Shown: in pieces, positions 1 to 64,000 of the stretch
Position numbering within the stretch: position 1 is the stretch's first letter
How the letters are laid out: each line of letters begins with the position of its first letter
Assembly: GCA_900457075.1 (NCBI GenBank)
Contig: UGYN01000002.1
Location: 4,278,001 to 4,342,000 of the forward strand
Direction of reading: 5' to 3'
DNA length: 64,000 nt
From: Serratia quinivorans
Lineage (GTDB): Bacteria > Pseudomonadota > Gammaproteobacteria > Enterobacterales > Enterobacteriaceae
The notes under the pieces: generated by a model
Databases searched by the model: none
Seen by the model: only the letters and a program-made list of their open reading frames with translations
Told to the model about the DNA's origin: nothing
Made by a program: the position numbers and the translations under genes

Positions 1-467
1 TTAACACGCTGGCGTATGACGTTCCGCTGGTGCGGCAGCCTGACTTTGCACTGACGCCGTGGGTGGCGGCGCAGGTGGCGATTAACGGCATGGCCAACGG
101 CTGGTTTACCGGCAAGAAGCTCGCTGACTACCTGACTGAGACCCAGACCGATTACGTCAACGCCCGGCGCATCATCAACGGTACCGACAAGGCACAGACC
201 ATCGCGGCGTATGCCGAAGAAGCGGAAGCGGCGCTGCGGCTTGCCCACGGTGAAGGCATCGCCCGTAGCCTGGTGCAGATGGGCAGCCAGGGCGACGATG
301 TGCGGGAACTGCAGTTGATGCTGGGCTGCGACGCCGACGGCGTGGCCGGCAATGCGACCCTTGGTGCGCTGACCGACTTTCAGCGGCGCCACGGCCTCGA
401 TGCTGACGGCATGTGTGGTGCGCAGACGTGGGCGGTACTCGACCGGGAGATTTACGGTATCAGCTGA
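1..467 (+). CDS. Phage/tailocin endolysin, C-terminal part (cut by window start)
   Basis: The reading frame is open from base 3 to the stop at 465-467, so the gene starts before the window; the GTG at 30 is only an internal codon. The N-terminal half visible here (WVAAQVAINGMANGWF..., NARRIINGTDKA) resembles the end of the catalytic domain of phage muramidase-type endolysins. The last ~60 residues form a peptidoglycan-binding (PG_binding_1) repeat with the spaced Gly/Asp pattern of that fold (GSQGDDVRELQ, DGVAGNATLGAL, LDADGMCGAQTW). It would cut peptidoglycan to release particles. A rho-independent terminator follows and separates it from the tail genes. The exact hydrolase family cannot be fixed without the missing N-terminus. 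Confidence 0.75.
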   Translation, partial: NTLAYDVPLVRQPDFALTPWVAAQVAINGMANGWFTGKKLADYLTETQTDYVNARRIINGTDKAQTIAAYAEEAEAALRLAHGEGIARSLVQMGSQGDDVRELQLMLGCDADGVAGNATLGALTDFQRRHGLDADGMCGAQTWAVLDREIYGIS

Positions 468-492
468 TAATCCACCAGGGATACAAAAAGAC

Positions 493-530
493 AAAACCCC
501 GACTGTTGACGCAGTGCGGGGTTTTTATTT
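493..530 (+). terminator. Rho-independent terminator after endolysin
   Basis: AACCCCG and CGGGGTT form a GC-rich stem around a loop of about 16 bases and are followed by TTTTATTT. It ends the endolysin transcript just downstream of its stop. Confidence 0.75.
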
Positions 531-590
531 GGAGCAAAGGAATATTAATTCTGCATGAGAAATTATAAACGAATACTCATGAGGTTGACT

Positions 591-716
591 ATGAAAAATG
601 GCCTGACGTTAGATGCGCCTGTCACAAAAGAGATTTCCAGTGCCGTTGGCTGGGTGCTGCGCGCTGTGGTGCTGTACTGTGTCGCACATCTGGTTTCCGC
701 TATCCGCTGGTGGTGA
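591..716 (+). CDS. Small single-pass membrane protein in lysis/tail module
   Basis: A 41-residue reading frame that starts with ATG after a GAGG-like ribosome site. After a polar N-terminus (MKNGLTLDAP) there is one hydrophobic stretch (about residues 19-37, VGWVLRAVVLYCVAHLVSAI) ending in RWW. It is followed two bases later by a small lipoprotein gene, so the two are probably co-translated. Position and size would suit a holin accessory or spanin-type lysis protein, but no family motif is recognisable and the role is inferred only from context. Confidence 0.45.
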   Translation: MKNGLTLDAPVTKEISSAVGWVLRAVVLYCVAHLVSAIRWW

Positions 717-718
717 AT

Positions 719-889
719 ATGAGATATGCAATCCCCCTGATTATTGTGTTGCTCACCGGCTGCAGTGCCACCCTGGTCAGCTACCGGTCGAACAACGGCA
801 ATGATTGTCCGCCGGTAGTCAGCGTGCAGAGTCTCGGCAGCAGCGTCATGGTGACAGACAGCACGGCATGCAAGGTGGCCGGTGAATGA
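719..889 (+). CDS. Small lipoprotein (lysis/tail module)
   Basis: 56 residues. A short charged start (MRYA), a hydrophobic core and the lipobox LLTGC place the lipidated Cys at residue 15, so the mature part is a ~42-residue periplasmic peptide with two further cysteines. Its stop overlaps the start of the next gene (ATGA). Outer-membrane spanins of phages are small lipoproteins encoded near the endolysin, so an o-spanin-like role is possible; there is no sequence proof. Confidence 0.5.
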   Translation: MRYAIPLIIVLLTGCSATLVSYRSNNGNDCPPVVSVQSLGSSVMVTDSTACKVAGE

Positions 890-1050
890 AAAAAGCGGCT
901 TTTATCCTGGGGGCGCTGGCGCTGAGTGCCGGCATTGCCGCCTGCTCCAACGTCCTGACGTACATCCGGCACGACGAGTCTGTCCAGTGCAGCAGCGACA
1001 AGGCCCTCAAGCGCGACAGCATCTGTAACGTTCAGCCTGTCTCGAAATAA
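886..1050 (+). CDS. Second small lipoprotein (lysis/tail module)
   Basis: 54 residues, starting by ATGA overlap with the preceding lipoprotein gene. Signal sequence MKKAAFILGALALSAG with lipobox GIAAC (Cys20). The mature segment carries two more cysteines (VQCSS, SICNV) that could form a disulfide. Two consecutive lipoproteins plus a one-pass membrane peptide just before the sheath gene look like a compact lysis or envelope-disruption cassette, but no gene of this trio can be named from sequence alone. Confidence 0.5.
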   Translation: MKKAAFILGALALSAGIAACSNVLTYIRHDESVQCSSDKALKRDSICNVQPVSK

Positions 1051-1107
1051 CCCCCCCTCTCATCTTCCCTGTCCGCCACTGCGCGGCTTTTTATCTCCGG
1101 AGACCTT

Positions 1108-2595
1108 ATGGAACTTCACGGCGTTCGTACCCTTGAGGACGACAGCGCACCCAAACAGATAACCACCGTCAATATGTCGGTCATTGGACTGGTCGGCACG
1201 GCGCCCGACGCGGCGTCGGGGACGGCGGCAACGTTGTCGACGGGCAGCAGTCTGCTCGACAACCAGATTGTTTTCACGGCCACCGCTGCCGGCGCTGCCG
1301 GCAATCAGCTGCAGGTCCGTGCGGTTGCCGGCGAGGCTGACTCGTCTGCCGGCGCCGAGACGAGTGCCGATTTTGAGGACAGCGTACTGACCATCACGCT
1401 CGGCACCGATGCCGAAGGCGTCGTGGACGCCAGTGCAGACGATGTCGTGGCGGCGGTCAACGCGTTGATGTTCGATGCCGAAGACATGGGCATTGACGCC
1501 GCATTACCCGATGGTATAGCGGGGGTCGGCGTGGTGGCGCCTTTTGGTCTGATGGCGCTGCAGGGCGGCGAGGATGAACCTTTCCCGCTGTATACCCCGG
1601 CACTGATTGCCGGCAGTCGTAACCAGGCCAAAAAGCTGGGGTATGGCGGTACGCTGTATGACGACATGTACGACATTCTGAACCAGATTGGCGCCCTGGT
1701 CATCGTGGTACGTGTGGATACCGACGAGGATGAAGAGGCGCAGCGCGCCAACATCCTGCAGGGTATCGAGTCGTTGCAGCTGGGGCAGTCGACCCTCAAT
1801 TACCAACCGCGGATCCTGATTGCCCCGGAATGGAGCACGGACGACGGTGTCGGCAAGGCGCTGGAGAGCATGGCGGCGCGCTGCCGGGCCATCGCCTACC
1901 TTGACTCTCCCTCGATGGCCACGCCGGAAGCGGTGGTGCGCCGCGGGCAGATGTACGGCGCCCGCGTGGAGCTGCTGCGCCCGCGCATCAACGTGGTCAG
2001 TGACCTGACCGGCAAGACACAGGCGCGCCCGTATTCTGCCGCGGCAGCAGGTCACCGGGTCCGCATCGACAGCACCAGGGGGTACTGGTGGTCGAAGTCC
2101 AACCAGACGGTGCTGGGCTTTACCGGCCTTGAGCAGGTTGACAGCTTCATGATTGGTGACGAGACCTGCGTGGCCAACCAGCTCAATCAGGCAAATGTCA
2201 GCACCCTTGTGCAACTGGACGGATTTCGGCACTGGGGGAACCGCCTGTGCACCGATGACCCACAATGGCGCTTTGAGGCAGTGCGTCGCACGATGGACGC
2301 GATAGAAGACTCTATCCAGCTGTCGATGACAAAAGAGTACCTTGACGCGCCGATCAGCAAATCGCTGGGTGTCTCGATGCTGGGCTCCATCAACAGCTAT
2401 CTGCGCCAGCAGGTGACGGGCGGCGTGATTATCGGCGGCAGCGCCTGGCTGGATGAGGAGCTTAATACGGCCGAGTCGCTGGCGGCCGGGATTGTGTATA
2501 TCAACGTCGCCGTGACGCCGAAATCCCCGGCAGAGCAGATCGTCATCAAATACGCCATCAACAAAAACACCGGGCAGGTCTCTCTGGCCGCCTGA
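1108..2595 (+). CDS. Contractile tail sheath protein (P2 gpFI family)
   Basis: 495 residues after a CCGGAG ribosome site. The C-terminal two thirds match the phage tail sheath family: the conserved polymerisation core (GYWWSKSNQTVLGF, LVQLDGFRHWGNRLC) and the C-terminal segment with EQIVIKYAINKNTGQ. It is about 100 residues longer than P2 FI; the extra part is an acidic, Ala/Gly/Asp-rich insertion at roughly residues 45-145, likely an exposed surface domain. The sheath contracts to drive the tube through the envelope. It is followed 11 bases later by the tube gene, as in P2 and R-type pyocins. Confidence 0.93.
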   Translation: MELHGVRTLEDDSAPKQITTVNMSVIGLVGTAPDAASGTAATLSTGSSLLDNQIVFTATAAGAAGNQLQVRAVAGEADSSAGAETSADFEDSVLTITLGTDAEGVVDASADDVVAAVNALMFDAEDMGIDAALPDGIAGVGVVAPFGLMALQGGEDEPFPLYTPALIAGSRNQAKKLGYGGTLYDDMYDILNQIGALVIVVRVDTDEDEEAQRANILQGIESLQLGQSTLNYQPRILIAPEWSTDDGVGKALESMAARCRAIAYLDSPSMATPEAVVRRGQMYGARVELLRPRINVVSDLTGKTQARPYSAAAAGHRVRIDSTRGYWWSKSNQTVLGFTGLEQVDSFMIGDETCVANQLNQANVSTLVQLDGFRHWGNRLCTDDPQWRFEAVRRTMDAIEDSIQLSMTKEYLDAPISKSLGVSMLGSINSYLRQQVTGGVIIGGSAWLDEELNTAESLAAGIVYINVAVTPKSPAEQIVIKYAINKNTGQVSLAA

Positions 2596-2606
2596 CAGGA
2601 GCACAC

Positions 2607-3119
2607 ATGAATACCGGTTTTATTTACGCAAAGTCAGCCTTATGGGTGCAGAACAACATTCGCGTGGCCAATGTTATGTCGATGACGCCACCGGCGGTGG
2701 TGGTGACGGTCGGTAATTATCGCACGACCTGGATGGATGCGCCGGCGCCGGTAGATACCGGGATGGAGGCCATGCAGGCGGATTTTAAGGTGGGGGCGGA
2801 TGTTGATGTGTTGGCTATGTTTGGTTTTGGCCAGGGGCGCAAGGTGCGAGCGCAAATCCGTCGGGTGTACCTGAACGCAGATACGACAGAGTCGGTCTGG
2901 GTGGACGAACTGGAGGGGATTGTCGGTAGTATCACGCCTGACGAGCATGGCAACAGTGGGCAGGAGTCGGTGGGCATGGCGGTGGTGGTGAACCTCAGTT
3001 ACTACAAGCTGACGGTCGATGACAACGTGATGTACGAAATCGACACGCTGAACTGCAAACGCATCATCAACGGCGTCGACGAGATGGCCAGCGTGAGGGA
3101 TGCGCTGTTGCTGGACTGA
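2607..3119 (+). CDS. Tail tube protein (P2 gpFII family)
   Basis: 170 residues, the usual length for the major tail tube protein of contractile tails. It has the family's central pattern (ADFKVGADVDVLAMFGFGQG...RAQIRR) and a C-terminal YYKLTVDDNVMYEIDTLN segment. A CAGGAG ribosome site lies 7 bases before the ATG. Tube subunits stack into the rigid inner pipe inside the sheath. In P2-like operons gpE follows at once; here ~880 bp of unrelated DNA with an opposite-strand gene intervenes. Confidence 0.92.
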   Translation: MNTGFIYAKSALWVQNNIRVANVMSMTPPAVVVTVGNYRTTWMDAPAPVDTGMEAMQADFKVGADVDVLAMFGFGQGRKVRAQIRRVYLNADTTESVWVDELEGIVGSITPDEHGNSGQESVGMAVVVNLSYYKLTVDDNVMYEIDTLNCKRIINGVDEMASVRDALLLD

Positions 3120-3186
3120 ATCGGTACCGGGTCTTGGAATTTTTTAATATAAGGTCGAATATATGTATTAACACTCGGTCATTGCG

Positions 3187-3255
3187 TGGTGGCGGTGGCA
3201 GAATCATGAAGCTAACCTGCACCTCAGTGCTAGGGCGTTCTGTCACCGCCATTAT
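3187..3255. repeat. Long inverted repeat between tube gene and opposite-strand gene
   Basis: GTGGCGGTGGCAGAA (about 3187-3202) and TTCTGTCACCGCCAT (about 3239-3254) are inverted copies with one mismatch, and the spacer holds a smaller hairpin (GCAC/GTGC). Read on the minus strand it lies just downstream of the 3336-3575 gene and could stop its transcript, though no clear T-run follows. It could also be a recombination scar. Confidence 0.5.
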
Positions 3256-3335
3256 TCGAATAACAAGTGTCATTCAGGATGGTTAACATAAAAATTTGCT
3301 ACTGCAGCAGTAAATTCTACTGTTCAAATGGAGTT

Positions 3336-3575
3336 CTACCATTTGATTTTCAAAAATAGATTAACCATATCGCGTAGCAATGCTTTATCATCTTCATCCA
3401 GATCGTTATCACCATCAAGATCTCCGACAATAGATACTCTATCGACCACATTATCTCGGTCCGCATCAGTTGCCATTGCGGCAGTGATAGATGTATCTCC
3501 ATCTTTCAGTTCAAGGAAAACGCGAACGTCTTGACCGGGTACGTCTTCTTTTCTCAAAATAATTTCTTTGGCCAT
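3336..3575 (-). CDS. Small acidic EF-hand-like protein, opposite strand within tail operon
   Basis: 79 residues, starting at ATG 3573-3575 behind a strong GGAGGG site. An N-terminal Lys/Glu-rich part is followed by two calcium-loop-like segments: DADRDNVVDRVS and DLDGDNDLDEDD. The second has acidic residues at loop positions 1, 3, 5, 9 and 12, as in EF-hand or dockerin loops. The C-terminus is LLRDMVNLFLKIKW. I recognise no named family. It sits in an AT-richer insertion between tube and gpE and runs against the tail operon, like a moron with its own expression. Calcium binding is inferred from the loop pattern only. Confidence 0.65.
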   Translation of the reverse strand: MAKEIILRKEDVPGQDVRVFLELKDGDTSITAAMATDADRDNVVDRVSIVGDLDGDNDLDEDDKALLRDMVNLFLKIKW

Positions 3576-4001
3576 AATCCCTCCGAATGATTAGAAGTTC
3601 TGAACATACAGGGTAATGTATGGTATTTTTTTTGAAATTTGGCAATGAGGACTAAACGTTTTAGGATTTTTCTTAATGGTGTGTTGTTAGAGGTGGCGGT
3701 AATGATTATGGGGAGAGGATATGATAATAACCTGGAGTATATGTATCTATTTGGTTCTGTTTTAATATCATATATGTTTTAAATCGACCAAATACGTTTG
3801 TTAGGTTTGATATAGCTTAACAGGTGTTTTTTCATTGAATGTGTGTCAAAGACATTACAAATACGAAATGATTTCAACGGAGTGCGACGGGATATATCCC
3901 ATTCAGGAATATCGTTTCTTAGCTGATGACATTGAATCTGCTAATGATGCAGACCAACAGAGGGCGCCCATGTGGCGCCATTTTTATATGAGGAAAACAA
4001 G
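3576..4001. other. AT-rich non-coding stretch with hairpin before gpE
   Basis: No convincing gene. The composition is clearly more AT-rich than the tail genes on either side, as expected for inserted DNA. Just before gpE, GGCGCC-CATGT-GGCGCC (about 3963-3979) followed by ATTTTTAT makes a terminator-like hairpin that transcripts entering gpE must pass. Confidence 0.5.
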
Positions 4002-4416
4002 ATGGATTATCCAGCCAATACCACCGTAGTCACTTTGTCCCGCCCATTCGAGATTAATGGAAAAGCGGTCACCGAAATCGCCCTGCGTGAGCCTACCGTG
4101 CGCGACAAGCTGATGTACGAGAAGTCAGCGGGGGCATGATGGAAAAAGAATCACTCATGATTGCGGGCCTGTGTGGGTTGAATCAGGCCGATTTGCTGTT
4201 GCTGCCGGCGTACGATTACGACCAACTGGTGGGGGCATTTAACCGTTTTTTGTTACCGCCGGCGGACCGTCCGAAGATCAGTTCCTGAATAACCAGCCAG
4301 GCATGACCCACTGGTGCCGCCTGACCTTCAGTGAGCAGTTGATGTTGCCACTGAGCACCTGGCGGCATTATTTTAAACGCGCACTGGACCAGAGCAGGAA
4401 AACCAATGGCAGGTAA
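4002..4416 (+). CDS. Tail assembly chaperone gpE and -1 frameshift product E+E' (gpE broken by one indel)
   Basis: The ATG at 4002 (AAAACAAG upstream) opens a gpE-like frame with MDYPANTTVVTL. As written it meets TGA at 4137-4139 after 45 codons. Adding one G to the run at about 4130-4134 restores a typical ~95-residue gpE ending at TGA 4286-4288. Inside the restored frame lies T TTT TTG (4246-4252), the slippery heptamer type used by P2 gene E. Slipping by -1 there opens 55 codons (VTAGGPSEDQF... to the stop at 4414-4416), which overlap the tape measure start at 4406. This is the E/E+E' chaperone arrangement that guards the tape measure during tail assembly. The indel is more likely a sequence error than inactivation. 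Confidence 0.8.
4246..4252 (+). other. Programmed -1 ribosomal frameshift site (T TTT TTG)
   Basis: In the repaired gpE frame the codons are CGT TTT TTG, giving an X XXY YYZ heptamer. The -1 frame then stays open to 4416, overlapping the next gene by 11 bases. The position in the last third of gpE and the heptamer sequence match the known P2 gene E frameshift. Confidence 0.75.
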
Positions 4417-6149
4417 ATCCCAAAAATACAACGCCTCGATCAACTTCGGGGCATCAGTGGACCCATCGATGACCCGCACGTTGAACCGCATGACGACGGG
4501 CATCGATCGCATTGGTACCGAAACCGCGCAGGTTATGAAAACCCAGACGGCGTGGCAGCGCCAGATGAAGGCAGGTTCAGCCAGCACGGTCAATCAGATA
4601 AAGCACATGGAGCGTGCGACACAGGCGCTCATTAACAAGCAGGAGGCGCTGGAGAAGGAAATTCGGGATGGCGTGAAGTCTGGCCATGCCGGTATGGCTT
4701 TTCTTGTTGAGGATTATAAGAAGGTTGGCGCCGGCATCGAACGTGCGCGTCATGAGCTGGAACGGCTGAATGGTGAGCAGGAGAAGGAACAAAAACTCGA
4801 AAAGAAACAAAAGGAGAAAACAAGACGGCAGGAGGCACGCCGAATTAAGTGGCAGGAACGAGGTGAAAGCCTGACTACCCAGGGTAGAGCTACGATAGCA
4901 TCTGGTGCCAGGGCGATCGTCAAAGCGCCGGTGGCGATTGCTGGTGCGGGTATTGCCGGTGCGGCAGGTCTTGGCGGCGGCATACTAGCCCTCAATCGCA
5001 AAACTGCCGAGGAATATCGATTTGCCAAGCAGTACGGTATGTCATTCGAACAGTATAAAGCGGGCAGCATCATGGCTGAGCAGGCCGGGCTGAATGGCGA
5101 GGATTACGGCGATCTGACCGAAGAGCTCAGCAATAAGTTGGGTGAAGAAGGTAATGATAAAACCGTTAACCCGATGCTGGCCATGCTGGGTTTGAATAAG
5201 CATCTGATGACCGGCACCAAACAGCAGCAGTTCGATAAAATCATGCAAACCATCGTTGAGAAAGTGAATAGCGGCAAACTCACCGCTCAACAGAGTGAAT
5301 CCGTGGCAGACCAGTTAATGGGGGGGGAAGGCAAACAGACTGGTAACCTACCTCCTCAGCACTAACAAATCGTATAAGCAGGTTATGAAGGAGGCCGCAG
5401 ATCTCAACAATATCACCGAGGATGAAGCTCGCGGGGCGCTCGAATCCAGCCAGATCCTCAGCAATATGTGGACATCTGCCGAGACGGCGCTGGCTGGTGT
5501 TGCGGGTGATATTGGTAGTGCATTGAAACCTCAGTTGAAAGAATGGGAAGGGCAACTTAATGTGTGGGTGAAAAACAACAAGGCGATAATCACCAATGCG
5601 ATCACGGAATGGGTGGAAGGTGGCGGCCCTAAACGTGTGGTAGATGGGCTGGTGAAATTCGGACAGGTAGTCTGGGCAGTGGCTGAAAAAATGGAATGGA
5701 TCCTCCCTGAGGACAGGAAACCAGAGGACATGGACACTCTGGAGGCGGCAAGGATAAGGGCAGTGGAGATTGCCGGCCCTGAGGCTGAGAAACTAGGGCT
5801 GAAGGATGACACCTGGGGAGCCGTTACCGGCACAGGTGAAAAGTCTCGGTATATCAAAGAAAAACAAGATGAGGCTGCTACAGCCTGGGTGGGTAAACAT
5901 CAAGGTGTGAGTGGAGATGTGACGCAACCCACCTCAACAGATGGCGAAGTAATCCCTGTTTTCTCCAGACCGGGAAATGCCAACGCCAATGCCAATGTCA
6001 ATAACAACAACCAGTATCATTTTAATGTCGTGCTTGAAGGTGGCGCAACGGAAGCAGGGGCGCAGGAACTGTACGATAAATTCAAAGCGCTCACCGGTGA
6101 TGCTGGCGGTTCATCGGATACATTCGATTCCGCCAGTCTGATGGGGTAA
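4406..6149 (+). CDS. Tail tape measure protein (P2 gpT-like), one frameshift
   Basis: The N-terminal frame runs 4406-5365 and the C-terminal frame continues to 6149. Removing one G from the 8-G run at 5320-5327 joins them as ...DQLMGGKANRLVTYLLS... for ~580 residues. Features: a Lys/Glu/Gln-rich coiled coil at roughly residues 70-150, a hydrophobic Ala/Gly segment at about 172-195 typical of tape measures, and a Gly/Asn-rich C-terminus. Tape measure length sets tail length; at ~580 residues it is clearly shorter than P2 T (815), implying a short tail. It overlaps E' at its start, as in P2. The frameshift is probably artefactual. Confidence 0.85.
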
Positions 6150-6158
6150 GGAGATACA

Positions 6159-6410
6159 TTACTCCTTCTTTATCGTCGATTCTTTTTTTGCTGCATCCAC
6201 CAATAAATCTATCCCATATAACCTGCGTTTGGGGCGATGAGGGACGCTACACATTAATATTGCAGCCAGAACAGGGGTGAATAATATGGAATAAAAAAGC
6301 CACCCAATCCAGACTCTTCCCGTCTGCCAGGCGACACTTGCAACCGCCAAAGAGCCAGCAAGCCAAATCCACAAGATAACTAAAATTTCGAGGGATTGAA
6401 AAATCATCAT
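6159..6410 (-). CDS. Small two-helix membrane protein, opposite strand within tail operon
   Basis: 83 residues, start ATGATG at 6405-6410 preceded by CCGGAG. Two hydrophobic segments (about residues 4-28 and 33-54) are followed by a basic region HRPKRR and a charged tail. No family is recognised. It sits between tape measure and gpX, the place where P2 and R-type pyocins have gpU. With the neighbouring 43-residue gene it forms an opposite-strand pair, possibly a moron such as a superinfection-exclusion membrane protein; that role is a guess. Confidence 0.5.
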   Translation of the reverse strand: MMIFQSLEILVILWIWLAGSLAVASVAWQTGRVWIGWLFYSILFTPVLAAILMCSVPHRPKRRLYGIDLLVDAAKKESTIKKE

Positions 6411-6429
6411 TTACACTCCGGTGATTACA

Positions 6430-6561
6430 TTACGCTGATAGCCAGTAGATAATAAGCACTATAAACACAAGGCCCACAAATAAACTAAAGCAGCCGCCAT
6501 TACTTTTCTTTGTTGAAAATGAGACTCCGAATGTCCCTCTGTTATTGATGAAGAAACGCAT
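6430..6561 (-). CDS. 43-residue membrane peptide, opposite strand within tail operon
   Basis: The reading frame starts at ATG 6559-6561 and ends at TAA 6430-6432. A polar N-terminal half (MRFFINNRGTFGV, then Lys/Ser/Asn) is followed by one hydrophobic helix (about residues 24-43). It lies just upstream of the 83-residue membrane protein on the same strand, so the two are likely one transcript. The ribosome site is weak and nothing is known of the function. Confidence 0.4.
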   Translation of the reverse strand: MRFFINNRGTFGVSFSTKKSNGGCFSLFVGLVFIVLIIYWLSA

Positions 6562-6659
6562 TTCACAATCCCTGTATTATTTGGAATGGGCTGTGCAATA
6601 TACAGCCTGTCGTGATAGTGAAATAAGCAGAAGTTGATTTAAATTTAAATGGTGACCGA

Positions 6660-6866
6660 ATGCAATACACAACCAAAGACGGCGACCGCCTGGATACCCT
6701 CTGCGTTCGCCATTACGGCACGGTAAACAACACTGTCGAAGCTGTGCTCTATGACCCTCAGAATTACGATCTGGCCACGACGGAAGTGTTTGACGCCGGC
6801 GTGACATTCACGCTGCCTGCGGTTAAGCCGCAGCAGAAAAAAAACGAATACTCACTCTGGGAGTAG
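6660..6866 (+). CDS. Tail protein X (gpX/LysM-like)
   Basis: 68 residues. It begins YTTKDGDRLDTLCVRHYG, the LysM-like pattern of gpX-type tail proteins, and ends with the typical FDAGVTFTLPAV turn and a basic tail. These proteins bridge tail tip parts or bind peptidoglycan. It lies 3 bases upstream of gpD, the order seen in P2-like and R-pyocin clusters. The start at 6660 has only a weak GGTGA site, and the usual gpU gene is missing upstream. Confidence 0.85.
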   Translation: MQYTTKDGDRLDTLCVRHYGTVNNTVEAVLYDPQNYDLATTEVFDAGVTFTLPAVKPQQKKNEYSLWE

Positions 6867-6869
6867 GTC

Positions 6870-7910
6870 ATGGCCTATATCGATTCCGGCAATATGCCCT
6901 GGCAACCCAACTTCTCCCTGTCTGTCGAAGGCGAGGATATTACCGACATCGTGCGTGAGAACCTGGTCAACCTGACCCTGAAGGATCACGGTGCCGGCTC
7001 GAAAAAAAGTGATGAAATCACCTTCAGTGTGGTCTCTGCCACCCTGAAGTTGCCGGCTAAAGGCGTCAAGATTTCAGTGGCGCTGGGGTTTGGTGGTGAG
7101 CTGGTGAACAAGGGGACATTCGTGGTGGACGCACGCAGCTCTGGGCAGGCGTCTGGCGGGCAACGTATTGTGGAAATCACCGCCAGGGCATTTTCGAAGA
7201 CCAACGAACGCGGGCACAGCACGCTGCAGTCGCAGAAAACCCGCTCGTTTTCCGATATCACCCTGGGCGATTTCATGCTCACCCTTGCCTCTGAGCACGG
7301 ACTGACGGCACGGGTCGACAGCCGGCTGGTGAATGTCCCGGTGGAGCATATCGATCAGTTGGGTGAGAGCGACATGAATCTTGTTACGCGCATTGCCGGC
7401 GAATGTGGGGCCGTCAGTAAAATCACCCACGACTACTGGGTACTGTCCCCCCGCGATTCAGACACCACCATCAGCGGCAAGCCCTTACCGGTCCGAACCC
7501 TCACCCCCGACATGTGTGAGCAATGGCGCTATCACGACAACAGTGATCACCCTGATGTCAGCGCGAAGGGGAGCGGCACCATGATCATCCCGTACATCGA
7601 TAGTGCCGATGGAGGGAAGCAGAAAATGTTGACGGTGGGAAGTGGAGAGCCTGTCTTTCATTATCCCACTCCGCAGCCTTCATTGAAGGATGCACAGTAT
7701 GTTGCCGGCGGCAGCACCAAACATGTGGAGAAAAAGCTCAGGGGCATGTCCCTGACCCTGACGGGGACCCCGGCGCTGATGGGGATGACAGCGGAGGGGA
7801 AAATTACCACGGAAGGATTTGGCCGTGTTGAAGATCGGGACTGGAAAATCAGCCGTGTTGAATTCCGGCTGCAGTCGAAAGGATTGATTATCAGTGTGGA
7901 GCTCGAGTGA
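6870..7910 (+). CDS. Late control/baseplate hub protein gpD
   Basis: 346 residues, the length of P2 gpD. The family pattern is clear: an N-terminal beta-domain with FSLSVEGEDITDIV and LTLKDHGAGSKKSDEI, then the central ESDMNLVTRIAGECGAV segment and a C-terminal GxG-containing domain. gpD forms the hub at the tail tip under the tube (gp27-like), where it connects tape measure and spike. ATG start, ribosome site GGGAG within the end of gpX. The stop is next to the fibre ATG. Confidence 0.9.
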   Translation: MAYIDSGNMPWQPNFSLSVEGEDITDIVRENLVNLTLKDHGAGSKKSDEITFSVVSATLKLPAKGVKISVALGFGGELVNKGTFVVDARSSGQASGGQRIVEITARAFSKTNERGHSTLQSQKTRSFSDITLGDFMLTLASEHGLTARVDSRLVNVPVEHIDQLGESDMNLVTRIAGECGAVSKITHDYWVLSPRDSDTTISGKPLPVRTLTPDMCEQWRYHDNSDHPDVSAKGSGTMIIPYIDSADGGKQKMLTVGSGEPVFHYPTPQPSLKDAQYVAGGSTKHVEKKLRGMSLTLTGTPALMGMTAEGKITTEGFGRVEDRDWKISRVEFRLQSKGLIISVELE

Positions 7911-9422
7911 ATGGCCATTATCACGGGAATTTTTAACGATCCGTTTGGTATGCCGATGCCGGATGTGGTCATCCAGTTGACGGCAAGAAAAACCACGTCA
8001 GTAAGCATTACCGGTACAAATGCGGCTGCGGTGACGGCGACGGACGGAAGCTATGCCATGCCGGTGATGCCGGGCGTTTATGCGGTCACCGCCACAATAA
8101 ACAATACCCCGGACTACCTGGGTATTATCCAGGTTTACGCAGACAGCCCGGATGGCACGCTTAATCAGTACCTGGCGGAATTCAATCCGGACGATGCGAC
8201 ACCGGAAGCGCTGCACGAGATGCAGTTGTTGCTGCTGGAAGCTGAGCTGGCGGCGGCCAGCGCGAGGGAGTCAGCGAAAATGGCGGCGGAATATGCACTC
8301 ATTCCCCGCGGTGCATTCCGCGCCGATATGTCTTACCAGAAAAATGACCTGGTCGAATATACCGGCAGTGAATACCTGGCCACGGAGGACGTGGAGGGCG
8401 TCGAGCCGCCGGCGGTGCCATGGCAGCTGTTTATCTCGGCAGGGGCTGATGGTGAGCGTGGCACCCAGGGTGACACCGGACCGCAGGGCCCCAAAGGAGA
8501 GACCGGCAGTACCGGACCGCAAGGGGAAACGGGACCACAGGGGTCAGCCGGTCCTCAGGGTGACACCGGCCCTCAGGGGCCGAAGGGCGATAGCGGGGCC
8601 ACGGCGTATCAGGTATGGCTGGATGCAGGGAACGCGGGGACGGAAGATGACTATCAGACCGGTCTGCAGGGTGAGATGGGACCACGAGGTCCGAAAGGTG
8701 ACACTGGTGCACAGGGACCTAAAGGTGATACCGGGCCGGAAGGTCCTCCTGGGCCGCAGGGAGAGCAGGGAATTCAGGGGGAGACCGGACCTCAAGGTTC
8801 CTCTGGTGCACCACCTAACACACTGACGGTTGGTACGGTGAGCACGCTGGGGCCAGGGGAGGATGCCACCGTAGAGATCACTGGTGACGCTCCCAACCAA
8901 ATGATTAATTTTGGCATTCCGCAAGGCAATGATGGTGCTGTTGGTCTTCCTCTGGCAGGAGGGCCGGGCTCTACAGCGCTGATGCAGGTTACCAACGGCA
9001 CCTATACGGCAGCCCCTGATAGCGCGGTATCCGGTTCTAAGCTTGCGTATGCGGGGTTGTTGTCTGATGGCACCGTGATGGTGGCGTCCAATTTAGCTTC
9101 AGGCACCTGGGCGGTATGGGGTGTTCTGGCATCAGCGGAGCAATCGGCAACGACGGTCACAGTGATGGCCCGTACAGACGGCACTACCTTACTGACACCA
9201 ACGGCAATGCTTGAGAGCGCCAGGCTGGGCACGCATGTGCGAAATTGCAAGTATTGCTATCCGGGCGTAACGGCAGCTTTTGATTGCGAGATATTGGTCA
9301 ATGGCCAGTGGCATCCATTTACTGCGATGGCATCAGACCGCACCTCGTATGGGCCGATTATTTATTGGAACGCCAGGGCAGGGATGTACGGTGAGATTAA
9401 GCCGTATCAGGAAACGGAGTGA
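7911..9422 (+). CDS. Collagen-like tail fibre protein
   Basis: 503 residues, starting directly after the gpD stop. Domains in order: an N-terminal particle-attachment domain of the phage tail-fibre type (about 1-90, [19 protein letters not shown]...), an alanine-rich helix (about 105-130), a small beta-domain, then two Gly-X-Y collagen blocks (about 8451-8596 and 8668-8811) split by a 22-residue spacer, and a C-terminal head ending with the tip ([20 protein letters not shown]...). The tip should bind the target-cell receptor. The last ~170 bases are duplicated at 10102. P2 baseplate genes V, W, J and I are not seen between gpD and the fibre, so they must lie upstream or be absent. Confidence 0.88.
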
Positions 9423-9766
9423 GAAGGCGGGGTGTTGGAATATTCACTTCCTGAAAAGCTACCCGCCATATGGGTGACGAAGGCAACACGGTCTCGTTCA
9501 TGCCATAGCCGCTTTACCGTGATGCTTTCGTCATTGTGTGGGTGGCAGGGTGAGGACGAACATAGATCACGACCTCGGCCTCATGAGTCGCATCCATGTT
9601 CCCGCTCAAACCTCACCCCGCCATAATTCGGAAAAGCGCCCTGCGGAAACCGAGGGCGAAAAACAGGTAGGAAAACTATCATGCACGCATCAGGGAATGT
9701 GCAGGGACACAGTAGTTTTTCCGGGGGCGGATTTCAGCTGTTTTTATGTTTAATTTTGGATTTGCG
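9251..9766. repeat. Direct repeat copy 1: fibre tip plus downstream DNA
   Basis: From GTATTGCTATCCGGGCG in the fibre C-terminus to TTTAATTTTGGATTTGCG, ~516 bases recur almost unchanged at 10102-10618. Copy 1 holds the functional fibre end and ~340 bp of non-coding DNA, including a hairpin (CGCCCT/AGGGCG, about 9640-9657). Confidence 0.9.
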
Positions 9767-10101
9767 TAGGGGAGGGAGGTGCAGGAGCTATGGTTGGCGA
9801 CGTACTGCAAAAAAAAAACCGCCTCACTATCTCCGTGAGGCGGAAAAGTTAGGAATTCTATGAACTTATTACAACTATCTCGCACTTTTAAACACCAGAC
9901 TAGATTGACGGACACGCTCATATCCGTCAGAAACAACAATAAACCTCCTGATTGTTTTTTCATCTCATTTTTCGTTTAATTTTGGATTTTATTGGAGGCC
10001 GGTGCTATGCGTTTTCGCAGGTGCTGCAGGAGCCATGGTTAGCGAAGCACTGTAAAAAAAACGGACGCAGCGCCGAGCCTATCAGGTAATCGTATTTGCC
10101 G
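9423..10101. other. Non-coding interval after tail fibre with nested degenerate repeats
   Basis: No tail-fibre assembly gene or other convincing gene is found. Besides repeat copy 1, a second, shorter pair is visible: TTTAATTTTGGATTT plus GTGCAGGAGCTATGGTTGGCGA at about 9751-9812 and a degenerate version at about 9976-10045, both ending in a run of A. On the minus strand a perfect stem (CCGCCTCAC/GTGAGGCGG) followed by a T-run lies at about 9812-9842, with another hairpin at 9906-9929. Confidence 0.6.
9812..9842 (-). terminator. Strong minus-strand terminator
   Basis: On the minus strand CCGCCTCAC-GGAGATA-GTGAGGCGG is followed by about ten T. It implies a minus-strand transcript from the 9850-9970 interval, against the fibre. 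That interval has a further hairpin (TGACGGA/TCCGTCA) and an AGGAGG box, but no recognisable protein; it could be a small RNA. Confidence 0.7.
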
Positions 10102-10273
10102 GTATTGCTATCCGGGCGTAACGGCAGCTTTTGATTGCGAGATATTGGTCAATGGCCAGTGGCATCCATTTACTGCGATGGCATCAGACCGTACCTCCTG
10201 GGGACCGATTATTTATCGTAACGCGAAGGTGGGGATGTATGGTGAGATTAAGCCATATCAGGAAACGGAGTGA
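10102..10273 (+). pseudogene. Detached alternative tail-fibre tip (no start, no N-terminus)
   Basis: The frame matches the end of the fibre gene and stops at the same TGA (10271-10273), but has no start or upstream domains. Compared with the expressed tip it reads TSWGPIIYRNAKVGMYGEI instead of [19 protein letters not shown], so four residues change, all in the exposed end. It could act as a donor cassette to swap receptor specificity by recombination, or be a remnant of an older fibre gene. Confidence 0.7.
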
Positions 10274-10618
10274 GAAGGCGCGGTATTGGAATATTCACTT
10301 CCTGAAAAGCTACCCGCCATATGGGTGACGAAGGCAACACGGCCTCGTTCATGCCATAGCCGCTTTACCGTGATGCTTTCGTCATTGTGTGGGTGGCAGG
10401 GTGAGGACGAACATAGATCACGACCTCGGCCTCATGAGTCGCATCCATGTTCCCGCTCAAACCTCACCCCACCATAATTCGGAAAAAGCGCCCTGCGGAA
10501 ACCGAGGGCGAAAAAACAGATAGGAAACTATGATGTACACATCAGGGAATGTGCAGGGACACAGTAGTTTTTGTGGGGGCGGATTTCAGCTGTTTTTATG
10601 TTTAATTTTGGATTTGCG
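10102..10618. repeat. Direct repeat copy 2: silent fibre tip cassette
   Basis: Second copy of 9251-9766, offset 851 bp. Flanking parts are nearly identical, whereas the ~50 bp coding for the last part of the tip differ at about eleven positions. Confidence 0.9.
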
Positions 10619-11045
10619 CAAGGTTGGTGGCAACACGCTTTACAAAGGTGTGTTGCGGGATGCTGCCGCGTTGGTGCGGGAGAAGTAGAGGATTTCTTAT
10701 TAGTAGGGCGGGGTTTGTGAGTGAATTTCAACAGCAAACTACAGTTTTGCATGGTGATTGAAATATAGTCACATTGAGCTGTTTGCCCATTAATGTGTCC
10801 ATGCTTCTCATTAATTAGTTAAACATCCTTGTTTTGTGAATATAAATCAATAAATTGTTAATGTTTATAATTATAACCTATCTGAATAAGTGGTTAATCG
10901 ACATGGGCGGCTTTCATGCTGATTTCTGCAAACGTGGTACCATTAATAGTATTCACCCTGTGCGTTGTTGCCGGTCAGCAGCGCAGATTTTGCATTAATT
11001 TCAGTGACTTTTTTCGATGTCACCTTTGCTTAAAACCGAGACGCT
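10619..11045. other. Right boundary of tail module and yeiE upstream region
   Basis: No gene. The sequence turns AT-rich (about 10780-10890), as at many prophage borders. A GCAACACGC/GTGTTGC hairpin lies near 10630-10655. No integrase, tRNA or obvious attachment repeat is seen. The last ~130 bases upstream of yeiE probably hold its promoter. Confidence 0.4.
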
Positions 11046-11921
11046 ATGCATATCACCTTACGTCAATTGGAAGTGTTTACCGAAGTGCTTAAGAGCGGTT
11101 CGACCACGCAGGCTTCGGTAGTTCTGGCGTTATCACAATCGGCGGTCAGCGCCGCGCTGGCCGATCTGGAAGGGCAATTGGGCGTGCAGTTGTTTGACCG
11201 CGTGGGCAAGCGTTTGGTCATTAATGAGCATGGCAGGTTGCTGTACCCGAAGGCGCTGGCACTGCTGGAGCAGGCGGGGGAGATTGAACAACTGTTCCGC
11301 CATGACGGCGGCGCATTGCGCATCAGTGCCAGCAGCACCATCGGCAACTATATGCTGCCGGAGATGATCGCCCATTATCGGCATGATTTCCCCGCTTCAC
11401 CGTTGGAACTGAACGTCGGCAACAGCCAGGACGTGATCGGCGCTGTGGCGGATTTCCGCGTCGACCTGGGACTGATTGAAGGCCCTTGTCATATGCCGGA
11501 ACTGATCACTCTGCCGTGGCTGGAAGATGAATTGGTGGTATTTGCCGCGCCGGACAACCCATTGGCCGGGCAACCGCTGACCCTGGAAATGCTGGCCACA
11601 GCCCCCTGGATCCTGCGTGAGGGTGGCTCGGGAACGCGCGAGGTGCTGCATCATCTGCTGCTGGCGCACTTGCCGCACTTCCAACTGGTGATGGAACTGG
11701 GTAATTCGGAAGCGATCAAACATGCGGTTCGCCACGGCATGGGGATCAGTTGCCTGTCGCGGCGTGTGATTGGCGAACAGTTGGCCAGTGGCGTGCTGGT
11801 GGAGCTGAATATCCCGTTACCGCCGTTGATGCGCACCCTTTATCTGATCCATCACCGGCAAAAGCATATCTCCAACGCGCTGCAGCGTTTTCTCGGATAC
11901 TGTGGGTTTCAGCCTCAATAG
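11046..11921 (+). CDS. yeiE: LysR-type regulator YeiE
   Basis: 291 residues. N-terminal winged helix-turn-helix (about residues 3-60, [34 protein letters not shown]) and a type 2 periplasmic-binding-like effector domain. Sequence and position directly before lysP match E. coli YeiE, where yeiE and lysP are neighbours. YeiE is a global regulator linked to iron and sulfite responses in enterics. The ATG at 11046 follows a weak purine-rich site (AAAACCGAGACGCT). Confidence 0.88.
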
Positions 11922-12059
11922 CGTCTCCGAAAGTAGTAAAAAAGCATAAAAAGCTGCTCCCTGTCACATTAATGACAGTAAGTAAGGTATTCTGGCCTGT
12001 CGCTAATAATTAGCCCTGAATTATGAAGCTATCTTATATCAGTGGAATGTTATTAGTTC

Positions 12060-12118
12060 GCCGGCGGGTATTTGTTACAATCCGCCCTCATTTTTTTTGA
12101 CCAGCAGATAGGGTAAGA
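12060..12118 (+). promoter_or_regulatory. Likely lysP promoter region
   Basis: TACAAT at about 12076-12081 is a good -10 candidate ~37 bases before the ATG, with a weak -35 about 17 bases upstream. GATAGGGTAAGA supplies the ribosome site. No ArgP site can be assigned by eye. Confidence 0.4.
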
Positions 12119-13600
12119 ATGGCTCAGCAGGATATAAAAACAACATCGGAGCAAGCAGTGCCCGGATTACGCCGCGAGCTGAAAGCTCGGCACTTAACCA
12201 TGATTGCTATTGGTGGCTCTATCGGCACCGGTCTGTTTGTCGCCTCTGGCGCTACGGTTTCTCAGGCCGGTCCGGGCGGGGCACTGCTGTCTTACGCGCT
12301 GATCGGACTGATGGTTTACTTCCTGATGACCAGCCTGGGCGAATTGGCAGCCTTTATGCCGGTGTCCGGCTCTTTCTCCACCTACGGTGCCAAATACGTA
12401 GAAGAAGGCTTTGGTTTCGCGCTGGGCTGGAACTACTGGTACAACTGGGCGGTGACCATCGCCGTTGACCTGGTGGCCTCACAACTGGTGATGACCTATT
12501 GGTTCCCGGATACGCCGGGCTGGATCTGGAGCGCACTGTTCCTTGGCCTGATGTTCCTGTTGAACTACATCTCGGTCAAAGGCTTCGGTGAAGCGGAATA
12601 CTGGTTCTCGCTGATCAAAGTGACCACCGTCATTATCTTTATCGGTATCGGCGTGCTGATGATCTTCGGCATCCTCAAGGGGGGCGAGCACGCGGGCTGG
12701 CAGAACTGGACTATTGGCGATGCGCCGTTTGCCGGGGGCTTCTCGGCGATGATAGGCGTGGCGATGATAGTCGGCTTCTCGTTCCAGGGGACCGAGCTTA
12801 TCGGCATCGCGGCCGGCGAGTCGGAAAACCCGGGCAAAAACATCCCGCGCGCTGTGCGTCAGGTGTTCTGGCGTATCCTGCTGTTCTATATCTTCGCCAT
12901 TTTGATTATCAGCCTGATCATTCCTTATACCGATCCGAGCCTGCTGCGTAACGATGTGAAAGACATCAGCGTCAGCCCGTTCACGCTGGTCTTCCAGCAC
13001 GCCGGCCTGCTGTCGGCGGCGGCGGTGATGAATGCGGTGATCCTGACGGCGGTGCTGTCCGCCGGTAACTCTGGAATGTACGCATCCACCCGCATGCTGT
13101 TTACCCTGGCATCGGAAGGCAAAGCGCCGCGTATTTTCGCCAAACTGTCGAAGGGCGGGGTGCCACGCAACGCGCTGTACGCCACTACCGTGGTGGCGGG
13201 CCTGTGCTTCCTCAGCTCAATGTTCGGCAACCAGTCGGTTTATCTGTGGTTGCTGAACACCTCGGGGATGACCGGCTTTATCGCCTGGTTGGGGATTGCC
13301 ATCAGTCATTACCGTTTCCGTCGCGGCTATATGATCCAGGGGCGTGATCTGAACGATTTACCTTACCGTTCCGGTTTCTTCCCGCTGGGCCCAATCTTTG
13401 CGTTTGTCCTGTGCCTGATTATCACGCTGGGGCAGAACTATCAGGCGTTCCTGCAAGACCGCATCGATTGGTACGGCGTGACCGCAACTTATATCGGTCT
13501 GCCGCTGTTCCTGATTATCTGGTTCGGCTACAAGCTGACGCGCGGCACCCGTGTCGTGAAGTACAGCGAAATGGAATTCCCGAAAATGGACGTGAAGTAA
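12119..13600 (+). CDS. lysP: Lysine-specific APC permease LysP
   Basis: 493 residues against 489 in E. coli. The amino-acid permease signature is complete: LRRELKARHLTMIAIGGSIG at the first helix, then SYALIGLMVYFLMTSLGELA, and ~12 membrane helices. It imports L-lysine by proton symport at the inner membrane and in E. coli also controls CadC. The position after yeiE and before cirA follows the E. coli order, with accessory genes inserted between lysP and cirA. Monocistronic; a strong stem-loop follows. Confidence 0.93.
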   Translation: MAQQDIKTTSEQAVPGLRRELKARHLTMIAIGGSIGTGLFVASGATVSQAGPGGALLSYALIGLMVYFLMTSLGELAAFMPVSGSFSTYGAKYVEEGFGFALGWNYWYNWAVTIAVDLVASQLVMTYWFPDTPGWIWSALFLGLMFLLNYISVKGFGEAEYWFSLIKVTTVIIFIGIGVLMIFGILKGGEHAGWQNWTIGDAPFAGGFSAMIGVAMIVGFSFQGTELIGIAAGESENPGKNIPRAVRQVFWRILLFYIFAILIISLIIPYTDPSLLRNDVKDISVSPFTLVFQHAGLLSAAAVMNAVILTAVLSAGNSGMYASTRMLFTLASEGKAPRIFAKLSKGGVPRNALYATTVVAGLCFLSSMFGNQSVYLWLLNTSGMTGFIAWLGIAISHYRFRRGYMIQGRDLNDLPYRSGFFPLGPIFAFVLCLIITLGQNYQAFLQDRIDWYGVTATYIGLPLFLIIWFGYKLTRGTRVVKYSEMEFPKMDVK

Positions 13601-13618
13601 TCCCTGTCTATAGCCGTT

Positions 13619-13661
13619 AAATTTCAGGCTGCAGCTGACCGTTCGGCCGCAGCCTGAAACT
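13619..13661. terminator. Bidirectional-type stem-loop between lysP and GGDEF gene
   Basis: TTTCAGGCTGC and GCAGCCTGAAA pair around a ~16-base centre. The two convergent genes end on either side. T-runs are weak, so efficiency is uncertain. Confidence 0.6.
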
Positions 13662-14757
13662 AATCCTTTCCTTTTATCCCCAGCGCTTGCTGCGCCGCCG
13701 TCATCAGGCTTGCTACCGTTTTATAATCCTGGGTTAACGCCAGTACTCCGGTATTCAACCGCAACGTCACCTCACCGAATGCGCCAAAGTCGTAAGGCAC
13801 CTCCAACGGTGGAACGATACGCGCCAAAAATTCGCCTTCGGAACCGTAAGGCAGACCGTGCACCAGGATCAGAAACTGACCACCGCTATAGCGGCAGACA
13901 AAATCGCTCGGGCGCACCAGCATTTTCAGGCGCTCGCCGATGGTGCGTAACACGTCATCGCCGATCAGCACCCCGTGGCTCTGGTAGAGGGCCGCCAGTG
14001 GGGTGAATTCGATAATAAACAGGTGAGATAGCGGGTGGATCGTCGTGGCGGGATGGCAAATTTCTTGCATCACCGCTTCACCGCCTGCGCGGTTAAGGAA
14101 ACCGGTCAAATGATCCCGATGGGCCGCTTTTTGTTTTTCTGCGGTGAGGGTGACGTATTGTGCGACCTGACGATGGTAAAACGCGATCAGTCCATAAGCC
14201 AGCAGCAGCCACAGCGGGATGATATCCGCCAGTAAAAACAGATTTTGTACGCGTGACAGCGGTGCGGCCAACAGATAGGGCAGGGTCAGCAGCATAATTT
14301 CCAGCAGGGCAAAACGCGGGGCGGCGGCATGACGCTGCATCAGCCAGAATGCCAGCGCGGTGATCAACAGGCCGGCGGACAGGATCAGTAGCATGCGGCC
14401 TGAAAGCATCGCCAGCAGTGCAATTGCGCCCACCAGTGCACACCACAGCAGTACCGTCACCAGCATGGCTGTTGGCCTGATAGGGGGAGTGACGCGCGCC
14501 AGCCACCAGCGCCCGGCGGTCAGTAATGCCAGCAATGCCAGCAGTGCAGCCGCGATTGCCAGGTTGCTCAGCCAGCCATACGCCAGCAGCAGCAGTGCCA
14601 CACCGGCGGCATTCAGCCAGGGAGTGGTGGGGGATGGCACCAGCGTAAGCCGCATTTGGCGTTGAAATTGGGCGTTATCAGCCTGATGCGAACTTTGTAG
14701 CAGCCAATTCAGTAGCGCAGGTTTTTTAGGCGTTAACGTTGGGGAGCGACTTCTCAT
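13660..14757 (-). CDS. Membrane protein with degenerate GGDEF domain
   Basis: The start MRSRSPTL (ATG 14755-14757) is chosen because AAAGAGG precedes it by 6 bases; a longer upstream frame has no such site. 365 residues: about six hydrophobic segments (roughly 60-190), then a diguanylate-cyclase fold (HRDHLTGFLNRAGGEAV ... GDDVLRTIGERLKMLV). The signature loop reads SGGQF where active enzymes have GGDEF or GGEEF, so the metal/GTP-binding acidic residues are gone. It is probably a c-di-GMP or GTP sensor, or an inactive scaffold, rather than a cyclase. Confidence 0.85.
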   Translation of the reverse strand: MRSRSPTLTPKKPALLNWLLQSSHQADNAQFQRQMRLTLVPSPTTPWLNAAGVALLLLAYGWLSNLAIAAALLALLALLTAGRWWLARVTPPIRPTAMLVTVLLWCALVGAIALLAMLSGRMLLILSAGLLITALAFWLMQRHAAAPRFALLEIMLLTLPYLLAAPLSRVQNLFLLADIIPLWLLLAYGLIAFYHRQVAQYVTLTAEKQKAAHRDHLTGFLNRAGGEAVMQEICHPATTIHPLSHLFIIEFTPLAALYQSHGVLIGDDVLRTIGERLKMLVRPSDFVCRYSGGQFLILVHGLPYGSEGEFLARIVPPLEVPYDFGAFGEVTLRLNTGVLALTQDYKTVASLMTAAQQALGIKGKD

Positions 14758-15115
14758 GGCGGCCTCTTTAGTAAAGGGCCCGCTAACGGGCCCTAAATAT
14801 CCGGCATAAGGTGCCTGGTACACCCTTTGCCGGTCTGGCTTTGGATTCTATGTGGTTTTGTTGCAATTTGTCATAGTCGGGCGCGGGGCGGTCAAACTTT
14901 CGGAATTATTAACCCTGTGCGCCATCGGAAGCTTGTCGGACCTGATTGGCTAATAGCCTTATAAAATAAAGCGTTACACATTAACATGGCAGGTAATAGC
15001 TATTGGTATGATTGATAAGTATTATCGTTTGCTTTATTGTTATCGGCTGCTTATCCCGTTCAAGCGGCCGTCTGGCGCGCCGCCATGGTCATTGTCGTAA
15101 CAGGTATCCGAAATA
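14758..15115. other. Divergent intergenic region with hairpin and iron-type promoter
   Basis: AGGGCCCGCTAACGGGCCCT (about 14774-14793) is a strong hairpin in the leader of the GGDEF gene. AT-rich DNA at 14950-15050 holds the likely promoter of the iron ABC genes, including a Fur-box-like sequence. Confidence 0.45.
15008..15026. promoter_or_regulatory. Fur-box-like operator upstream of iron ABC operon
   Basis: The 19 bases ATGATTGATAAGTATTATC match the Fur consensus GATAATGATAATCATTATC at most positions (about 13 of the last 17). It lies ~90 bases before the permease gene, suggesting iron-dependent repression. Confidence 0.55.
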
Positions 15116-16198
15116 ATGAGCGTATCCACCGATCCTCTGTCTGACGCCAAGGGGCAACCCGACGTCAACGTTATGGGGCGTTATCACCATATTCTCCGCC
15201 ACCGTTTATTGATGATGGGGGTGTTGGCATTGGCAATTTTGGGTTCGCTGCTGCTGGATTTTACCCTGGGGCCATCCGGACTTTCGCTGTCCTCCCTGTG
15301 GCAAACGCTGATTGATCCTGCGGTTGCAGATGCCGGTACGCGGGTGATTGTCTGGGATATCCGTTTGCCTTACGCCTTGATGGCCGTGGTGGTGGGGTTT
15401 GCGCTTGGCCTGGCCGGGGCAGAAATGCAAACCATCCTGAATAACCCGCTTGCCAGCCCCTTTACCCTCGGGGTTTCTTCTGCCGCCGCTTTCGGCGCGG
15501 CACTGGCCATTGTGCTGGGGATTGGCGTGCCGGGTATTCCTGACCAGTGGTTTATTTCCGCCAATGCGTTTATTTTCGCCTTGTTTGCCGCATTGATGCT
15601 GGACGGCATTACTCGCTGGACAAGGGTTGCCACCTCCGGGGTGGTGCTGTTCGGGATTGCGCTGGTGTTCACCTTTAACGCGCTGGTCTCCATGATGCAG
15701 TTTATTGCCAGCGAAGATACGCTGCAGGGGCTGGTGTTCTGGACGATGGGTAGTCTGGCCCGCGCCTCCTGGGACAAACTGGGCATCCTGCTCGGCGTAT
15801 TTGCCGTGCTGCTGCCGTTGTCGATGATGAGCTCGTGGAAGTTGACCGCGTTGCGTCTGGGTGAGGATCGGGCGGTGAGCTTCGGCATCGACGTGCGCCG
15901 CCTGCGCCTGACCACCTTGCTGCGTATCAGTATTCTTTCCGCATTGGCGGTGGCATTTGTTGGCCCGATTGGTTTTATCGGTCTGGTAGCGCCACATATC
16001 GCCCGCATGATTTTCGGTGAAGATCATCGTTTCTATCTGCCGGCCAGTGCGTTGATTGGCGCACTGGTGCTGTCGATGGCCTCAGTGGCCTCGAAAAACC
16101 TGATCCCGGGGATCATCATTCCGGTCGGCATCGTCACCTCGCTGGTGGGTGTGCCGTTCTTCCTGAGTATTATTCTGCGTCATCGGGGGAATGTATGA
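15116..16198 (+). CDS. FecCD-family iron-siderophore ABC permease
   Basis: 360 residues with ~9-10 membrane helices and the FecCD/BtuC hallmarks: DIRLPYALMAVVVG, GAEMQTILNNPLASPFTLGV, and the coupling segment GFIGLVAPHIARMIFGEDHR. It moves ferric siderophore or a similar chelate across the inner membrane. Only one permease is encoded, so it should form a homodimer. It overlaps the ATPase gene by ATGA. The cognate binding protein is not in the window. The nearby receptor CirA suggests a catecholate, but that is inference. Confidence 0.9.
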   Translation: MSVSTDPLSDAKGQPDVNVMGRYHHILRHRLLMMGVLALAILGSLLLDFTLGPSGLSLSSLWQTLIDPAVADAGTRVIVWDIRLPYALMAVVVGFALGLAGAEMQTILNNPLASPFTLGVSSAAAFGAALAIVLGIGVPGIPDQWFISANAFIFALFAALMLDGITRWTRVATSGVVLFGIALVFTFNALVSMMQFIASEDTLQGLVFWTMGSLARASWDKLGILLGVFAVLLPLSMMSSWKLTALRLGEDRAVSFGIDVRRLRLTTLLRISILSALAVAFVGPIGFIGLVAPHIARMIFGEDHRFYLPASALIGALVLSMASVASKNLIPGIIIPVGIVTSLVGVPFFLSIILRHRGNV

Positions 16199-16983
16199 GC
16201 CAGGGATTGCGTATCGAGCATTTCTCCGCCGGTTATCCGAAGCGCCAGGTGATCGGCAATTTGGCGGTACCAATGTTGCCACGTGGCCAAATCACCGTGC
16301 TGCTGGGGCCGAACGGCAGCGGCAAGTCGACGCTGCTGCGCTCGCTGGCCGGGCTGAACCCGGCGCAGGGGCAACTGTGGCTCGATGATATCGATCTGAT
16401 GCAGATGCCCTTTGCCCGTCGGGCCGAGAAAGTGGTGTATTTGCCGCAATCGTTGCCTGCCGGAGTGCATTTGCACGTGCTGGAGTCGATCATTGTGGCG
16501 CAACGCGCCTCGGGCGGCCGCAGCAACGCCGGTAGCGAGTCGGAGGTTATGGTATTGCTCGAGCAGCTTGGCATCGCACATTTGGCGCTGAGCTACCTCG
16601 ACCAGCTTTCCGGCGGCCAGAAACAGCTGGTTGGCCTGGCGCAATCACTGATCCGTCAGCCTTCGCTGCTGTTGCTGGATGAACCGCTGAGCGCGCTCGA
16701 TCTTAACTACCAGTTCCATGTGATGGATTTGGTGCGCAAAGAGACGCGTAAACGCAATATCATCACCGTGGTGGTGGTGCATGACATCAATATAGCTCTG
16801 CGCCATGGCGATCATGTGTTGATGCTGCAGGACGGTGAATTGATTGCCGACGGTGCGCCGGAAGAGGTGATCACGCCGCAGAGTTTGGCGCGGGTTTATG
16901 GCGTTCGCGGACGTATTGAGCGTTGTTCGCAGGGCACCCCGCAGGTGTTGATCGACGGATTGGTGAACCAGCCGGTGGTTTGA
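16195..16983 (+). CDS. Iron-siderophore ABC transporter ATPase (FecE/FepC type)
   Basis: 262 residues. Walker A GPNGSGKST at about residue 39, Q-loop YLPQSLPAG, signature LSGGQKQLVGLAQSL, Walker B LLLLDEPLSALD and H-loop VVVVHDINIAL are all present, so it should be active. It is translationally coupled to the permease by a 4-base overlap. A strong terminator follows, so the operon has just two genes. It powers import by the preceding permease. Confidence 0.92.
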   Translation: MSQGLRIEHFSAGYPKRQVIGNLAVPMLPRGQITVLLGPNGSGKSTLLRSLAGLNPAQGQLWLDDIDLMQMPFARRAEKVVYLPQSLPAGVHLHVLESIIVAQRASGGRSNAGSESEVMVLLEQLGIAHLALSYLDQLSGGQKQLVGLAQSLIRQPSLLLLDEPLSALDLNYQFHVMDLVRKETRKRNIITVVVVHDINIALRHGDHVLMLQDGELIADGAPEEVITPQSLARVYGVRGRIERCSQGTPQVLIDGLVNQPVV

Positions 16984-16999
16984 AAAAACCTGAAAAATC

Positions 17000-17031
17000 A
17001 TAAGGCCCCGATCTCGGGGCCTTTTTTATCG
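17000..17031 (+). terminator. Rho-independent terminator after iron ABC operon
   Basis: AAGGCCCCG-ATCT-CGGGGCCTT followed by TTTTTAT; convergent to cirA, which ends at 17034, so it may serve both strands. Confidence 0.8.
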
Positions 17032-17033
17032 CA

Positions 17034-19032
17034 TCAGAAGTTGTAGGTCATGCCGACGGTGTAACGACGGCCATCCAACACGGTATTGTAGTTATCGTAA
17101 TCCACGGTTTTATCGAGGATGTTGTAAACCCCGCCGGTAACCTGCAGGTTTTTATTCGCCTGGTAGCTAAGACCAGCGTCAACAAAGGTGTAAGACGGCG
17201 TGCTCTTGGCCATCGATGCTCGGCTCATGTAGTCCGATGTCTTACTGCGGAAGTTAACGCGCGACCACAGGCTGACGTCGTGAGTGGCCTGCCAGTCCAG
17301 CACGCTGTTAACCATATGCTTCGGCATCTGGTTCAGTGGTTTGCCCTGGAAATCCCCACTTTTTTGCTCTGATGAGGTATAGGTGTAGTTGGTGTTCCAC
17401 TTCCAGTCTTTGCTGATTTGCCAGCCAAAGGTGGCCTCTACGCCACGCATATTGGCTTTATCGACGTTAGTACGGTCGCTGATAAAGTAATAAGGCGTGT
17501 CGCCGATCATGCATTGCGCGTCGCCGTCGCCGCTGTCGCAGCGGCGCACTTCGGTAATTTTATCTTTGAAGTCGGTGTTAAACAGGGTAACGCCGGCGTT
17601 CAGGTTTTGCTGGTTATCCCACATCACCCCGATCTCTTCGCTCAGGCTTTTTTCTGGCTGCAGGTCCGGATTGCCGATGATGATTGAAGTGCGGCCACCG
17701 CCGGTGATTTGCCCCCCAATTGGCTGAGGATTGACGCAGATCCGGTGAACGGTAACCGGCAGAAACGCCGCCTTTCAGCGTCCATTGCTCGGCCAGGTGC
17801 CAGACGCCGTACATGCGCGGTGTCCAGTGGTTGCCGTAGTTCTGGTCCTGATCCATACGGATGCCGCTGGTCAGGCTGAAATCGTTGGTCATCGCCCATT
17901 CGTCTTCGGCAAACAGCGCCCAGCTCCAGCGCGTCAGTTTGTTCAACCCATCCGCTGCTGCCAACTGATTGCCACCGTCGCTCAATTTTTCGTAACGGTA
18001 CTGGCCGCCGAGATTCAGCATATGGTCGCCGAGGTCAAACTGGGTTTGCGTATTGAAGATAGTGTTGTACATCTTCATGTCGCGGCCCGGGTTATTGGTT
18101 TCTTCGCGCTGAATGTAGCTGGTGGTATTGCCGAAGTCGTAATAACCGTTATGGGTTACGGCGTAGTTGGTCCGGGTGTAGAGGCTGTCGCTGGCGCTGT
18201 TAGCCGTGCATTTATTGTTACGGCAGTTTTCAGTCGCCATGGATTTGCCCGGCGTACTGTCACGATCCTGCAAAGAGCGGCCAATTTCGAAATCAAAATC
18301 GTTCTGTTCGTTTGGCGTCAGGTTGAATACCGCGGTGCCACTGCGCATGCGCTGCTCGCTGTAGCCATTGAGGATTTGGTCCTCGGCGCGGCGGGACAGC
18401 AGGCCATTGACCCGCAGACCCAGCAGGCCTTCAATCAGCGGACCGGAAGCGTAGGCGTTAGTCTGGAACAGATCGCCGGAGTTGCTGTTCTCCTGGAAGG
18501 TGGCATCGCCGTGCAATGAACCTTTCCAGCCCTGGGTATTGGAGGTTTTGCGGGTGATCACGTTGATCACGCCGCCCATGGCGTCAGAACCGTACAGCGA
18601 AGACATCGGGCCGCGCACCACTTCAATGCGCTCAATGGCTTCCAGCGGCGGCAGCCAGCCCTGCTCAATACCCGAGTTATCGCTGTTCGGGCGGGTGCCA
18701 CGGGTGTCCACGCGTTTGCCATCGACCAGGATCAGGGTGTATTTAGAGGACATGCCGCGGATGCTGATATCGCTGTTGCTGGCCCCGCCGGTTACCACCA
18801 CGCCCGGTACGTCTTTCAACGCGTCGGTAATGTCACGGTAGGCTTTGTCTTCAATCTGTTGGCGCGGGATCACCGAGATAGAGGCGGGGGAGTCCTGGAT
18901 TTTTTGCTGGAAACCGGAGGCGGTCACCACCATGGTGTCCTGAGCGTCATTCTGCGGTGCGGCGAACGCGCCGGCGCTGCCGAGTGAGGCAATAATCAGT
19001 GCGGTGAGCTGGTTATAACGTGGCTTTTCCAT
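17034..19032 (-). CDS. cirA: TonB-dependent catecholate siderophore receptor CirA (one frameshift)
   Basis: The start MEKPRYNQ (ATG 19030-19032) follows AGGAAAGG; a signal peptide ends at ...AGAFA-A. The TonB box-like DTMVVTAS, the plug domain (SISVIPRQQIEDKAYRDITD, RGMSSKYTLILVDGKR, RGPMSSLYGSDAMGGVINVI) and a C-terminal barrel ending in Phe (TVGMTYNF) are intact. Removing one base from the six-C run at 17712-17717 joins both frames (ANWGQITGGGR) to ~665 residues; E. coli CirA has 663 and is also near lysP. It takes up ferric catecholates such as dihydroxybenzoylserine and is a known colicin receptor. Fur-box-like sequence upstream. Confidence 0.88.
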
Positions 19033-19184
19033 GAGGCAAACCTTTCCTGGTCTGATGTAAATCGACAAAGTGTCGCTTTAACGTTTTGAATAATAAGTAG
19101 AAACGGAGCCTCGTCGTTGCGAGATTCGTCGTTCCGGCAGTATTTCGTCAGGCCATTGTAAGGATTTCAAACAAAATGTAAACG

Positions 19185-19207
19185 CAAATGATAATTCGTA
19201 TCATTTG
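19185..19207. promoter_or_regulatory. Fur-box-like palindrome upstream of cirA
   Basis: CAAATGATAA-TTC-GTATCATTTG is an almost perfect palindrome that fits the GATAATGATAATCATTATC Fur pattern, ~155 bases before the cirA start, in AT-rich promoter DNA. Confidence 0.7.
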
Positions 19208-19258
19208 TATGCTTATAAAAGGAAAGGGGAACTAACGTATGAATTGATGAATTGAGGG

Positions 19259-19288
19259 GAAAACCGGCGCAGCAGGGCGTGCGCCGGG
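19259..19288 (-). terminator. Terminator of sugar ABC operon
   Basis: On the minus strand CCGGCGCA-CGCCCTGC-TGCGCCGG is followed by TTTTCCCC, just after the permease stop at 19294. Confidence 0.6.
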
Positions 19289-19293
19289 CAGAA

Positions 19294-20289
19294 TCAGCGT
19301 TTCTGGATGTAGGTAATTGCCAACGCCAGGGCCAGCACCAGGCCTTTGATAATGTCCATCGCGTAGTAGGGGACGGAGAGCATTACCAGGCCGTTTTGCA
19401 GTACGCCGAGGATCACCGCACCGACCAGCGTGCCGAGCGCGTTCGGTTTGCCGGAGCCGGCCAGCGAAAAACCAATGTAGGCGGCGGCGACCGCATCCAT
19501 CAGATAACCGCCACCGGCATTGACCTGCGACGAACCAATACGTGACGCCAGCAGTATGCCGCCAAGCGAGGCCAGCAGGGCAGAAATGACATAGGCAGCA
19601 ACCCTGTAACGTACGGTGCGAATGCCCGACAGGCGTGCCGCTTCCGGATTACCGCCGATGGCGTACATGCGGCGGCCATGCTTGGTCAGCGACAGAAACA
19701 GCTGCACCACAACGGTGACCGCCAGCATAATCAGCACGATCACCGGCACCTGGCCCAAAGACGAGAAAATCTCCGAGATCAGGCCTTCTGCCATGTCACC
19801 GTTCGGCAGCAGCATATTTTGGGTGATGGATCCGCCGTAGCTGTAGGTCATCGCCACGCCCTGGATCACAAACAGGCTGGCCAGGGTTGCCAGCATATCG
19901 GGAATTTTCAGCACCACGATCAGGAAAGCGTTGAACAAACCGACCAGCGTGCAAATCAGCAACGTCAGCACAATCGCGCCGGTAGTGCCGAAGCCGTACC
20001 AGACAAACAGCGAAACCACCAGGGCGTTGGCCAGTGACGCGGTAGAACCGACGGAAAGGTCAAATCCGCCGACCGACAGTGAGATGGAGACCCCGATGGC
20101 GATCACCGTGACGATGGCGATCGAGCGTAGGATATTGATGATGTTGTTGGGATCGAGAAAGTTGTCCGACGCCAGCCCGAACAGGGCTATCAGCGCAACA
20201 ACGGTGAGCAACATCCCCCACTTGTAGAGAAACTCAAACAGCTGATGGCGCCAGGGTTGCGCATTCTGCAGGGATAATTCTTTACTCAC
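19294..20289 (-). CDS. Sugar-type ABC transporter permease (RbsC/BPD_transp_2 family)
   Basis: 331 residues, ~10 membrane helices. Family landmarks: NILRSIAIVTVIAIGVSISL, SVGGFDLSVGSTASLANAL, the cytoplasmic loop GGNPEAARLSGIRTVRYR, and AAYIGFSLAGSGKPNALGT. It should form the channel with the ATPase encoded just upstream (4-base overlap). It resembles ribose/simple-sugar permeases; the substrate cannot be told. No periplasmic binding protein gene lies next to it, which is unusual for this class. Confidence 0.88.
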   Translation of the reverse strand: MSKELSLQNAQPWRHQLFEFLYKWGMLLTVVALIALFGLASDNFLDPNNIINILRSIAIVTVIAIGVSISLSVGGFDLSVGSTASLANALVVSLFVWYGFGTTGAIVLTLLICTLVGLFNAFLIVVLKIPDMLATLASLFVIQGVAMTYSYGGSITQNMLLPNGDMAEGLISEIFSSLGQVPVIVLIMLAVTVVVQLFLSLTKHGRRMYAIGGNPEAARLSGIRTVRYRVAAYVISALLASLGGILLASRIGSSQVNAGGGYLMDAVAAAYIGFSLAGSGKPNALGTLVGAVILGVLQNGLVMLSVPYYAMDIIKGLVLALALAITYIQKR

Positions 20290-21797
20290 GCTGGGGTTCC
20301 TCCGGTGGAATACAGTAATAGGGTTTCTTCATCAATCTCGGCGGCGTCAAGTTCCGCCACTATCCGGCCATCCCACAGCACGCAGATGCGATCGCATAAA
20401 CCGACCAGCTCCGAAAACTCGCCGGAAGCATAGATAATGCCTTTGCCGTCGCGGGCCAGCCCGTCGATCAGGGTGAATAATTCCTGTTTGGCCTTGATAT
20501 CCACGCCCTTGGTGGGCTCATCGAAAATCAGCACTTTGGCGTCGCCGCGTAACCATTTGCCAATGGCCACTTTTTGCTGGTTGCCGCCGGAAAGCCTGGC
20601 CAGCCGCTGCTGTGGACCGGAGGCGCGAATATTCAGGCGCTGCATGATATCCCGCGCCCAGCGCAGTTCCTGACGACGGCTGAACAGGCTCCAGCGTGAA
20701 AAACTGTCGTCGGCGCTGACGCTCAGATTCATCGGGATGGCTTCATCAATAAAAATGCCTTCTTTACGACGCTCTTCCGGCACCAGCGCCAGCCCTTGTT
20801 CAACGCTAAGGTGTGGCGCACGCGGGGCCCAGGGTTTACCCAGCAGTTCGCCTTGTTCAACCCGTGCCGGCGTGGCGCCAAACAGCGCCTTGCACAGTTC
20901 GGTTTTGCCTGCCCCGGCCAGTCCGGCAATACCGAGGATTTCCCCCTGATACAGCCGCAGGCTGACGTCGCGCAGCTTGTGACGATCGCTCAGACCCTCC
21001 ACCTGCAGCAGCGGGCGGGAACCGTGCGGTGGCCGCGGCGGCGGGAAGATATCATTCAATTGATGACCGAGCATTTTCTCGACTATCTGCTCACCGCTCA
21101 GGCCCTGCATGGCGTCTTCGCTGACGTGGCGGCCATCACGTAGCACCGTCAGGCGGTCGCAGATCTCACTCAGTTCATGAATGCGGTGTGAAATAAACAC
21201 CACGCCAATACCTTCGGACTTAAGGCGGCGCACCACGCGGAACAGCCGTTCGCTTTCGGCGCGATCGAGCGGGGCGGTAGGTTCATCGAGCACCAGGAAA
21301 CGGCAGCGGTGGGACAACGCACGCGCCAGCAACACCTGCTGTTTTTCCGCCAGCGTGCACTCTGTCAATCGCTGACGCAGGTTAATGGTCAGATCCAACT
21401 GGGCCAGTAACTGCGCCGCCTGGCGGTACAGTTGCGCCCAGTTCAGCAAATGCCCCGGCTCATTTAGCCAGTCGAGCATGATATTTTCCGCCACCGACAG
21501 CGTGGGGATCAGCGCCACATCCACTTCCTGCTGCACCACATGGATCCCATATTGGCGCGCCTGCAGCGGCGAATGAATATCCACTTTTTGCCCGTCGATA
21601 AAGATCTCGCCGCGGTAATGATTGTGCGCGCCGGAAAGTATCGCCATCAGCGTGGACTTACCCGCACCGTTAGCGCCGACCAGCGCATGGGTAGAGCCGC
21701 CCTGCAGGGTGAAGTCGACGTTTTGCAGTGCGTTGAAGCCGGCAAAGGCGATCGAGATATTGCGCATCTCGAGGCGTGAGGGCGTATGGGTTGGCAT
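20286..21797 (-). CDS. Sugar-type ABC transporter ATPase, tandem domains (RbsA/MglA family)
   Basis: 503 residues with two ATPase cassettes. The N-terminal cassette has Walker A GANGAGKST (about residue 38) and Walker B FLVLDEPTAPLD. The C-terminal cassette has a degenerate Walker A (GLAGAGKTE) but a good signature LSGGNQQKVAIGKWL and DEPTKGVD. This asymmetry is normal for the family. First gene of a two-gene operon with the permease. Upstream (21798-22004, 207 bases) only an AT-rich promoter-like stretch is seen. Confidence 0.9.
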   Translation of the reverse strand: MPTHTPSRLEMRNISIAFAGFNALQNVDFTLQGGSTHALVGANGAGKSTLMAILSGAHNHYRGEIFIDGQKVDIHSPLQARQYGIHVVQQEVDVALIPTLSVAENIMLDWLNEPGHLLNWAQLYRQAAQLLAQLDLTINLRQRLTECTLAEKQQVLLARALSHRCRFLVLDEPTAPLDRAESERLFRVVRRLKSEGIGVVFISHRIHELSEICDRLTVLRDGRHVSEDAMQGLSGEQIVEKMLGHQLNDIFPPPRPPHGSRPLLQVEGLSDRHKLRDVSLRLYQGEILGIAGLAGAGKTELCKALFGATPARVEQGELLGKPWAPRAPHLSVEQGLALVPEERRKEGIFIDEAIPMNLSVSADDSFSRWSLFSRRQELRWARDIMQRLNIRASGPQQRLARLSGGNQQKVAIGKWLRGDAKVLIFDEPTKGVDIKAKQELFTLIDGLARDGKGIIYASGEFSELVGLCDRICVLWDGRIVAELDAAEIDEETLLLYSTGGTPA

Positions 21798-22004
21798 AGT
21801 GTGATTAAAAGACGTTTAGGTGTTTAGATGGCTAAAGTGAGTATTTTGTAACACAGATTTTGTTTTTCTCAACAAACTAAATGGCATAACCAGGATGAAA
21901 ATAATCTTTCGCCGATGAGGGCGCCCGTTCAGAGGCGATGGCAAAACTGAACGGGATGCCGCGGAAAGGGAATCGCTGATAGCGCCATCCCCTGGTCCGG
22001 TTTA

Positions 22005-22562
22005 TCAGAAGGTCGTCGGGGTATGGGCGCTGACGATGCGACAGACGCGCGCCGAGGTATTGCTGAAACTGTGGGGAATGCCGGTGTTGATGGCATAGCT
22101 CTGACCGGCGGTCAGGCAGTGAGTCTGACCGTTGATGGTCAGCATAATCTCGCCTTCCAGCAGGGTACCGATCTCCTCGCCCTGGTGCTTGATTTTCTCT
22201 CCGGTGGTGGTGCCGGGCTGGTAGGTTTCCAGCATCATTGCCAGATTGCGGGTTGGGTTGCCGTTGTGTACCAGCTTCATCGAGACACCCTGACTGCCGA
22301 TTTCGATCAGGTCTTCGGCCTCGATCACCACTTTGGGTTCATTGGCGGCCTCTGGCTCGGCAAAGAATGCAGACAGCGACAGTCCATAGACCTTCAGCAA
22401 CTTTTGCAGCGTACTGATGGCCGGACTGACCTTGTCCTGCTCGATGGTGCTGATTGCGCTGTGGGTTAACCCGGACAGTTCGGCGACCCGGCGCTGCGAC
22501 AAACCCAATTGCAGACGGATCTGTGACAGGCGCTTACCCGGCGCCAAGCTGACTTCGCTCAT
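22005..22562 (-). CDS. puuR: Putrescine utilisation repressor PuuR
   Basis: 185 residues, equal to E. coli PuuR. The start MSEVSLAPG (ATG 22560-22562) follows AGAAGGAAG; a longer open frame upstream lacks a site. N-terminal Cro/CI-type helix-turn-helix (about 8-62, LGLSQRRVAELSGLTHSAIS) and C-terminal cupin (about 105-180, HQGEEIGTLLEGE, YAINTGIPHSFSN). In E. coli PuuR represses the puu genes and is induced by putrescine. Here it is divergent from puuA; puuD, puuC, puuB and puuE are not in the window. Confidence 0.9.
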   Translation of the reverse strand: MSEVSLAPGKRLSQIRLQLGLSQRRVAELSGLTHSAISTIEQDKVSPAISTLQKLLKVYGLSLSAFFAEPEAANEPKVVIEAEDLIEIGSQGVSMKLVHNGNPTRNLAMMLETYQPGTTTGEKIKHQGEEIGTLLEGEIMLTINGQTHCLTAGQSYAINTGIPHSFSNTSARVCRIVSAHTPTTF

Positions 22563-22671
22563 AGAGGGACTTCCTTCTGGTAGGGACGACAGGCTGAAAT
22601 GGATATCGGTGTCAGGTACCTGTTCGAGTGGCTTCGACACAACATGATATCGGTAGTTGCGACCAATTTGG

Positions 22672-22760
22672 AAAATATATTGCCCATCACCACCCCCGTT
22701 CTGGCGGAAGAAATTCTGCACACAAAAAAGCAGTTAACGCCTTTTCGGTCAATATTTTAT
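22672..22760. promoter_or_regulatory. Candidate PuuR operators in puuR-puuA divergent region
   Basis: AAAATATATTGCCCA (22672-22686) agrees with the E. coli PuuR box AAAATATAATGAACA at 12 of 15 bases. An inverse-orientation relative, GGTCAATATTTTA, lies at 22748-22760. Both lie in the 394-bp gap between the divergent genes. Confidence 0.4.
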
Positions 22761-22956
22761 CAATTTAGCAGTCGGTGGCGAATAATCAAACAGGATTGTA
22801 ACATTTGCAAACCATTTGTGTTAAGGCTATGTTTCATATTATGGATGTTATTTTGAGCGCCAGTTCTGGCGCAGTCTACAGAGAAATCAGACCATGTGTT
22901 GAACCTATCGGCAGGTGAACGCGAACGCGTTCTCAGAGCATAATGGCGGGTGATGT

Positions 22957-24375
22957 ATGCAAACCAATATCGCAGCAGTTGAAAATTTTGCACAGCATAA
23001 TGAAGAGAGGCGAAGTAGCGCGTTCCAACGTGAGGTTGCTCATTATTTGGAACGCCACCCCTCAACGCAGTATATCGATATCCTTCTCACTGACCTGAAT
23101 GGTTCCTTCCGCGGTAAACGCATCCCTGTCTCCGGACTGAAAAAATTGGAAAAAGGCTGTTACTTCCCCGCCTCGGTATTCGCTATGGATATTTTGGGCA
23201 ATGTGGTGGAAGAGGCGGGTCTGGGCCAGGAACTGGGTGAACCGGACCGTGTATGCATGCCGGTGTCGGGTTCACTGACTCCCTCAGCGGCGGACCCGGA
23301 TAATATCGGTCAGGTATTACTGACCATGCTGGATGAAGATGGCACTCCCTTTGACGTTGAACCCCGTAATGTCCTGAATCGAGTGTGGCAGGCGTTGCGC
23401 CAGCGCGGCATGTTCCCGGTGGTAGCGGTAGAGTTGGAGTTCTATCTCATTGACAGGCAGCGAGACTCTGAGGGGTATTTGCAGCCCCCCTGTGCGCCCG
23501 GTACCCAGGAGCGCAACATGCAGAGCCAGGTTTACTCGCTGGATAACCTGAATCATTTTGCCGAAGTGCTCAACGACATCGACACGCTGGCGCAGATGCA
23601 AGGCTTACCGGCAGACGGTGCGGTGGCGGAGGCGTCCCCCGGCCAGTTCGAGGTGAATCTGCAGCATACCGATAATGTGTTGCTGGCCTGTGACCATGCG
23701 CTGGGGTTAAAGCGACTGGTGCGGATGGTGGCGGAAAATCATCATTTGCACGCCACCTTTATGGCCAAACCCTATGAAGAATACGCCGGTAGTGGCATGC
23801 ACGTGCATATCAGCATGCTGGACGGCAACGGCAACAACCTGTTCGCGCAAGCGGACGGCGAAGACTCGACGCTGCTGCACCGCGCGCTGGCCGGGATGAT
23901 CACCCTAATGCCGGCCTCCATGGCGCTGCTGGCGCCCAATGTGAACGCTTTTCGCCGTTTCCAGCCGGGTATGTATGTGCCTACCCAGGCATCATGGGGG
24001 CACAACAATCGCACCGTTGCACTACGCATCCCGTGTGGCGAACCGGAGAATCATCGGGTGGAATACCGCGTTGCGGGTGCCGATGCCAACCCTTATCTGG
24101 TGGTGGCGGCGATACTGTCAGGCATTCTTTACGGCCTGGACAACGAACTGCCCTTGCCTGAGCCGGTGACCGGCAACGGGCTGGAGCAGGAAGGGCTGCC
24201 GTTCCCGATCCGTCAAAGCGACGCCCTGTACGAGTTTGAGCACCAGCATGAACTGACGCAGTATCTGGGCGAACGTTTTGCCCACGTTTACCACGCCTGC
24301 AAGCTGGACGAACTGATGCAGTTTGAGCGACTGGTGACGGAAACCGAGATTGACTGGATGTTGAAAAATGCCTGA
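22957..24375 (+). CDS. puuA: Gamma-glutamylputrescine synthetase PuuA
   Basis: 472 residues, exactly the E. coli length. Glutamine-synthetase fold: N-terminal beta-grasp (YIDILLTDLNGSFRGKRIPV), metal/glutamate residues in VAVELEFYL and EASPGQFEVNLQH, ATP/His region GSGMHVHISM and the C-terminal PCGEPENHRVEYRVAGADAN. It ligates glutamate to putrescine at the cost of ATP, the first step of the Puu pathway. A GCGGG site precedes the ATG. A terminator follows at 24543. Confidence 0.92.
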   Translation: MQTNIAAVENFAQHNEERRSSAFQREVAHYLERHPSTQYIDILLTDLNGSFRGKRIPVSGLKKLEKGCYFPASVFAMDILGNVVEEAGLGQELGEPDRVCMPVSGSLTPSAADPDNIGQVLLTMLDEDGTPFDVEPRNVLNRVWQALRQRGMFPVVAVELEFYLIDRQRDSEGYLQPPCAPGTQERNMQSQVYSLDNLNHFAEVLNDIDTLAQMQGLPADGAVAEASPGQFEVNLQHTDNVLLACDHALGLKRLVRMVAENHHLHATFMAKPYEEYAGSGMHVHISMLDGNGNNLFAQADGEDSTLLHRALAGMITLMPASMALLAPNVNAFRRFQPGMYVPTQASWGHNNRTVALRIPCGEPENHRVEYRVAGADANPYLVVAAILSGILYGLDNELPLPEPVTGNGLEQEGLPFPIRQSDALYEFEHQHELTQYLGERFAHVYHACKLDELMQFERLVTETEIDWMLKNA

Positions 24376-24908
24376 AGCGGCGTAAAATGTGCGTCATTAA
24401 CTTGATAGGCGATAGAACGATAGCGGATTAATTCACCTGTAAGGGTTGTTTTCCGAACGATCGCGAAAAGAATTTGTGTAACGGGCCTTCCTGATCTTGT
24501 CATCAGGAGGGTTTCTGGTGCAAAATATCCTTAATGCAGATAGCCGACGTTTTAACGCGTCGGTTATTTTTTTTGCATTTGTGTTTTACAAACTGTGCGT
24601 TTCATACACCAAGCGAGGCCGGACACCGATCCGGATAGATAAATAGTTTCGTGCGCGATCAAATAAAACTTTATGGTCGTGACTCATGAGGATAAGAAAG
24701 ATGGGGCAATTTTTCACTTTAGCACCGGTGCCCGCCGGTTTCCGCTGCGGTCGCAGCGATTATGGAGCAGCCAAGGCCGCCTTGACTCGTTATCCAGCTT
24801 CCAATCCCCTTCTTTTTGAATTCAGTCGCAAGTTGCGAAGTTTCCCCGCAACCTTAAGTCTTGGCGTGTCTACGCTCCGCAAGACCGAAGGTAAGGGGGG
24901 GCTGCGTC
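24376..24908. other. puuA terminator and plaP upstream region
   Basis: A stem-loop CCGACG-TTTTAACG-CGTCGG with TTATTTTTTTT at 24543-24573 ends puuA. Beyond it are GC-rich hairpins (for example CACCGGTGCCCGCCGGT near 24722) and AT-rich promoter-like DNA near 24640-24680. A short frame starting at 24686 has no ribosome site or recognisable product, so I see no gene here. Confidence 0.5.
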
Positions 24909-26277
24909 ATGTCCGATAACATCATCAATGCCGCTCCGGCTGAACGCGCACAGCTGCGTAAAACCCTGACTTTAGTTCCGGTAGTGATGATGGGGCTGGC
25001 TTACCTGCAGCCAATGACCATCTTCCGATACCTTTGGCATCGTATCCGGCCTGACCGATGGTCACGTCGCCACTGCGTACGCCTTTGCTCTGCTGGCGGT
25101 CCTGTTTACCGCGCTGAGCTACGGCAAACTGGTACGGAAATTCCCGTCCGCCGGTTCTGCCTATACCTATGCCCAGAAAGCCATCAGCCCGCACGTCGGC
25201 TTTATGGTGGGCTGGTCGTCGCTGCTGGACTACCTGTTCATGCCGATGATCAACATCCTGTTGGCCAAGATTTACCTGGAAGCCATTTTCCCGGGTGTGC
25301 CTTCGTGGATCTTCGTGGCGGCACTGGTCGCGCTGATGACGCTGTTCAACCTGCGCGGCATCAAGCTGGTGGCGAACCTGAACTCCATTATCGTGGTGGT
25401 GCAGGTGGCGATCATGATCGTGTTCCTGTTCCTGGTAGTGAACGGTATTTCACATGGTGAAGGTGCCGGTACGCTGATCAGCAGCCGTCCGTTCTGGTCT
25501 GAGGGTGCGCACGTGGTGCCGATGATTACCGGTGCGACCATTCTGTGCTTCTCGTTCCTCGGTTTTGACGGCATCAGTTCGCTGTCTGAAGAAACCAAAG
25601 ACGCAGAGAACGTGATCCCGAAAGCCATTTTCCTGACGGCGTTGATCGGCGGTATCATCTTTATCGTGGTGTCCTACTTTGTGCAGTTGTACTTCCCGGA
25701 CATTTCACGCTTTAAAGATCCCGATGCGTCCCAGCCGGAAATCATGCTCTACGTGGCCGGCAAGTTCTTCCAGTCGGTGATCCTGGTGTTCTCCTGCGTG
25801 ACCGTGCTGGCTTCTGGCATGGCATCTCACGCCGGTGTTTCGCGTCTGATGTATGTAATGGGTCGTGATGGCGTATTCCCGGAGCGTTTCTTCGGTTATG
25901 TGCACCCGAAATGGCGTACCCCGGCACTGAACGTGCTGCTGGTCGGCGTGATTGCGTTGTCTGCAGTTTCGTTTGATCTGGTTACCGCAACGGCGCTGAT
26001 TAACTTCGGTGCGCTGGTGGCGTTTACCTTTGTGAACCTGTCGGTGATCTCGCAGTTCTATATTCGCGACAAGCTGAACCGTACCGTTAAAGACACCTTT
26101 AACTACCTGATCCTGCCAATTATGGGTGCGCTGACCGTGGGTGCGCTGTGGCTGAATCTGGAAGCCAGCTCAATGACGCTGGGCCTGGTGTGGGCAGCAA
26201 TTGGCCTGATTTATCTGGCCTTTGTCACGCGCAGCTTCCGCCTGCCGGTACCACAGGCTAGCGAAGACGTAGCCTAA
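24909..26277 (+). CDS. plaP: Putrescine importer PlaP (one frameshift)
   Basis: The N-terminal frame starts at ATG 24909 behind GGGGGG ([18 protein letters not shown]) and the rest continues in another frame to 26277. Removing one C at 25025-25026 (TTCCGAT to TTCGAT) gives ...[19 protein letters not shown]..., identical in pattern to E. coli PlaP; total 455 residues against 452. APC family, 12 membrane helices, putrescine/proton symport. The C-terminus ([13 protein letters not shown]) also matches PlaP better than PuuP. Next to sbcB, near the E. coli order. Together with puuA/puuR it forms a polyamine uptake and use set. Confidence 0.88.
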
Positions 26278-26298
26278 GCTTTATTCAGTAAGTATTAA

Positions 26299-26331
26299 GA
26301 AGGGCGCCTTGGGGCGCCCTTTGTTGTTTTT
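26299..26331 (+). terminator. Terminator between plaP and sbcB (convergent)
   Basis: AGGGCGCC-TTGG-GGCGCCCT followed by TTGTTGTTTTT. Confidence 0.8.
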
Positions 26332-26332
26332 G

Positions 26333-27762
26333 TCAGCCGACCAGCTCTTTGCCGTATTCAAACAGCGCTTTCAACAGCGCGGTCTTCTCTTGATCGCCCT
26401 TCATGCAGGTTATACAGCGACTCCAGTTGCAGGACATAGCTCTGCACCCGCTCGGCGCTTAAGGCTTCCTGACGATGCTGTAACCAGCGGCGTTGCTCGG
26501 TGTCATCGAGCGTATTGGGGTAGTTGCGGGCGCGGAAACGGAACAGCAGCTCTTTCAGACGGCCATCGTTGAAGGTCAAATCCAGCGCCGGCAGGTTCTG
26601 CGGCTTGGTTTGCTGGATAATTTTCATCGTTGCCTTGTCGGCATCGCTGAAGAAACCGTCGTACAGCCGCGCATCGACATCATCAGAACCCTTGAAAGGC
26701 TCGGCATCGGCGAACAGTGCGACCACTTTTTCGCGCACTTGCGGATGCTGGCGCAGCAGCTGCAGGTTTTGCAAGCAGGCCTGACGATCGATACCCAGCC
26801 GCTCGGCGTTTTCCCGGCAACAGGGTTTTCGCCGGTGCCAGCACCGGACATTTGTTGATATGTACCAGTTTGATCGGCACCGGCGATTGGCCGGGGGCCA
26901 GATCCTCACGGCGGGTATACAGCCGTTCACGCAGCTCGTCGGCGCTCAGCGTCAGCAATGGCGTCATATCACCGGCCAAATCGCACATGATCACCGCATT
27001 CTTGTTGTCCGGGTGCCAGGCCAGCGGCGATACCCAACTGGTGTTGCCACGTGCCGCGCCGAACATGCCGGAAACGTGTACCAACGGCGTCATTTCTGCG
27101 ATATCGATCAGCGCGTTCAGCTTATGTTTGTTGCGGTGCTGCAACAGGAAATCAAATAACCGTGGCTGCGCCTGCTTGACCAGTTTGGCCATAGCAATGG
27201 TGGCGTAAACGTCCGACATGGCGTCGTGGGCATGTTCATGTTCGACGCCGTTGGCGCGGGTCAGGTGCTCCAGACGGAAGCTGGGGAAGCCATCTTCGTT
27301 CTCCGGCCAGACGATGCCGTCCGGGCGCAGTGCATAACAGGCACGCATAACGTCGAGCAGATCCCAGCGTGAGTTGCCATTCTGCCAACTGTAGGCATAG
27401 GGATCGTAGAAGTTGCGGTAGAAAATATTGCGGCTGACTTCGTCATCAAAGCGGATATTGTTGTAACCCAGAATACAGGTGCCGGGCACGCTGAATGCCT
27501 GATGAATTTGCCGTGTAAACTCGGCTTCGTTAACGCCCTTGGCCAGTGCCAGTTGCGGCGTAATACCGGTGATCATCACCGCTTCGGGATCGGGCAGGTA
27601 GTCATCGGCCGGGGTGCAGTAGATGACCAGCGGCTCTTCGATAATATTGAAGTCCATATCGGTACGCACGCCGGCAAACTGCGCCGGGCGGTCCATCGAT
27701 GGGCTTATGCCGAAGGTCTCGTAGTCGTGGATGTAGAATGTGGCCGGTGCCTTGCTGCTCAA
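26333..27762 (-). CDS. sbcB: Exodeoxyribonuclease I SbcB (two single-base insertions)
   Basis: The full-length protein is recovered by deleting one C from each of the runs at 26813-26815 and 26397-26399; it is then 475 residues, the same as E. coli ExoI. DEDDh exonuclease residues are visible: FYIHDYETFG (D and E of motif I), GYNNIRFDDEV (motif II), and HDAMSDVYAT (motif III His and Asp). The SH3-like and C-terminal helical domains follow, ending ...LFEYGKELVG. It degrades single-stranded DNA 3' to 5' in recombination and mismatch repair. Two breaks in one conserved gene favour sequence errors. Confidence 0.9.
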
Positions 27763-27861
27763 AATCGCATCTCTCGCGTGCGTAGGGAATATGCCCCTAT
27801 TGTAACGGCGAGATGAACGATGCCAAGCGGTCGTTAGTGTTAATCACCGAAATGCGCTGTA

Positions 27862-28053
27862 TTACGCACCGCGATAGTAGTTCAGGCGTAAATGAAAGTA
27901 GGGGCGTAAATAATCGGGCACCTGTTGTTCGGCATTGCTGGCGTCATTGACGGTAATGCCATAGCGTTCGTTGTAAATGACGCTGAGGGCCAGTAAATCG
28001 ACTTCAATTTTTTCACGTTCTGCTTGCGGTAAGCTATCCAGCTTTCGACCCAT
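27862..28053 (-). CDS. Conserved small protein of unknown function
   Basis: 63 residues, ATG 28051-28053 after CAGGGAG. An amphipathic N-terminal helix (KLDSLPQAEREKIEVDLLAL) is followed by IYNERYGITVND and a C-terminal DYLRPYFHLRLNYYRG. No membrane segment or signal. Codon use and ribosome site look genuine. I cannot name the family. It is encoded between sbcB and a second small gene on the same strand. Confidence 0.6.
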   Translation of the reverse strand: MGRKLDSLPQAEREKIEVDLLALSVIYNERYGITVNDASNAEQQVPDYLRPYFHLRLNYYRGA

Positions 28054-28129
28054 ATTATTCTCCCTGTGATTCCTGGGGCATCATAGGATCGTTAGCCGCG
28101 CTTGTCCCTACCCCATTCTGGGGGGAGCC

Positions 28130-28339
28130 TCAAGATGTGGGCGACTGTGCCTGGAGGCCGTGGCCTGGAGCCGCTGCACCCTGAACATGTTGCGAGTATC
28201 TGACCGTAAATTCCTGCCGGTTTTGCAGATTAGCGTGCTCGAAGGCCCTGTGGGCCGAGAAAACGCTGCCGATCACCGCCAGCCAGAAAACGCTGCACAG
28301 CACCAGGATGCCCAACCAGACTTTTTGGTTATAGCTCAT
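28130..28339 (-). CDS. Small single-pass membrane protein
   Basis: 69 residues starting MSYNQKVWLG (ATG 28337-28339, GGAG site in TCCGGAGTATTT). One hydrophobic helix at about residues 7-27 is followed by a hydrophilic periplasmic or cytoplasmic tail with HRAFEHANLQNRQEF. No known family is recognised. Confidence 0.55.
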   Translation of the reverse strand: MSYNQKVWLGILVLCSVFWLAVIGSVFSAHRAFEHANLQNRQEFTVRYSQHVQGAAAPGHGLQAQSPTS

Positions 28340-28596
28340 AAATACTCCGGATGAGAAAAGGTAATAGAATTTGCCAGGAAATTAAATCAGAGTTTCTCTC
28401 AATGGAATGTCAACGGCCACATTATTATGGTTTGTTTTTTGGTTAATGTGTTACCAAATACCTTCGTGATGTTTCAGAACATTCCTTAAGATAATATTAA
28501 GAAAAGATAAGTAGATGCCACTGAGTTTTATTTAGTATTCGTTTAATTGTTTCCACATACAATCAGCATCATTCAATACCAATGTGGATACGTATT

Positions 28597-29706
28597 ATGA
28601 AAACTCTGCTGTTAACCGGTGCTACCGGCTTTCTCGGTGGTGCAGTTCTCGAGAAACTAATTAAAGAAAATCAGTCTATTAACTATCTTCTGTTAGTGCG
28701 GGCTGAAAATGCACAGCAGGGACTGGAACGTATTCGATTGAATATGGAAAAGTTTAATATTGATGCTGATTTATTTTCAAAGATCACGATAGAAAATATA
28801 TTGTTGGGCGATTTAGGTGAGCCTGCTGAGTTTTTGGCAGACACACGAATTAACAATGTAACGCACGTTATTAATTGTGCCGCAGTAGCCTCGTTTGGCA
28901 ACAACCCTCTTATTTGGAAGGTGAACGTCGAAGGTACGCTGGCCTTTGCCGAGAGAATGGCGCAGGTGTCTGGATTAAAACGTTTCCTGCACGTGGGTAC
29001 CGCCATGTCCTGTGCGCCGGAACCGGGTTCTCTGGTGGCAGAGAGCGGTGAATTTGAAGAAACCGCCGAGCATTTGGTGGAATACACCCGCTCCAAATCG
29101 ACCATCGAGCAGCTAATGCGCCAACGCTGTCCGCAGCTGCCGCTGGTGATTGCCCGTCCTTCGATCGTGGTGGGGCATACTCGCCTGGGTTGTCAGCCTT
29201 CCAGCAGTATTTTTTGGGTGTTCAGCATGGCGCTGATGCTGCGCAAGTTTATGTGTTCACTGCAGGACAACATCGACGTGATCCCGGTCGATTACTGTGC
29301 CGATGCGCTGGTGATGCTGTTGAACAGCGAAACGCTGGATAATGACGTTTATCATATCTCGGCCGGTGAAGAGAGCAGCGTCAGCTTTGCGGATATCGAC
29401 CGGGCCATTGCCGCCGCGCTGGAAAAACCGCCGCTTGGCGATCATTACGCGCAGGTCAGTTACGAAGCGCTGCTGAAGATGCGTAAGCAACTGAAGGATA
29501 TTTTCGGGCCTTGTAACGAACGACTGATGCTGAAGGCGATGCGCCTGTACGGATCTTTCGCCATGCTTAACGTGCGTTTCAGTAACGATAAAATTCTTAA
29601 GCTGGGCATGCCGAAACCACCGCGTTTTACCGACTACATCGACTGTTGCGTACAGTCGACCCGCGGTTTGTCTATCCAGCAGCAAATGGTGGTAGATTTC
29701 AAATAA
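28597..29706 (+). CDS. Extended SDR, acyl/thioester-reductase-like NAD(P)-dependent protein
   Basis: The start is taken at MKTLLLTGATGFLGG (ATG 28597) because that is where the Rossmann fold begins; an in-frame ATG 15 bases upstream is possible. 369 residues. Nucleotide-binding motif GATGFLGG (residues 8-15), LLLVRAE at strand 2, VINCAAVASFG, and active-site Tyr-Lys as YTRSK. This fits the male-sterility/thioester-reductase branch (NAD_binding_4), whose members reduce acyl-CoA or acyl-carrier substrates. No carrier-protein gene is next to it, so the substrate is unknown. The 240-bp upstream region is AT-rich. A single gene, convergent with the repressor gene. Confidence 0.75.
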   Translation: MKTLLLTGATGFLGGAVLEKLIKENQSINYLLLVRAENAQQGLERIRLNMEKFNIDADLFSKITIENILLGDLGEPAEFLADTRINNVTHVINCAAVASFGNNPLIWKVNVEGTLAFAERMAQVSGLKRFLHVGTAMSCAPEPGSLVAESGEFEETAEHLVEYTRSKSTIEQLMRQRCPQLPLVIARPSIVVGHTRLGCQPSSSIFWVFSMALMLRKFMCSLQDNIDVIPVDYCADALVMLLNSETLDNDVYHISAGEESSVSFADIDRAIAAALEKPPLGDHYAQVSYEALLKMRKQLKDIFGPCNERLMLKAMRLYGSFAMLNVRFSNDKILKLGMPKPPRFTDYIDCCVQSTRGLSIQQQMVVDFK

Positions 29707-29748
29707 CAGCACGGCGCCGATTGGCGGCGCCTGACTGTATTCGCCTCA

Positions 29749-30495
29749 TTACCAGGACGAAGACGACCAGAAAACGCGGCCCAGCACCACCAGTTGGTCT
29801 TTGCGCTGCGGGTAACTCAGGTGTTCGTCCTGGTACTCTTCCCGGTTCAGGGAGCGAATAGTGACACCGCCGTCGGGCTGTTCGATCAACACTTTTACCC
29901 GCAGCAGATTGCCATGACGAATAGCGTAGGTTTTGCCTTCGCGAATACGTGTGTCATCGGTATTGATCCCCACCACATCACCGTCTTGCAGGCGCGGTTC
30001 CATACTGGAGCCGGAAATGCGGATGATGCGTGCGGCATTCACCGCCACCCCCATCTTGTGCAGATAGTAGCGACGGAAGATCAGCGAAAATTCTTCGCGA
30101 TCGACGATTTCATAACAGCCATCGCCGGCCGAGAAATTAATATCCAGCAGGGGAATTTCCACAAACTCTTCCTTGTCCTGTTCGGTGTCTTCCCATACCA
30201 CCGGCTTGAGGCGGGCGGGTTGAAAATCCGACTCTGCCGCTACGTTATCAAACGGCCGCACCAGCTGTTTTTCATGGAAAACGTCAAACCAGCCCTTGGG
30301 CAGGTTCAGTTTGGCCTCGATCCGCCTGGCGAGGTTATCACCCAGGTTGCGGGAAGACTTTTCACCGCTGATTTGGCTCAGTGTCGGCGAAGAGGACTCT
30401 ACCAGCAGCGCAAACTCGTTCTGGTTGACACCCTGTCGGGCGTAGCTGGCCATCAGCTCGCGCAAATTATTGCGTCTTATTTCTTTGGTTTCCAT
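29749..30495 (-). CDS. LexA/CI-like repressor (XRE HTH + S24 peptidase domain)
   Basis: 248 residues from METKEIRRNN; a TTG-start extension to 30570 is possible. The N-terminal HTH (about 8-70, NQNEFALLVESSSPTLSQIS) and the C-terminal S24 domain carry an Ala-Gly cleavage-like site (FSAGDG), Ser in GSSMEP and Lys in LRVKVL, so RecA-stimulated self-cleavage is plausible. Family members regulate prophages, R-type pyocins or DNA damage genes. Two palindromes upstream suggest autoregulation. It is divergent from an amidase gene with a ~200-bp gap. No prophage genes adjoin it. Confidence 0.82.
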   Translation of the reverse strand: METKEIRRNNLRELMASYARQGVNQNEFALLVESSSPTLSQISGEKSSRNLGDNLARRIEAKLNLPKGWFDVFHEKQLVRPFDNVAAESDFQPARLKPVVWEDTEQDKEEFVEIPLLDINFSAGDGCYEIVDREEFSLIFRRYYLHKMGVAVNAARIIRISGSSMEPRLQDGDVVGINTDDTRIREGKTYAIRHGNLLRVKVLIEQPDGGVTIRSLNREEYQDEHLSYPQRKDQLVVLGRVFWSSSSW

Positions 30496-30513
30496 CGTCG
30501 GATGATCGCACTC

Positions 30514-30579
30514 TTTAGCAAAAAGGTAAATATTGCTTTCACTAAATATTTCTTGCTTTAACTTTAGCAATTAGCTAAA
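30514..30579. promoter_or_regulatory. Pair of palindromic operators for the S24 repressor
   Basis: TTTAGC-AATTA-GCTAAA (30563-30579) is a perfect 17-bp palindrome and TTTAGC-AAAAA-GGTAAA (30514-30530) a one-mismatch copy, 49 bp apart on centres. They lie just upstream of the METKEIRR start and in the divergent promoter region, the layout expected of a CI-type repressor controlling itself. Confidence 0.65.
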
Positions 30580-30698
30580 CATGAACGGGTGGACATGGTC
30601 CGCAAAGACATTGTAGGGTCGCTGTACGTTGCGGCCGTTTGAGCGGAACGGATCCTGCAATGCTGTGGCACGCGAGTTTAACCAACAAGGAATCTATT

Positions 30699-31466
30699 AT
30701 GTTCAGTATGGATTACAACAGCTACCGTTCGGTAGCCAGCTTTGGCCACCGGGTGCGTTTTCTGGTGCTGCATTACACGGCGCAAAACTTTGCCGATTCG
30801 GTGCAGTCACTGACCGGTAAGTCGGTCAGCGCCCATTATCTGGTGCCGGATCCTGAAGATCAAAGCTATCAGGCCGCCGGTTTCAACGGCGTGCGCATTT
30901 TCAACCTGGTCGATGAAGTGGAGCGCGCCTGGCATGCCGGGGCCAGTCAGTGGGGCAATCGCAATAATCTTAACGATACGTCCATTGGCATTGAGATCGT
31001 CAATCTGGCCAGCGGCGATGGCGAAGACATTACCTTCCCGCCGTTTAACCCGCAGCAGATTGCCGCGGTCAGCCAACTGGCGCAGAACATTCTGCAACGC
31101 TATCCGGACATCACGCCGGTCAACGTGGTGGCGCATTCCGATATTGCTCCGGGCCGCAAAAGTGATCCTGGCCCGCAGTTCCCATGGCACCAGCTGTATC
31201 TGGCAGGTATAGGCGCCTGGTATGACGAAGCAGTAAAGCATCGTCACCAGCATGAATATCAGTGCCAGGGCCTGCCGGCGCAGCCTGATTTGCTGGCGCT
31301 GTTCGCTAAATACGGTTACGACACCTCGGCAGCGACCAATGCCGAAGGTTATCGCCAACTGGTGCGGGCCTTCCAGCTGCATTTCCGTCAACGAAAGTAT
31401 GACGGAGTGATGGATGTGGAAACCGCCGCCATTTTGCGTGCGCTGGTGGATAAATATGCCGCTTAA
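30699..31466 (+). CDS. N-acetylmuramoyl-L-alanine amidase, Amidase_2 (AmiD-like, no signal peptide)
   Basis: 255 residues, ATG 30699 behind AACAAGGA. Amidase_2 domain with zinc ligands His25 (LVLHYTAQNF), His146 (VVAHSDIAPG) and Asp156 (KSDPGP), and the conserved WHAGASQW and NDTSIGIEI. A C-terminal PG-binding-like helical domain (about 205-255) resembles that of E. coli AmiD. Unlike AmiD it lacks a lipoprotein signal and starts almost at the catalytic domain, so the product should be cytosolic. Possible roles are recycling of anhydro-muropeptides (AmpD-like) or a phage-type lysin. It is divergent from an S24 repressor that may control it. Confidence 0.82.
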   Translation: MFSMDYNSYRSVASFGHRVRFLVLHYTAQNFADSVQSLTGKSVSAHYLVPDPEDQSYQAAGFNGVRIFNLVDEVERAWHAGASQWGNRNNLNDTSIGIEIVNLASGDGEDITFPPFNPQQIAAVSQLAQNILQRYPDITPVNVVAHSDIAPGRKSDPGPQFPWHQLYLAGIGAWYDEAVKHRHQHEYQCQGLPAQPDLLALFAKYGYDTSAATNAEGYRQLVRAFQLHFRQRKYDGVMDVETAAILRALVDKYAA

Positions 31467-31564
31467 CGTCTGACTGCGGATAGGGGACGCCTTATCCGCC
31501 TTTTTCAGTCTGCCTTCCTCCGCTAAACTGATATCCTTTCTCGCCATCGATAACGGGATGCATT

Positions 31565-32632
31565 GTGCGCCTCGACAGAAAAATATCGTCGTTTGAACGT
31601 CTGACTTACCGCCATTACCGCATTGTGCATGGTGTACGCATTGGGCTGGCGTTTATCCTGACCTTCCTGCTAATCCGCCTGCTTGAAGTGCCGGAAGGCA
31701 CCTGGCCGTTGATTACGCTGGTGGTGGTGATGGGGCCGATTTCATTCTGGGGCAACGTGTTGCAAAGGGCGCTGCAGCGTATTGCCGGCACGGTGTTTGG
31801 TGCCGCCTCCGGTCTGATTGCCCTGTATCTTGAACTGTATTCGCTACCGCTAATGCTGGCGTGGTGTGGCGTCGTGATGTTTTTCTGCGGCTACCTGACG
31901 CTGGGCAAACGGCCTTATATGGCATTGCTGGTGGGCATTACGCTGGCGGTGGTTTGTGGCGCGGGTGCCGGTGATATGCATACCGCGCTGTGGCGCAGTG
32001 GCGACGTGATTTTTGGCTCATTACTGGCGCTGTTGTTCACCAGCATTTATCCGCAGCGGGCCTACATTCTGTGGCGCATGCAGATGGCCGATTGCCTGCA
32101 AAGCGCGGGCAAGATCTACGGCGCTTACCTGTCCCCGAATATGATCGAAAGACCACGGCTGGAGCCGCAGCTGAAAGACTTGCTGAATCAGGTGGTCAAA
32201 TTGCGCGGGCTGATTGTGCCCAGCAGCAAAGAAACTCATATTCCCAAAGCGGTATTCGAAGCGGTGCAGACGCTGAGCCGCAATCTGGTCTGTACCCTGG
32301 AGCTGTTGGCCGACGCCTACTGGGCCTCGCGCGAAACCCATTTTATTATGCTGAATGCCAAAACCCTGCGCAGTGCGCAACTGTTGACGCTACGCTCATT
32401 GGAAGCGCTGGCGGAAACCATGCGTAACGGCCCGCAGGCTCAGCAGGCGATGGCGGCAGGGGAACTGAGCGAAATCGCTGCGGAGCTGAAAACCCTGATG
32501 CAGGAGGCCAGCGTCAGCCAGCATGGTGAAGCGCCGATCTACGGCTACGTATGGCTGAGCATGGAACTGACGCAGCAGTTGGAAGAACTGGGTGACTTGC
32601 TCAAGGTGTGTACCGCCGGCGAGCGTGAATAG
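31565..32632 (+). CDS. yeeA: FUSC-family inner membrane protein YeeA
   Basis: 355 residues, GTG start after GGGATGCATT. ~6 N-terminal membrane helices (residues ~20-160, VRIGLAFILTFLLIRLLEVP...) and a cytosolic C-terminal helical domain. Length (E. coli YeeA 352) and the neighbouring yeeX support the name. The FUSC family contains putative efflux components such as AaeB; the YeeA substrate is unknown. Confidence 0.85.
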   Translation: MRLDRKISSFERLTYRHYRIVHGVRIGLAFILTFLLIRLLEVPEGTWPLITLVVVMGPISFWGNVLQRALQRIAGTVFGAASGLIALYLELYSLPLMLAWCGVVMFFCGYLTLGKRPYMALLVGITLAVVCGAGAGDMHTALWRSGDVIFGSLLALLFTSIYPQRAYILWRMQMADCLQSAGKIYGAYLSPNMIERPRLEPQLKDLLNQVVKLRGLIVPSSKETHIPKAVFEAVQTLSRNLVCTLELLADAYWASRETHFIMLNAKTLRSAQLLTLRSLEALAETMRNGPQAQQAMAAGELSEIAAELKTLMQEASVSQHGEAPIYGYVWLSMELTQQLEELGDLLKVCTAGERE

Positions 32633-32778
32633 GGGGCCAGATCATGAAGCAGGCGCTTCGGGTTTTTGTCGCGGCGGTAAAGTGGGTAAGATAGGGCGAT
32701 GAGTGTTGTGTCAGAGCGCCACAAACCTGTATCTTGGTCTCATTGTGGCCGTAAGCCAATGAATCTGTGTATTACTAA

Positions 32779-33111
<333 letters not shown>

Positions 33112-33120
33112 CCGTTTTTA

Positions 33121-33151
33121 TCGGGCCAGGCGCTCGCCTGGCCCTTTTAAT
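33121..33151 (+). terminator. Terminator after yeeX
   Basis: GGGCCAGGCG-CTCG-CCTGGCCC followed by TTTTAAT. Confidence 0.8.
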
Positions 33152-33165
33152 CTGCCCCTCAGTTA

Positions 33166-33951
33166 CTACCCTTTACCGTACATATCAAAATCAAAGTATT
33201 TATCGTTCACCTTCTTATAGGTGCCGTTGGCGATAATGGCTTTCAACGCCGCGTTGAAGGCATCAAGTAATGCGCGGTCCTCTTTACGCACGCCAATGCC
33301 ATCGCCAATACCAAAATATTTGCTGTCGCTCAGTTCCGCGCCGGTAAAGGCAAAATCCTTGCCGCCGGGCGTTTTGAAAAATTCGCTGGCGCTGACGCTG
33401 GCCAGCAGCGAAGCGTCCAACCGGCCGTTGGCCAGATCCTCATTCACTTCCTGTTGGCTCTGATAGGCAATCACGTTGACGCCGGCCTGGCGCCACATTG
33501 CGTTTGCGTAAGCTTCCTGGCTGGAGCCTTGTTGCACGCCAATCGATTTGCCTTTCAGTGAAGCCGCCGTGGGCTGCAGGTCGCTACCCTTGCGGGCCAC
33601 CAGGCGTGCCGGGGCGTTAGACACCTTGTTCGAGAAGGAGATCTGCTTTTCGCGCTGCGGCGTAATGGTCATTGACGAGGCGATGGCGTCAAACTTTTTT
33701 GCCTGCAACCCCGGGATCATCCCGTCCCAACTGCTTTCGACCCACACGCACTTGGCCTGCATTTCATTGCAAAGCGCCTGAGCGATATCCACACCGAACC
33801 CGGTCAGGGTTCCTTGCGCAGTTTTGTATTCCAGCGGCGGGAAGGTGGGGTCTATGCCCAGCTTAATCACCTTGCCGCTGAATTCCCCGCCAAGGGCGGC
33901 GAAACTGAATGCCAGTGGCAGCAATAAAACCAGGCTACTTTTTGTTTTCAT
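33166..33951 (-). CDS. Periplasmic amino-acid-binding protein (ArgT/HisJ-like)
   Basis: 261 residues, GAGGAAAAC site before ATG. A cleavable signal peptide (cut near ALG-GEF) is followed by the type 2 solute-binding fold of family 3: KLGIDPTFPPLEY, GFGVDIAQALCNEM, SSWDGMIPGLQAKKFDAI and SKYFGIGDGIGVRKED. Ligand-contact positions are of the basic amino-acid/opine type, but the exact ligand is unknown. No ABC permease or ATPase adjoins, so it must share one encoded elsewhere. It follows the M20 hydrolase gene by 36 bases, likely as one operon. Confidence 0.85.
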   Translation of the reverse strand: MKTKSSLVLLLPLAFSFAALGGEFSGKVIKLGIDPTFPPLEYKTAQGTLTGFGVDIAQALCNEMQAKCVWVESSWDGMIPGLQAKKFDAIASSMTITPQREKQISFSNKVSNAPARLVARKGSDLQPTAASLKGKSIGVQQGSSQEAYANAMWRQAGVNVIAYQSQQEVNEDLANGRLDASLLASVSASEFFKTPGGKDFAFTGAELSDSKYFGIGDGIGVRKEDRALLDAFNAALKAIIANGTYKKVNDKYFDFDMYGKG

Positions 33952-33987
33952 TTTGTTTTCCTCAGCGTAGTGGTGTTCAAAAAGGGA

Positions 33988-35157
33988 TTAAGCCAGGAAG
34001 CGTTCCGCCAGCTTGACCCAGTAAGTGGCGCCAATCGGCAAACACTCGTCGTTAAAATCGTAACCGGCGTTATGCAGCGAATTCCCGGGCGTGCTTTCCC
34101 CGTTGCCAATTGAGATATAACTGCCGGGGCATTTCTCCAGCATAAAAGCGAAGTCCTCACTGGCGGTAATCGGGCGCAGGTTGGCGATAACCCGGCTTTC
34201 ACCGGCCCACTCCAGCGCGACCGAACGCGCCAGTTCGGTTTCCACCACGTGGTTTACCAGCACCGGATAACCCTGTTGATAATCAATCTCTGCCCGGGCG
34301 CCAAAACTGACGGCCTGCGCTTCCACCAGTGCTGTAATGCGGTCTTCCAACCGTTGACGGACATCGGCATTCAGCGCACGCACGCTCAGCGTCATGGTGG
34401 CGGTCGAGGGAATGACATTGCTGGCATGACCGGCCTGGATCGCGCCCACGGTCACAATCGCCGTTTCCTGTGGATCGATATTTCTGGAGACGATGGTCTG
34501 CAGGCTCATCACGATGGCGGCACAGACCACCACCGGATCGACGGTGTGCTGTGGCACCGCGCCGTGCCCGCCGTGCCCATGCAGGGTGATGTTGACGGTA
34601 TCGGCCGAACACATGAAAGGGCCGCTGGCAAAGCCCAGTTGGCCGACCGGGAGGCCGGGCACGTTGTGCATGGCGAACACCGCGTCGCAGGGAAAACGCT
34701 CGAACAGCCCGTCTTCCATCATTACCCGGGCGCCGCCGCCGCCTTCTTCCGCCGGCTGAAATATCAGGTGCAATGTACCGGTAAAGTCAGAGTAGTGCGC
34801 CAGATAACGCGCCGCCGCCAGCAGCATGGTGGTGTGGCCATCATGACCGCAGGCATGCATCACGCCGCTGTGAGTGCTGGCATAGGGCAGCCCGCTGGTT
34901 TCTTCAATCGGCAATGCATCCATATCGGCCCGCAGGCCAAGAGATTTCCCCACGCCGCGCTGCAGGGTGGCGACAACCCCGGTTTGTCCTATATGGCGCG
35001 TGACCTGATAACCCCATTCGGTCAGCAGTTTTGCCACCAAATCGCTGGTGGCAAACTCATTGAACCCCAGTTCTGGATGCGCATGAATATGGTGGCGAAT
35101 GGCGACCATTTCGTGTTGAACGGCAGCTATTTCAGGTAAAACAAGCGGATTGCTCAT
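33988..35157 (-). CDS. M20 family amidohydrolase (hippurate hydrolase/N-acyl amino acid type)
   Basis: 389 residues from MSNPLVLPE. Metal-site motifs are complete: GLRADMDALPI, MHACGHDGHT, QPAEEGGGGARVM, and the late His in NSLHNAGYDF. The dimerisation domain has HGHGGHGAVPQHTVDPV. Such enzymes release free amino acid from N-acyl amino acids. With the downstream amino-acid-binding protein and the divergent LysR this looks like a scavenging unit: the binding protein captures an amino acid or conjugate and the hydrolase frees it. Confidence 0.88.
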   Translation of the reverse strand: MSNPLVLPEIAAVQHEMVAIRHHIHAHPELGFNEFATSDLVAKLLTEWGYQVTRHIGQTGVVATLQRGVGKSLGLRADMDALPIEETSGLPYASTHSGVMHACGHDGHTTMLLAAARYLAHYSDFTGTLHLIFQPAEEGGGGARVMMEDGLFERFPCDAVFAMHNVPGLPVGQLGFASGPFMCSADTVNITLHGHGGHGAVPQHTVDPVVVCAAIVMSLQTIVSRNIDPQETAIVTVGAIQAGHASNVIPSTATMTLSVRALNADVRQRLEDRITALVEAQAVSFGARAEIDYQQGYPVLVNHVVETELARSVALEWAGESRVIANLRPITASEDFAFMLEKCPGSYISIGNGESTPGNSLHNAGYDFNDECLPIGATYWVKLAERFLA

Positions 35158-35296
35158 CGCGATATCCAAAGTGATTTTTCGGTTCCCGACGCGATCGATA
35201 ACCGGGAACAAGGTACTTCGGAGACTAACAAACAACCTTTTGCCCGGGGAGCCGCCGTTCGGTTATGCTGACAACTTATGATTGTCAGGGGGCGTG

Positions 35297-36251
35297 ATGA
35301 AACTACATCAGTTACAGGCCTTGGTCGCCAGTGCCGACGGTGGCAGCATCCGCGCCGCCGCACGCCAACTGGGGCTTTCACAGGCGGCGGTCACGCGGGC
35401 CTTGCGCGAGCTGGAGCAGCAGCAGGAACTGCCGTTGCTGATCCGCACGCCGGCCGGACTGGGCTTTACGCCTTACGGAAAAAACGTTGTTGACCCACGC
35501 CCGGTTGGTGTTGAACCAACTGGAACAGGCCAACAATGAAATGGCGGGCCTGCGCGGGTTGGCGCAAGAACAGGTGAAGGTGGCGATCACGCCCTGGCTG
35601 ATGTTGACGGTGTTACCGACGGCGGTGGTGGCTTTTCGCAAAAAGATGCCGAGGGTAAAACTGGAGCTGTTTGAAAGCCTGATGGCCAACGCCCAATCCC
35701 AACTGCGAGAGGGCACGATGGATTTTGCCATCACGCCGCTTCCGGCTTCGATGGCACCGCAGGAGTTTCATTGTGAACCGTTGCTGGACTATGAAACGGC
35801 GGTGATGGTGCGGCACGGCCATCCATTGGCCCAAAGCAGCTCAGTCCACCAGTTGCTGGAGCAGGACTGGGTGCTGAACTATACGCCAGAAAATTATGAC
35901 GATTTAATCCATCAACTGTTCAGCCGACACGGCGCTCAGCTTGATCCGAACCGCATTATTCATGCGCATTCTCTTGGTATGTTACAGGCAATGATGGAGT
36001 CGGCAGACATGTGCACCTGGTGCCCGGCACCGTTGCTCGGGCTACCGCAGTTTGCCGGACGCCTGCAACCGCTGGCGCTACAGGAAGGCTGCGACCTGGC
36101 GCGGCTGAATATCGTCACCCGGCGTAACAGCATACTCAGCACCGCCGCCCATGCGTTGATTGATAACCTTATCCGCACCCTGCGCCAGCACGCCCGCTCC
36201 GCGCGGCTCGAGGACCGACTGATTTATGATCGGGTGAAGTTGTTGATTTAG
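35297..36251 (+). CDS. LysR-type regulator, divergent from M20 operon (one frameshift)
   Basis: The N-terminal HTH (MKLHQLQALVASADGGSIRA, LGLSQAAVTRALRELE) begins at ATG 35297 after AGGGGGCG. Deleting one A from the run at 35479-35484 joins it to the effector domain (FTPYGKTLLTHARLVL...), giving ~317 residues. The product likely controls the divergent M20/binding-protein operon with a substrate-derived inducer, as is usual for divergent LysR genes. The break lies in a six-A run, so an artefact is likely. Confidence 0.82.
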
Positions 36252-36340
36252 GTGGGAAGGGGGGGCGGAGTTATTGGGATAGTTTTGGTTATTGTGGGGA
36301 CGTCCTGGCCGTCGGCTTTGTGCCAACAGCGGACGTTATG

Positions 36341-37549
36341 CTAATCATTGATGAGATGATTCGGTTGGAGCGTACGCTTAGCCAGTTTCTTTTGCAGAAT
36401 GATAACCATGATTGGGAACCCTGATGCGGAAATTGCACATACCCCCAGCAACGTGTTCATATTTTGTGGTGCTATGGCGTGCCCAGGTAATAGAAAAGCT
36501 GACAGAAAAAATGCGACCGTTGTGATCAGGTACATTATTGATGACTGCAATGAAGAGAATCCCGCTCGTTGCCTGTCATCAGGAAACTGAATGGTCAGCG
36601 CCGAGGAGGAAACTAGACGACTGTATGATGCACCGAGAAATACAGTAATAAATATCCCCGCATGCGGATAGCCCAGAATGGGTATTAGCAAACTCACAAT
36701 AAAGACGATGGTTGACCCTGTAGCCAGAACCAAAGCAGAGGAACGGGAAGTTAACGCGCCTGTCATTTTTGTTGACAGGTATCCTGCAATACCCCCGGTG
36801 AAAAACAGCCATGGCAGCAGGTCTTGGGAGGCACCCAGCTGCTGGGTCATTAATGGTACCAGAACAGGAATGATCAGCATCGGGCTAAACTGTACCAGCG
36901 CATTACTGGAAGCGAACAGCAAAGTATTAACGTCGAGAGGCAGTGCGTGGGGTGTGTCGAAAGAGAGTGGATCCTGAGGGATGATGGAAACAATCAGTGG
37001 CAATGCCAACAAACACAGCGTACTGATAAACCACAAAGCGACATGCCAGCCGTAATGAGCACACAAAAATAGTATCGCGGGCATTCCGACAATGCTTACC
37101 ATCGAAAATGATGCAATGACCGTCGCCAACATTTTTCCGCGCAAGTTAGCCGGTGCGAGATTTATCAATATACTGATACCCACCCCCATTGTTGTGCCTC
37201 CTACCAGTCCTGCGCAGAATCGTAATGCAAGCAGAAGACTAAAACTGGAGGTGAATGTCGTCAAAAATGTCAGTATCCCCAGGAGTGCCATATTGACGAA
37301 GAGAAAACGTTTCTTATTGAAACGACCAATCCAGTAAAAGGCGATAATTCCCGAGAGGACTGCCCCGGAGGTGTACATGCCGGATACGTAGCCTGAGAAT
37401 GATACGGGAACGACGAAGTCTGCTGCCATAAAAGCAAAAACAGGGTTGAACATCATATATTCCAGTGCATTCGTGAACTGGATAAAAGCCATGACAACCG
37501 CTATCCGGATGAGGGCTTTATGATTAAACGTTGTTGTGACCAGTGACAT
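36341..37549 (-). CDS. MFS transporter
   Basis: 402 residues, 12 predicted membrane helices, with the MFS A-motif-like loop WIGRFNKKRF after helix 2 and a Gly-rich helix 4-5 (FCAGLVGGTTMGVGI). It resembles drug- or sugar-efflux type carriers of the DHA1 branch; the substrate is unknown. Codon use is more AT-rich than the neighbours, as is that of the divergent LysR, hinting at joint acquisition. The 103-bp gap between them should hold both promoters. Confidence 0.8.
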   Translation of the reverse strand: MSLVTTTFNHKALIRIAVVMAFIQFTNALEYMMFNPVFAFMAADFVVPVSFSGYVSGMYTSGAVLSGIIAFYWIGRFNKKRFLFVNMALLGILTFLTTFTSSFSLLLALRFCAGLVGGTTMGVGISILINLAPANLRGKMLATVIASFSMVSIVGMPAILFLCAHYGWHVALWFISTLCLLALPLIVSIIPQDPLSFDTPHALPLDVNTLLFASSNALVQFSPMLIIPVLVPLMTQQLGASQDLLPWLFFTGGIAGYLSTKMTGALTSRSSALVLATGSTIVFIVSLLIPILGYPHAGIFITVFLGASYSRLVSSSALTIQFPDDRQRAGFSSLQSSIMYLITTVAFFLSAFLLPGHAIAPQNMNTLLGVCAISASGFPIMVIILQKKLAKRTLQPNHLIND

Positions 37550-37652
37550 AGCAAGCGACCTGTGGATGAAAGATATCTGAGTTTAACTGCTATCAATGTG
37601 GCTCATTAGATGGTAAAAGTGGCATTTATTGTTATCATTTATGGGATGGTTT

Positions 37653-38570
37653 ATGCGGCCAGCTCTTGATTTTAATACCCTGAAAGTTTTCATTGCGGTG
37701 GTTGAAAGAGACAGTTTTGTTGGGGCATCGAAAATCCTTGAAATGCCGACATCAAACGTGAGTCGTTGTATTTCGCAGTTAGAAGACAGACTGAATCTTC
37801 AGCTTATTGAGCGCAACACCCGACATATGAAACTCACCCAGGCGGGACACCAGCTCTATACCCGGGCGAAGCCATTACTGGAAGCGCTTGAGCAGACTGA
37901 AACAGAATTAACGTTGCGGCAAATGCAGCTCAAGGGGCCACTACGTATATGTATTCCCAATGAAATAGGTCCTGCACTGCTGGGTTCTGTGGTTGCCGAT
38001 TTTGCCTGCCAGCACCCAGATCTGGAAATTAGCTGTGTCACAAATTTGTCTGGTTTTGAATCCCTGCGAGACGATCTGGATTTAGCCATCATTGTGAGCC
38101 GTGGCCAACTGGATGACAGTGATTACATAGCCCGTCATCTGGTGACAATCCCTTGTACTATCGTTGCAGCCCCCTCAGTCATTCAGCGTTATGGCATCCC
38201 TTCTCGTATACAGCAATTTGAAGAATTACCCTGTATTACCACGGTAAATGCACTTAAAGGTGCTCCCTGGCAGTTTGTGAATAAAAAGGGGGGATTCGAG
38301 ACGATTAAGGTTAAAGGTCATTACCGGGTAAACAGCGGAGAGATGGCAGGACGCGCGGCGGTAACGGGTGTTGGTTTCGCCATTCTTTCGAAACAGGCCT
38401 GCCAACCCTACATCGACGATGGACGGCTGATCGAGATTAAGTTTGAACAACCGCCAGCCCCACTTCAATTGTTCGCACTTTATTCTGACAGGCGTTATTT
38501 GCCAGCTAAAACGCGAGCGCTCATTGATTACATACAGCAGAATTTGAGCAATGCATCCTTAGCAACCTAA
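37653..38570 (+). CDS. LysR-type regulator divergent from MFS gene
   Basis: 305 residues, start MRPALDFNTLKVF (ATG 37653 after GGGATGG). HTH LEMPTSNVSRCISQLED, LQLIERNTRHMKLT, then an effector-binding domain of the CrgA/YafC-like subgroup. It likely regulates the divergent MFS transporter. Moderately AT-rich like its partner. Confidence 0.82.
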   Translation: MRPALDFNTLKVFIAVVERDSFVGASKILEMPTSNVSRCISQLEDRLNLQLIERNTRHMKLTQAGHQLYTRAKPLLEALEQTETELTLRQMQLKGPLRICIPNEIGPALLGSVVADFACQHPDLEISCVTNLSGFESLRDDLDLAIIVSRGQLDDSDYIARHLVTIPCTIVAAPSVIQRYGIPSRIQQFEELPCITTVNALKGAPWQFVNKKGGFETIKVKGHYRVNSGEMAGRAAVTGVGFAILSKQACQPYIDDGRLIEIKFEQPPAPLQLFALYSDRRYLPAKTRALIDYIQQNLSNASLAT

Positions 38571-38683
38571 GGCTACATTAAACAGCCACAGAGAGTCTTG
38601 GTGTTACAATAGTCTCTAAATGCAGAATATCTGCCGTTCGCTCATAGCCGCCATCCACCAAAAACAAAAACCCTAAAAGCAAA

Positions 38684-38715
38684 AAGCCCGCTCAGGTTTC
38701 CCTGAGCGGGCTTCT
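38684..38715 (-). terminator. Terminator of tRNA-Asn
   Basis: On the minus strand AAGCCCGCTCAGG-GAAA-CCTGAGCGGGCTT is followed by TTTGC, starting a few bases after the tRNA 3' end. Confidence 0.85.
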
Positions 38716-38721
38716 CTAATT

Positions 38722-38797
38722 TGGCTCCTCTGACTGGACTCGAACCAGTGACATACGGATTAACAGTCCGCCGTTCTACCGACTGAACTACAGAGGA
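38722..38797 (-). tRNA. tRNA-Asn (anticodon GTT)
   Basis: 76 nt including encoded CCA. The acceptor stem TCCTCTG/CAGAGGA pairs. The D-arm, the anticodon loop CTGTTAATC with GTT, and the T-arm GGTTCGAGTCC are all canonical. tRNA-Asn genes are common integration sites, but no integrase or repeated 3' end is seen nearby. Confidence 0.95.
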
Positions 38798-39275
38798 ATC
38801 GTGTGAGCGGGGCGAATAATAGCGGGGTGGTGCGGCTTTGTCAAAGCACTAAACTGCAAGAAAAGCGCGTTTGCTGATGGAATGAGCATGTTGCGTTGTT
38901 TTTCGGCACTCATCCTGTTTGAACACGCTGTTTATCACCACAAAATCCCCGACTTCCTGGTTGCACCTGCCATTGCACGCTTCTGGTGCGCAGGGGAGAG
39001 ACGCTTGGTGAACGGCAGAAAAATTTTGCCGCGAGTTTGCTACCAGATCCCCCCACCGCGCCTCCTTGCGGTAGTGAATCCCCGCGTTTTGCCTCTGATA
39101 TGTAGGATGAATGAACAGAAAATATGTATTGGCCGTCACAATGGCTGGATTTTTGCTTAGCTAAATTCGGGTAATGCGACTGCGCTCTCGCGCAAATTAT
39201 TTTCCCCGTCTACACATAAAGTGACTGCTCCACGCCCCTGGGCGTTTCGCTAAAACAGTGCTGAGGAATACAACA
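38798..39275. other. Intergenic region upstream of liv-type operon
   Basis: No gene with a ribosome site and plausible codon use. It should hold the tRNA-Asn promoter (minus strand, near 38800-38850) and the promoter of the binding-protein gene (AT-rich patch at about 39090-39220). Confidence 0.4.
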
Positions 39276-40394
39276 ATGTCATCGAAATTGATTAAAAGTC
39301 CGCTCGCTGCTCTGCTTATCGGTTGTTTAGGTTCTGCTTTTTATGCTCAGGCGGATATTGTTATTGGCGTCGCCGGGCCGTTCTCCGGGCCGAATGCGAC
39401 CTATGGCGATCAGTACTGGCGTGGTGCCTCGCAGGCGGCGGCGGATATCAACGCCGCCGGTGGGATTAAAGGGGAAAAAATCAAACTGGTGCAGGGGGAT
39501 GACGCCTGCGAACCCAAACAGGCGGTTTCGGTCGCCAACCGGTTAGTGGATCAGGACAAGGTCGCGGCGGTGGTCGGGCACTTCTGCTCCTCCTCCACCA
39601 TGCCGGCCTCCGAGGTGTATGACGAAGCAGGTATTATCGCCATCACTCCCGGCTCCACCAACCCGCAGATCACCGAACGCGGCATGACCAACATGTTCCG
39701 CATGTGCGGCCGTGATGACCAGCAAGGGGTGATCGCCACCAACTACATGCTCAATACCCTGAAAGCCAAACGCATTGCGGTGATCCACGACAAAGACACC
39801 TACGGTCAGGGGCTGGCAGATGCCGCCAGGGCCGAGATGAACAAGCGCGGCGTGAAGGAAGTGCTGTATGAAGGGCTGTCACGCGGTGAAAAAGACTTCA
39901 ACGCGCTGGTGACCAAAATCGCCTCGGTCAAACCCGACGTGGTCTATTTCGGTGGTTGCCATCCAGAGGCTGGGCCATTGGTGCGCCAGATGCGTGAGCA
40001 GGGTGTGACCGCCAAGTTCTTCTCCGGTGACTGCATCGTGACCGAAGAGCTGGTGACCGCTGCCGGTGGGCCGCAGTACACCAACGGCGTGCTGATGACC
40101 TTCGGCAACGATCCACGCCAAATTCCTGAGGGCAAGGCGGTGATCGCCAAGTTCCGCGCCAGCGGTTTTGAGCCGGAAGGCTACACCCTCTACTCCTACG
40201 CTTCGATTCAGGCAATCGCCGCAGCCTTCAGCGCTACCGGCGGCAAAGACAGCGCCAAGGCCAGCGAATGGCTGAAATCGCATGATGTGGATACCGTGAT
40301 GGGCAAAAAGGCCTGGGACAAGAAAGGCGACCTGAAGGTATCGGATTACGTGGTCTATCAATGGGACGATAAAGGCAAATATCACCAACTCTAA
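39276..40394 (+). CDS. Branched-chain amino-acid-type ABC binding protein (LivJ/BraC-like)
   Basis: 372 residues, ATG 39276 after TGAGGA. A signal peptide is cleaved near YAQA-DIVIG. Type 1 binding fold with GVAGPFSGPNATYGDQYWRG, VVGHFCSSSTMPASEVYDEAG and TPGSTNPQITERG, which are Leu/Ile/Val-binding signatures. Periplasmic receptor of the ABC system encoded downstream. The long 150-bp gap with a hairpin before livH may let it be made in excess. Confidence 0.9.
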   Translation: MSSKLIKSPLAALLIGCLGSAFYAQADIVIGVAGPFSGPNATYGDQYWRGASQAAADINAAGGIKGEKIKLVQGDDACEPKQAVSVANRLVDQDKVAAVVGHFCSSSTMPASEVYDEAGIIAITPGSTNPQITERGMTNMFRMCGRDDQQGVIATNYMLNTLKAKRIAVIHDKDTYGQGLADAARAEMNKRGVKEVLYEGLSRGEKDFNALVTKIASVKPDVVYFGGCHPEAGPLVRQMREQGVTAKFFSGDCIVTEELVTAAGGPQYTNGVLMTFGNDPRQIPEGKAVIAKFRASGFEPEGYTLYSYASIQAIAAAFSATGGKDSAKASEWLKSHDVDTVMGKKAWDKKGDLKVSDYVVYQWDDKGKYHQL

Positions 40395-40453
40395 TCAGCC
40401 CGAAGGCTCAGGTTTATCCCGTCCGCAGAGGGCTGGATTGACATGACTGACAA

Positions 40454-40481
40454 GCGGATCCGCGTGTTCGGCGGATCCGCG
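40454..40481 (+). promoter_or_regulatory. Stem-loop between binding-protein and permease genes
   Basis: Two copies of the palindrome GCGGATCCGC, seven bases apart, can pair as a 10-bp stem. Such elements between binding-protein and permease genes often stabilise the upstream mRNA or reduce read-through. Confidence 0.5.
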
Positions 40482-40544
40482 CCGATACTTCCCTTGGGCC
40501 GCGTCTGCACTAGCTTGCGGTCCCACCAGGCGAGACTGCTCATT

Positions 40545-41459
40545 ATGGATGTTTTCTTTCTGCAACAGTTGATCAACGGCCTGACGCTCGGCGCGGTTTA
40601 CGGCCTGATCGCCATCGGCTACACCATGGTTTACGGCATTATCGGCATGATTAACTTCGCCCACGGCGAGGTGTACATGATCTCCGCCTACCTGTGCGCT
40701 ATCGGGCTAGCGTTGCTGTCGTTCTTCGGCCTGCAATCCTTCCCGCTGCTGATCCTCGGCACGCTGGTGTTTACCATCGTGGTCACCGGGGTGTATGGCT
40801 GGGTGATAGAGCGGATCGCCTACAAACCCTTGCGCAACTCCACTCGTCTGGCACCGCTGATCTCCGCCATCGGCATGTCGCTCATTTTGCAAAACTACGC
40901 GCAAATCAGCCAGGGGCCGCGCCAGCAAGGGATCCCGACCTTGCTGGACGGCGTTTTCCGCCTCAACTTTGACGGTGGGGTGATCCAAATCACCTACACC
41001 AAGGTGTTTATCCTGGTCGCCTCACTGCTGGGCATGGCCATCCTCACTTACATCATTCAGCACACCCGTCTGGGGCGTATCTGCCGCGCCACCCAGCAGG
41101 ATCGCAAGATGGCGTCCATTCTGGGCATCAATACCGACCGGGTGATCTCCCTGGTGTTCGTGATTGGTGCCGCGATGGCCGGGCTGGCGGGGGTGTTGAT
41201 CACCATGAACTACGGCACCTTTGATTTCTACGTCGGCTTTATTATCGGCATCAAGGCCTTTACCGCCGCGGTGCTGGGGGGCATTGGTTCGTTACCCGGC
41301 GCGATGCTGGGCGGGCTGCTGCTGGGCGTCGCGGAGGCGCAGTTTGCCGGCATGGTGAACTCCGATTACAAAGACGTATTCTCCTTCGGTTTACTGGTGG
41401 TGATCCTGATTTTCCGCCCTCAGGGCCTGCTCGGTCGGCCAATGGTCGCTAAGGTTTGA
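40545..41459 (+). CDS. livH: Branched-chain amino-acid-type ABC permease LivH
   Basis: 304 residues from MDVFFLQQLINGL. ~8-9 membrane helices; signature LGAVYGLIAIGYTMVYGIIG, NFAHGEVYMI, and the coupling loop RICRATQQDRKMASILGINT. Forms the pore with LivM. A longer upstream frame exists but begins inside the stem-loop region. Confidence 0.9.
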   Translation: MDVFFLQQLINGLTLGAVYGLIAIGYTMVYGIIGMINFAHGEVYMISAYLCAIGLALLSFFGLQSFPLLILGTLVFTIVVTGVYGWVIERIAYKPLRNSTRLAPLISAIGMSLILQNYAQISQGPRQQGIPTLLDGVFRLNFDGGVIQITYTKVFILVASLLGMAILTYIIQHTRLGRICRATQQDRKMASILGINTDRVISLVFVIGAAMAGLAGVLITMNYGTFDFYVGFIIGIKAFTAAVLGGIGSLPGAMLGGLLLGVAEAQFAGMVNSDYKDVFSFGLLVVILIFRPQGLLGRPMVAKV

Positions 41460-41469
41460 GGGGAAAACT

Positions 41470-42757
41470 ATGTCGCAATCTATGGTTCACCCAGGGCTGA
41501 ACGTTAAACGCAGCCTGCTGGATGCGGTGCTGGCCGGGCTGATCGCCCTGATCGTCTTCGGGCCGATCGTCGGTATTGTTCTCAACGGATACAGTTTTAA
41601 CTTTGAACCGCGCCGCCTGGCGTGGATTATCGCCGCGGTAATGGCCGGGCGGCTGTTGCTGAGCCTGTTCCTGCAAACTGCGCCGGGGCGGAAATTGTTG
41701 ACGCGTTTTGACGGCGGCAATGACGGGGTGTATGTCCGGCCGATAGGGGCCAAAACCAGTCTGCGATGGATCATCCCGTTAATGGCGGTGATCGCGCTGC
41801 TGTTCCCGTTTGTCGCCACCAAGTACCTGCTGACGGTGGCGATCCTGGGGCTGATTTACGTGCTGCTTGGGCTGGGGTTGAACATTGTTGTCGGGCTGGC
41901 CGGGCTGTTGGATCTCGGTTATGTGGCGTTCTACGCCATTGGTGCTTATGGCCTGGCGTTGGGTTATCAGTATCTCGGGCTGGGGTTCTGGGCGATGTTG
42001 CCGCTGGGGGCGCTGATGGCCGCGCTGGCCGGTGCGCTGCTGGGGTTCCCGGTGCTGCGCATGCACGGTGACTATCTGGCGATCGTCACGCTGGGGTTCG
42101 GGGAAATTATCCGCCTGGTGCTGAATAACTGGATGTCGCTGACCGGTGGCCCCAACGGCGTCTCGGTGCCTGCGCCGACGATTTTTGGCCTGGAATTTGG
42201 CCGACGGGCGAAGGACGGCGGGGTGCCGATCCACGAATTCCTCGGTATCGCCTATAACCCCAACCTGAAATTTATCTTTATCTATGCGGTGCTGTTCCTA
42301 GTGGTGCTGCTGGTGCTGTACATCAAGCACCGGCTGACGCGCATGCCGATCGGCCGCGCCTGGGGAGGCACTGCGCGAGGATGAAATCGCCTGTCGCTCG
42401 CTCGGGCTGAACCACGTTCTGGTGAAGCTGTCGGCCTTTATGATGGGCGCCTCTACCGCCGGGCTGGCCGGGGTGTTTTTTGCCACTTATCAGGGCTTCG
42501 TCAATCCCACCTCATTCACCTTCTTTGAGTCGGCGCTGATCCTGGCGATCGTGGTGCTGGGCGGCATGGGCTCGACCATCGGCGTAGTGCTGGCGGCGTT
42601 TGTACTCACGGTGGCACCTGAGCTGTTACGCAGTTTTGCCGAGTACCGGGTACTGCTGTTCGGCGTTTTGATGGTGGCGATGATGATCTGGCGGCCGCGT
42701 GGGCTGGTGCGCATCAGTCGTTCCAGTTTTGCACCGCGCAAGGGGGTAGAGCCATGA
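41470..42757 (+). CDS. livM: Branched-chain amino-acid-type ABC permease LivM (one frameshift)
   Basis: The GGGGAAAACT site precedes ATG 41470. Deleting one G of the run at 42362-42365 (TGGGGAGGC to TGGGAGGC) restores the invariant [19 protein letters not shown] and a 428-residue protein. An N-terminal ~100-residue extension with two helices, then the LivM core ([36 protein letters not shown]). It overlaps livG by ATGA. The break falls in the most conserved loop yet leaves the rest intact, pointing to an artefact. Confidence 0.88.
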
Positions 42758-43629
42758 GCGACGCTATCTTGCAGGTTGAGCATCTGATGATGCATTTTGG
42801 CGGTATCAAGGCGCTGAATGACGTGAATCTGGCGGTAGAGCGCGGTTCCATCACCGCGCTGATCGGCCCCAACGGTGCCGGTAAAACCACGGTATTCAAC
42901 TGTCTGACCGGTTTTTATCGCGCTACCGGCGGCGCGATCCTGCTTAATACCCATAAGCGGCCGACCGACGTGATCCAGGTGCTGGGGCAGAAATTCCACG
43001 CCGGTGACTGGGTTAACCCGAAACGCCTGGGCTCGCGCGTTTACTACAAAATGTTTGGCGGCACCCATCTGGTCAATCGCGCCGGGCTGGCGCGCACCTT
43101 CCAGAATATCCGTTTGTTCCGCGAAATGTCGGTGGTGGAGAACCTGCTGGTGGCGCAGCACATGCTGAGCAACCGCAATCTGATCGCCGGCGTGCTCAAT
43201 ACGCCGGGTTACCGCCGGGCCGAAAACCAGGCGCTGGATCGCGCCTTTTACTGGCTGGAAGTGGTGGAGCTGGTGGACTGTGCCAACCGGCTGGCGGGGG
43301 AGATGTCCTACGGCCAACAGCGGCGGCTGGAGATCGCCCGGGCAATGTGCACCACGCCGGAGATGATCTGTCTCGATGAACCCGCCGCCGGGCTAAACCC
43401 GGTAGAGACGGCGACGCTGAGCCGCATTATCCGTTTTCTGCGTCAGCACCACGGCATCACGGTGCTGTTGATTGAACACGATATGGGCATGGTGATGGAG
43501 ATCTCCGATCGGGTGATTGTGCTCGATCACGGTGATGTGATCGCCGAAGGCACGCCGAAAGAAATTCAGCATAACGATACGGTGATCGCCGCTTACCTTG
43601 GCGCGGATGAAGAGGAACTGGCGGGATGA
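42754..43629 (+). CDS. livG: Branched-chain amino-acid-type ABC ATPase LivG
   Basis: 291 residues; Walker [11 protein letters not shown]-loop [10 protein letters not shown], signature [15 protein letters not shown], Walker [16 protein letters not shown] and H-loop IEHDMGMVM. An insertion of ~30 residues near 60-90 ([10 protein letters not shown]...) is typical of LivG. It is coupled to livM and livF by 4-base overlaps. Confidence 0.92.
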
Positions 43630-44344
43630 GCAATGTGATGTTGGAGTTTCGCAACGTAGACGTGTTTTATGGCCCGATCCAGGCGTTGCAGCAGGTCTCG
43701 CTACAGGTGAATGAAGGGGAAACGGTGGCGCTGATTGGCGCCAACGGCGCGGGCAAGTCGACGCTGCTGATGTCCATCTTCGGCCAGCCGCGCATCAGCG
43801 GCGGGCAGATCCTGTTTCGTGGCGAAGATATCAGCCAGCGTTCCACCCATTACGTTGCCAGCAGCGGCATCGCTCAGGCTCCCGAGGGGCGGCGTATCTT
43901 CCCGGACATGAGCGTGGAGGAAAACCTGTTGGATGGGCACCATTACCATTGGCAATCGCTATGTGGATGAGGATTTGTTGCGCATGTTCGATCTGTTCCC
44001 GCGCCTGAAGGAACGGCGCAACCAGCGGGCGATGGACCATGTCCGGCGGCGAACAGCAGATGCTGGCGATTGCCCGGGCGCTGATGAGCAGGCCCAAACT
44101 GCTGTTGCTGGACGAGCCGAGCCTGGGGCTGGCGCCGATCATCGTCAAACAGATCTTCAGCATTTTACGGGAGCTGACTCGTGGCGGCATGACGTTGTTT
44201 CTGGTGGAGCAGAATGCCAACCACGCGCTCAAACTGTCCGATCGCGGCTATGTGATGGTTAACGGCCAGATCCGCCTGACCGGCAGTGGTTCGGAGTTGT
44301 TAAACGATCAGGAGGTGAGGAAAGCCTATCTGGGCGGGGCCTAG
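43626..44344 (+). CDS. livF: Branched-chain amino-acid-type ABC ATPase LivF (two single-base insertions)
   Basis: Walker A GANGAGKST, signature MSGGEQQMLAIARAL, Walker B LLLLDEPSLGLAP. The frame breaks twice; removing one G at 43931-43932 and one at 44034-44035 gives a continuous ~238-residue LivF (VEENLLMGTITIGNRYVDED, QRAMTMSGGEQ). The stop TAG at 44342-44344 shares CTAG with the stop of the convergent hydroxylase gene. Completes an operon of binding protein, two permeases and two ATPases. Confidence 0.87.
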
Positions 44345-45027
44345 AACTGGCGCTGGATCCAGCGCACGTTCAGCCGCACCAGGGCAATAATGCCGTTGGA
44401 CAACATCCGCAGCCCGGTGGGTAAATCGCGGCGGCGATATCCAGCAGCAACACGGTGCGCACCTGGTCGCTGTCGTTCCACACCTCGTGTTCGAAGGTAT
44501 CGTCCCACAGCATAAATTCCCCCTCATTGAGCCGGTATTCCTGCCCGTCGACTTTCAATACGGCGGCGGGCAGACCATCGGCACCCTTGGGCATCGACAG
44601 CACCAGATAACCGCGCAGAATGCCACGGAACGGGCCACGGTGCGCCGGCACCTGTTTACCGGGGGCCAGGAAAGACAGCGAGGCGGAAAGCACATCCGGA
44701 GAGGAAGCGATCAGGCTGGCCAATAAGGGGCAGCGTGCAAGGTTGCGCGTTATCGGCTGGCCGTAGGCCTGCATGATAAACATGCGCCAGTCACGCGCGT
44801 CATTGGCGGAGATCGACGCCTGTTCGCTCATGATTTCGTGAAACCGCGGAATATTGTGCAGATCTTGCGCCAGAGTCAGTGCCTCATCACGGATCTGCGG
44901 CCACTGGGCGGTAAAACGCTGTGCGTCGGGGAACAGTTGGGCACTGTCGAGCACTGGCGCACCGCTGATGCGGCGATCGTAAATACGGCGTAATGCCAAC
45001 ACCGACCAATCATAGATAAGCTGACAT
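44341..45027 (-). CDS. Aspartyl/asparaginyl beta-hydroxylase-like protein (two indels)
   Basis: The core DWRMFIMQAYGQPI, HRGPFRGILRGYLVLSMP, LWDDTFEHEVWNDSD and QVRTVLLLDI matches the Fe(II)/2-oxoglutarate Asp_Arg_Hydrox family, which includes LpxO (lipid A 2-hydroxylation). The His of AHRGP, the Arg in FRGILRGY and the His of FEHEVW are the expected metal/2OG residues. The best start is ATG 45025-45027 (TTGAGG site), which needs one base removed at 45018-45019; one G added near 44430 restores the C-terminus up to ...RWIQRQF. ~228 residues. The target (lipid A or protein) is unknown. Confidence 0.75.
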
Positions 45028-45115
45028 ATGACCTCAATAAGCCCTGACCCGAGTTCTCGCCGTCTGTTGATATCATTATTGTTTAATATGCGACTGTCGG
45101 ACGATTAATTCACCG

Positions 45116-46111
45116 TTATATAAAACGTTGGCCGCCCGGTTCGAAAGCCTGCGTCAGGCAATGAATGCCATCGGCAATCAGCGACTGCATCGGCTGGCGA
45201 TAAGTGGTCAACTGGTAACTGGGGGAGGCGGCCAGTTCAATGTCATCAAACCCCACCACGGCAATCGGCGCACAGCCCGGTGTGGCGCGGATGGCGTCGA
45301 TAACCCCCACGGCCAGAATATCGTTCTCACAAAAAATCGCCTCAACCCGTTGTTCCGCCGGGGTGGTTGCCAGGTAGGCCGCAAAGGCTTCCATGCCGCA
45401 CTGACGTTGATAATGCGGGGCCTGCAGCACCACGCTGACGTCGCGTTGTTTTTCCGCCAGCGCGGCGCGGAAACCGTCAAGGCGGCGTAACTGGGTGGAT
45501 TCACTCACTGGCCCAGCCAGATAGCCCATGCGCTGATAATTTTGCGTCAGCAACAGTTCGCCCAATTTCACGCCCGGCCTGATAGCCGTTAGTGGCCAAC
45601 ACCTGGATATAGGGGCTTTCGCTATAGCGATACAGCACCACCCAGTGGAATATGTGAATATCCTGTGCCAGCGTAATCAGCACGATCGTTGAGCAGGGTG
45701 CCGAGAAACAGCAGGCCATCCACCTGCATTTGATCGGCCAGCGTCAGCACCGATTCATAGTCGTGTTCCGAGGTGATATTCAGCAGCAAGGCCATATAGC
45801 CGCGGCTTTGCAACTGGCGGGTGACTTCGTCCAGCAGCGTGAAAATATGCGGGTTTTTTTAGCTCGTCCGCCACCAGCCCGATGATGCGGGTGCTTTTTT
45901 TCGACAGGCTGCGCGCCAGCAGATTAGGGCGATAGCCCAATTCTCTGGGCCGCGGTCTGAACGCGCAACATCGCATGGGCGAGATCGACGCACCGTCGGT
46001 AAAGGCACGCGATACCGTCCATTTGGACACGCCGGCGCGGGCAGCCACATCACTGGCCGTCGCTTTGCGTGCAGTGGGCGCGGGGATCGCGCCGGGTTTC
46101 TTCGCCATCAT
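45116..46111 (-). pseudogene. LacI-family regulator, broken by several frameshifts
   Basis: Pieces in three frames together make a LacI-family protein of ~330 residues: HTH (ATASDVAARAGVSKWTVSRA), linker YRPNLLARSLSKKSTRIIGLVADEL, then sugar-binding domains (GYMALLLNITSEHDYESVL, QVDGLLFLGTLLN, EAIFCENDILAVGVIDAI, PIAVVGFDDIELA). At least five single-base changes are needed, for example the seven-T run near 45854-45860. It is the worst-broken gene in the window, so it may be a true pseudogene, although errors cannot be excluded. It is divergent from the oxidoreductase operon, whose two operators are perfect. Confidence 0.8.
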
Positions 46112-46354
46112 CTTTGCTCGTGATGAAAAAACGGTATGGGTTCAATAGATTAGCACAGCCTTGCCGGATGCGGGAGTTGCTGCCGTCAGCGGTGGGATCC
46201 CTGGTGCAGGACAGGGCGCCATATTGATCCTTTGATCGGTAAATTGTGAATCCTGAGCGGCAGATTTATCATGGCGCATTTGACTTATTTTTAACCCTCT
46301 CCAATAGTCCATCGCAAGTGGCATTTGTTTTGCGGTCAAGTTGCCACTCAATTT

Positions 46355-46391
46355 TGCACCCGGGTGCATTTTAAATTTGCACCCGGGTGCA
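46355..46391. promoter_or_regulatory. Two identical palindromic LacI-type operators
   Basis: TGCACCCGGGTGCA occurs at 46355-46368 and again at 46378-46391 (23 bp apart on centres, about two helical turns), just upstream of the oxidoreductase gene and ~240 bp from the divergent LacI-family gene. A perfect 14-bp palindrome with a central CG is the typical LacI-family operator form. Confidence 0.8.
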
Positions 46392-46433
46392 ATGCGGCGG
46401 AAATATCAGAAACTTTGAGCTTCGGGAGTAACT

Positions 46434-47614
46434 ATGTTGAATGGTGAAAGAAAAACGCCACGGCCTCTGCGCTGGGCGATGGTCGGCGGCGGGCGGTTGG
46501 GGCAGGTGGGTTATAAACATCGCTGCGGTGCATTGCGGGATAATACCGCCTTTGCGCTGGTGGCTGGGGCATTTGATATTGTGCCGGAGCGCGGCCGCGA
46601 ATTCGGCGTCAATCTGGGGGTGGATGCCGATCGCTGCTATGACGATTACCGCACGCTGTTTGCTCAAGAGGCACAGCGTGAGGACGGCATTGAAGTGGTG
46701 TCGGTGGCTACGCCGAATGGCACCCATTACCAAATTACCCGTGCGGCACTGCTGGCCGGGCTGCACGTGATTTGCGAAAAACCGCTGTTTTTCACCAGCC
46801 GGGAAGCCTACGAAATCAAGGCACTGGCGGCGGAGAAAAACCGCATTGTCGGCGTAACCTACGGTTTCTCCGGCCATCCGTTGCTGCTGCAGATGCGCGC
46901 CATGATTGCCAACGGGCAGATCGGCGAGGTGCGCATGGTGGATCTGCAATATACCCACGGTTTTAATGCCACCGACGAGGTTGACCGTCCTCAGCGACGC
47001 GCAGAAAATGGCGCATTGATCCCCAAATCTCAGGCCCGAGCTTTGTGCTGGGCGATATTTCCACCCACACCTATTACCTGTCCCAACTGGTGATGCCGCA
47101 GATGCAAATCAGCGAACTGCTTTGCGATCGGCAGAGCTTTATTCCCTCGCGTGCGCCGCTGGAAGACAACGCGCTGGTGATGATGCGCTATGCCAACGGT
47201 GCGGTGGGGCGCATGTGGGCCTCATCGGTCAATGCCGGTGCCATGAGCAGCCAGCGTATTCGCATCGTCGGCTCGAAGGCCAGCCTGGAATGGACCGACG
47301 TCAACCCCAGCGAGCTGAGTTACCAGGTGCAGGGGCAACCCAATCAGACGCTGTATCGCGGTATGCCCTATCTGGACGAAACCTGCAACGCATGGGAGCG
47401 ACTGGGGGCGCTGCATACCGAGGGGCTGACCGAGTCCTGGGCCAACATATACCTGAAATTCGCCCTGGCGATTGATGCCTGCAACCGGGGCGATCGGCAG
47501 GCGTTGGATCAACTGGTGTATCCAGACATCGACGCCGGGATCGACGGTGTGCGCTGGATTGAAAACTGCGTGCGCTCAGCCGATCAGGGTGCTCGCTGGG
47601 TAGCCTTTGAATAA
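46434..47614 (+). CDS. Gfo/Idh/MocA-family oxidoreductase (two single-base insertions)
   Basis: ATG 46434 after GGGAG. Rossmann motif VGGGRLGQVGYKHR, the family's VATPNGTHYQ, and CEKPLFF with the catalytic Lys. Removing one C at 46989-46990 and one A at 47005-47008 restores VDRLSDAQKWRIDPQISGPS, FVLGDISTHTYYLS and the C-terminal domain; ~392 residues. It probably oxidises a polyol or sugar with NAD(P). It is co-transcribed with the sugar isomerase-like gene 21 bases downstream and controlled by the LacI-type operators. Confidence 0.85.
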
Positions 47615-47635
47615 ACCTTTTTGCGGAGACATAAC

Positions 47636-48577
47636 ATGAAGCTTTCTTTCTGTACCGATAGTCTGGGCCACCTGCCGTTTGAAGCCATGTTGGATCGATT
47701 GGGCGAATTGGGAGTGTTTGGTGTGGAAATGACCACCGGCGGCTGGTCTTCGGCACCGCATCTGGATACCGTGGCGTTATTGCAGGACGCCGGTAAGCGC
47801 CGACGGTTACTGGCGGCACTGGAAAGCCGCGGCATGAAGATTGCCGCGCTGAACGTTTCCGGTAACCCGCTAGAGCCGGGCGTGTTGGGGGAAAAACATC
47901 GCCACGATACTGACAACACGCTGGCGCTGGCCGCCGGCCTGGGGGTGAAGAAAATCGTCATGATGAGCGGATTGCCCCCTGCGGCGCCCGGCGACAGCAT
48001 CCCCAACTGGATCACCTATACCGTCAGTTGGCCGCCGACGCTGAAAAACTGCCTGGATTATCAGTGGAACGAAGTGGCAATCCCCTACTGGCAACGGCTG
48101 GTGGAAAAGGCACAGGCGTTTGGCATCGAGAAATTCGCGCTGGAGAACTTTAGCTCGATGCTGGTGTGGAACCCCGACACCTTGTTCAGGCTGCGTGACG
48201 CGGTGGGGCCGATGGTCGGGCTGAATCTTGATCCCAGCCACCTGATTTGGATGGGGGCCGATCCGATTGCCGTAGCCCGCCGTTTGGGGGACGCCATCCA
48301 CCACGTGCACGGCAAGGACGTAAGGCTGGAAAGGGGCGTGGTGGCAGTCAACGGGCTGCTGGAAACCCGGCCGGTGGAGCAGGTGGCGGAGCGCGCCTGG
48401 AATTATGTGGCGGTCGGCTGCGGGCAGGATCTGCAGTGGTGGAAAGAGTTTTTCTCGGTGGTACGCATGATGGGCTATAACGACTGGGTGTCGCTGGAGA
48501 TGGAGGATCTGACCATGTCGGTCGATGCCGGCATCAATACCTCGGTCGAGGCGTTAAAGCACTGTATCAGTCAGTAA
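47636..48577 (+). CDS. Xylose-isomerase-like TIM-barrel sugar isomerase/epimerase
   Basis: 313 residues, ATG 47636 after TGCGGAG. AP_endonuc_2/IolE-like barrel: CTDSLGHLPFEAML, LNVSGNPLEPG, metal-ligand segments FALENFSSMLVWN, GLNLDPSHLIWMG and HHVHGKDVRLE, and WVSLEMED near the C-terminus. It likely isomerises the keto product of the preceding oxidoreductase. The pairing with a Gfo/Idh enzyme and a LacI regulator is typical of inositol- or rare-sugar catabolism. No transporter is in the unit. Confidence 0.85.
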   Translation: MKLSFCTDSLGHLPFEAMLDRLGELGVFGVEMTTGGWSSAPHLDTVALLQDAGKRRRLLAALESRGMKIAALNVSGNPLEPGVLGEKHRHDTDNTLALAAGLGVKKIVMMSGLPPAAPGDSIPNWITYTVSWPPTLKNCLDYQWNEVAIPYWQRLVEKAQAFGIEKFALENFSSMLVWNPDTLFRLRDAVGPMVGLNLDPSHLIWMGADPIAVARRLGDAIHHVHGKDVRLERGVVAVNGLLETRPVEQVAERAWNYVAVGCGQDLQWWKEFFSVVRMMGYNDWVSLEMEDLTMSVDAGINTSVEALKHCISQ

Positions 48578-48737
48578 ACGGCATCCGTTGCTGTCCAGGG
48601 TCTGCCGTTGTGCAGGCCGTGGATGGCAAAAGGCTGGCGAAAAAAATAGGTTAATAAAAATGTGACGCATGTCGCATTTACCCTGCCGATTGGTTAAAAT
48701 ATCGCTACTTCCCGCTCCCGTCCGGATCCCGTTTAAC

Positions 48738-49928
48738 ATGGAACAAACTCAGGTCTCTCGCTCAACTGCCTGGTTGCGCGTGGTCATTCTTGCCGTTTCG
48801 GCCTTTATCTTCAATACCACCGAGTTCATTCCGGTCGGGTTGCTGAGTGATATCGCCCAAAGCTTCTCGATGCAGACCGAGCAGGTGGGGTTGATCATCA
48901 CTATTTATGCCTGGATCGTCGCCGCCAGTTCGCTGGTGTGTATGCTGCTGACCAGCCGGATTGAGCGGCGCAAACTGCTGATCGGGGTATTTATCCTGTT
49001 TATCGCCAGCCATGTGCTGACCGCCGTGGCATGGAACTTCACCACGCTGGTGATTTCCCGTGCCGGCGTGGCGCTGGCCCATGCGGTATTCTGGTCGATC
49101 ACCGCCTCGCTGGCGATCCGGGTCGCACCCGCGGGCAAAAAGGCGCAGGCATTGAGCCTGCTGGCGGGGGGAACCGCGCTGGCGATGGTGCTCGGTCTGC
49201 CGCTGGGCCGTATCGTGGGTCAAATCCTCGGCTGGCGCATGACCTTTATTGGTATCGCCGTCTGTGCCACGCTGGCGTTGGTGCTGCTGTGGCGCTTGTT
49301 GCCGGTGCTGAAAAGCGAGCATTCCGGCTCGCTGGCCAGCGTGCCAATGCTGTTTAAGCGCCCGGCGTTGGTCAGCCTGTATATGCTGACCATCATTGTG
49401 GTGACGGCCAATTTTACCGCCTACAGCTATATCGAACCCTTTATTCAGACCGTGGCCGGGCTATCGGAAAACTTCACCACCCTGATGCTGTTGCTGTTCG
49501 GTGCCGCCGGTATCATTGGCAGTCTGCTGTTTAGCCGTTTCAGCGAGCGTTTCCCGTCGGGCTTTTTCATCGGCGCCATCGCCTTATTGATGCTGAGCCT
49601 GCTGCTGCTGTTACCGGCCTCCGGTGATGAAAACCACCTGACGGTGCTGTTTGCGGTATGGGGCATGGCAATCATGGCAATTGGTTTGTCGATGCAGGCC
49701 AAAGTATTGAACCTGGCCCCGGACGCTACCGACGTGGCGATGTCGATCTATTCCGGGCTGTATAACTTCGGTATCGGTGCCGGCGCACTGCTGGGTAACC
49801 AGGTCAGCCAGTATCTGGGTATGGGCAACATTGGCTTTGTCGCTGCCCCGCTGGCGTTGATCGCCCTTGGCTGGTGCCTGCTGAACTTTTACCGTAGTGA
49901 ACGCCTGCAACACCACCAAATCCGCTAA
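48738..49928 (+). CDS. sotB: Sugar efflux transporter SotB
   Basis: 396 residues, equal to E. coli SotB (YdeA). MEQTQVSRS start; then [20 protein letters not shown], the MFS loop [14 protein letters not shown], the central [17 protein letters not shown] and [17 protein letters not shown] match the family. 12 membrane helices. Exports arabinose, lactose or IPTG-like sugars in E. coli. Its place after the sugar-catabolic pair may be chance. Confidence 0.88.
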
Positions 49929-50120
49929 CTTCCTGCGCTCTGATAGTGGGCCGCCGGCTCACTATCAGGCATCTCCCCACGGCTTAAATTTTCTCTCAGC
50001 AAAACAGATTGCTGCAGTTTTTTTATGCTTAATTACCTTTCATAGCCTGCTAATTAAATATTTAACTCCGACGCCGAGCCTATAGCATAGAAAAATAATA
50101 ATTATGTTATGGCGAGGTTA

Positions 50121-51543
50121 ATGGTGAGTGATGTTTTGGTTGCAGGAAGCGATGCGGTGGCCCAGTCACCGATCCATGAACAGGATTTGTCAGCAAGAAT
50201 TGATGCGTTGCCGACCTCGGCCGGTCTGTGGAAGTTTATCGCTTTGCTGGCGTTGGGCGGTTTTTTTTGAGCTTTATGACCTGTTCCAGACCGGCTATAT
50301 CAGCACCGGTTTAATTGCCGAGGGGATATTCCATACCGGCGCGCAAGGCGTGTTCGGCGTCTCCGACCAGGCGGCGTTTGCCTCCGCCACCTTCCTTGGC
50401 CTGTTTATCGGTGCCAGCCTGCTCAGCCCCTACGCCGACCGTTTTGGCCGCCGCACCACCTTTATGTTTGCGCTGGCCTGGTATGGCGTGTTTTCGCTCT
50501 GCCTGGCCTTTCAGCATCAGGCAGAGTGGGTGATCTTCCTGCGCTTTCTGGTGGGAGTCGGATTGGGGATTGAACTGGTCACCATAGATACCTATCTGAC
50601 TGAGTGGGTGCCTGCGCATCTGCGTACCCGGGCCTTTGCCTTTTCGTTTTTCATTCAATTTCTGTCGGTGCCAACGGTCGCGTTGATGTCGTGGTGGCTG
50701 GTACCACAGACCATTTTGGGTCTGAGCGGCTGGCGTTATGTGGTGATCGCCGGTGCCGTGGCTTCACTGGTGATTTGGCTGGTGCGTAAAGGCTTGCCGG
50801 AATCCCCGCGTTGGCTGGCGCAGCAGCGACGTTACCCGGAGGTCAGGCAGGTAATGCTGGCGATGGAGCGTCGTTGCGGTGTTACCCAGGTGACGGAATT
50901 CCCGTTGCGTGATGCCGAATCAGCGAGCGAAACGCCCGCGCAGGGAAGCTTTAAAGATATCTGGTCGCCTCGTTACCGGGGCCGCACCCTGATGCTGGTG
51001 GTGATGAATTTCTTCCAGGCGATTGGTTTCTTCGGTTTTGGCAACTGGCTGCCGGCCTTACTGGCCGGAAAGGGCGCTTCAATCACCCACAGTCTGCTGT
51101 ACGCCTTCTTTATTACCCTGGCTTATCCGCTGGGATCATTGCTGTGCAGTCGCTATGCCGACAAGATGGAAAACAAATGGCAGATTGTTCTTTCCTGCCT
51201 GGTGACGGTGATTTTCGGCTCGCTGTTTGCCATGCAGAATAATCCCCTGTGGCTGATTCTGTGCGGGTTCTTCATTACCTGGTCCAATGCCTGGCTGACC
51301 TACAGTTACCACTCCTACCAGTCAGAAGTGTTCCCGACTTATATCCGCGCCCGTGCGGTCGGATTCTGTTATTCGTTCAGCCGATTGTCGACGGTATTCA
51401 GCAGCCTGATTATTGGCATGATCCTGCAATACGGCGGTTCGGTAGGGGTGATTGCGTTTATCGTTGCCAGCATGCTGATTGTGATGGTGGTGATCGGGGT
51501 GTTTGGTCCAAAAACTCGCGGTATCGATCTGGAAAATATCTGA
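50121..51543 (+). CDS. MFS transporter of the metabolite:H+ symporter/sugar-porter type (one frameshift)
   Basis: The true start is ATG 50121 (GGCGAGG site), MVSDVLVAGSDAVAQS. One T must be removed from the eight-T run at 50261-50268 to read LALGGFFELYDLFQTGYIS and join the main frame; ~473 residues. The A-motif YADRFGRRTT, ESPRWLAQQRR after helix 6, and SYADKMENKW-type second loop are clear. Similar to AaeA/YdjE-like aromatic acid or metabolite symporters; substrate unknown. Stand-alone gene. Confidence 0.82.
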
Positions 51544-51548
51544 CCGAG

Positions 51549-51578
51549 CCACCCGGCGTTGCGCATTGAGACAACGCC
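51549..51578. terminator. Stem-loop between convergent MFS and katG genes
   Basis: CCCGGCGTTG-CGCATTGAGA-CAACGCCGGG; no long T-run, so moderate confidence as a terminator for both strands. Confidence 0.55.
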
Positions 51579-51600
51579 GGGATCTTCATGCTGTTATTAC

Positions 51601-54419
<2,819 letters not shown>

Positions 54420-55313
54420 ATGCTTGGTAATATTCATAACGTTGATATCCGATTGTTACAGATATTTTTGACCATAGTGCAGTGTAATGGATTCTCGGCC
54501 GCTCAGGCACAGCTGAATATGAGCCAGTCCGCCATCAGTACATGTATGTCGACTCTGGAGACGCGTCTGGGCTTTCGCCTCTGTGAACGGGGTAAAAAAG
54601 GATTCAGTCTGACAGCGGAAGGGGAACAGGTGCTGTGTTATACACAACAACTGTTCGCCAAATTAGATGCTTTTGTTTTACAGGTTCATAACCTTTCAGG
54701 GCGGTTACGCGGCGAGTTAATGATCGGTCTGTTAGACAGCACATTGACGTTGCCCGAAGCAAAAGTAGTTGAGGCAATAAGACGTTTTTATCAGCGTAAT
54801 CATGAGGTAAGTCTGCAGGTTTTTATTAAATCACCAACGGAACTTGAACAAGAAATTATCAGCGGCGAACTGCATGCGGCGATATCTTATATTGGACACA
54901 GATTAGAAAACCTTGAGTATATCGATCTCTTCAGTGAAAAAATTTCAATCTATTGCGGAAAGCACCATCCGCTGTATTTATCATCAAAAGTGACCTCCGA
55001 GGACTTACTGCGCTTCAGTTGGGTGAAGCGTGGCTATCTGATGCCGTCGGATTTAGTGCCTGTAATGCCGCCACTAATCACTGCCACGGCCCACCAGATG
55101 GAGGCTGTCGCCTTACTGGTTTTGGCAGGGACACACATTGGCTATCTGCCGCAACATTATGCTCAGCAGTGGGTTGATAAACAGGAAATGTACTTGCTGA
55201 AATCTGAAGAATTAAGCTATGAGGTGACTCACTGCCTTATTCTTAACCGAAGTCGCCCGCATAATGAAGCACTCGAAGCCCTGGTTTCTGACATTCTTCT
55301 GGAACATGGATGA
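54420..55313 (+). CDS. LysR-type regulator at head of carbamoyltransferase island
   Basis: 297 residues, ATG after AAGGAGGGG. HTH at about 8-66 (RLLQIFLTIVQCNGFSAAQA, MSQSAISTCMSTLETRLGF) and an effector domain. AT-richer than the core genes around katG. Transcribed in the same direction as, and ~200 bp ahead of, the carbamoyltransferase gene, so it likely activates the island in response to its substrate. Confidence 0.8.
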   Translation: MLGNIHNVDIRLLQIFLTIVQCNGFSAAQAQLNMSQSAISTCMSTLETRLGFRLCERGKKGFSLTAEGEQVLCYTQQLFAKLDAFVLQVHNLSGRLRGELMIGLLDSTLTLPEAKVVEAIRRFYQRNHEVSLQVFIKSPTELEQEIISGELHAAISYIGHRLENLEYIDLFSEKISIYCGKHHPLYLSSKVTSEDLLRFSWVKRGYLMPSDLVPVMPPLITATAHQMEAVALLVLAGTHIGYLPQHYAQQWVDKQEMYLLKSEELSYEVTHCLILNRSRPHNEALEALVSDILLEHG

Positions 55314-55521
55314 CCCTACTAAAAATAATGCATACTTATATTACAACGCTTTCCGGTTAAACATTCATAAATGATAAAGTCAGCTTTGTTTTATATCTAT
55401 TGTTAGCTATGTATTTCAGTCTTACGCTCAGTGGCACATCAGTAAATATTCAGATGGGTACAGTGGCTGGAATGCTGCTATCCGTAAAATGGGCGTTTTA
55501 CCAAACATCGAGGGATATGAA

Positions 55522-56460
55522 ATGAGAGATAAATTTCGCGCCAGACACTATCTTGCCATGCAGGATTATACAGCGGAAGAGATCCGTTATTTGGTCGAGC
55601 TGGCAACCGATTTAAAACGCAAATGGACCATGCGTGAGCCACATGAATATTTACGTGGGCGTACCTATGGCATGATTTTCGAAAAAAAATCTACGCGTAC
55701 CCGTAATTCCTTCCATGCCGCCGCAACGGCGCTGGGGGCTCAGTCTATCTATCTGCGACCGGATGAAATGCAACTCAGCCGTGGCGAGCCAATTAAAGAT
55801 ACCGCACGCATTATTGATCGCTATTTTGATGGTTTGTATATCCGAACTTATGGACAGGAAATTGTTCAGGAGTTTGCGCAATACATGAAAAATCCGGTGA
55901 TTAACGCGTTAACGGCGCTGGAACATCCTTGCCAGGGGCTGGCCGACCTTCTGACCATTAAAGAAAAATTTGGTGAATGGAAAGGGGTAAAAGTCTGTTA
56001 TGCCGGCGATGTCTATAACGTCTGTCATTCCCTGATGATCGGCTGCGGCATGATGGGAATGGATATTTACGTTGCTGCCCCTGAAGGGTACGAACCCGTA
56101 CCGGAAATTCTGGCCTGTGCGCAGCAACACGCGGCGAAAAGCGGTTCCAAAGTCATCGTGACCCGGGACTTCGACGAGGCGCTGCGTGGAGCTGATGTGG
56201 TATATGGCAACACCTGGCATAGCATGGGTGAAAACGAAGCCCAGAAAGAAAAACGCATTCAAGACTTTATGCCGTACCAGATCAACGCCCAGGCAATGGC
56301 GAAAGCGCGTAAAACGGCGGTCTTCATGCATTGCCTGCCGGGTTACCGTGGCGAAGATATGACAGACGAAGTCATTGAAGGGCCACAGTCCGTGGTGTGG
56401 GATCAGGGTGAAAACCGCATGCACACCGTGAAGGCCGTTATGGTGGCTACGGCGGTCTAG
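55522..56460 (+). CDS. Ornithine-carbamoyltransferase-like enzyme, acceptor site altered
   Basis: 312 residues from MRDKFRARHY. Carbamoyl-phosphate motif KKSTRTR (about 56-61), HPCQ (about 136-139) and HCLP (about 271-274) are intact, so transcarbamoylation is expected. The OTC acceptor-side segments differ: GDVYNVCHS where OTCs have a paired Asn (GDGNNV.HS/NS), and GNTWHSMG where OTCs have an Asp before the SMG loop (TDTW.SMG). In human OTC that Asp (D263) contacts the ornithine alpha-amino group. The acceptor is therefore perhaps not ornithine. With carbamate kinase downstream it probably works in the catabolic direction, yielding carbamoyl phosphate. Confidence 0.8.
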   Translation: MRDKFRARHYLAMQDYTAEEIRYLVELATDLKRKWTMREPHEYLRGRTYGMIFEKKSTRTRNSFHAAATALGAQSIYLRPDEMQLSRGEPIKDTARIIDRYFDGLYIRTYGQEIVQEFAQYMKNPVINALTALEHPCQGLADLLTIKEKFGEWKGVKVCYAGDVYNVCHSLMIGCGMMGMDIYVAAPEGYEPVPEILACAQQHAAKSGSKVIVTRDFDEALRGADVVYGNTWHSMGENEAQKEKRIQDFMPYQINAQAMAKARKTAVFMHCLPGYRGEDMTDEVIEGPQSVVWDQGENRMHTVKAVMVATAV

Positions 56461-56568
56461 CATTCCGGCTCAAAGGCGAGGGAGCCAAAATTCTGGCTCC
56501 TCCGCGTAATGCCGTCAGATATCACTTCTACTTTTAGTCGCCATCCGTACTTCACTAAGGAGTTTGTT

Positions 56569-58017
56569 ATGAGCCAATCTGTGGAGAATAAAACACATCT
56601 AAAAAAAGCCATTACCTTCAATGGTTTCTTGGGGATGGGTATTGGCTGCGTGTTTGGTGCTTCCTGGTTGGTACTTACCGGCACCTGGCTAAGCACCGCC
56701 GGTGGCCCATCCAATGCGGCACTGGCCATTTTGCTCTGCCTTCTCATTGAGCTTCCCCTGGCGCTGGCTTATCTGGAAGCCATCTCGGCGGTTCCGTTGG
56801 CAGGCGGAGAGGCTGCGTATTCTTGCCTTGCCTTCGGTAGTTTTGCCGCGATGATTGCCGGATGGTTCGGCGTGTTGGTGAATATCATTTTATGCGCCTG
56901 GGAAGCGCTGGCGATCACCACCATGCTGGGCTACCTGCTGCCTTCCATGAAGAGTGCGGCGATTCTCTATGAGGTCGGCGGGTTTGCGGTCAGTGCTCCA
57001 TTATTGATTATCGGGCTGTTACTTGTCGCGGGGATCGGCATGATGCAGCACCGGGGGGTAAAACTTTCATCAACGTTACAGACGGTCATTACAGTGACTG
57101 TTTTAACCCTGGTTATCGTCTCGCTGATTGCATGTTCATTCTATATCAACCTTGAAAATCTCAGCCCGTTACAGAGCAAACCGACCTTTGCCGGCGTGGT
57201 GGCTCTGCTGGCGCTCCTGCCATTTTCTATTGCCGGATGGGAAACCATAGCCAAGGGGGCGGAAGAAGCCTCTGCCAGCCTAAGCCGTAAAAAAACCGCT
57301 CTCGCTTTGATTATCTCTCTGGTCATCGCCACCTTTATGTATCTGATTACCATGCTGGTTCCTTCGGCCATTGTGCCGTGGCAAAGCCTGATGACCATGG
57401 ATATCCCCTTTGCTCATGCAGCAGAAATAGTGACAGGTACGCCAGTTTGGGGGTTGGTATTAACGGCGGCTGCTTGCTGCGGAGTCGTGGGTGTTTATAA
57501 CGCCTGTTTTTATGGCGCAACTCGTTTACTCATGTATATGAGCCAGGTGGGTTTAATTCCGGCCGCTTTCTCCCGGTTGCACCCGGTTTACCATACGCCA
57601 ACGGTAGCCATCCTTTTCGTTTCATTAATAGCCGCTTCTGCCTGTCTGCTGGGTAAAGCCGTGTTTCTCCCACTGGTCACCGTGGCCGCTTTTTCCTACA
57701 TCGTCTTGTGGGGGTCAACGCTGTTTTCCGTGATGCGACTGCGGAAATTGCGCCCTGAGCTTCCGCGCCCACTTCCCACTCCGGGAGGAAAATTCACCCT
57801 GGCTGTGGGGGCCATTGTGACTCTGCTTATGGCTGCGGCCATGTTGTTTCCTGGCAGCCCGGCGTCGCTTAAGTGGCCCTATGAGCATCTGCTATTGGGT
57901 GTGCTGCTGGTGATTGGCATGATCCTCTATTTGTTGCGGGATAAATCTGTTTCCGGAGAGGAACAGGCCAAATTGATACTGGAAAATATTCCTACCGAAA
58001 TAGTGAAAAAAGACTGA
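56569..58017 (+). CDS. APC-family amino acid/amine permease
   Basis: 482 residues, ATG 56569 after TAAGGAG. ~12 membrane helices; helix 1 carries FLGMGIGCVFGASWLVLTG, a Gly-rich substrate-binding break, and helix 6 has LLPFSIAGWETIAKGAEEA. The tail is cytosolic and charged. Likely importer or exchanger of the guanidino or amino substrate or product of the island. Not close enough to AdiC, ArcD or PotE to name. Confidence 0.82.
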   Translation: MSQSVENKTHLKKAITFNGFLGMGIGCVFGASWLVLTGTWLSTAGGPSNAALAILLCLLIELPLALAYLEAISAVPLAGGEAAYSCLAFGSFAAMIAGWFGVLVNIILCAWEALAITTMLGYLLPSMKSAAILYEVGGFAVSAPLLIIGLLLVAGIGMMQHRGVKLSSTLQTVITVTVLTLVIVSLIACSFYINLENLSPLQSKPTFAGVVALLALLPFSIAGWETIAKGAEEASASLSRKKTALALIISLVIATFMYLITMLVPSAIVPWQSLMTMDIPFAHAAEIVTGTPVWGLVLTAAACCGVVGVYNACFYGATRLLMYMSQVGLIPAAFSRLHPVYHTPTVAILFVSLIAASACLLGKAVFLPLVTVAAFSYIVLWGSTLFSVMRLRKLRPELPRPLPTPGGKFTLAVGAIVTLLMAAAMLFPGSPASLKWPYEHLLLGVLLVIGMILYLLRDKSVSGEEQAKLILENIPTEIVKKD

Positions 58018-58112
58018 CTACTCAATATAGGCATTCGGATTAATTCTGTACTCATATCGATGAAAATACCCTGAATGTATCTTGTGAAATAAAGATAATT
58101 AAGAGGTTAAAA

Positions 58113-58964
58113 ATGGAAAGAAGCTATGTAAAAAATGCAACTAATAGACTGAAGAAGGTTTTATTATGTCCACCAAAACATTTTTCATTCCAGCCTATTA
58201 ATGTCATTACTGAAGACTGGCTGGAAAAAGGCGAGTCAGCCGATATTAGCGCATTTCGGCGCGAACATGATGCGCTGGTTCAGGCTTATCGCGAAAACGG
58301 CGTTGAAGTGGTATTGATGGATCCTGATCCTGAGCTTCCTTATCAGGTTTATGCGCGCGATTTCGGTGCCTGTGTCGCGGAAGGCTTCATTATGGGGAGG
58401 TTTCGCGAACCTTGCCGGCAGGGGGAAACGGCAACTTATGAGGCCAAGATGAAACAGCTTGGTATCCCCTGCGTTGCACGCTGTACCAGTGGGGCATTTG
58501 AGGGCGGTGATTTCTGGATGATAGATGAGCACACTATTGCTCAGGGCGTAGTGGCAAGAACGGACTATGACGGCTACAAGAACATTGAACGCCAGATGTG
58601 GGAACTGGGTTACACCATGGTACCTATATTCTGTAAGCGTGAAAATCTTCACCTGGACATGTGCTTTAATATTGTTGCAGAGAAAGTCGCGGTCGTTTGC
58701 AAAGCCGCGCTTCCCGATGAGTTTTTAAATCTGCTTGCCAGAAGAAAATTCACCCTGATTGATGTTCCGCAACAGGGGGTATTCCGCCATCATTGTAATT
58801 TGCAGGCATTGGGTGATGACCGGGTACTGACCTTCAAAAATAATAAAGAGACCAACCAGCAACTTGCTGCTTTGGGAATTAAAACCATTGAAATTGAATT
58901 GGAGGAAATTCTCAAAGGTGGCGGTGGGCCTCACTGCATGACTTTCCCATTAGAACGGGCATGA
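58113..58964 (+). CDS. Amidinotransferase-fold hydrolase (DDAH/arginine-deiminase superfamily)
   Basis: 283 residues, AAGAGG site. Pentein-fold motifs: PYQVYARDFGACV, FEGGDFWMID, catalytic His180 in HLDMCFN and nucleophile Cys275 in GGGGPHCMT. The length suits dimethylarginine dimethylaminohydrolase-type enzymes (~255-285) rather than arginine deiminase (~410) or agmatine deiminase (~365). It should hydrolyse a guanidino substrate to a ureido product plus amine or ammonia. Placed before carbamate kinase and after the carbamoyltransferase and permease, it is the likely first step. Confidence 0.82.
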   Translation: MERSYVKNATNRLKKVLLCPPKHFSFQPINVITEDWLEKGESADISAFRREHDALVQAYRENGVEVVLMDPDPELPYQVYARDFGACVAEGFIMGRFREPCRQGETATYEAKMKQLGIPCVARCTSGAFEGGDFWMIDEHTIAQGVVARTDYDGYKNIERQMWELGYTMVPIFCKRENLHLDMCFNIVAEKVAVVCKAALPDEFLNLLARRKFTLIDVPQQGVFRHHCNLQALGDDRVLTFKNNKETNQQLAALGIKTIEIELEEILKGGGGPHCMTFPLERA

Positions 58965-59036
58965 AATAGTCAGCCATCTAAAGGGGAGGGTAGGGCTTCC
59001 CCTTTCTTATCTGTCAGGGAACAGGAGAGGATAATT

Positions 59037-59964
59037 ATGAGAATACTTATAGCATTAGGCGGCAATGCGCTATTAAAACGTGGGGAAGCCATGACTGCGG
59101 AAAACCAGCGGCGAAATGTCGTTATAGCCTGTGAAGCTATTTCCCGTCTGGATGGCAAACACCAGATAATTATCAGCCATGGAAATGGGCCACAGGTAGG
59201 ATTATTAGCACTGCAGTCTGAGTCCTACGCCGATAAAGTTGAGCCCTATCCTTTTGATGTTTTTGGGCGCGGAAAGCCAGGGGATGATTGGTTACATGCT
59301 GGAGCAGGAGCTACGTAATCATATGCCCGGCAGGCAGGTTGCCTGTTTGTTGACTCAGGTAGAGGTTGATATCAACGATCCTGCAGTCAAACAACCCAAT
59401 AAATTTATTGGGCCGGTCTATAACGAAGAACAGGCCAAAAAATTAATGCAGGAAAAAGGCTGGATAATAAAACCGGATGGTAAATATTACCGCCGCGTTG
59501 TTCCCAGCCCACAGCCATTGGCGATCGTCGAAATTGAGACATTACGCACGCTGGTGAACAATGATGTGATTGTTATTGCCGGCGGCGGTGGTGGTATCCC
59601 GGTCACCACCCTCAGTTCGCAAAGCCGTGGGCTGGAGGCCGTTATAGACAAAGACCGTTGCTGCAGCCTAATGGCTCAGCAGCTGGATGTTGACTTACTG
59701 ATTATCGCGACCGACGTCAGCAGAGTTTTCACTGATTTTGGCACGGTGGACAGCAAAGCAATTAAAGCCGCTAATCCACACGCACTGCTTGAAATGGATT
59801 TTCCGGCAGGTTCAATGTGGCCCAAGATCCAGGCTACGTGTGAGTTTTCTATCAATAGCGGCAGATCGGCAGTGATCGGATCGCTGGAGGACATTGTTGA
59901 TATGGTCGATGGACGGACGGGAACCTTGATCAATAAAGATATTGATGGCGTGGCGTTTCACTGA
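59037..59964 (+). CDS. Carbamate kinase (one frameshift)
   Basis: ATG 59037 behind [39 protein letters not shown], then after removing one T at 59260-59264 ([18 protein letters not shown]) the rest: [51 protein letters not shown]. 308 residues, normal length. Makes ATP from carbamoyl phosphate and ADP. The last enzyme of an ADI- or agmatine-type fermentation route; here it pairs with the carbamoyltransferase of the island. Confidence 0.9.
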
Positions 59965-60065
59965 CGAGCACCTTAAAGCTCGTTGATTACACATGGGTGT
60001 ACCAGATATTGGCACCGCGGCTATTCCGGGCCATCAGCCAAAGCGACATGGCAAAGGAGACAATT

Positions 60066-61445
60066 GTGGTTATTGATCTCTCCCTCATTGGGCTTTACTT
60101 GTTATTGGTGTTAGGCGTGGGGTGGCTGGGCTGGAAGCGCGCAAAAACGCGAGATGATTATGCCGTGGCGGGCAGGCGTCTCGCGCCGTTGATGTTCACC
60201 GGGACTATGGCCACGACGGTGCTTGGCGGTGCGGCAACCATGGGCAGTATGGGGCTCGGCTATCAATATGGTATCTCTGGGTTATGGCTGGCAACCAGCC
60301 TGGGAATGGGGCTCATTGGTCTGAGCTTGTTTCTGGTTACCCCGTTGTTGAAACTCAATTTGCACACCGTAACTCAGGTTCTGGCGATCCGTTATCGTCC
60401 CCGTGTTCGTTTGTTGGGAGCGGCTATTATGATGGTCTATGACCTAATGGTTGCGGTTACTTCCATTATCGCCATAGGCAGCATTATCGAGGTTTTGTTG
60501 GGCATCCCCTTTCTGTATGCCATCTGGATCGGTGGCGGGGTGGTGGTTATTTATGTTTTTCTGGGGGGGATGTGGTCATTAACCATGACTGATATTTTTC
60601 AGTTTACTATGATGACGGTCGGAATACTTTTTATCTTAATGCCTGCCAGTATTATTCATGCCGGTGGTTGGCAAAATATGCAGGATATTTTACCAGAGGG
60701 TTTCTTCTCTCTGAACAATATTGGCTTACCGAATATCGTTACTTATTTTTTAATCTACTGCCTGGGAATGTTTATCGGGCAGGACATCTGGCAACGCATG
60801 TTTACCGCACGAAGTGCCGGCGTTGCTCGCTGGGGAGGCTTCGTCGCCGGGGTTTATTGTATTGTCTGGGGCGTGATGGGGGCAGTTATCGGCATGAGTT
60901 GTCGGGTGTTTTTGCCCGATATTGGCAACCCGGATGCCGTATTCATGAGCGCCGTACAGACGGTGCTTCCCGTAGGCCTTCGGGGGATTGTCATTGCTGC
61001 TTCACTCGCGGCACTCATGTCTACAGCCAGCGCCTGCATGATGGCGACCTCAACCCTGTTTGTTTATGATATTTATGCCGCTTTATTTAAGAAAGAAAAA
61101 TGTTCAATTAAAACAGACCGCTGCGCAACCCTGGCCTTTGGTTTCACTATACTGATCATCGCCAGTTTGATTGGCGATGTTATTACTGCGCTGACTGTCG
61201 CTTATACCATTCTGGTTGGCGTGCTGTTGGTCCCCCTGATTGGAGCCATTTGTTGGCAAAGGTCTTCAACCACCGGGGCGATATCGGCAATGGTGTCCAG
61301 TGCTATCATCATCATCTATTTTATGGCCAGATACGGAATGCAGGCTAACAGTGTGACCTATTACGGGCTGTTGGCGAATCTGGTGACCTTCGTGACAATA
61401 AGCCTGTTATGGCCTGATTTTCGGACACCAACCCCGCAGAATTAA
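60066..61445 (+). CDS. Sodium:solute symporter (SSS family)
   Basis: GTG 60066 is preferred because AAGGAG lies 7 bases upstream; ATG 60048 is the alternative. 459 residues, 13 helices expected; GRRLAPLMFTGTMATTVLGG, GFVAGVYCIVWG and the SSS-type AASLAALMSTASACMMATSTL (Na2-site region). Co-directional with carbamate kinase after ~100 bp. A second transporter of the island, so it may import the starting compound while the APC carrier moves another. Confidence 0.82.
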   Translation: MVIDLSLIGLYLLLVLGVGWLGWKRAKTRDDYAVAGRRLAPLMFTGTMATTVLGGAATMGSMGLGYQYGISGLWLATSLGMGLIGLSLFLVTPLLKLNLHTVTQVLAIRYRPRVRLLGAAIMMVYDLMVAVTSIIAIGSIIEVLLGIPFLYAIWIGGGVVVIYVFLGGMWSLTMTDIFQFTMMTVGILFILMPASIIHAGGWQNMQDILPEGFFSLNNIGLPNIVTYFLIYCLGMFIGQDIWQRMFTARSAGVARWGGFVAGVYCIVWGVMGAVIGMSCRVFLPDIGNPDAVFMSAVQTVLPVGLRGIVIAASLAALMSTASACMMATSTLFVYDIYAALFKKEKCSIKTDRCATLAFGFTILIIASLIGDVITALTVAYTILVGVLLVPLIGAICWQRSSTTGAISAMVSSAIIIIYFMARYGMQANSVTYYGLLANLVTFVTISLLWPDFRTPTPQN

Positions 61446-61453
61446 TCGGAAAC

Positions 61454-62014
61454 TCAATTCTCGTGGGCTTCCTTACTGAGAATTCGGGAGCGGCAAATGT
61501 CCAAAATCTCATCTGCCAGCGCAGAGTCATCAGGGCAGGCGCGGGACAGCACCAGAGCACCGACAAGATGTGCGATGGTATCGATCAGGTCGGCACGCGT
61601 TAAGTCACCTTCGCCATTTTCATTGGCTAACAGAGCCAGCTGACGTTCAATGCCAGCCGCAAACGTCGCCTTAATCGATTCAGATTGGCGTGCCGTATCA
61701 GTACCTAGTGCCGACATCACACAACCCTTGCCCATATCATCACGATGCTGGCGGGAGAGATAGTTTTCAACAAATTGTTCCCGGTTCACACCCGCCGTAT
61801 TTTCTGCGGATTGCGTAAAACCACAGCTCATCGCCTCCGCCATCAAATCAGCCTTGGAAGCAAAGTGCTTATAGAACCCGCCGTGAGTTAAACCTGCCGC
61901 AGACATCAGCTCTGCTACACCCACGCCGTCATAGCCTCGCTCACGAAACAACGCTGAAGCTGTTTCAACAATACGTATTCGGTTTGCACGAACCTGCTCT
62001 TTAGAAACCCTCAT
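61454..62014 (-). CDS. TetR-family repressor
   Basis: 186 residues from MRVSKEQVRANR (ATG 62012-62014, AGAGG site). HTH SALFRERGYDGVGVAELMSAAGLTHGGFYKHF-type, residues ~10-58; the C-terminal ligand domain has Cys in GKGCVMSAL, typical of the YcdC/AcrR-like group near reductases. Divergent from an SDR and a quinone-reductase gene; the large inverted repeat between them is the probable operator. Confidence 0.85.
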   Translation of the reverse strand: MRVSKEQVRANRIRIVETASALFRERGYDGVGVAELMSAAGLTHGGFYKHFASKADLMAEAMSCGFTQSAENTAGVNREQFVENYLSRQHRDDMGKGCVMSALGTDTARQSESIKATFAAGIERQLALLANENGEGDLTRADLIDTIAHLVGALVLSRACPDDSALADEILDICRSRILSKEAHEN

Positions 62015-62053
62015 TGCTCTGCCTCTTCTCCTAAAACTCATGTCGTAAGTATA

Positions 62054-62112
62054 CATTGATGATGATCGTAATCAAACGGATTGACTTTTTAGATTATGAT
62101 CATCATCATTGC
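62054..62112. promoter_or_regulatory. 20-bp inverted-repeat operator between tetR and SDR genes
   Basis: CATTGATGATGATCGTAATC (62054-62073) and its near-perfect reverse complement (about 62092-62111) flank 18 bp of AT-rich DNA that could hold a promoter. Symmetric, large and centred between the divergent genes; probably bound by the TetR protein as two dimers. Confidence 0.7.
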
Positions 62113-62199
62113 GATGGTCCCGTTAGCCACCACTATCAGGGTTCTACAGACATCGCAGTTTGCGAATTTTATTTACTCATTGATAAAGAAGGGTATTCC

Positions 62200-62982
62200 A
62201 TGACCAAACCAACAGTTCTGATTACAGGCGCTTCCACAGGCATTGGCGCCGTATACGCTGAACGGTTCGCACGCCGGGGCCATGACCTGGTTCTGGTCGC
62301 CCGCGACAAGACAAAACTTGATAGCCTTGCCGAGCAGTTGAGACAAGAAAGCGGTATTGCCGTCGACGTTCTGCCTGCTGACCTCACGCAAGCGGATGAT
62401 TTAGCGGCTGTTGAAGCTCGTTTACGTGATGACACGCGGATAGGCATTCTTATCAATAACGCGGGTATCGCGCAGTCGGGCAGCTTTATAGAGCAGACGT
62501 CTGATTCAATTGAGCAGCTTATCGCGCTTAATGTGACGGCTTTAACCCGACTGGCTAATGCTGTGACGCCACGGTTTGTGCTGGCTGGCGAGGGCGCTAT
62601 CGTCAACATCAGTTCCGTCGTCGGGCTCGCCCCTGAATTTGCAATGTCGGTTTATGGCGCAACCAAAGCCTTTGTTCTGTTCCTGTCTCAGGGCATGAAT
62701 ATTGAGCTGTCGCAGAAGGGGGTTTATGTTCAGGCAGTGCTCCCTGCCGGGACTTATACGGAAATTTGGCAACGTGCAGGTATCGACACCAACGCTTTGC
62801 CCCAAATGATGGAAGTGGGCGAATTGGTTGATGCAGCCTTGGTTGGTTTTGATCGGCGTGAACTCGTTACCATCCCACCTTTGCAGAATGCCGCACGTTG
62901 GGACAACCTCGATGCTGCGCGTCAGACCCTGCTATCGGATATCAAACAAGATGAAGCCGCAGAGCGATATAAAACCCTTTAG
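62200..62982 (+). CDS. Classical short-chain dehydrogenase/reductase
   Basis: 260 residues from MTKPTVLITGAS (ATG 62200, GAAGGG site); the longer frame upstream runs through the operator and is rejected. Motifs GASTGIGA (residues 9-16), NNAGIAQSG, Ser in VNISSVVG, and YGATK. Probable NADPH-dependent carbonyl reductase. Followed by the quinone-reductase-like gene with a ~60-bp gap; both are likely TetR-regulated electrophile or quinone detoxification genes. Confidence 0.88.
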   Translation: MTKPTVLITGASTGIGAVYAERFARRGHDLVLVARDKTKLDSLAEQLRQESGIAVDVLPADLTQADDLAAVEARLRDDTRIGILINNAGIAQSGSFIEQTSDSIEQLIALNVTALTRLANAVTPRFVLAGEGAIVNISSVVGLAPEFAMSVYGATKAFVLFLSQGMNIELSQKGVYVQAVLPAGTYTEIWQRAGIDTNALPQMMEVGELVDAALVGFDRRELVTIPPLQNAARWDNLDAARQTLLSDIKQDEAAERYKTL

Positions 62983-63042
62983 ACAATAAAGGGAACTGCT
63001 CAGAACAATCGTTCAGCTGCCTGCACGGCAGGGGAAAAATAA

Positions 63043-64000
63043 ATGAATAATAAGACGATGAAAGCCTTCACGTTTAAGCGTTACGGTAAATCTCCTGAAT
63101 TAGGGTTTGATAACGTAGATTATCCTCCTCTCAAGGCTAATGAAGTCTTGGTTAAAGTTTACGCTGCGGGCCTAAATCCAATCGACAATATGATCCCAAC
63201 CGGAATATTTAAGCCGGTTCTGCATTTTAAGCTTCCCGCAACATTGGGTAGCGATCTGTCTGGGGTTGTTATTGCCGTGGGAAGTCGCGTGACTCGTTTT
63301 TCCCCAGGCGATGAAATCTTCGCCAGCATCTTCGATACGGGAACGGGGTCTCTTGCCGAATTTGCCGTGGTGCCTGAGAGCGCTGTGGCTATAAAACCGG
63401 CAAATCTGGATTTTGTGCAGGCGGCTTCGCTCCCTATGGTTAGCCTTACGTCCTGGCAAGCTCTGACCGAGCGTGTCAGGCTACGGCCTGGTCAGAAGGT
63501 TTTCATCCCGGCAGGTTCTGGAGGAATAGGCACCGTTGCTATCCAACTGGCGAAGCAATTGGGCGCAACCGTGGGGACGACAACCAGTACGGGCAATATC
63601 GAATGGGTGAGGAGCCTGGGGGCTGACGAAGTCGTTGACTATAAAAAAGAAGAGTTCGAAAAAGTATTGGCTGGCTATGATGTGGTACTTGGCACCACCA
63701 GGGGAGATATGATTGAAAAATCCACCCAGATCCTTAAGCCTGGAGGAAGTATTGTTTCTCTCGTCGGGCCGTTAGATGTCAAATTTGCGCGGGCTAGAGG
63801 GTTAAATTTCTTTCTGACTTTTATCTTCAGGCTTATGAGCCGCAATATTATGCGTCTTTCAAAAAAGCGGGGCTTGACCTATACGTTTCTATTCGTTCGG
63901 CCAGAAGGTGATCAACTCAGCCAGATAGGTAAACTGGTAGAAACCGAACAAATCAAACCCATGATCGACAAGGTATTCCCCTTTGCTCAAACAAAGGAGG
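63043..64000 (+). CDS. Zinc-free MDR, quinone/NADPH oxidoreductase (cut by window end)
   Basis: ATG 63043 after AGGGGAAAA. 319 residues seen and the frame is open to the window end. GroES-like N-terminal domain (AAGLNPIDNM, LGSDLSGVVIAVG), nucleotide loop GSGGIGTVAIQLAKQLGA and LGADEVVDYKKEEF. The C-terminal part shows PMIDKVFPFAQT. No structural-zinc cysteines, so it is of the QOR/zeta-crystallin class. Likely same operon as the SDR. Confidence 0.88.
   Translation, partial: MNNKTMKAFTFKRYGKSPELGFDNVDYPPLKANEVLVKVYAAGLNPIDNMIPTGIFKPVLHFKLPATLGSDLSGVVIAVGSRVTRFSPGDEIFASIFDTGTGSLAEFAVVPESAVAIKPANLDFVQAASLPMVSLTSWQALTERVRLRPGQKVFIPAGSGGIGTVAIQLAKQLGATVGTTTSTGNIEWVRSLGADEVVDYKKEEFEKVLAGYDVVLGTTRGDMIEKSTQILKPGGSIVSLVGPLDVKFARARGLNFFLTFIFRLMSRNIMRLSKKRGLTYTFLFVRPEGDQLSQIGKLVETEQIKPMIDKVFPFAQTKE

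Follow-up and report, generated by a model that had tools for sequence, protein, structure and literature searches.

Six consecutive genes in Serratia quinivorans probably encode, next to the arginine deiminase (ADI) and agmatine deiminase (AgDI) pathways, a third fermentation route of three enzymes, which would serve an omega-guanidino carboxylate without a free alpha-amino group. This estimate, derived from sequence comparison, covers the kind of pathway and the class of the substrate; argininate as the actual substrate is proposed below with a lower confidence of its own. The genes are located in a stretch of 64,000 nucleotides, referred to as the window, and are separated by intergenic gaps of about 70 to 210 bases. 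The consecutive and co-directional order of all six genes on the plus strand, as well as their family assignments, agreed with the original prediction, except that the carbamate kinase gene is not intact, a break which the prediction had overlooked.

Features of the island and of the corresponding region in a congener (positions in the window)
Feature	Position	Strand	Evidence
LysR-family regulator	54420..55313	+	Pfam HTH_1 and LysR_substrate
OTC-like carbamoyltransferase, 312 aa	55522..56460	+	TIGR00658, 396.7 bits (cut-off 280.85)
APC-superfamily permease	56569..58017	+	PF13520
ADI/DDAH-fold hydrolase, 283 aa	58113..58964	+	PF19420, 138 bits; PF02274, 106 bits
Carbamate kinase, frame broken	59037..59964	+	carbamate kinase matches split over two frames
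Sodium:solute symporter (SSS)	60048..61445	+	PF00474, 136 bits
Stretch missing from congener G054 (L074)	54144..61381	.	flanks abut there

Inspection by eye placed a ribosome binding site in front of the listed start of the APC permease, the longer open reading frame of which begins at 56509, and found a better one for a GTG start of the SSS gene at 60066 than for the start listed. The LysR regulator is 95% identical to its counterpart in locus L003 and 58% identical to that in L004; none of the 25 NCBIfam families listed of 52 matched reached its cut-off. Permeases with 54-96% identity to that of the window were found in L003, L004, L006 and L007. Synonymous and nonsynonymous differences between the window and L003 were counted for three genes, leaving out the OTC and SSS genes, and amounted to 45:16 (LysR), 80:18 (APC) and 36:8 (hydrolase).

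In the proposed pathway the SSS and APC carriers would import the guanidino acid, possibly in exchange for the product. The cysteine hydrolase, identified by its fold and catalytic residues, would convert the guanidino acid to an omega-ureido acid and ammonia, and the variant transcarbamylase would then split the ureido acid by phosphorolysis into carbamoyl phosphate and an omega-amino acid. The last step would be catalyzed by carbamate kinase, recognized by its family, whose reaction gives ATP, ammonia and CO2. The kinase gene is present in the operon, but a one-base shift of its frame lies between about 59254 and 59267. In L003 the kinase is intact with 308 aa, and its residues 1-77 and 67-308 match the window in two different frames; this single intact frame ruled out a programmed frameshift. 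The only other carbamate kinase match in the genome is a weak piece with 19.8 bits. In this strain the broken frame probably impairs the last step, provided that it does not stem from a sequencing error.

Evidence for a deviating substrate comes from the transferase. The protein belongs to the OTC family according to TIGR00658, but reads NTWHSMG where OTC has DxWxSMG, so that the ornithine motif expected for an enzyme of the ADI pathway is not present. The residues for carbamoyl phosphate and for the carboxylate side of the substrate are in place, with Lys55 (FEKKSTRT) and Asn166 retained, and the Asp on the amine side is gone. The same pattern was found in all 28 operon transferases aligned, which retain the carboxylate-side Lys and carry Asn (18) or Met (10) instead of the Asp of DxxxSMG; beyond this alignment, the operon transferases of L109 and L169 have Asn and Met, respectively. 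By comparison, the Asp is kept by all 28 non-operon OTCs from 30 loci fetched, the remaining two being operon genes, and by all 7 additional OTC-type paralogues from the same genomes (35 of 35 OTC-type proteins in total). The genome of the window also contains, at another location, an OTC with this Asp. The operon transferases fall into two separate clades, a single clade being rejected with a p-AU of 2.9e-13, which indicates that the Asp was lost twice in a convergent manner. A transferase score above the OTC cut-off and an Asn that could in principle still bind an amine count against a deamino substrate.

The hydrolase shows a corresponding change. Cys275, His180, Glu130, Asp83 and Asp182 could be assigned, as could Arg102 and Arg149, and Tyr77 occupies the amine-contact position. 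Among 29 OTC-linked hydrolases the amine-contact residue is lost in every case (Val 21, Tyr 6, Ile 2), whereas the two carboxylate arginines are retained in 28 and 29 of them. An AlphaFold2 model with a mean pLDDT of 93.2 has NnhA, ArgZ, AGAT, DDAH and ADI as its nearest folds in the PDB, and no NCBIfam equivalog scored above its cut-off. The loss of the alpha-amine contacts with preservation of the carboxylate contacts favors the guanidino acid among the substrates that had been suggested originally.

Related loci were collected by hydrolase similarity alone. The 34 loci come from enterobacteria, Lactobacillales, Clostridia and Coriobacteria, and an OTC-like gene shares the locus with the hydrolase in 27 of them. 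The neighborhood is conserved across phyla, and for this reason, rather than on the basis of a statistical test, we regard the association as more than chance. SSS-family genes occur in 13 of 36 loci compared. In genome samples, matches were obtained as follows: at E<=1e-60, 4 of 398 sampled Bacillota genomes (two already known), and at E<=1e-50, with the centre genome included, 4 of 391 in the class of G007 and 33 of 398 in the class of G009; in the order of G084 only G084 itself matched (1 of 8). Larger stretches were taken from G084, G068, G781 (three places), G763, G655 and 7 of the 33 genomes of the G009 class, with L078 as the part read of the 14-kb stretch of G068. Outside G068, the neighbors in these stretches received their labels from BLAST against reference proteins, a part of them also from family scans; the ABC transporter and NRPS labels were given by eye.

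Several observations weigh against the proposed pathway. Carbamate kinase genes occur in only 14 of 36 loci compared, the hydrolase of L109 has His at the position equivalent to Arg102, and the L010 dehydrogenase and the LarA-family protein of L109 score below the cut-offs of their NCBIfam families. Of six odd OTC-family paralogues located outside these operons, three (L184, L189 and L190) have also lost the Asp, but they lack the Lys as well. Some relatives (L005, L148, L153 and L155) likewise have Tyr at the amine position, and the stretch read around them contains no OTC. Finally, the relative in Moritella (49% identity) has Ser at this position and lies beside CtlX and ornithine cyclodeaminase, both above their cut-offs in L027, a setting that suggests a substrate with an alpha-amino group in that organism.

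Within the substrate class, argininate (2-hydroxy-5-guanidinovalerate) or a close 2-hydroxy analogue appears likeliest for the system as a whole, because D-2-hydroxyacid dehydrogenases occur in related operons and one genome has in addition a LarA-family racemase, an Ldh_2 protein and a class-III aminotransferase. We tentatively propose a route for argininate in gut Coriobacteria, Lactobacillales, Clostridia and some enterobacteria, in which the transcarbamylase would have arisen twice from OTCs, each time by losing the same aspartate that binds the amine, and the deiminase would have lost the matching contact. The window operon itself contains no 2-hydroxyacid enzyme, which counts against argininate. 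An unsubstituted omega-guanidino acid, chiefly 4-guanidinobutyrate (yielding GABA) or 5-guanidinovalerate (yielding 5-aminovalerate), is the main alternative, possible though doubtful; it belongs to the same substrate class and competes with argininate alone, and the hydroxyacid enzymes seen in other lineages would then belong to another branch of the family. It would account for the lost amine and kept carboxylate contacts of both enzymes, and the bulky Tyr77 could take up the room left where a part of the substrate is missing or shorter. No hydroxyacid dehydrogenase match was found in the window-type operons (window, L003, L004, L006 and L007), and L148, whose hydrolase is 72% identical to that of the window, fits this alternative better by an accompanying GABA transaminase (543.9 bits, NCBIfam cut-off 506.65); however, the 18-kb stretch of L148 has no OTC or carbamate kinase match. 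A gene of the 2-hydroxyacid dehydrogenase family is present in 24 of 25 type B/C loci, and L109, with three kinds of 2-hydroxyacid enzyme, combines Ldh_2, a Gate-domain carrier, OTC (with Asn), carbamate kinase, hydrolase, LarA-family protein, D-2-hydroxyacid dehydrogenase, class-III aminotransferase and AOR, which argues for argininate.

That the island is an ordinary ADI pathway, with the short hydrolase in place of ArcA and a normal catabolic OTC, is unlikely. The ADI-type catalytic residues and the family score of the transferase are compatible with this explanation, as are the Moritella neighbors and a Pfam ADI search of the genome, which returned only the window hydrolase. The same search overlooked a DDAH which a protein search recovered, so a Pfam miss is weak evidence of absence here. 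The hydrolase reached 75.2 bits with the ArcA model TIGR01078 (cut-off 489.1), canonical arcA above this cut-off is present in 20 of 34 carrier genomes, OTCs with the Asp exist alongside, and the losses in both transferase clades and in the hydrolase would be unexpected. The sequence data support the predicted logic of import, deimination, carbamoyl transfer and ATP formation for a non-arginine guanidino compound, apart from the intact kinase in this strain.

A methylarginine (ADMA/NMMA) pathway starting with DDAH is highly improbable. The hydrolase had been described as DDAH-like, which is correct for its size of about 283 residues and its Pfam DDAH_eukar match, and sources name such proteins 'dimethylarginine dimethylaminohydrolase family', but the active site differs. 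Around the catalytic His the window hydrolase reads HLD instead of HLK, as do the hydrolases of the 34 related loci and all 55 rows aligned; according to PMC11659421, the guanidino group is held by this Asp in ADIs, and Lys occupies its place in DDAHs. By its sequence the hydrolase is of the arginine deiminase type and not of the methylarginine type. The NCBIfam dimethylargininase equivalogs gave 92.2, 60.5 and 59.8 bits (cut-offs 300, 340 and 450), the separate DDAH elsewhere in the genome has FPDAHFVED and HLK, and a pathway that starts with DDAH should employ a normal OTC.

That the substrate is agmatine-like, or another guanidino amine lacking a carboxylate, is just as improbable: a pathway of three enzymes with this logic is known for agmatine (PMC3282769), but the Pfam matches of the hydrolase are ADI and DDAH_eukar only and not of the agmatine deiminase type, its carboxylate arginines are kept, the Lys that neutralizes the ornithine carboxylate is Gln in putrescine transcarbamylases (PTCs) and Lys in all 28 operon transferases, the window transferase scored 297 of the 500 bits required by the PTC model TIGR04384, and 16 separate transferases with the Q/Q/DVWYGLY signature, all with the Asp, occur in the same genomes.

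Among 30 genomes of the genus, 2 carry close copies of the hydrolase, and that of the window is one of them. A blastn comparison of window positions 53000-63500 with L074 showed that homology stops at 54143 and restarts at 61382. DNA matching the final 64 bases of the SSS gene is still present in G054, an arrangement that looks like a deletion in this congener. Plasmid-borne spread was rejected: 29 plasmid records matched, every one below 60% identity, the nearest from Enterococcus mundtii (52%). Riboswitch control was rejected as well, as window positions 50000-64000 gave no Rfam match and a search of 9 of the 34 loci yielded no more than a THF riboswitch and two tRNAs. Promoter-like sites were no commoner than in shuffled sequences (12 versus a mean of 11.7), whereas terminator-like sites were (19 versus 8.5).

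If the proposal is correct, genes named 'ornithine carbamoyltransferase' by family score would be misnamed in these bacteria, as would hydrolases carrying the dimethylaminohydrolase label, and a guanidino acid, possibly argininate, could be assigned to these organisms as an energy source. A third transcarbamylase class would be distinguished from OTC and PTC by a signature in which Lys and Asn are kept and Asp is replaced by Asn or Met, and the convergent loss of a single residue makes the substrate question directly testable. In open-licence literature (titles and beginnings of abstracts) we found no description of such a pathway, which does not imply its absence from print; PMC4581275 and PMC3474736 were also consulted.

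Among known systems, the ADI pathway (arcABCD) shares with the island a deiminase, a transcarbamylase, a carbamate kinase (with a broken frame in the window) and a carrier in one operon, the Cys/His/Glu chemistry with the Asp in HLD and an expected yield of one ATP. It differs in its ArcA of about 410 aa, whose cut-off the 283-aa island hydrolase misses by far, and in the Asp of DxxxSMG; in 20 of 34 carriers arcA is located elsewhere. The AgDI pathway (aguBDAC) is likewise a carbamoyl phosphate route of three enzymes with a re-specified OTC-like transferase, but its PTC has Gln for the carboxylate Lys together with DVWYGLY, whereas the island enzyme keeps the Lys and loses the amine-side Asp, and its first enzyme stems from another family. 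DDAH resembles the hydrolase in size, in the single-domain amidinotransferase fold and in the equivalents of R85 and R132; the hydrolase differs by HLD for HLK, by RD for ED at the guanidino Asp and, in the OTC-linked proteins, by Tyr, Val or Ile for the amine-contact Asp. The N-terminal domain of cyanobacterial ArgZ/AgrE is close in fold (TM 0.82-0.87), but the arginine dihydrolase model NF052232 gave 62.1 bits (cut-off 450), and a direct conversion to ornithine would make OTC and carbamate kinase superfluous.

All six genes of the original prediction were found, co-directional on the plus strand: a LysR regulator, an OTC-like transferase, an APC permease, a hydrolase of the ADI/DDAH fold (283 aa), a carbamate kinase (CK) and an SSS symporter. 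The G+C content is 48.3% in window 54144-61381 versus 55.0% in the remainder of the window. The kinase gene carries a one-base frame shift, and residues 1-77 and 67-308 of an intact relative's kinase match it in different frames; the break could be a genuine mutation, or else an error made in sequencing a homopolymer run. Elsewhere in the genome, carbamate kinase is matched by one weak piece only (19.8 bits), and the last step of the island is probably impaired in this copy. The hairpin between the hydrolase and kinase genes might reduce kinase expression.

Coordinates of the island, its flanks and hydrolase relatives in other genomes
Feature	Position	Strand	Remark
Catalase-peroxidase-like gene	window 51601-53799	-	flank; named by eye
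Six-gene island	window 54420-61445	+	
Terminator-like hairpin	window 58980-59005		10 pairs
Kinase frame shift	window, between about 59254 and 59267		
TetR-family gene	window 61454-62056	-	flank; family scan
Hydrolase relative, M20-like protein	L149:1075-9901		
Hydrolase relative, M20-like protein	L154:4976-9515		
Hydrolase relative, M20-like protein	L155:8223-14535		
Hydrolase relative, M20-like protein	L156:8095-13972		
Carbamoylase/allantoate-amidohydrolase-like gene	L153:7414-8636		two ORFs
Distant hydrolase relative, 2712-aa ORF	L157:8860-17874		

The nearest named copy, from Serratia proteamaculans (L003), is 93% identical in DNA over window 53000-63500 and has the same flanks. Synonymous changes exceed nonsynonymous ones in all three genes counted between the two. 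Of 30 genomes of the genus, two have a close hydrolase: the window's own and one with coordinates matching the genome of L003. In genome G054 both flanks are adjacent, yet the DNA matches the last 64 bases of the SSS gene, and the operon was therefore probably lost there.

The 34 loci, some of them from metagenome assemblies, were sorted into operon types. Type A (L003, L004, L006, L007) comprises OTC, APC, hydrolase, CK and SSS in varying order with a LysR or PucR-like regulator. Type B (15 loci; Klebsiella, Lactobacillales, Lachnospiraceae, Actinomycetaceae) mostly contains a PucR-like regulator, OTC, a YfcC-like carrier, hydrolase and a 2-hydroxyacid dehydrogenase, sometimes CK and SSS, and type C (10 loci, Coriobacteria and L016) shares this make-up with an ArcB-like transferase instead. 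Type D (four Moritella loci) has CtlX and ornithine cyclodeaminase, and in L005 the hydrolase stands alone. Every locus has OTC except those of type D, L005, and L021 and L035, both of which are truncated at a contig end. CK and SSS occur in 14 and 13 of 36 loci compared (the 34, L078 and L079), and arcA exceeded the cut-off in 20/34 genomes. The proximity of the hydrolase to CtlX and ornithine cyclodeaminase in Moritella (L027, L030, L031, L032; family scans for L027) suggests an arginine-to-proline route. In L078 (G068) a hydrolase relative with two internal stop codons, apparently a pseudogene, is flanked by two YheC/D-type ATP-grasp genes.

The DxxxSMG Asp of OTCs, which we take from the structural literature to contact the alpha-amine of ornithine, was missing in all 28 operon transferases aligned (Asn in 18, Met in 10), with Lys and Asn kept; the Coriobacterial clade additionally has Ala for the Ser of SMG. 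According to passages in PMC4581275, ornithine is bound by DxxxSMG (E. coli Asp231, Ser235, Met236), Asn167 and Lys53, and a passage in PMC3282769 states that putrescine transcarbamylase (PTC) has Gln in place of this Lys, which helps to neutralise the carboxylate. Among 30 OTC loci fetched, 28 were non-operon genes, all with Asp, and two were operon genes. Thirty of 31 further, higher-scoring family matches were readable: Asp was present in 7/7 OTC-type (Lys/Asn) and 16/16 PTC-type (Gln/Gln) sequences and in three of six odd types (the remaining three have Ser, Lys and Gly), and one operon-type gene near a contig end had Met. In the tree, canonical OTCs separate the operon transferases into one clade of 18 rows and another of 10; forcing a single clade cost 64 log units (p-AU 2.9e-13) when two long-branched canonical rows were omitted, with a long-branch warning in both tree runs. 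Thus the same Asp was most likely lost twice, each time beside the same hydrolase.

Coriobacterial genomes G023, G026 and G031 (L181, L184, L185, L188, L190, L111) have 8-10 OTC-family matches each, four of those of G023 inside 18 kb (L111), and some of their substrate motifs match neither OTC nor PTC. Another odd member is found in Syntrophomonadaceae (L189, G005). These are possible further undescribed transcarbamylases.

The hydrolase matches Pfam ADI and DDAH_eukar; no NCBIfam equivalog exceeded its cut-off. Its AlphaFold2 model (mean pLDDT 93.2) is nearest to the folds of NnhA, ArgZ, AGAT, DDAH and ADI, and Cys275, His180, Glu130 and Asp83 are conserved. On the tests made, the island falls outside the ADI, AgDI and DDAH kinds. 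The HLD motif is present in the window hydrolase and in 55/55 rows aligned; its Asp, as passages in PMC11659421 describe, contacts the guanidino group in ADIs, and DDAHs carry Lys there, leaving space for methyl groups. In the OTC-linked hydrolases the carboxylate-holding arginines of ADI/DDAH are kept, Arg102 in 28/29 (His in L109) and Arg149 in 29/29. The substrate-amine contact, DDAH Asp60 or ADI Asn155 in passages of PMC3474736 and PMC11659421, was mapped here, partly by a six-residue spacing common to the families, to the position six residues ahead of Asp83. This position is Val in 21, Tyr in six (window type and L109) and Ile in two OTC-linked hydrolases. In relatives without OTC in the stretch read it is Asp in L150-L152, Glu in L157-L159 and Asn in L149 and L154, while L156 has His, Moritella has Ser, and L005, L148, L153 and L155 have Tyr. 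With carboxylate contacts kept and amine contacts lost, the likely substrate is an omega-guanidino acid that has no free alpha-amine.

Neighbouring genes bear on what the substrate carries at its alpha position. A 2-hydroxyacid dehydrogenase is present in 24 of 25 type B and C loci (that of L010 matches its families below cut-offs). In L109, OTC, CK and hydrolase stand in a single run of genes together with an Ldh_2 dehydrogenase, a LarA-family protein, a D-2-hydroxyacid dehydrogenase, a class-III aminotransferase and an aldehyde:ferredoxin oxidoreductase. A chain from argininate (2-hydroxy-5-guanidinovalerate) via 2-hydroxy-5-ureidovalerate, 5-amino-2-hydroxyvalerate, 2-hydroxyglutarate semialdehyde and 2-hydroxyglutarate to 2-oxoglutarate would employ each of these linked enzymes. 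4-Guanidinobutyrate instead of argininate also fits: L148 has a GABA transaminase over cut-off, and window-type operons have none of these linked enzymes, which counts against argininate.

With neither OTC nor CK in the stretch read, hydrolase relatives in L149, L154, L155 and L156 lie beside a common protein of 540-572 aa (39-54% mutual identity), M20-like by Pfam in the two scanned (over the cut-off in L149, just below in L156). All four have a 2-hydroxyacid-dehydrogenase-like gene and three a GABA-type aminotransferase; L149 adds a D-amino-acid-transaminase-like gene (below cut-off) and an iron alcohol dehydrogenase. In L153 the carbamoylase-like ORFs adjoin a 64% hydrolase relative and are followed by an aldehyde dehydrogenase and a cyclase-family gene. 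The ORF beside the 33% relative in L157 is, by eye, NRPS-like (non-ribosomal peptide synthetase). The M20-like and carbamoylase-like neighbours would fit if the common step were formation of a ureido compound, followed by either phosphorolysis or hydrolysis. Judged from its sequence, the island is probably the third of the deiminase/transcarbamylase/carbamate kinase routes, with its substrate re-specified.
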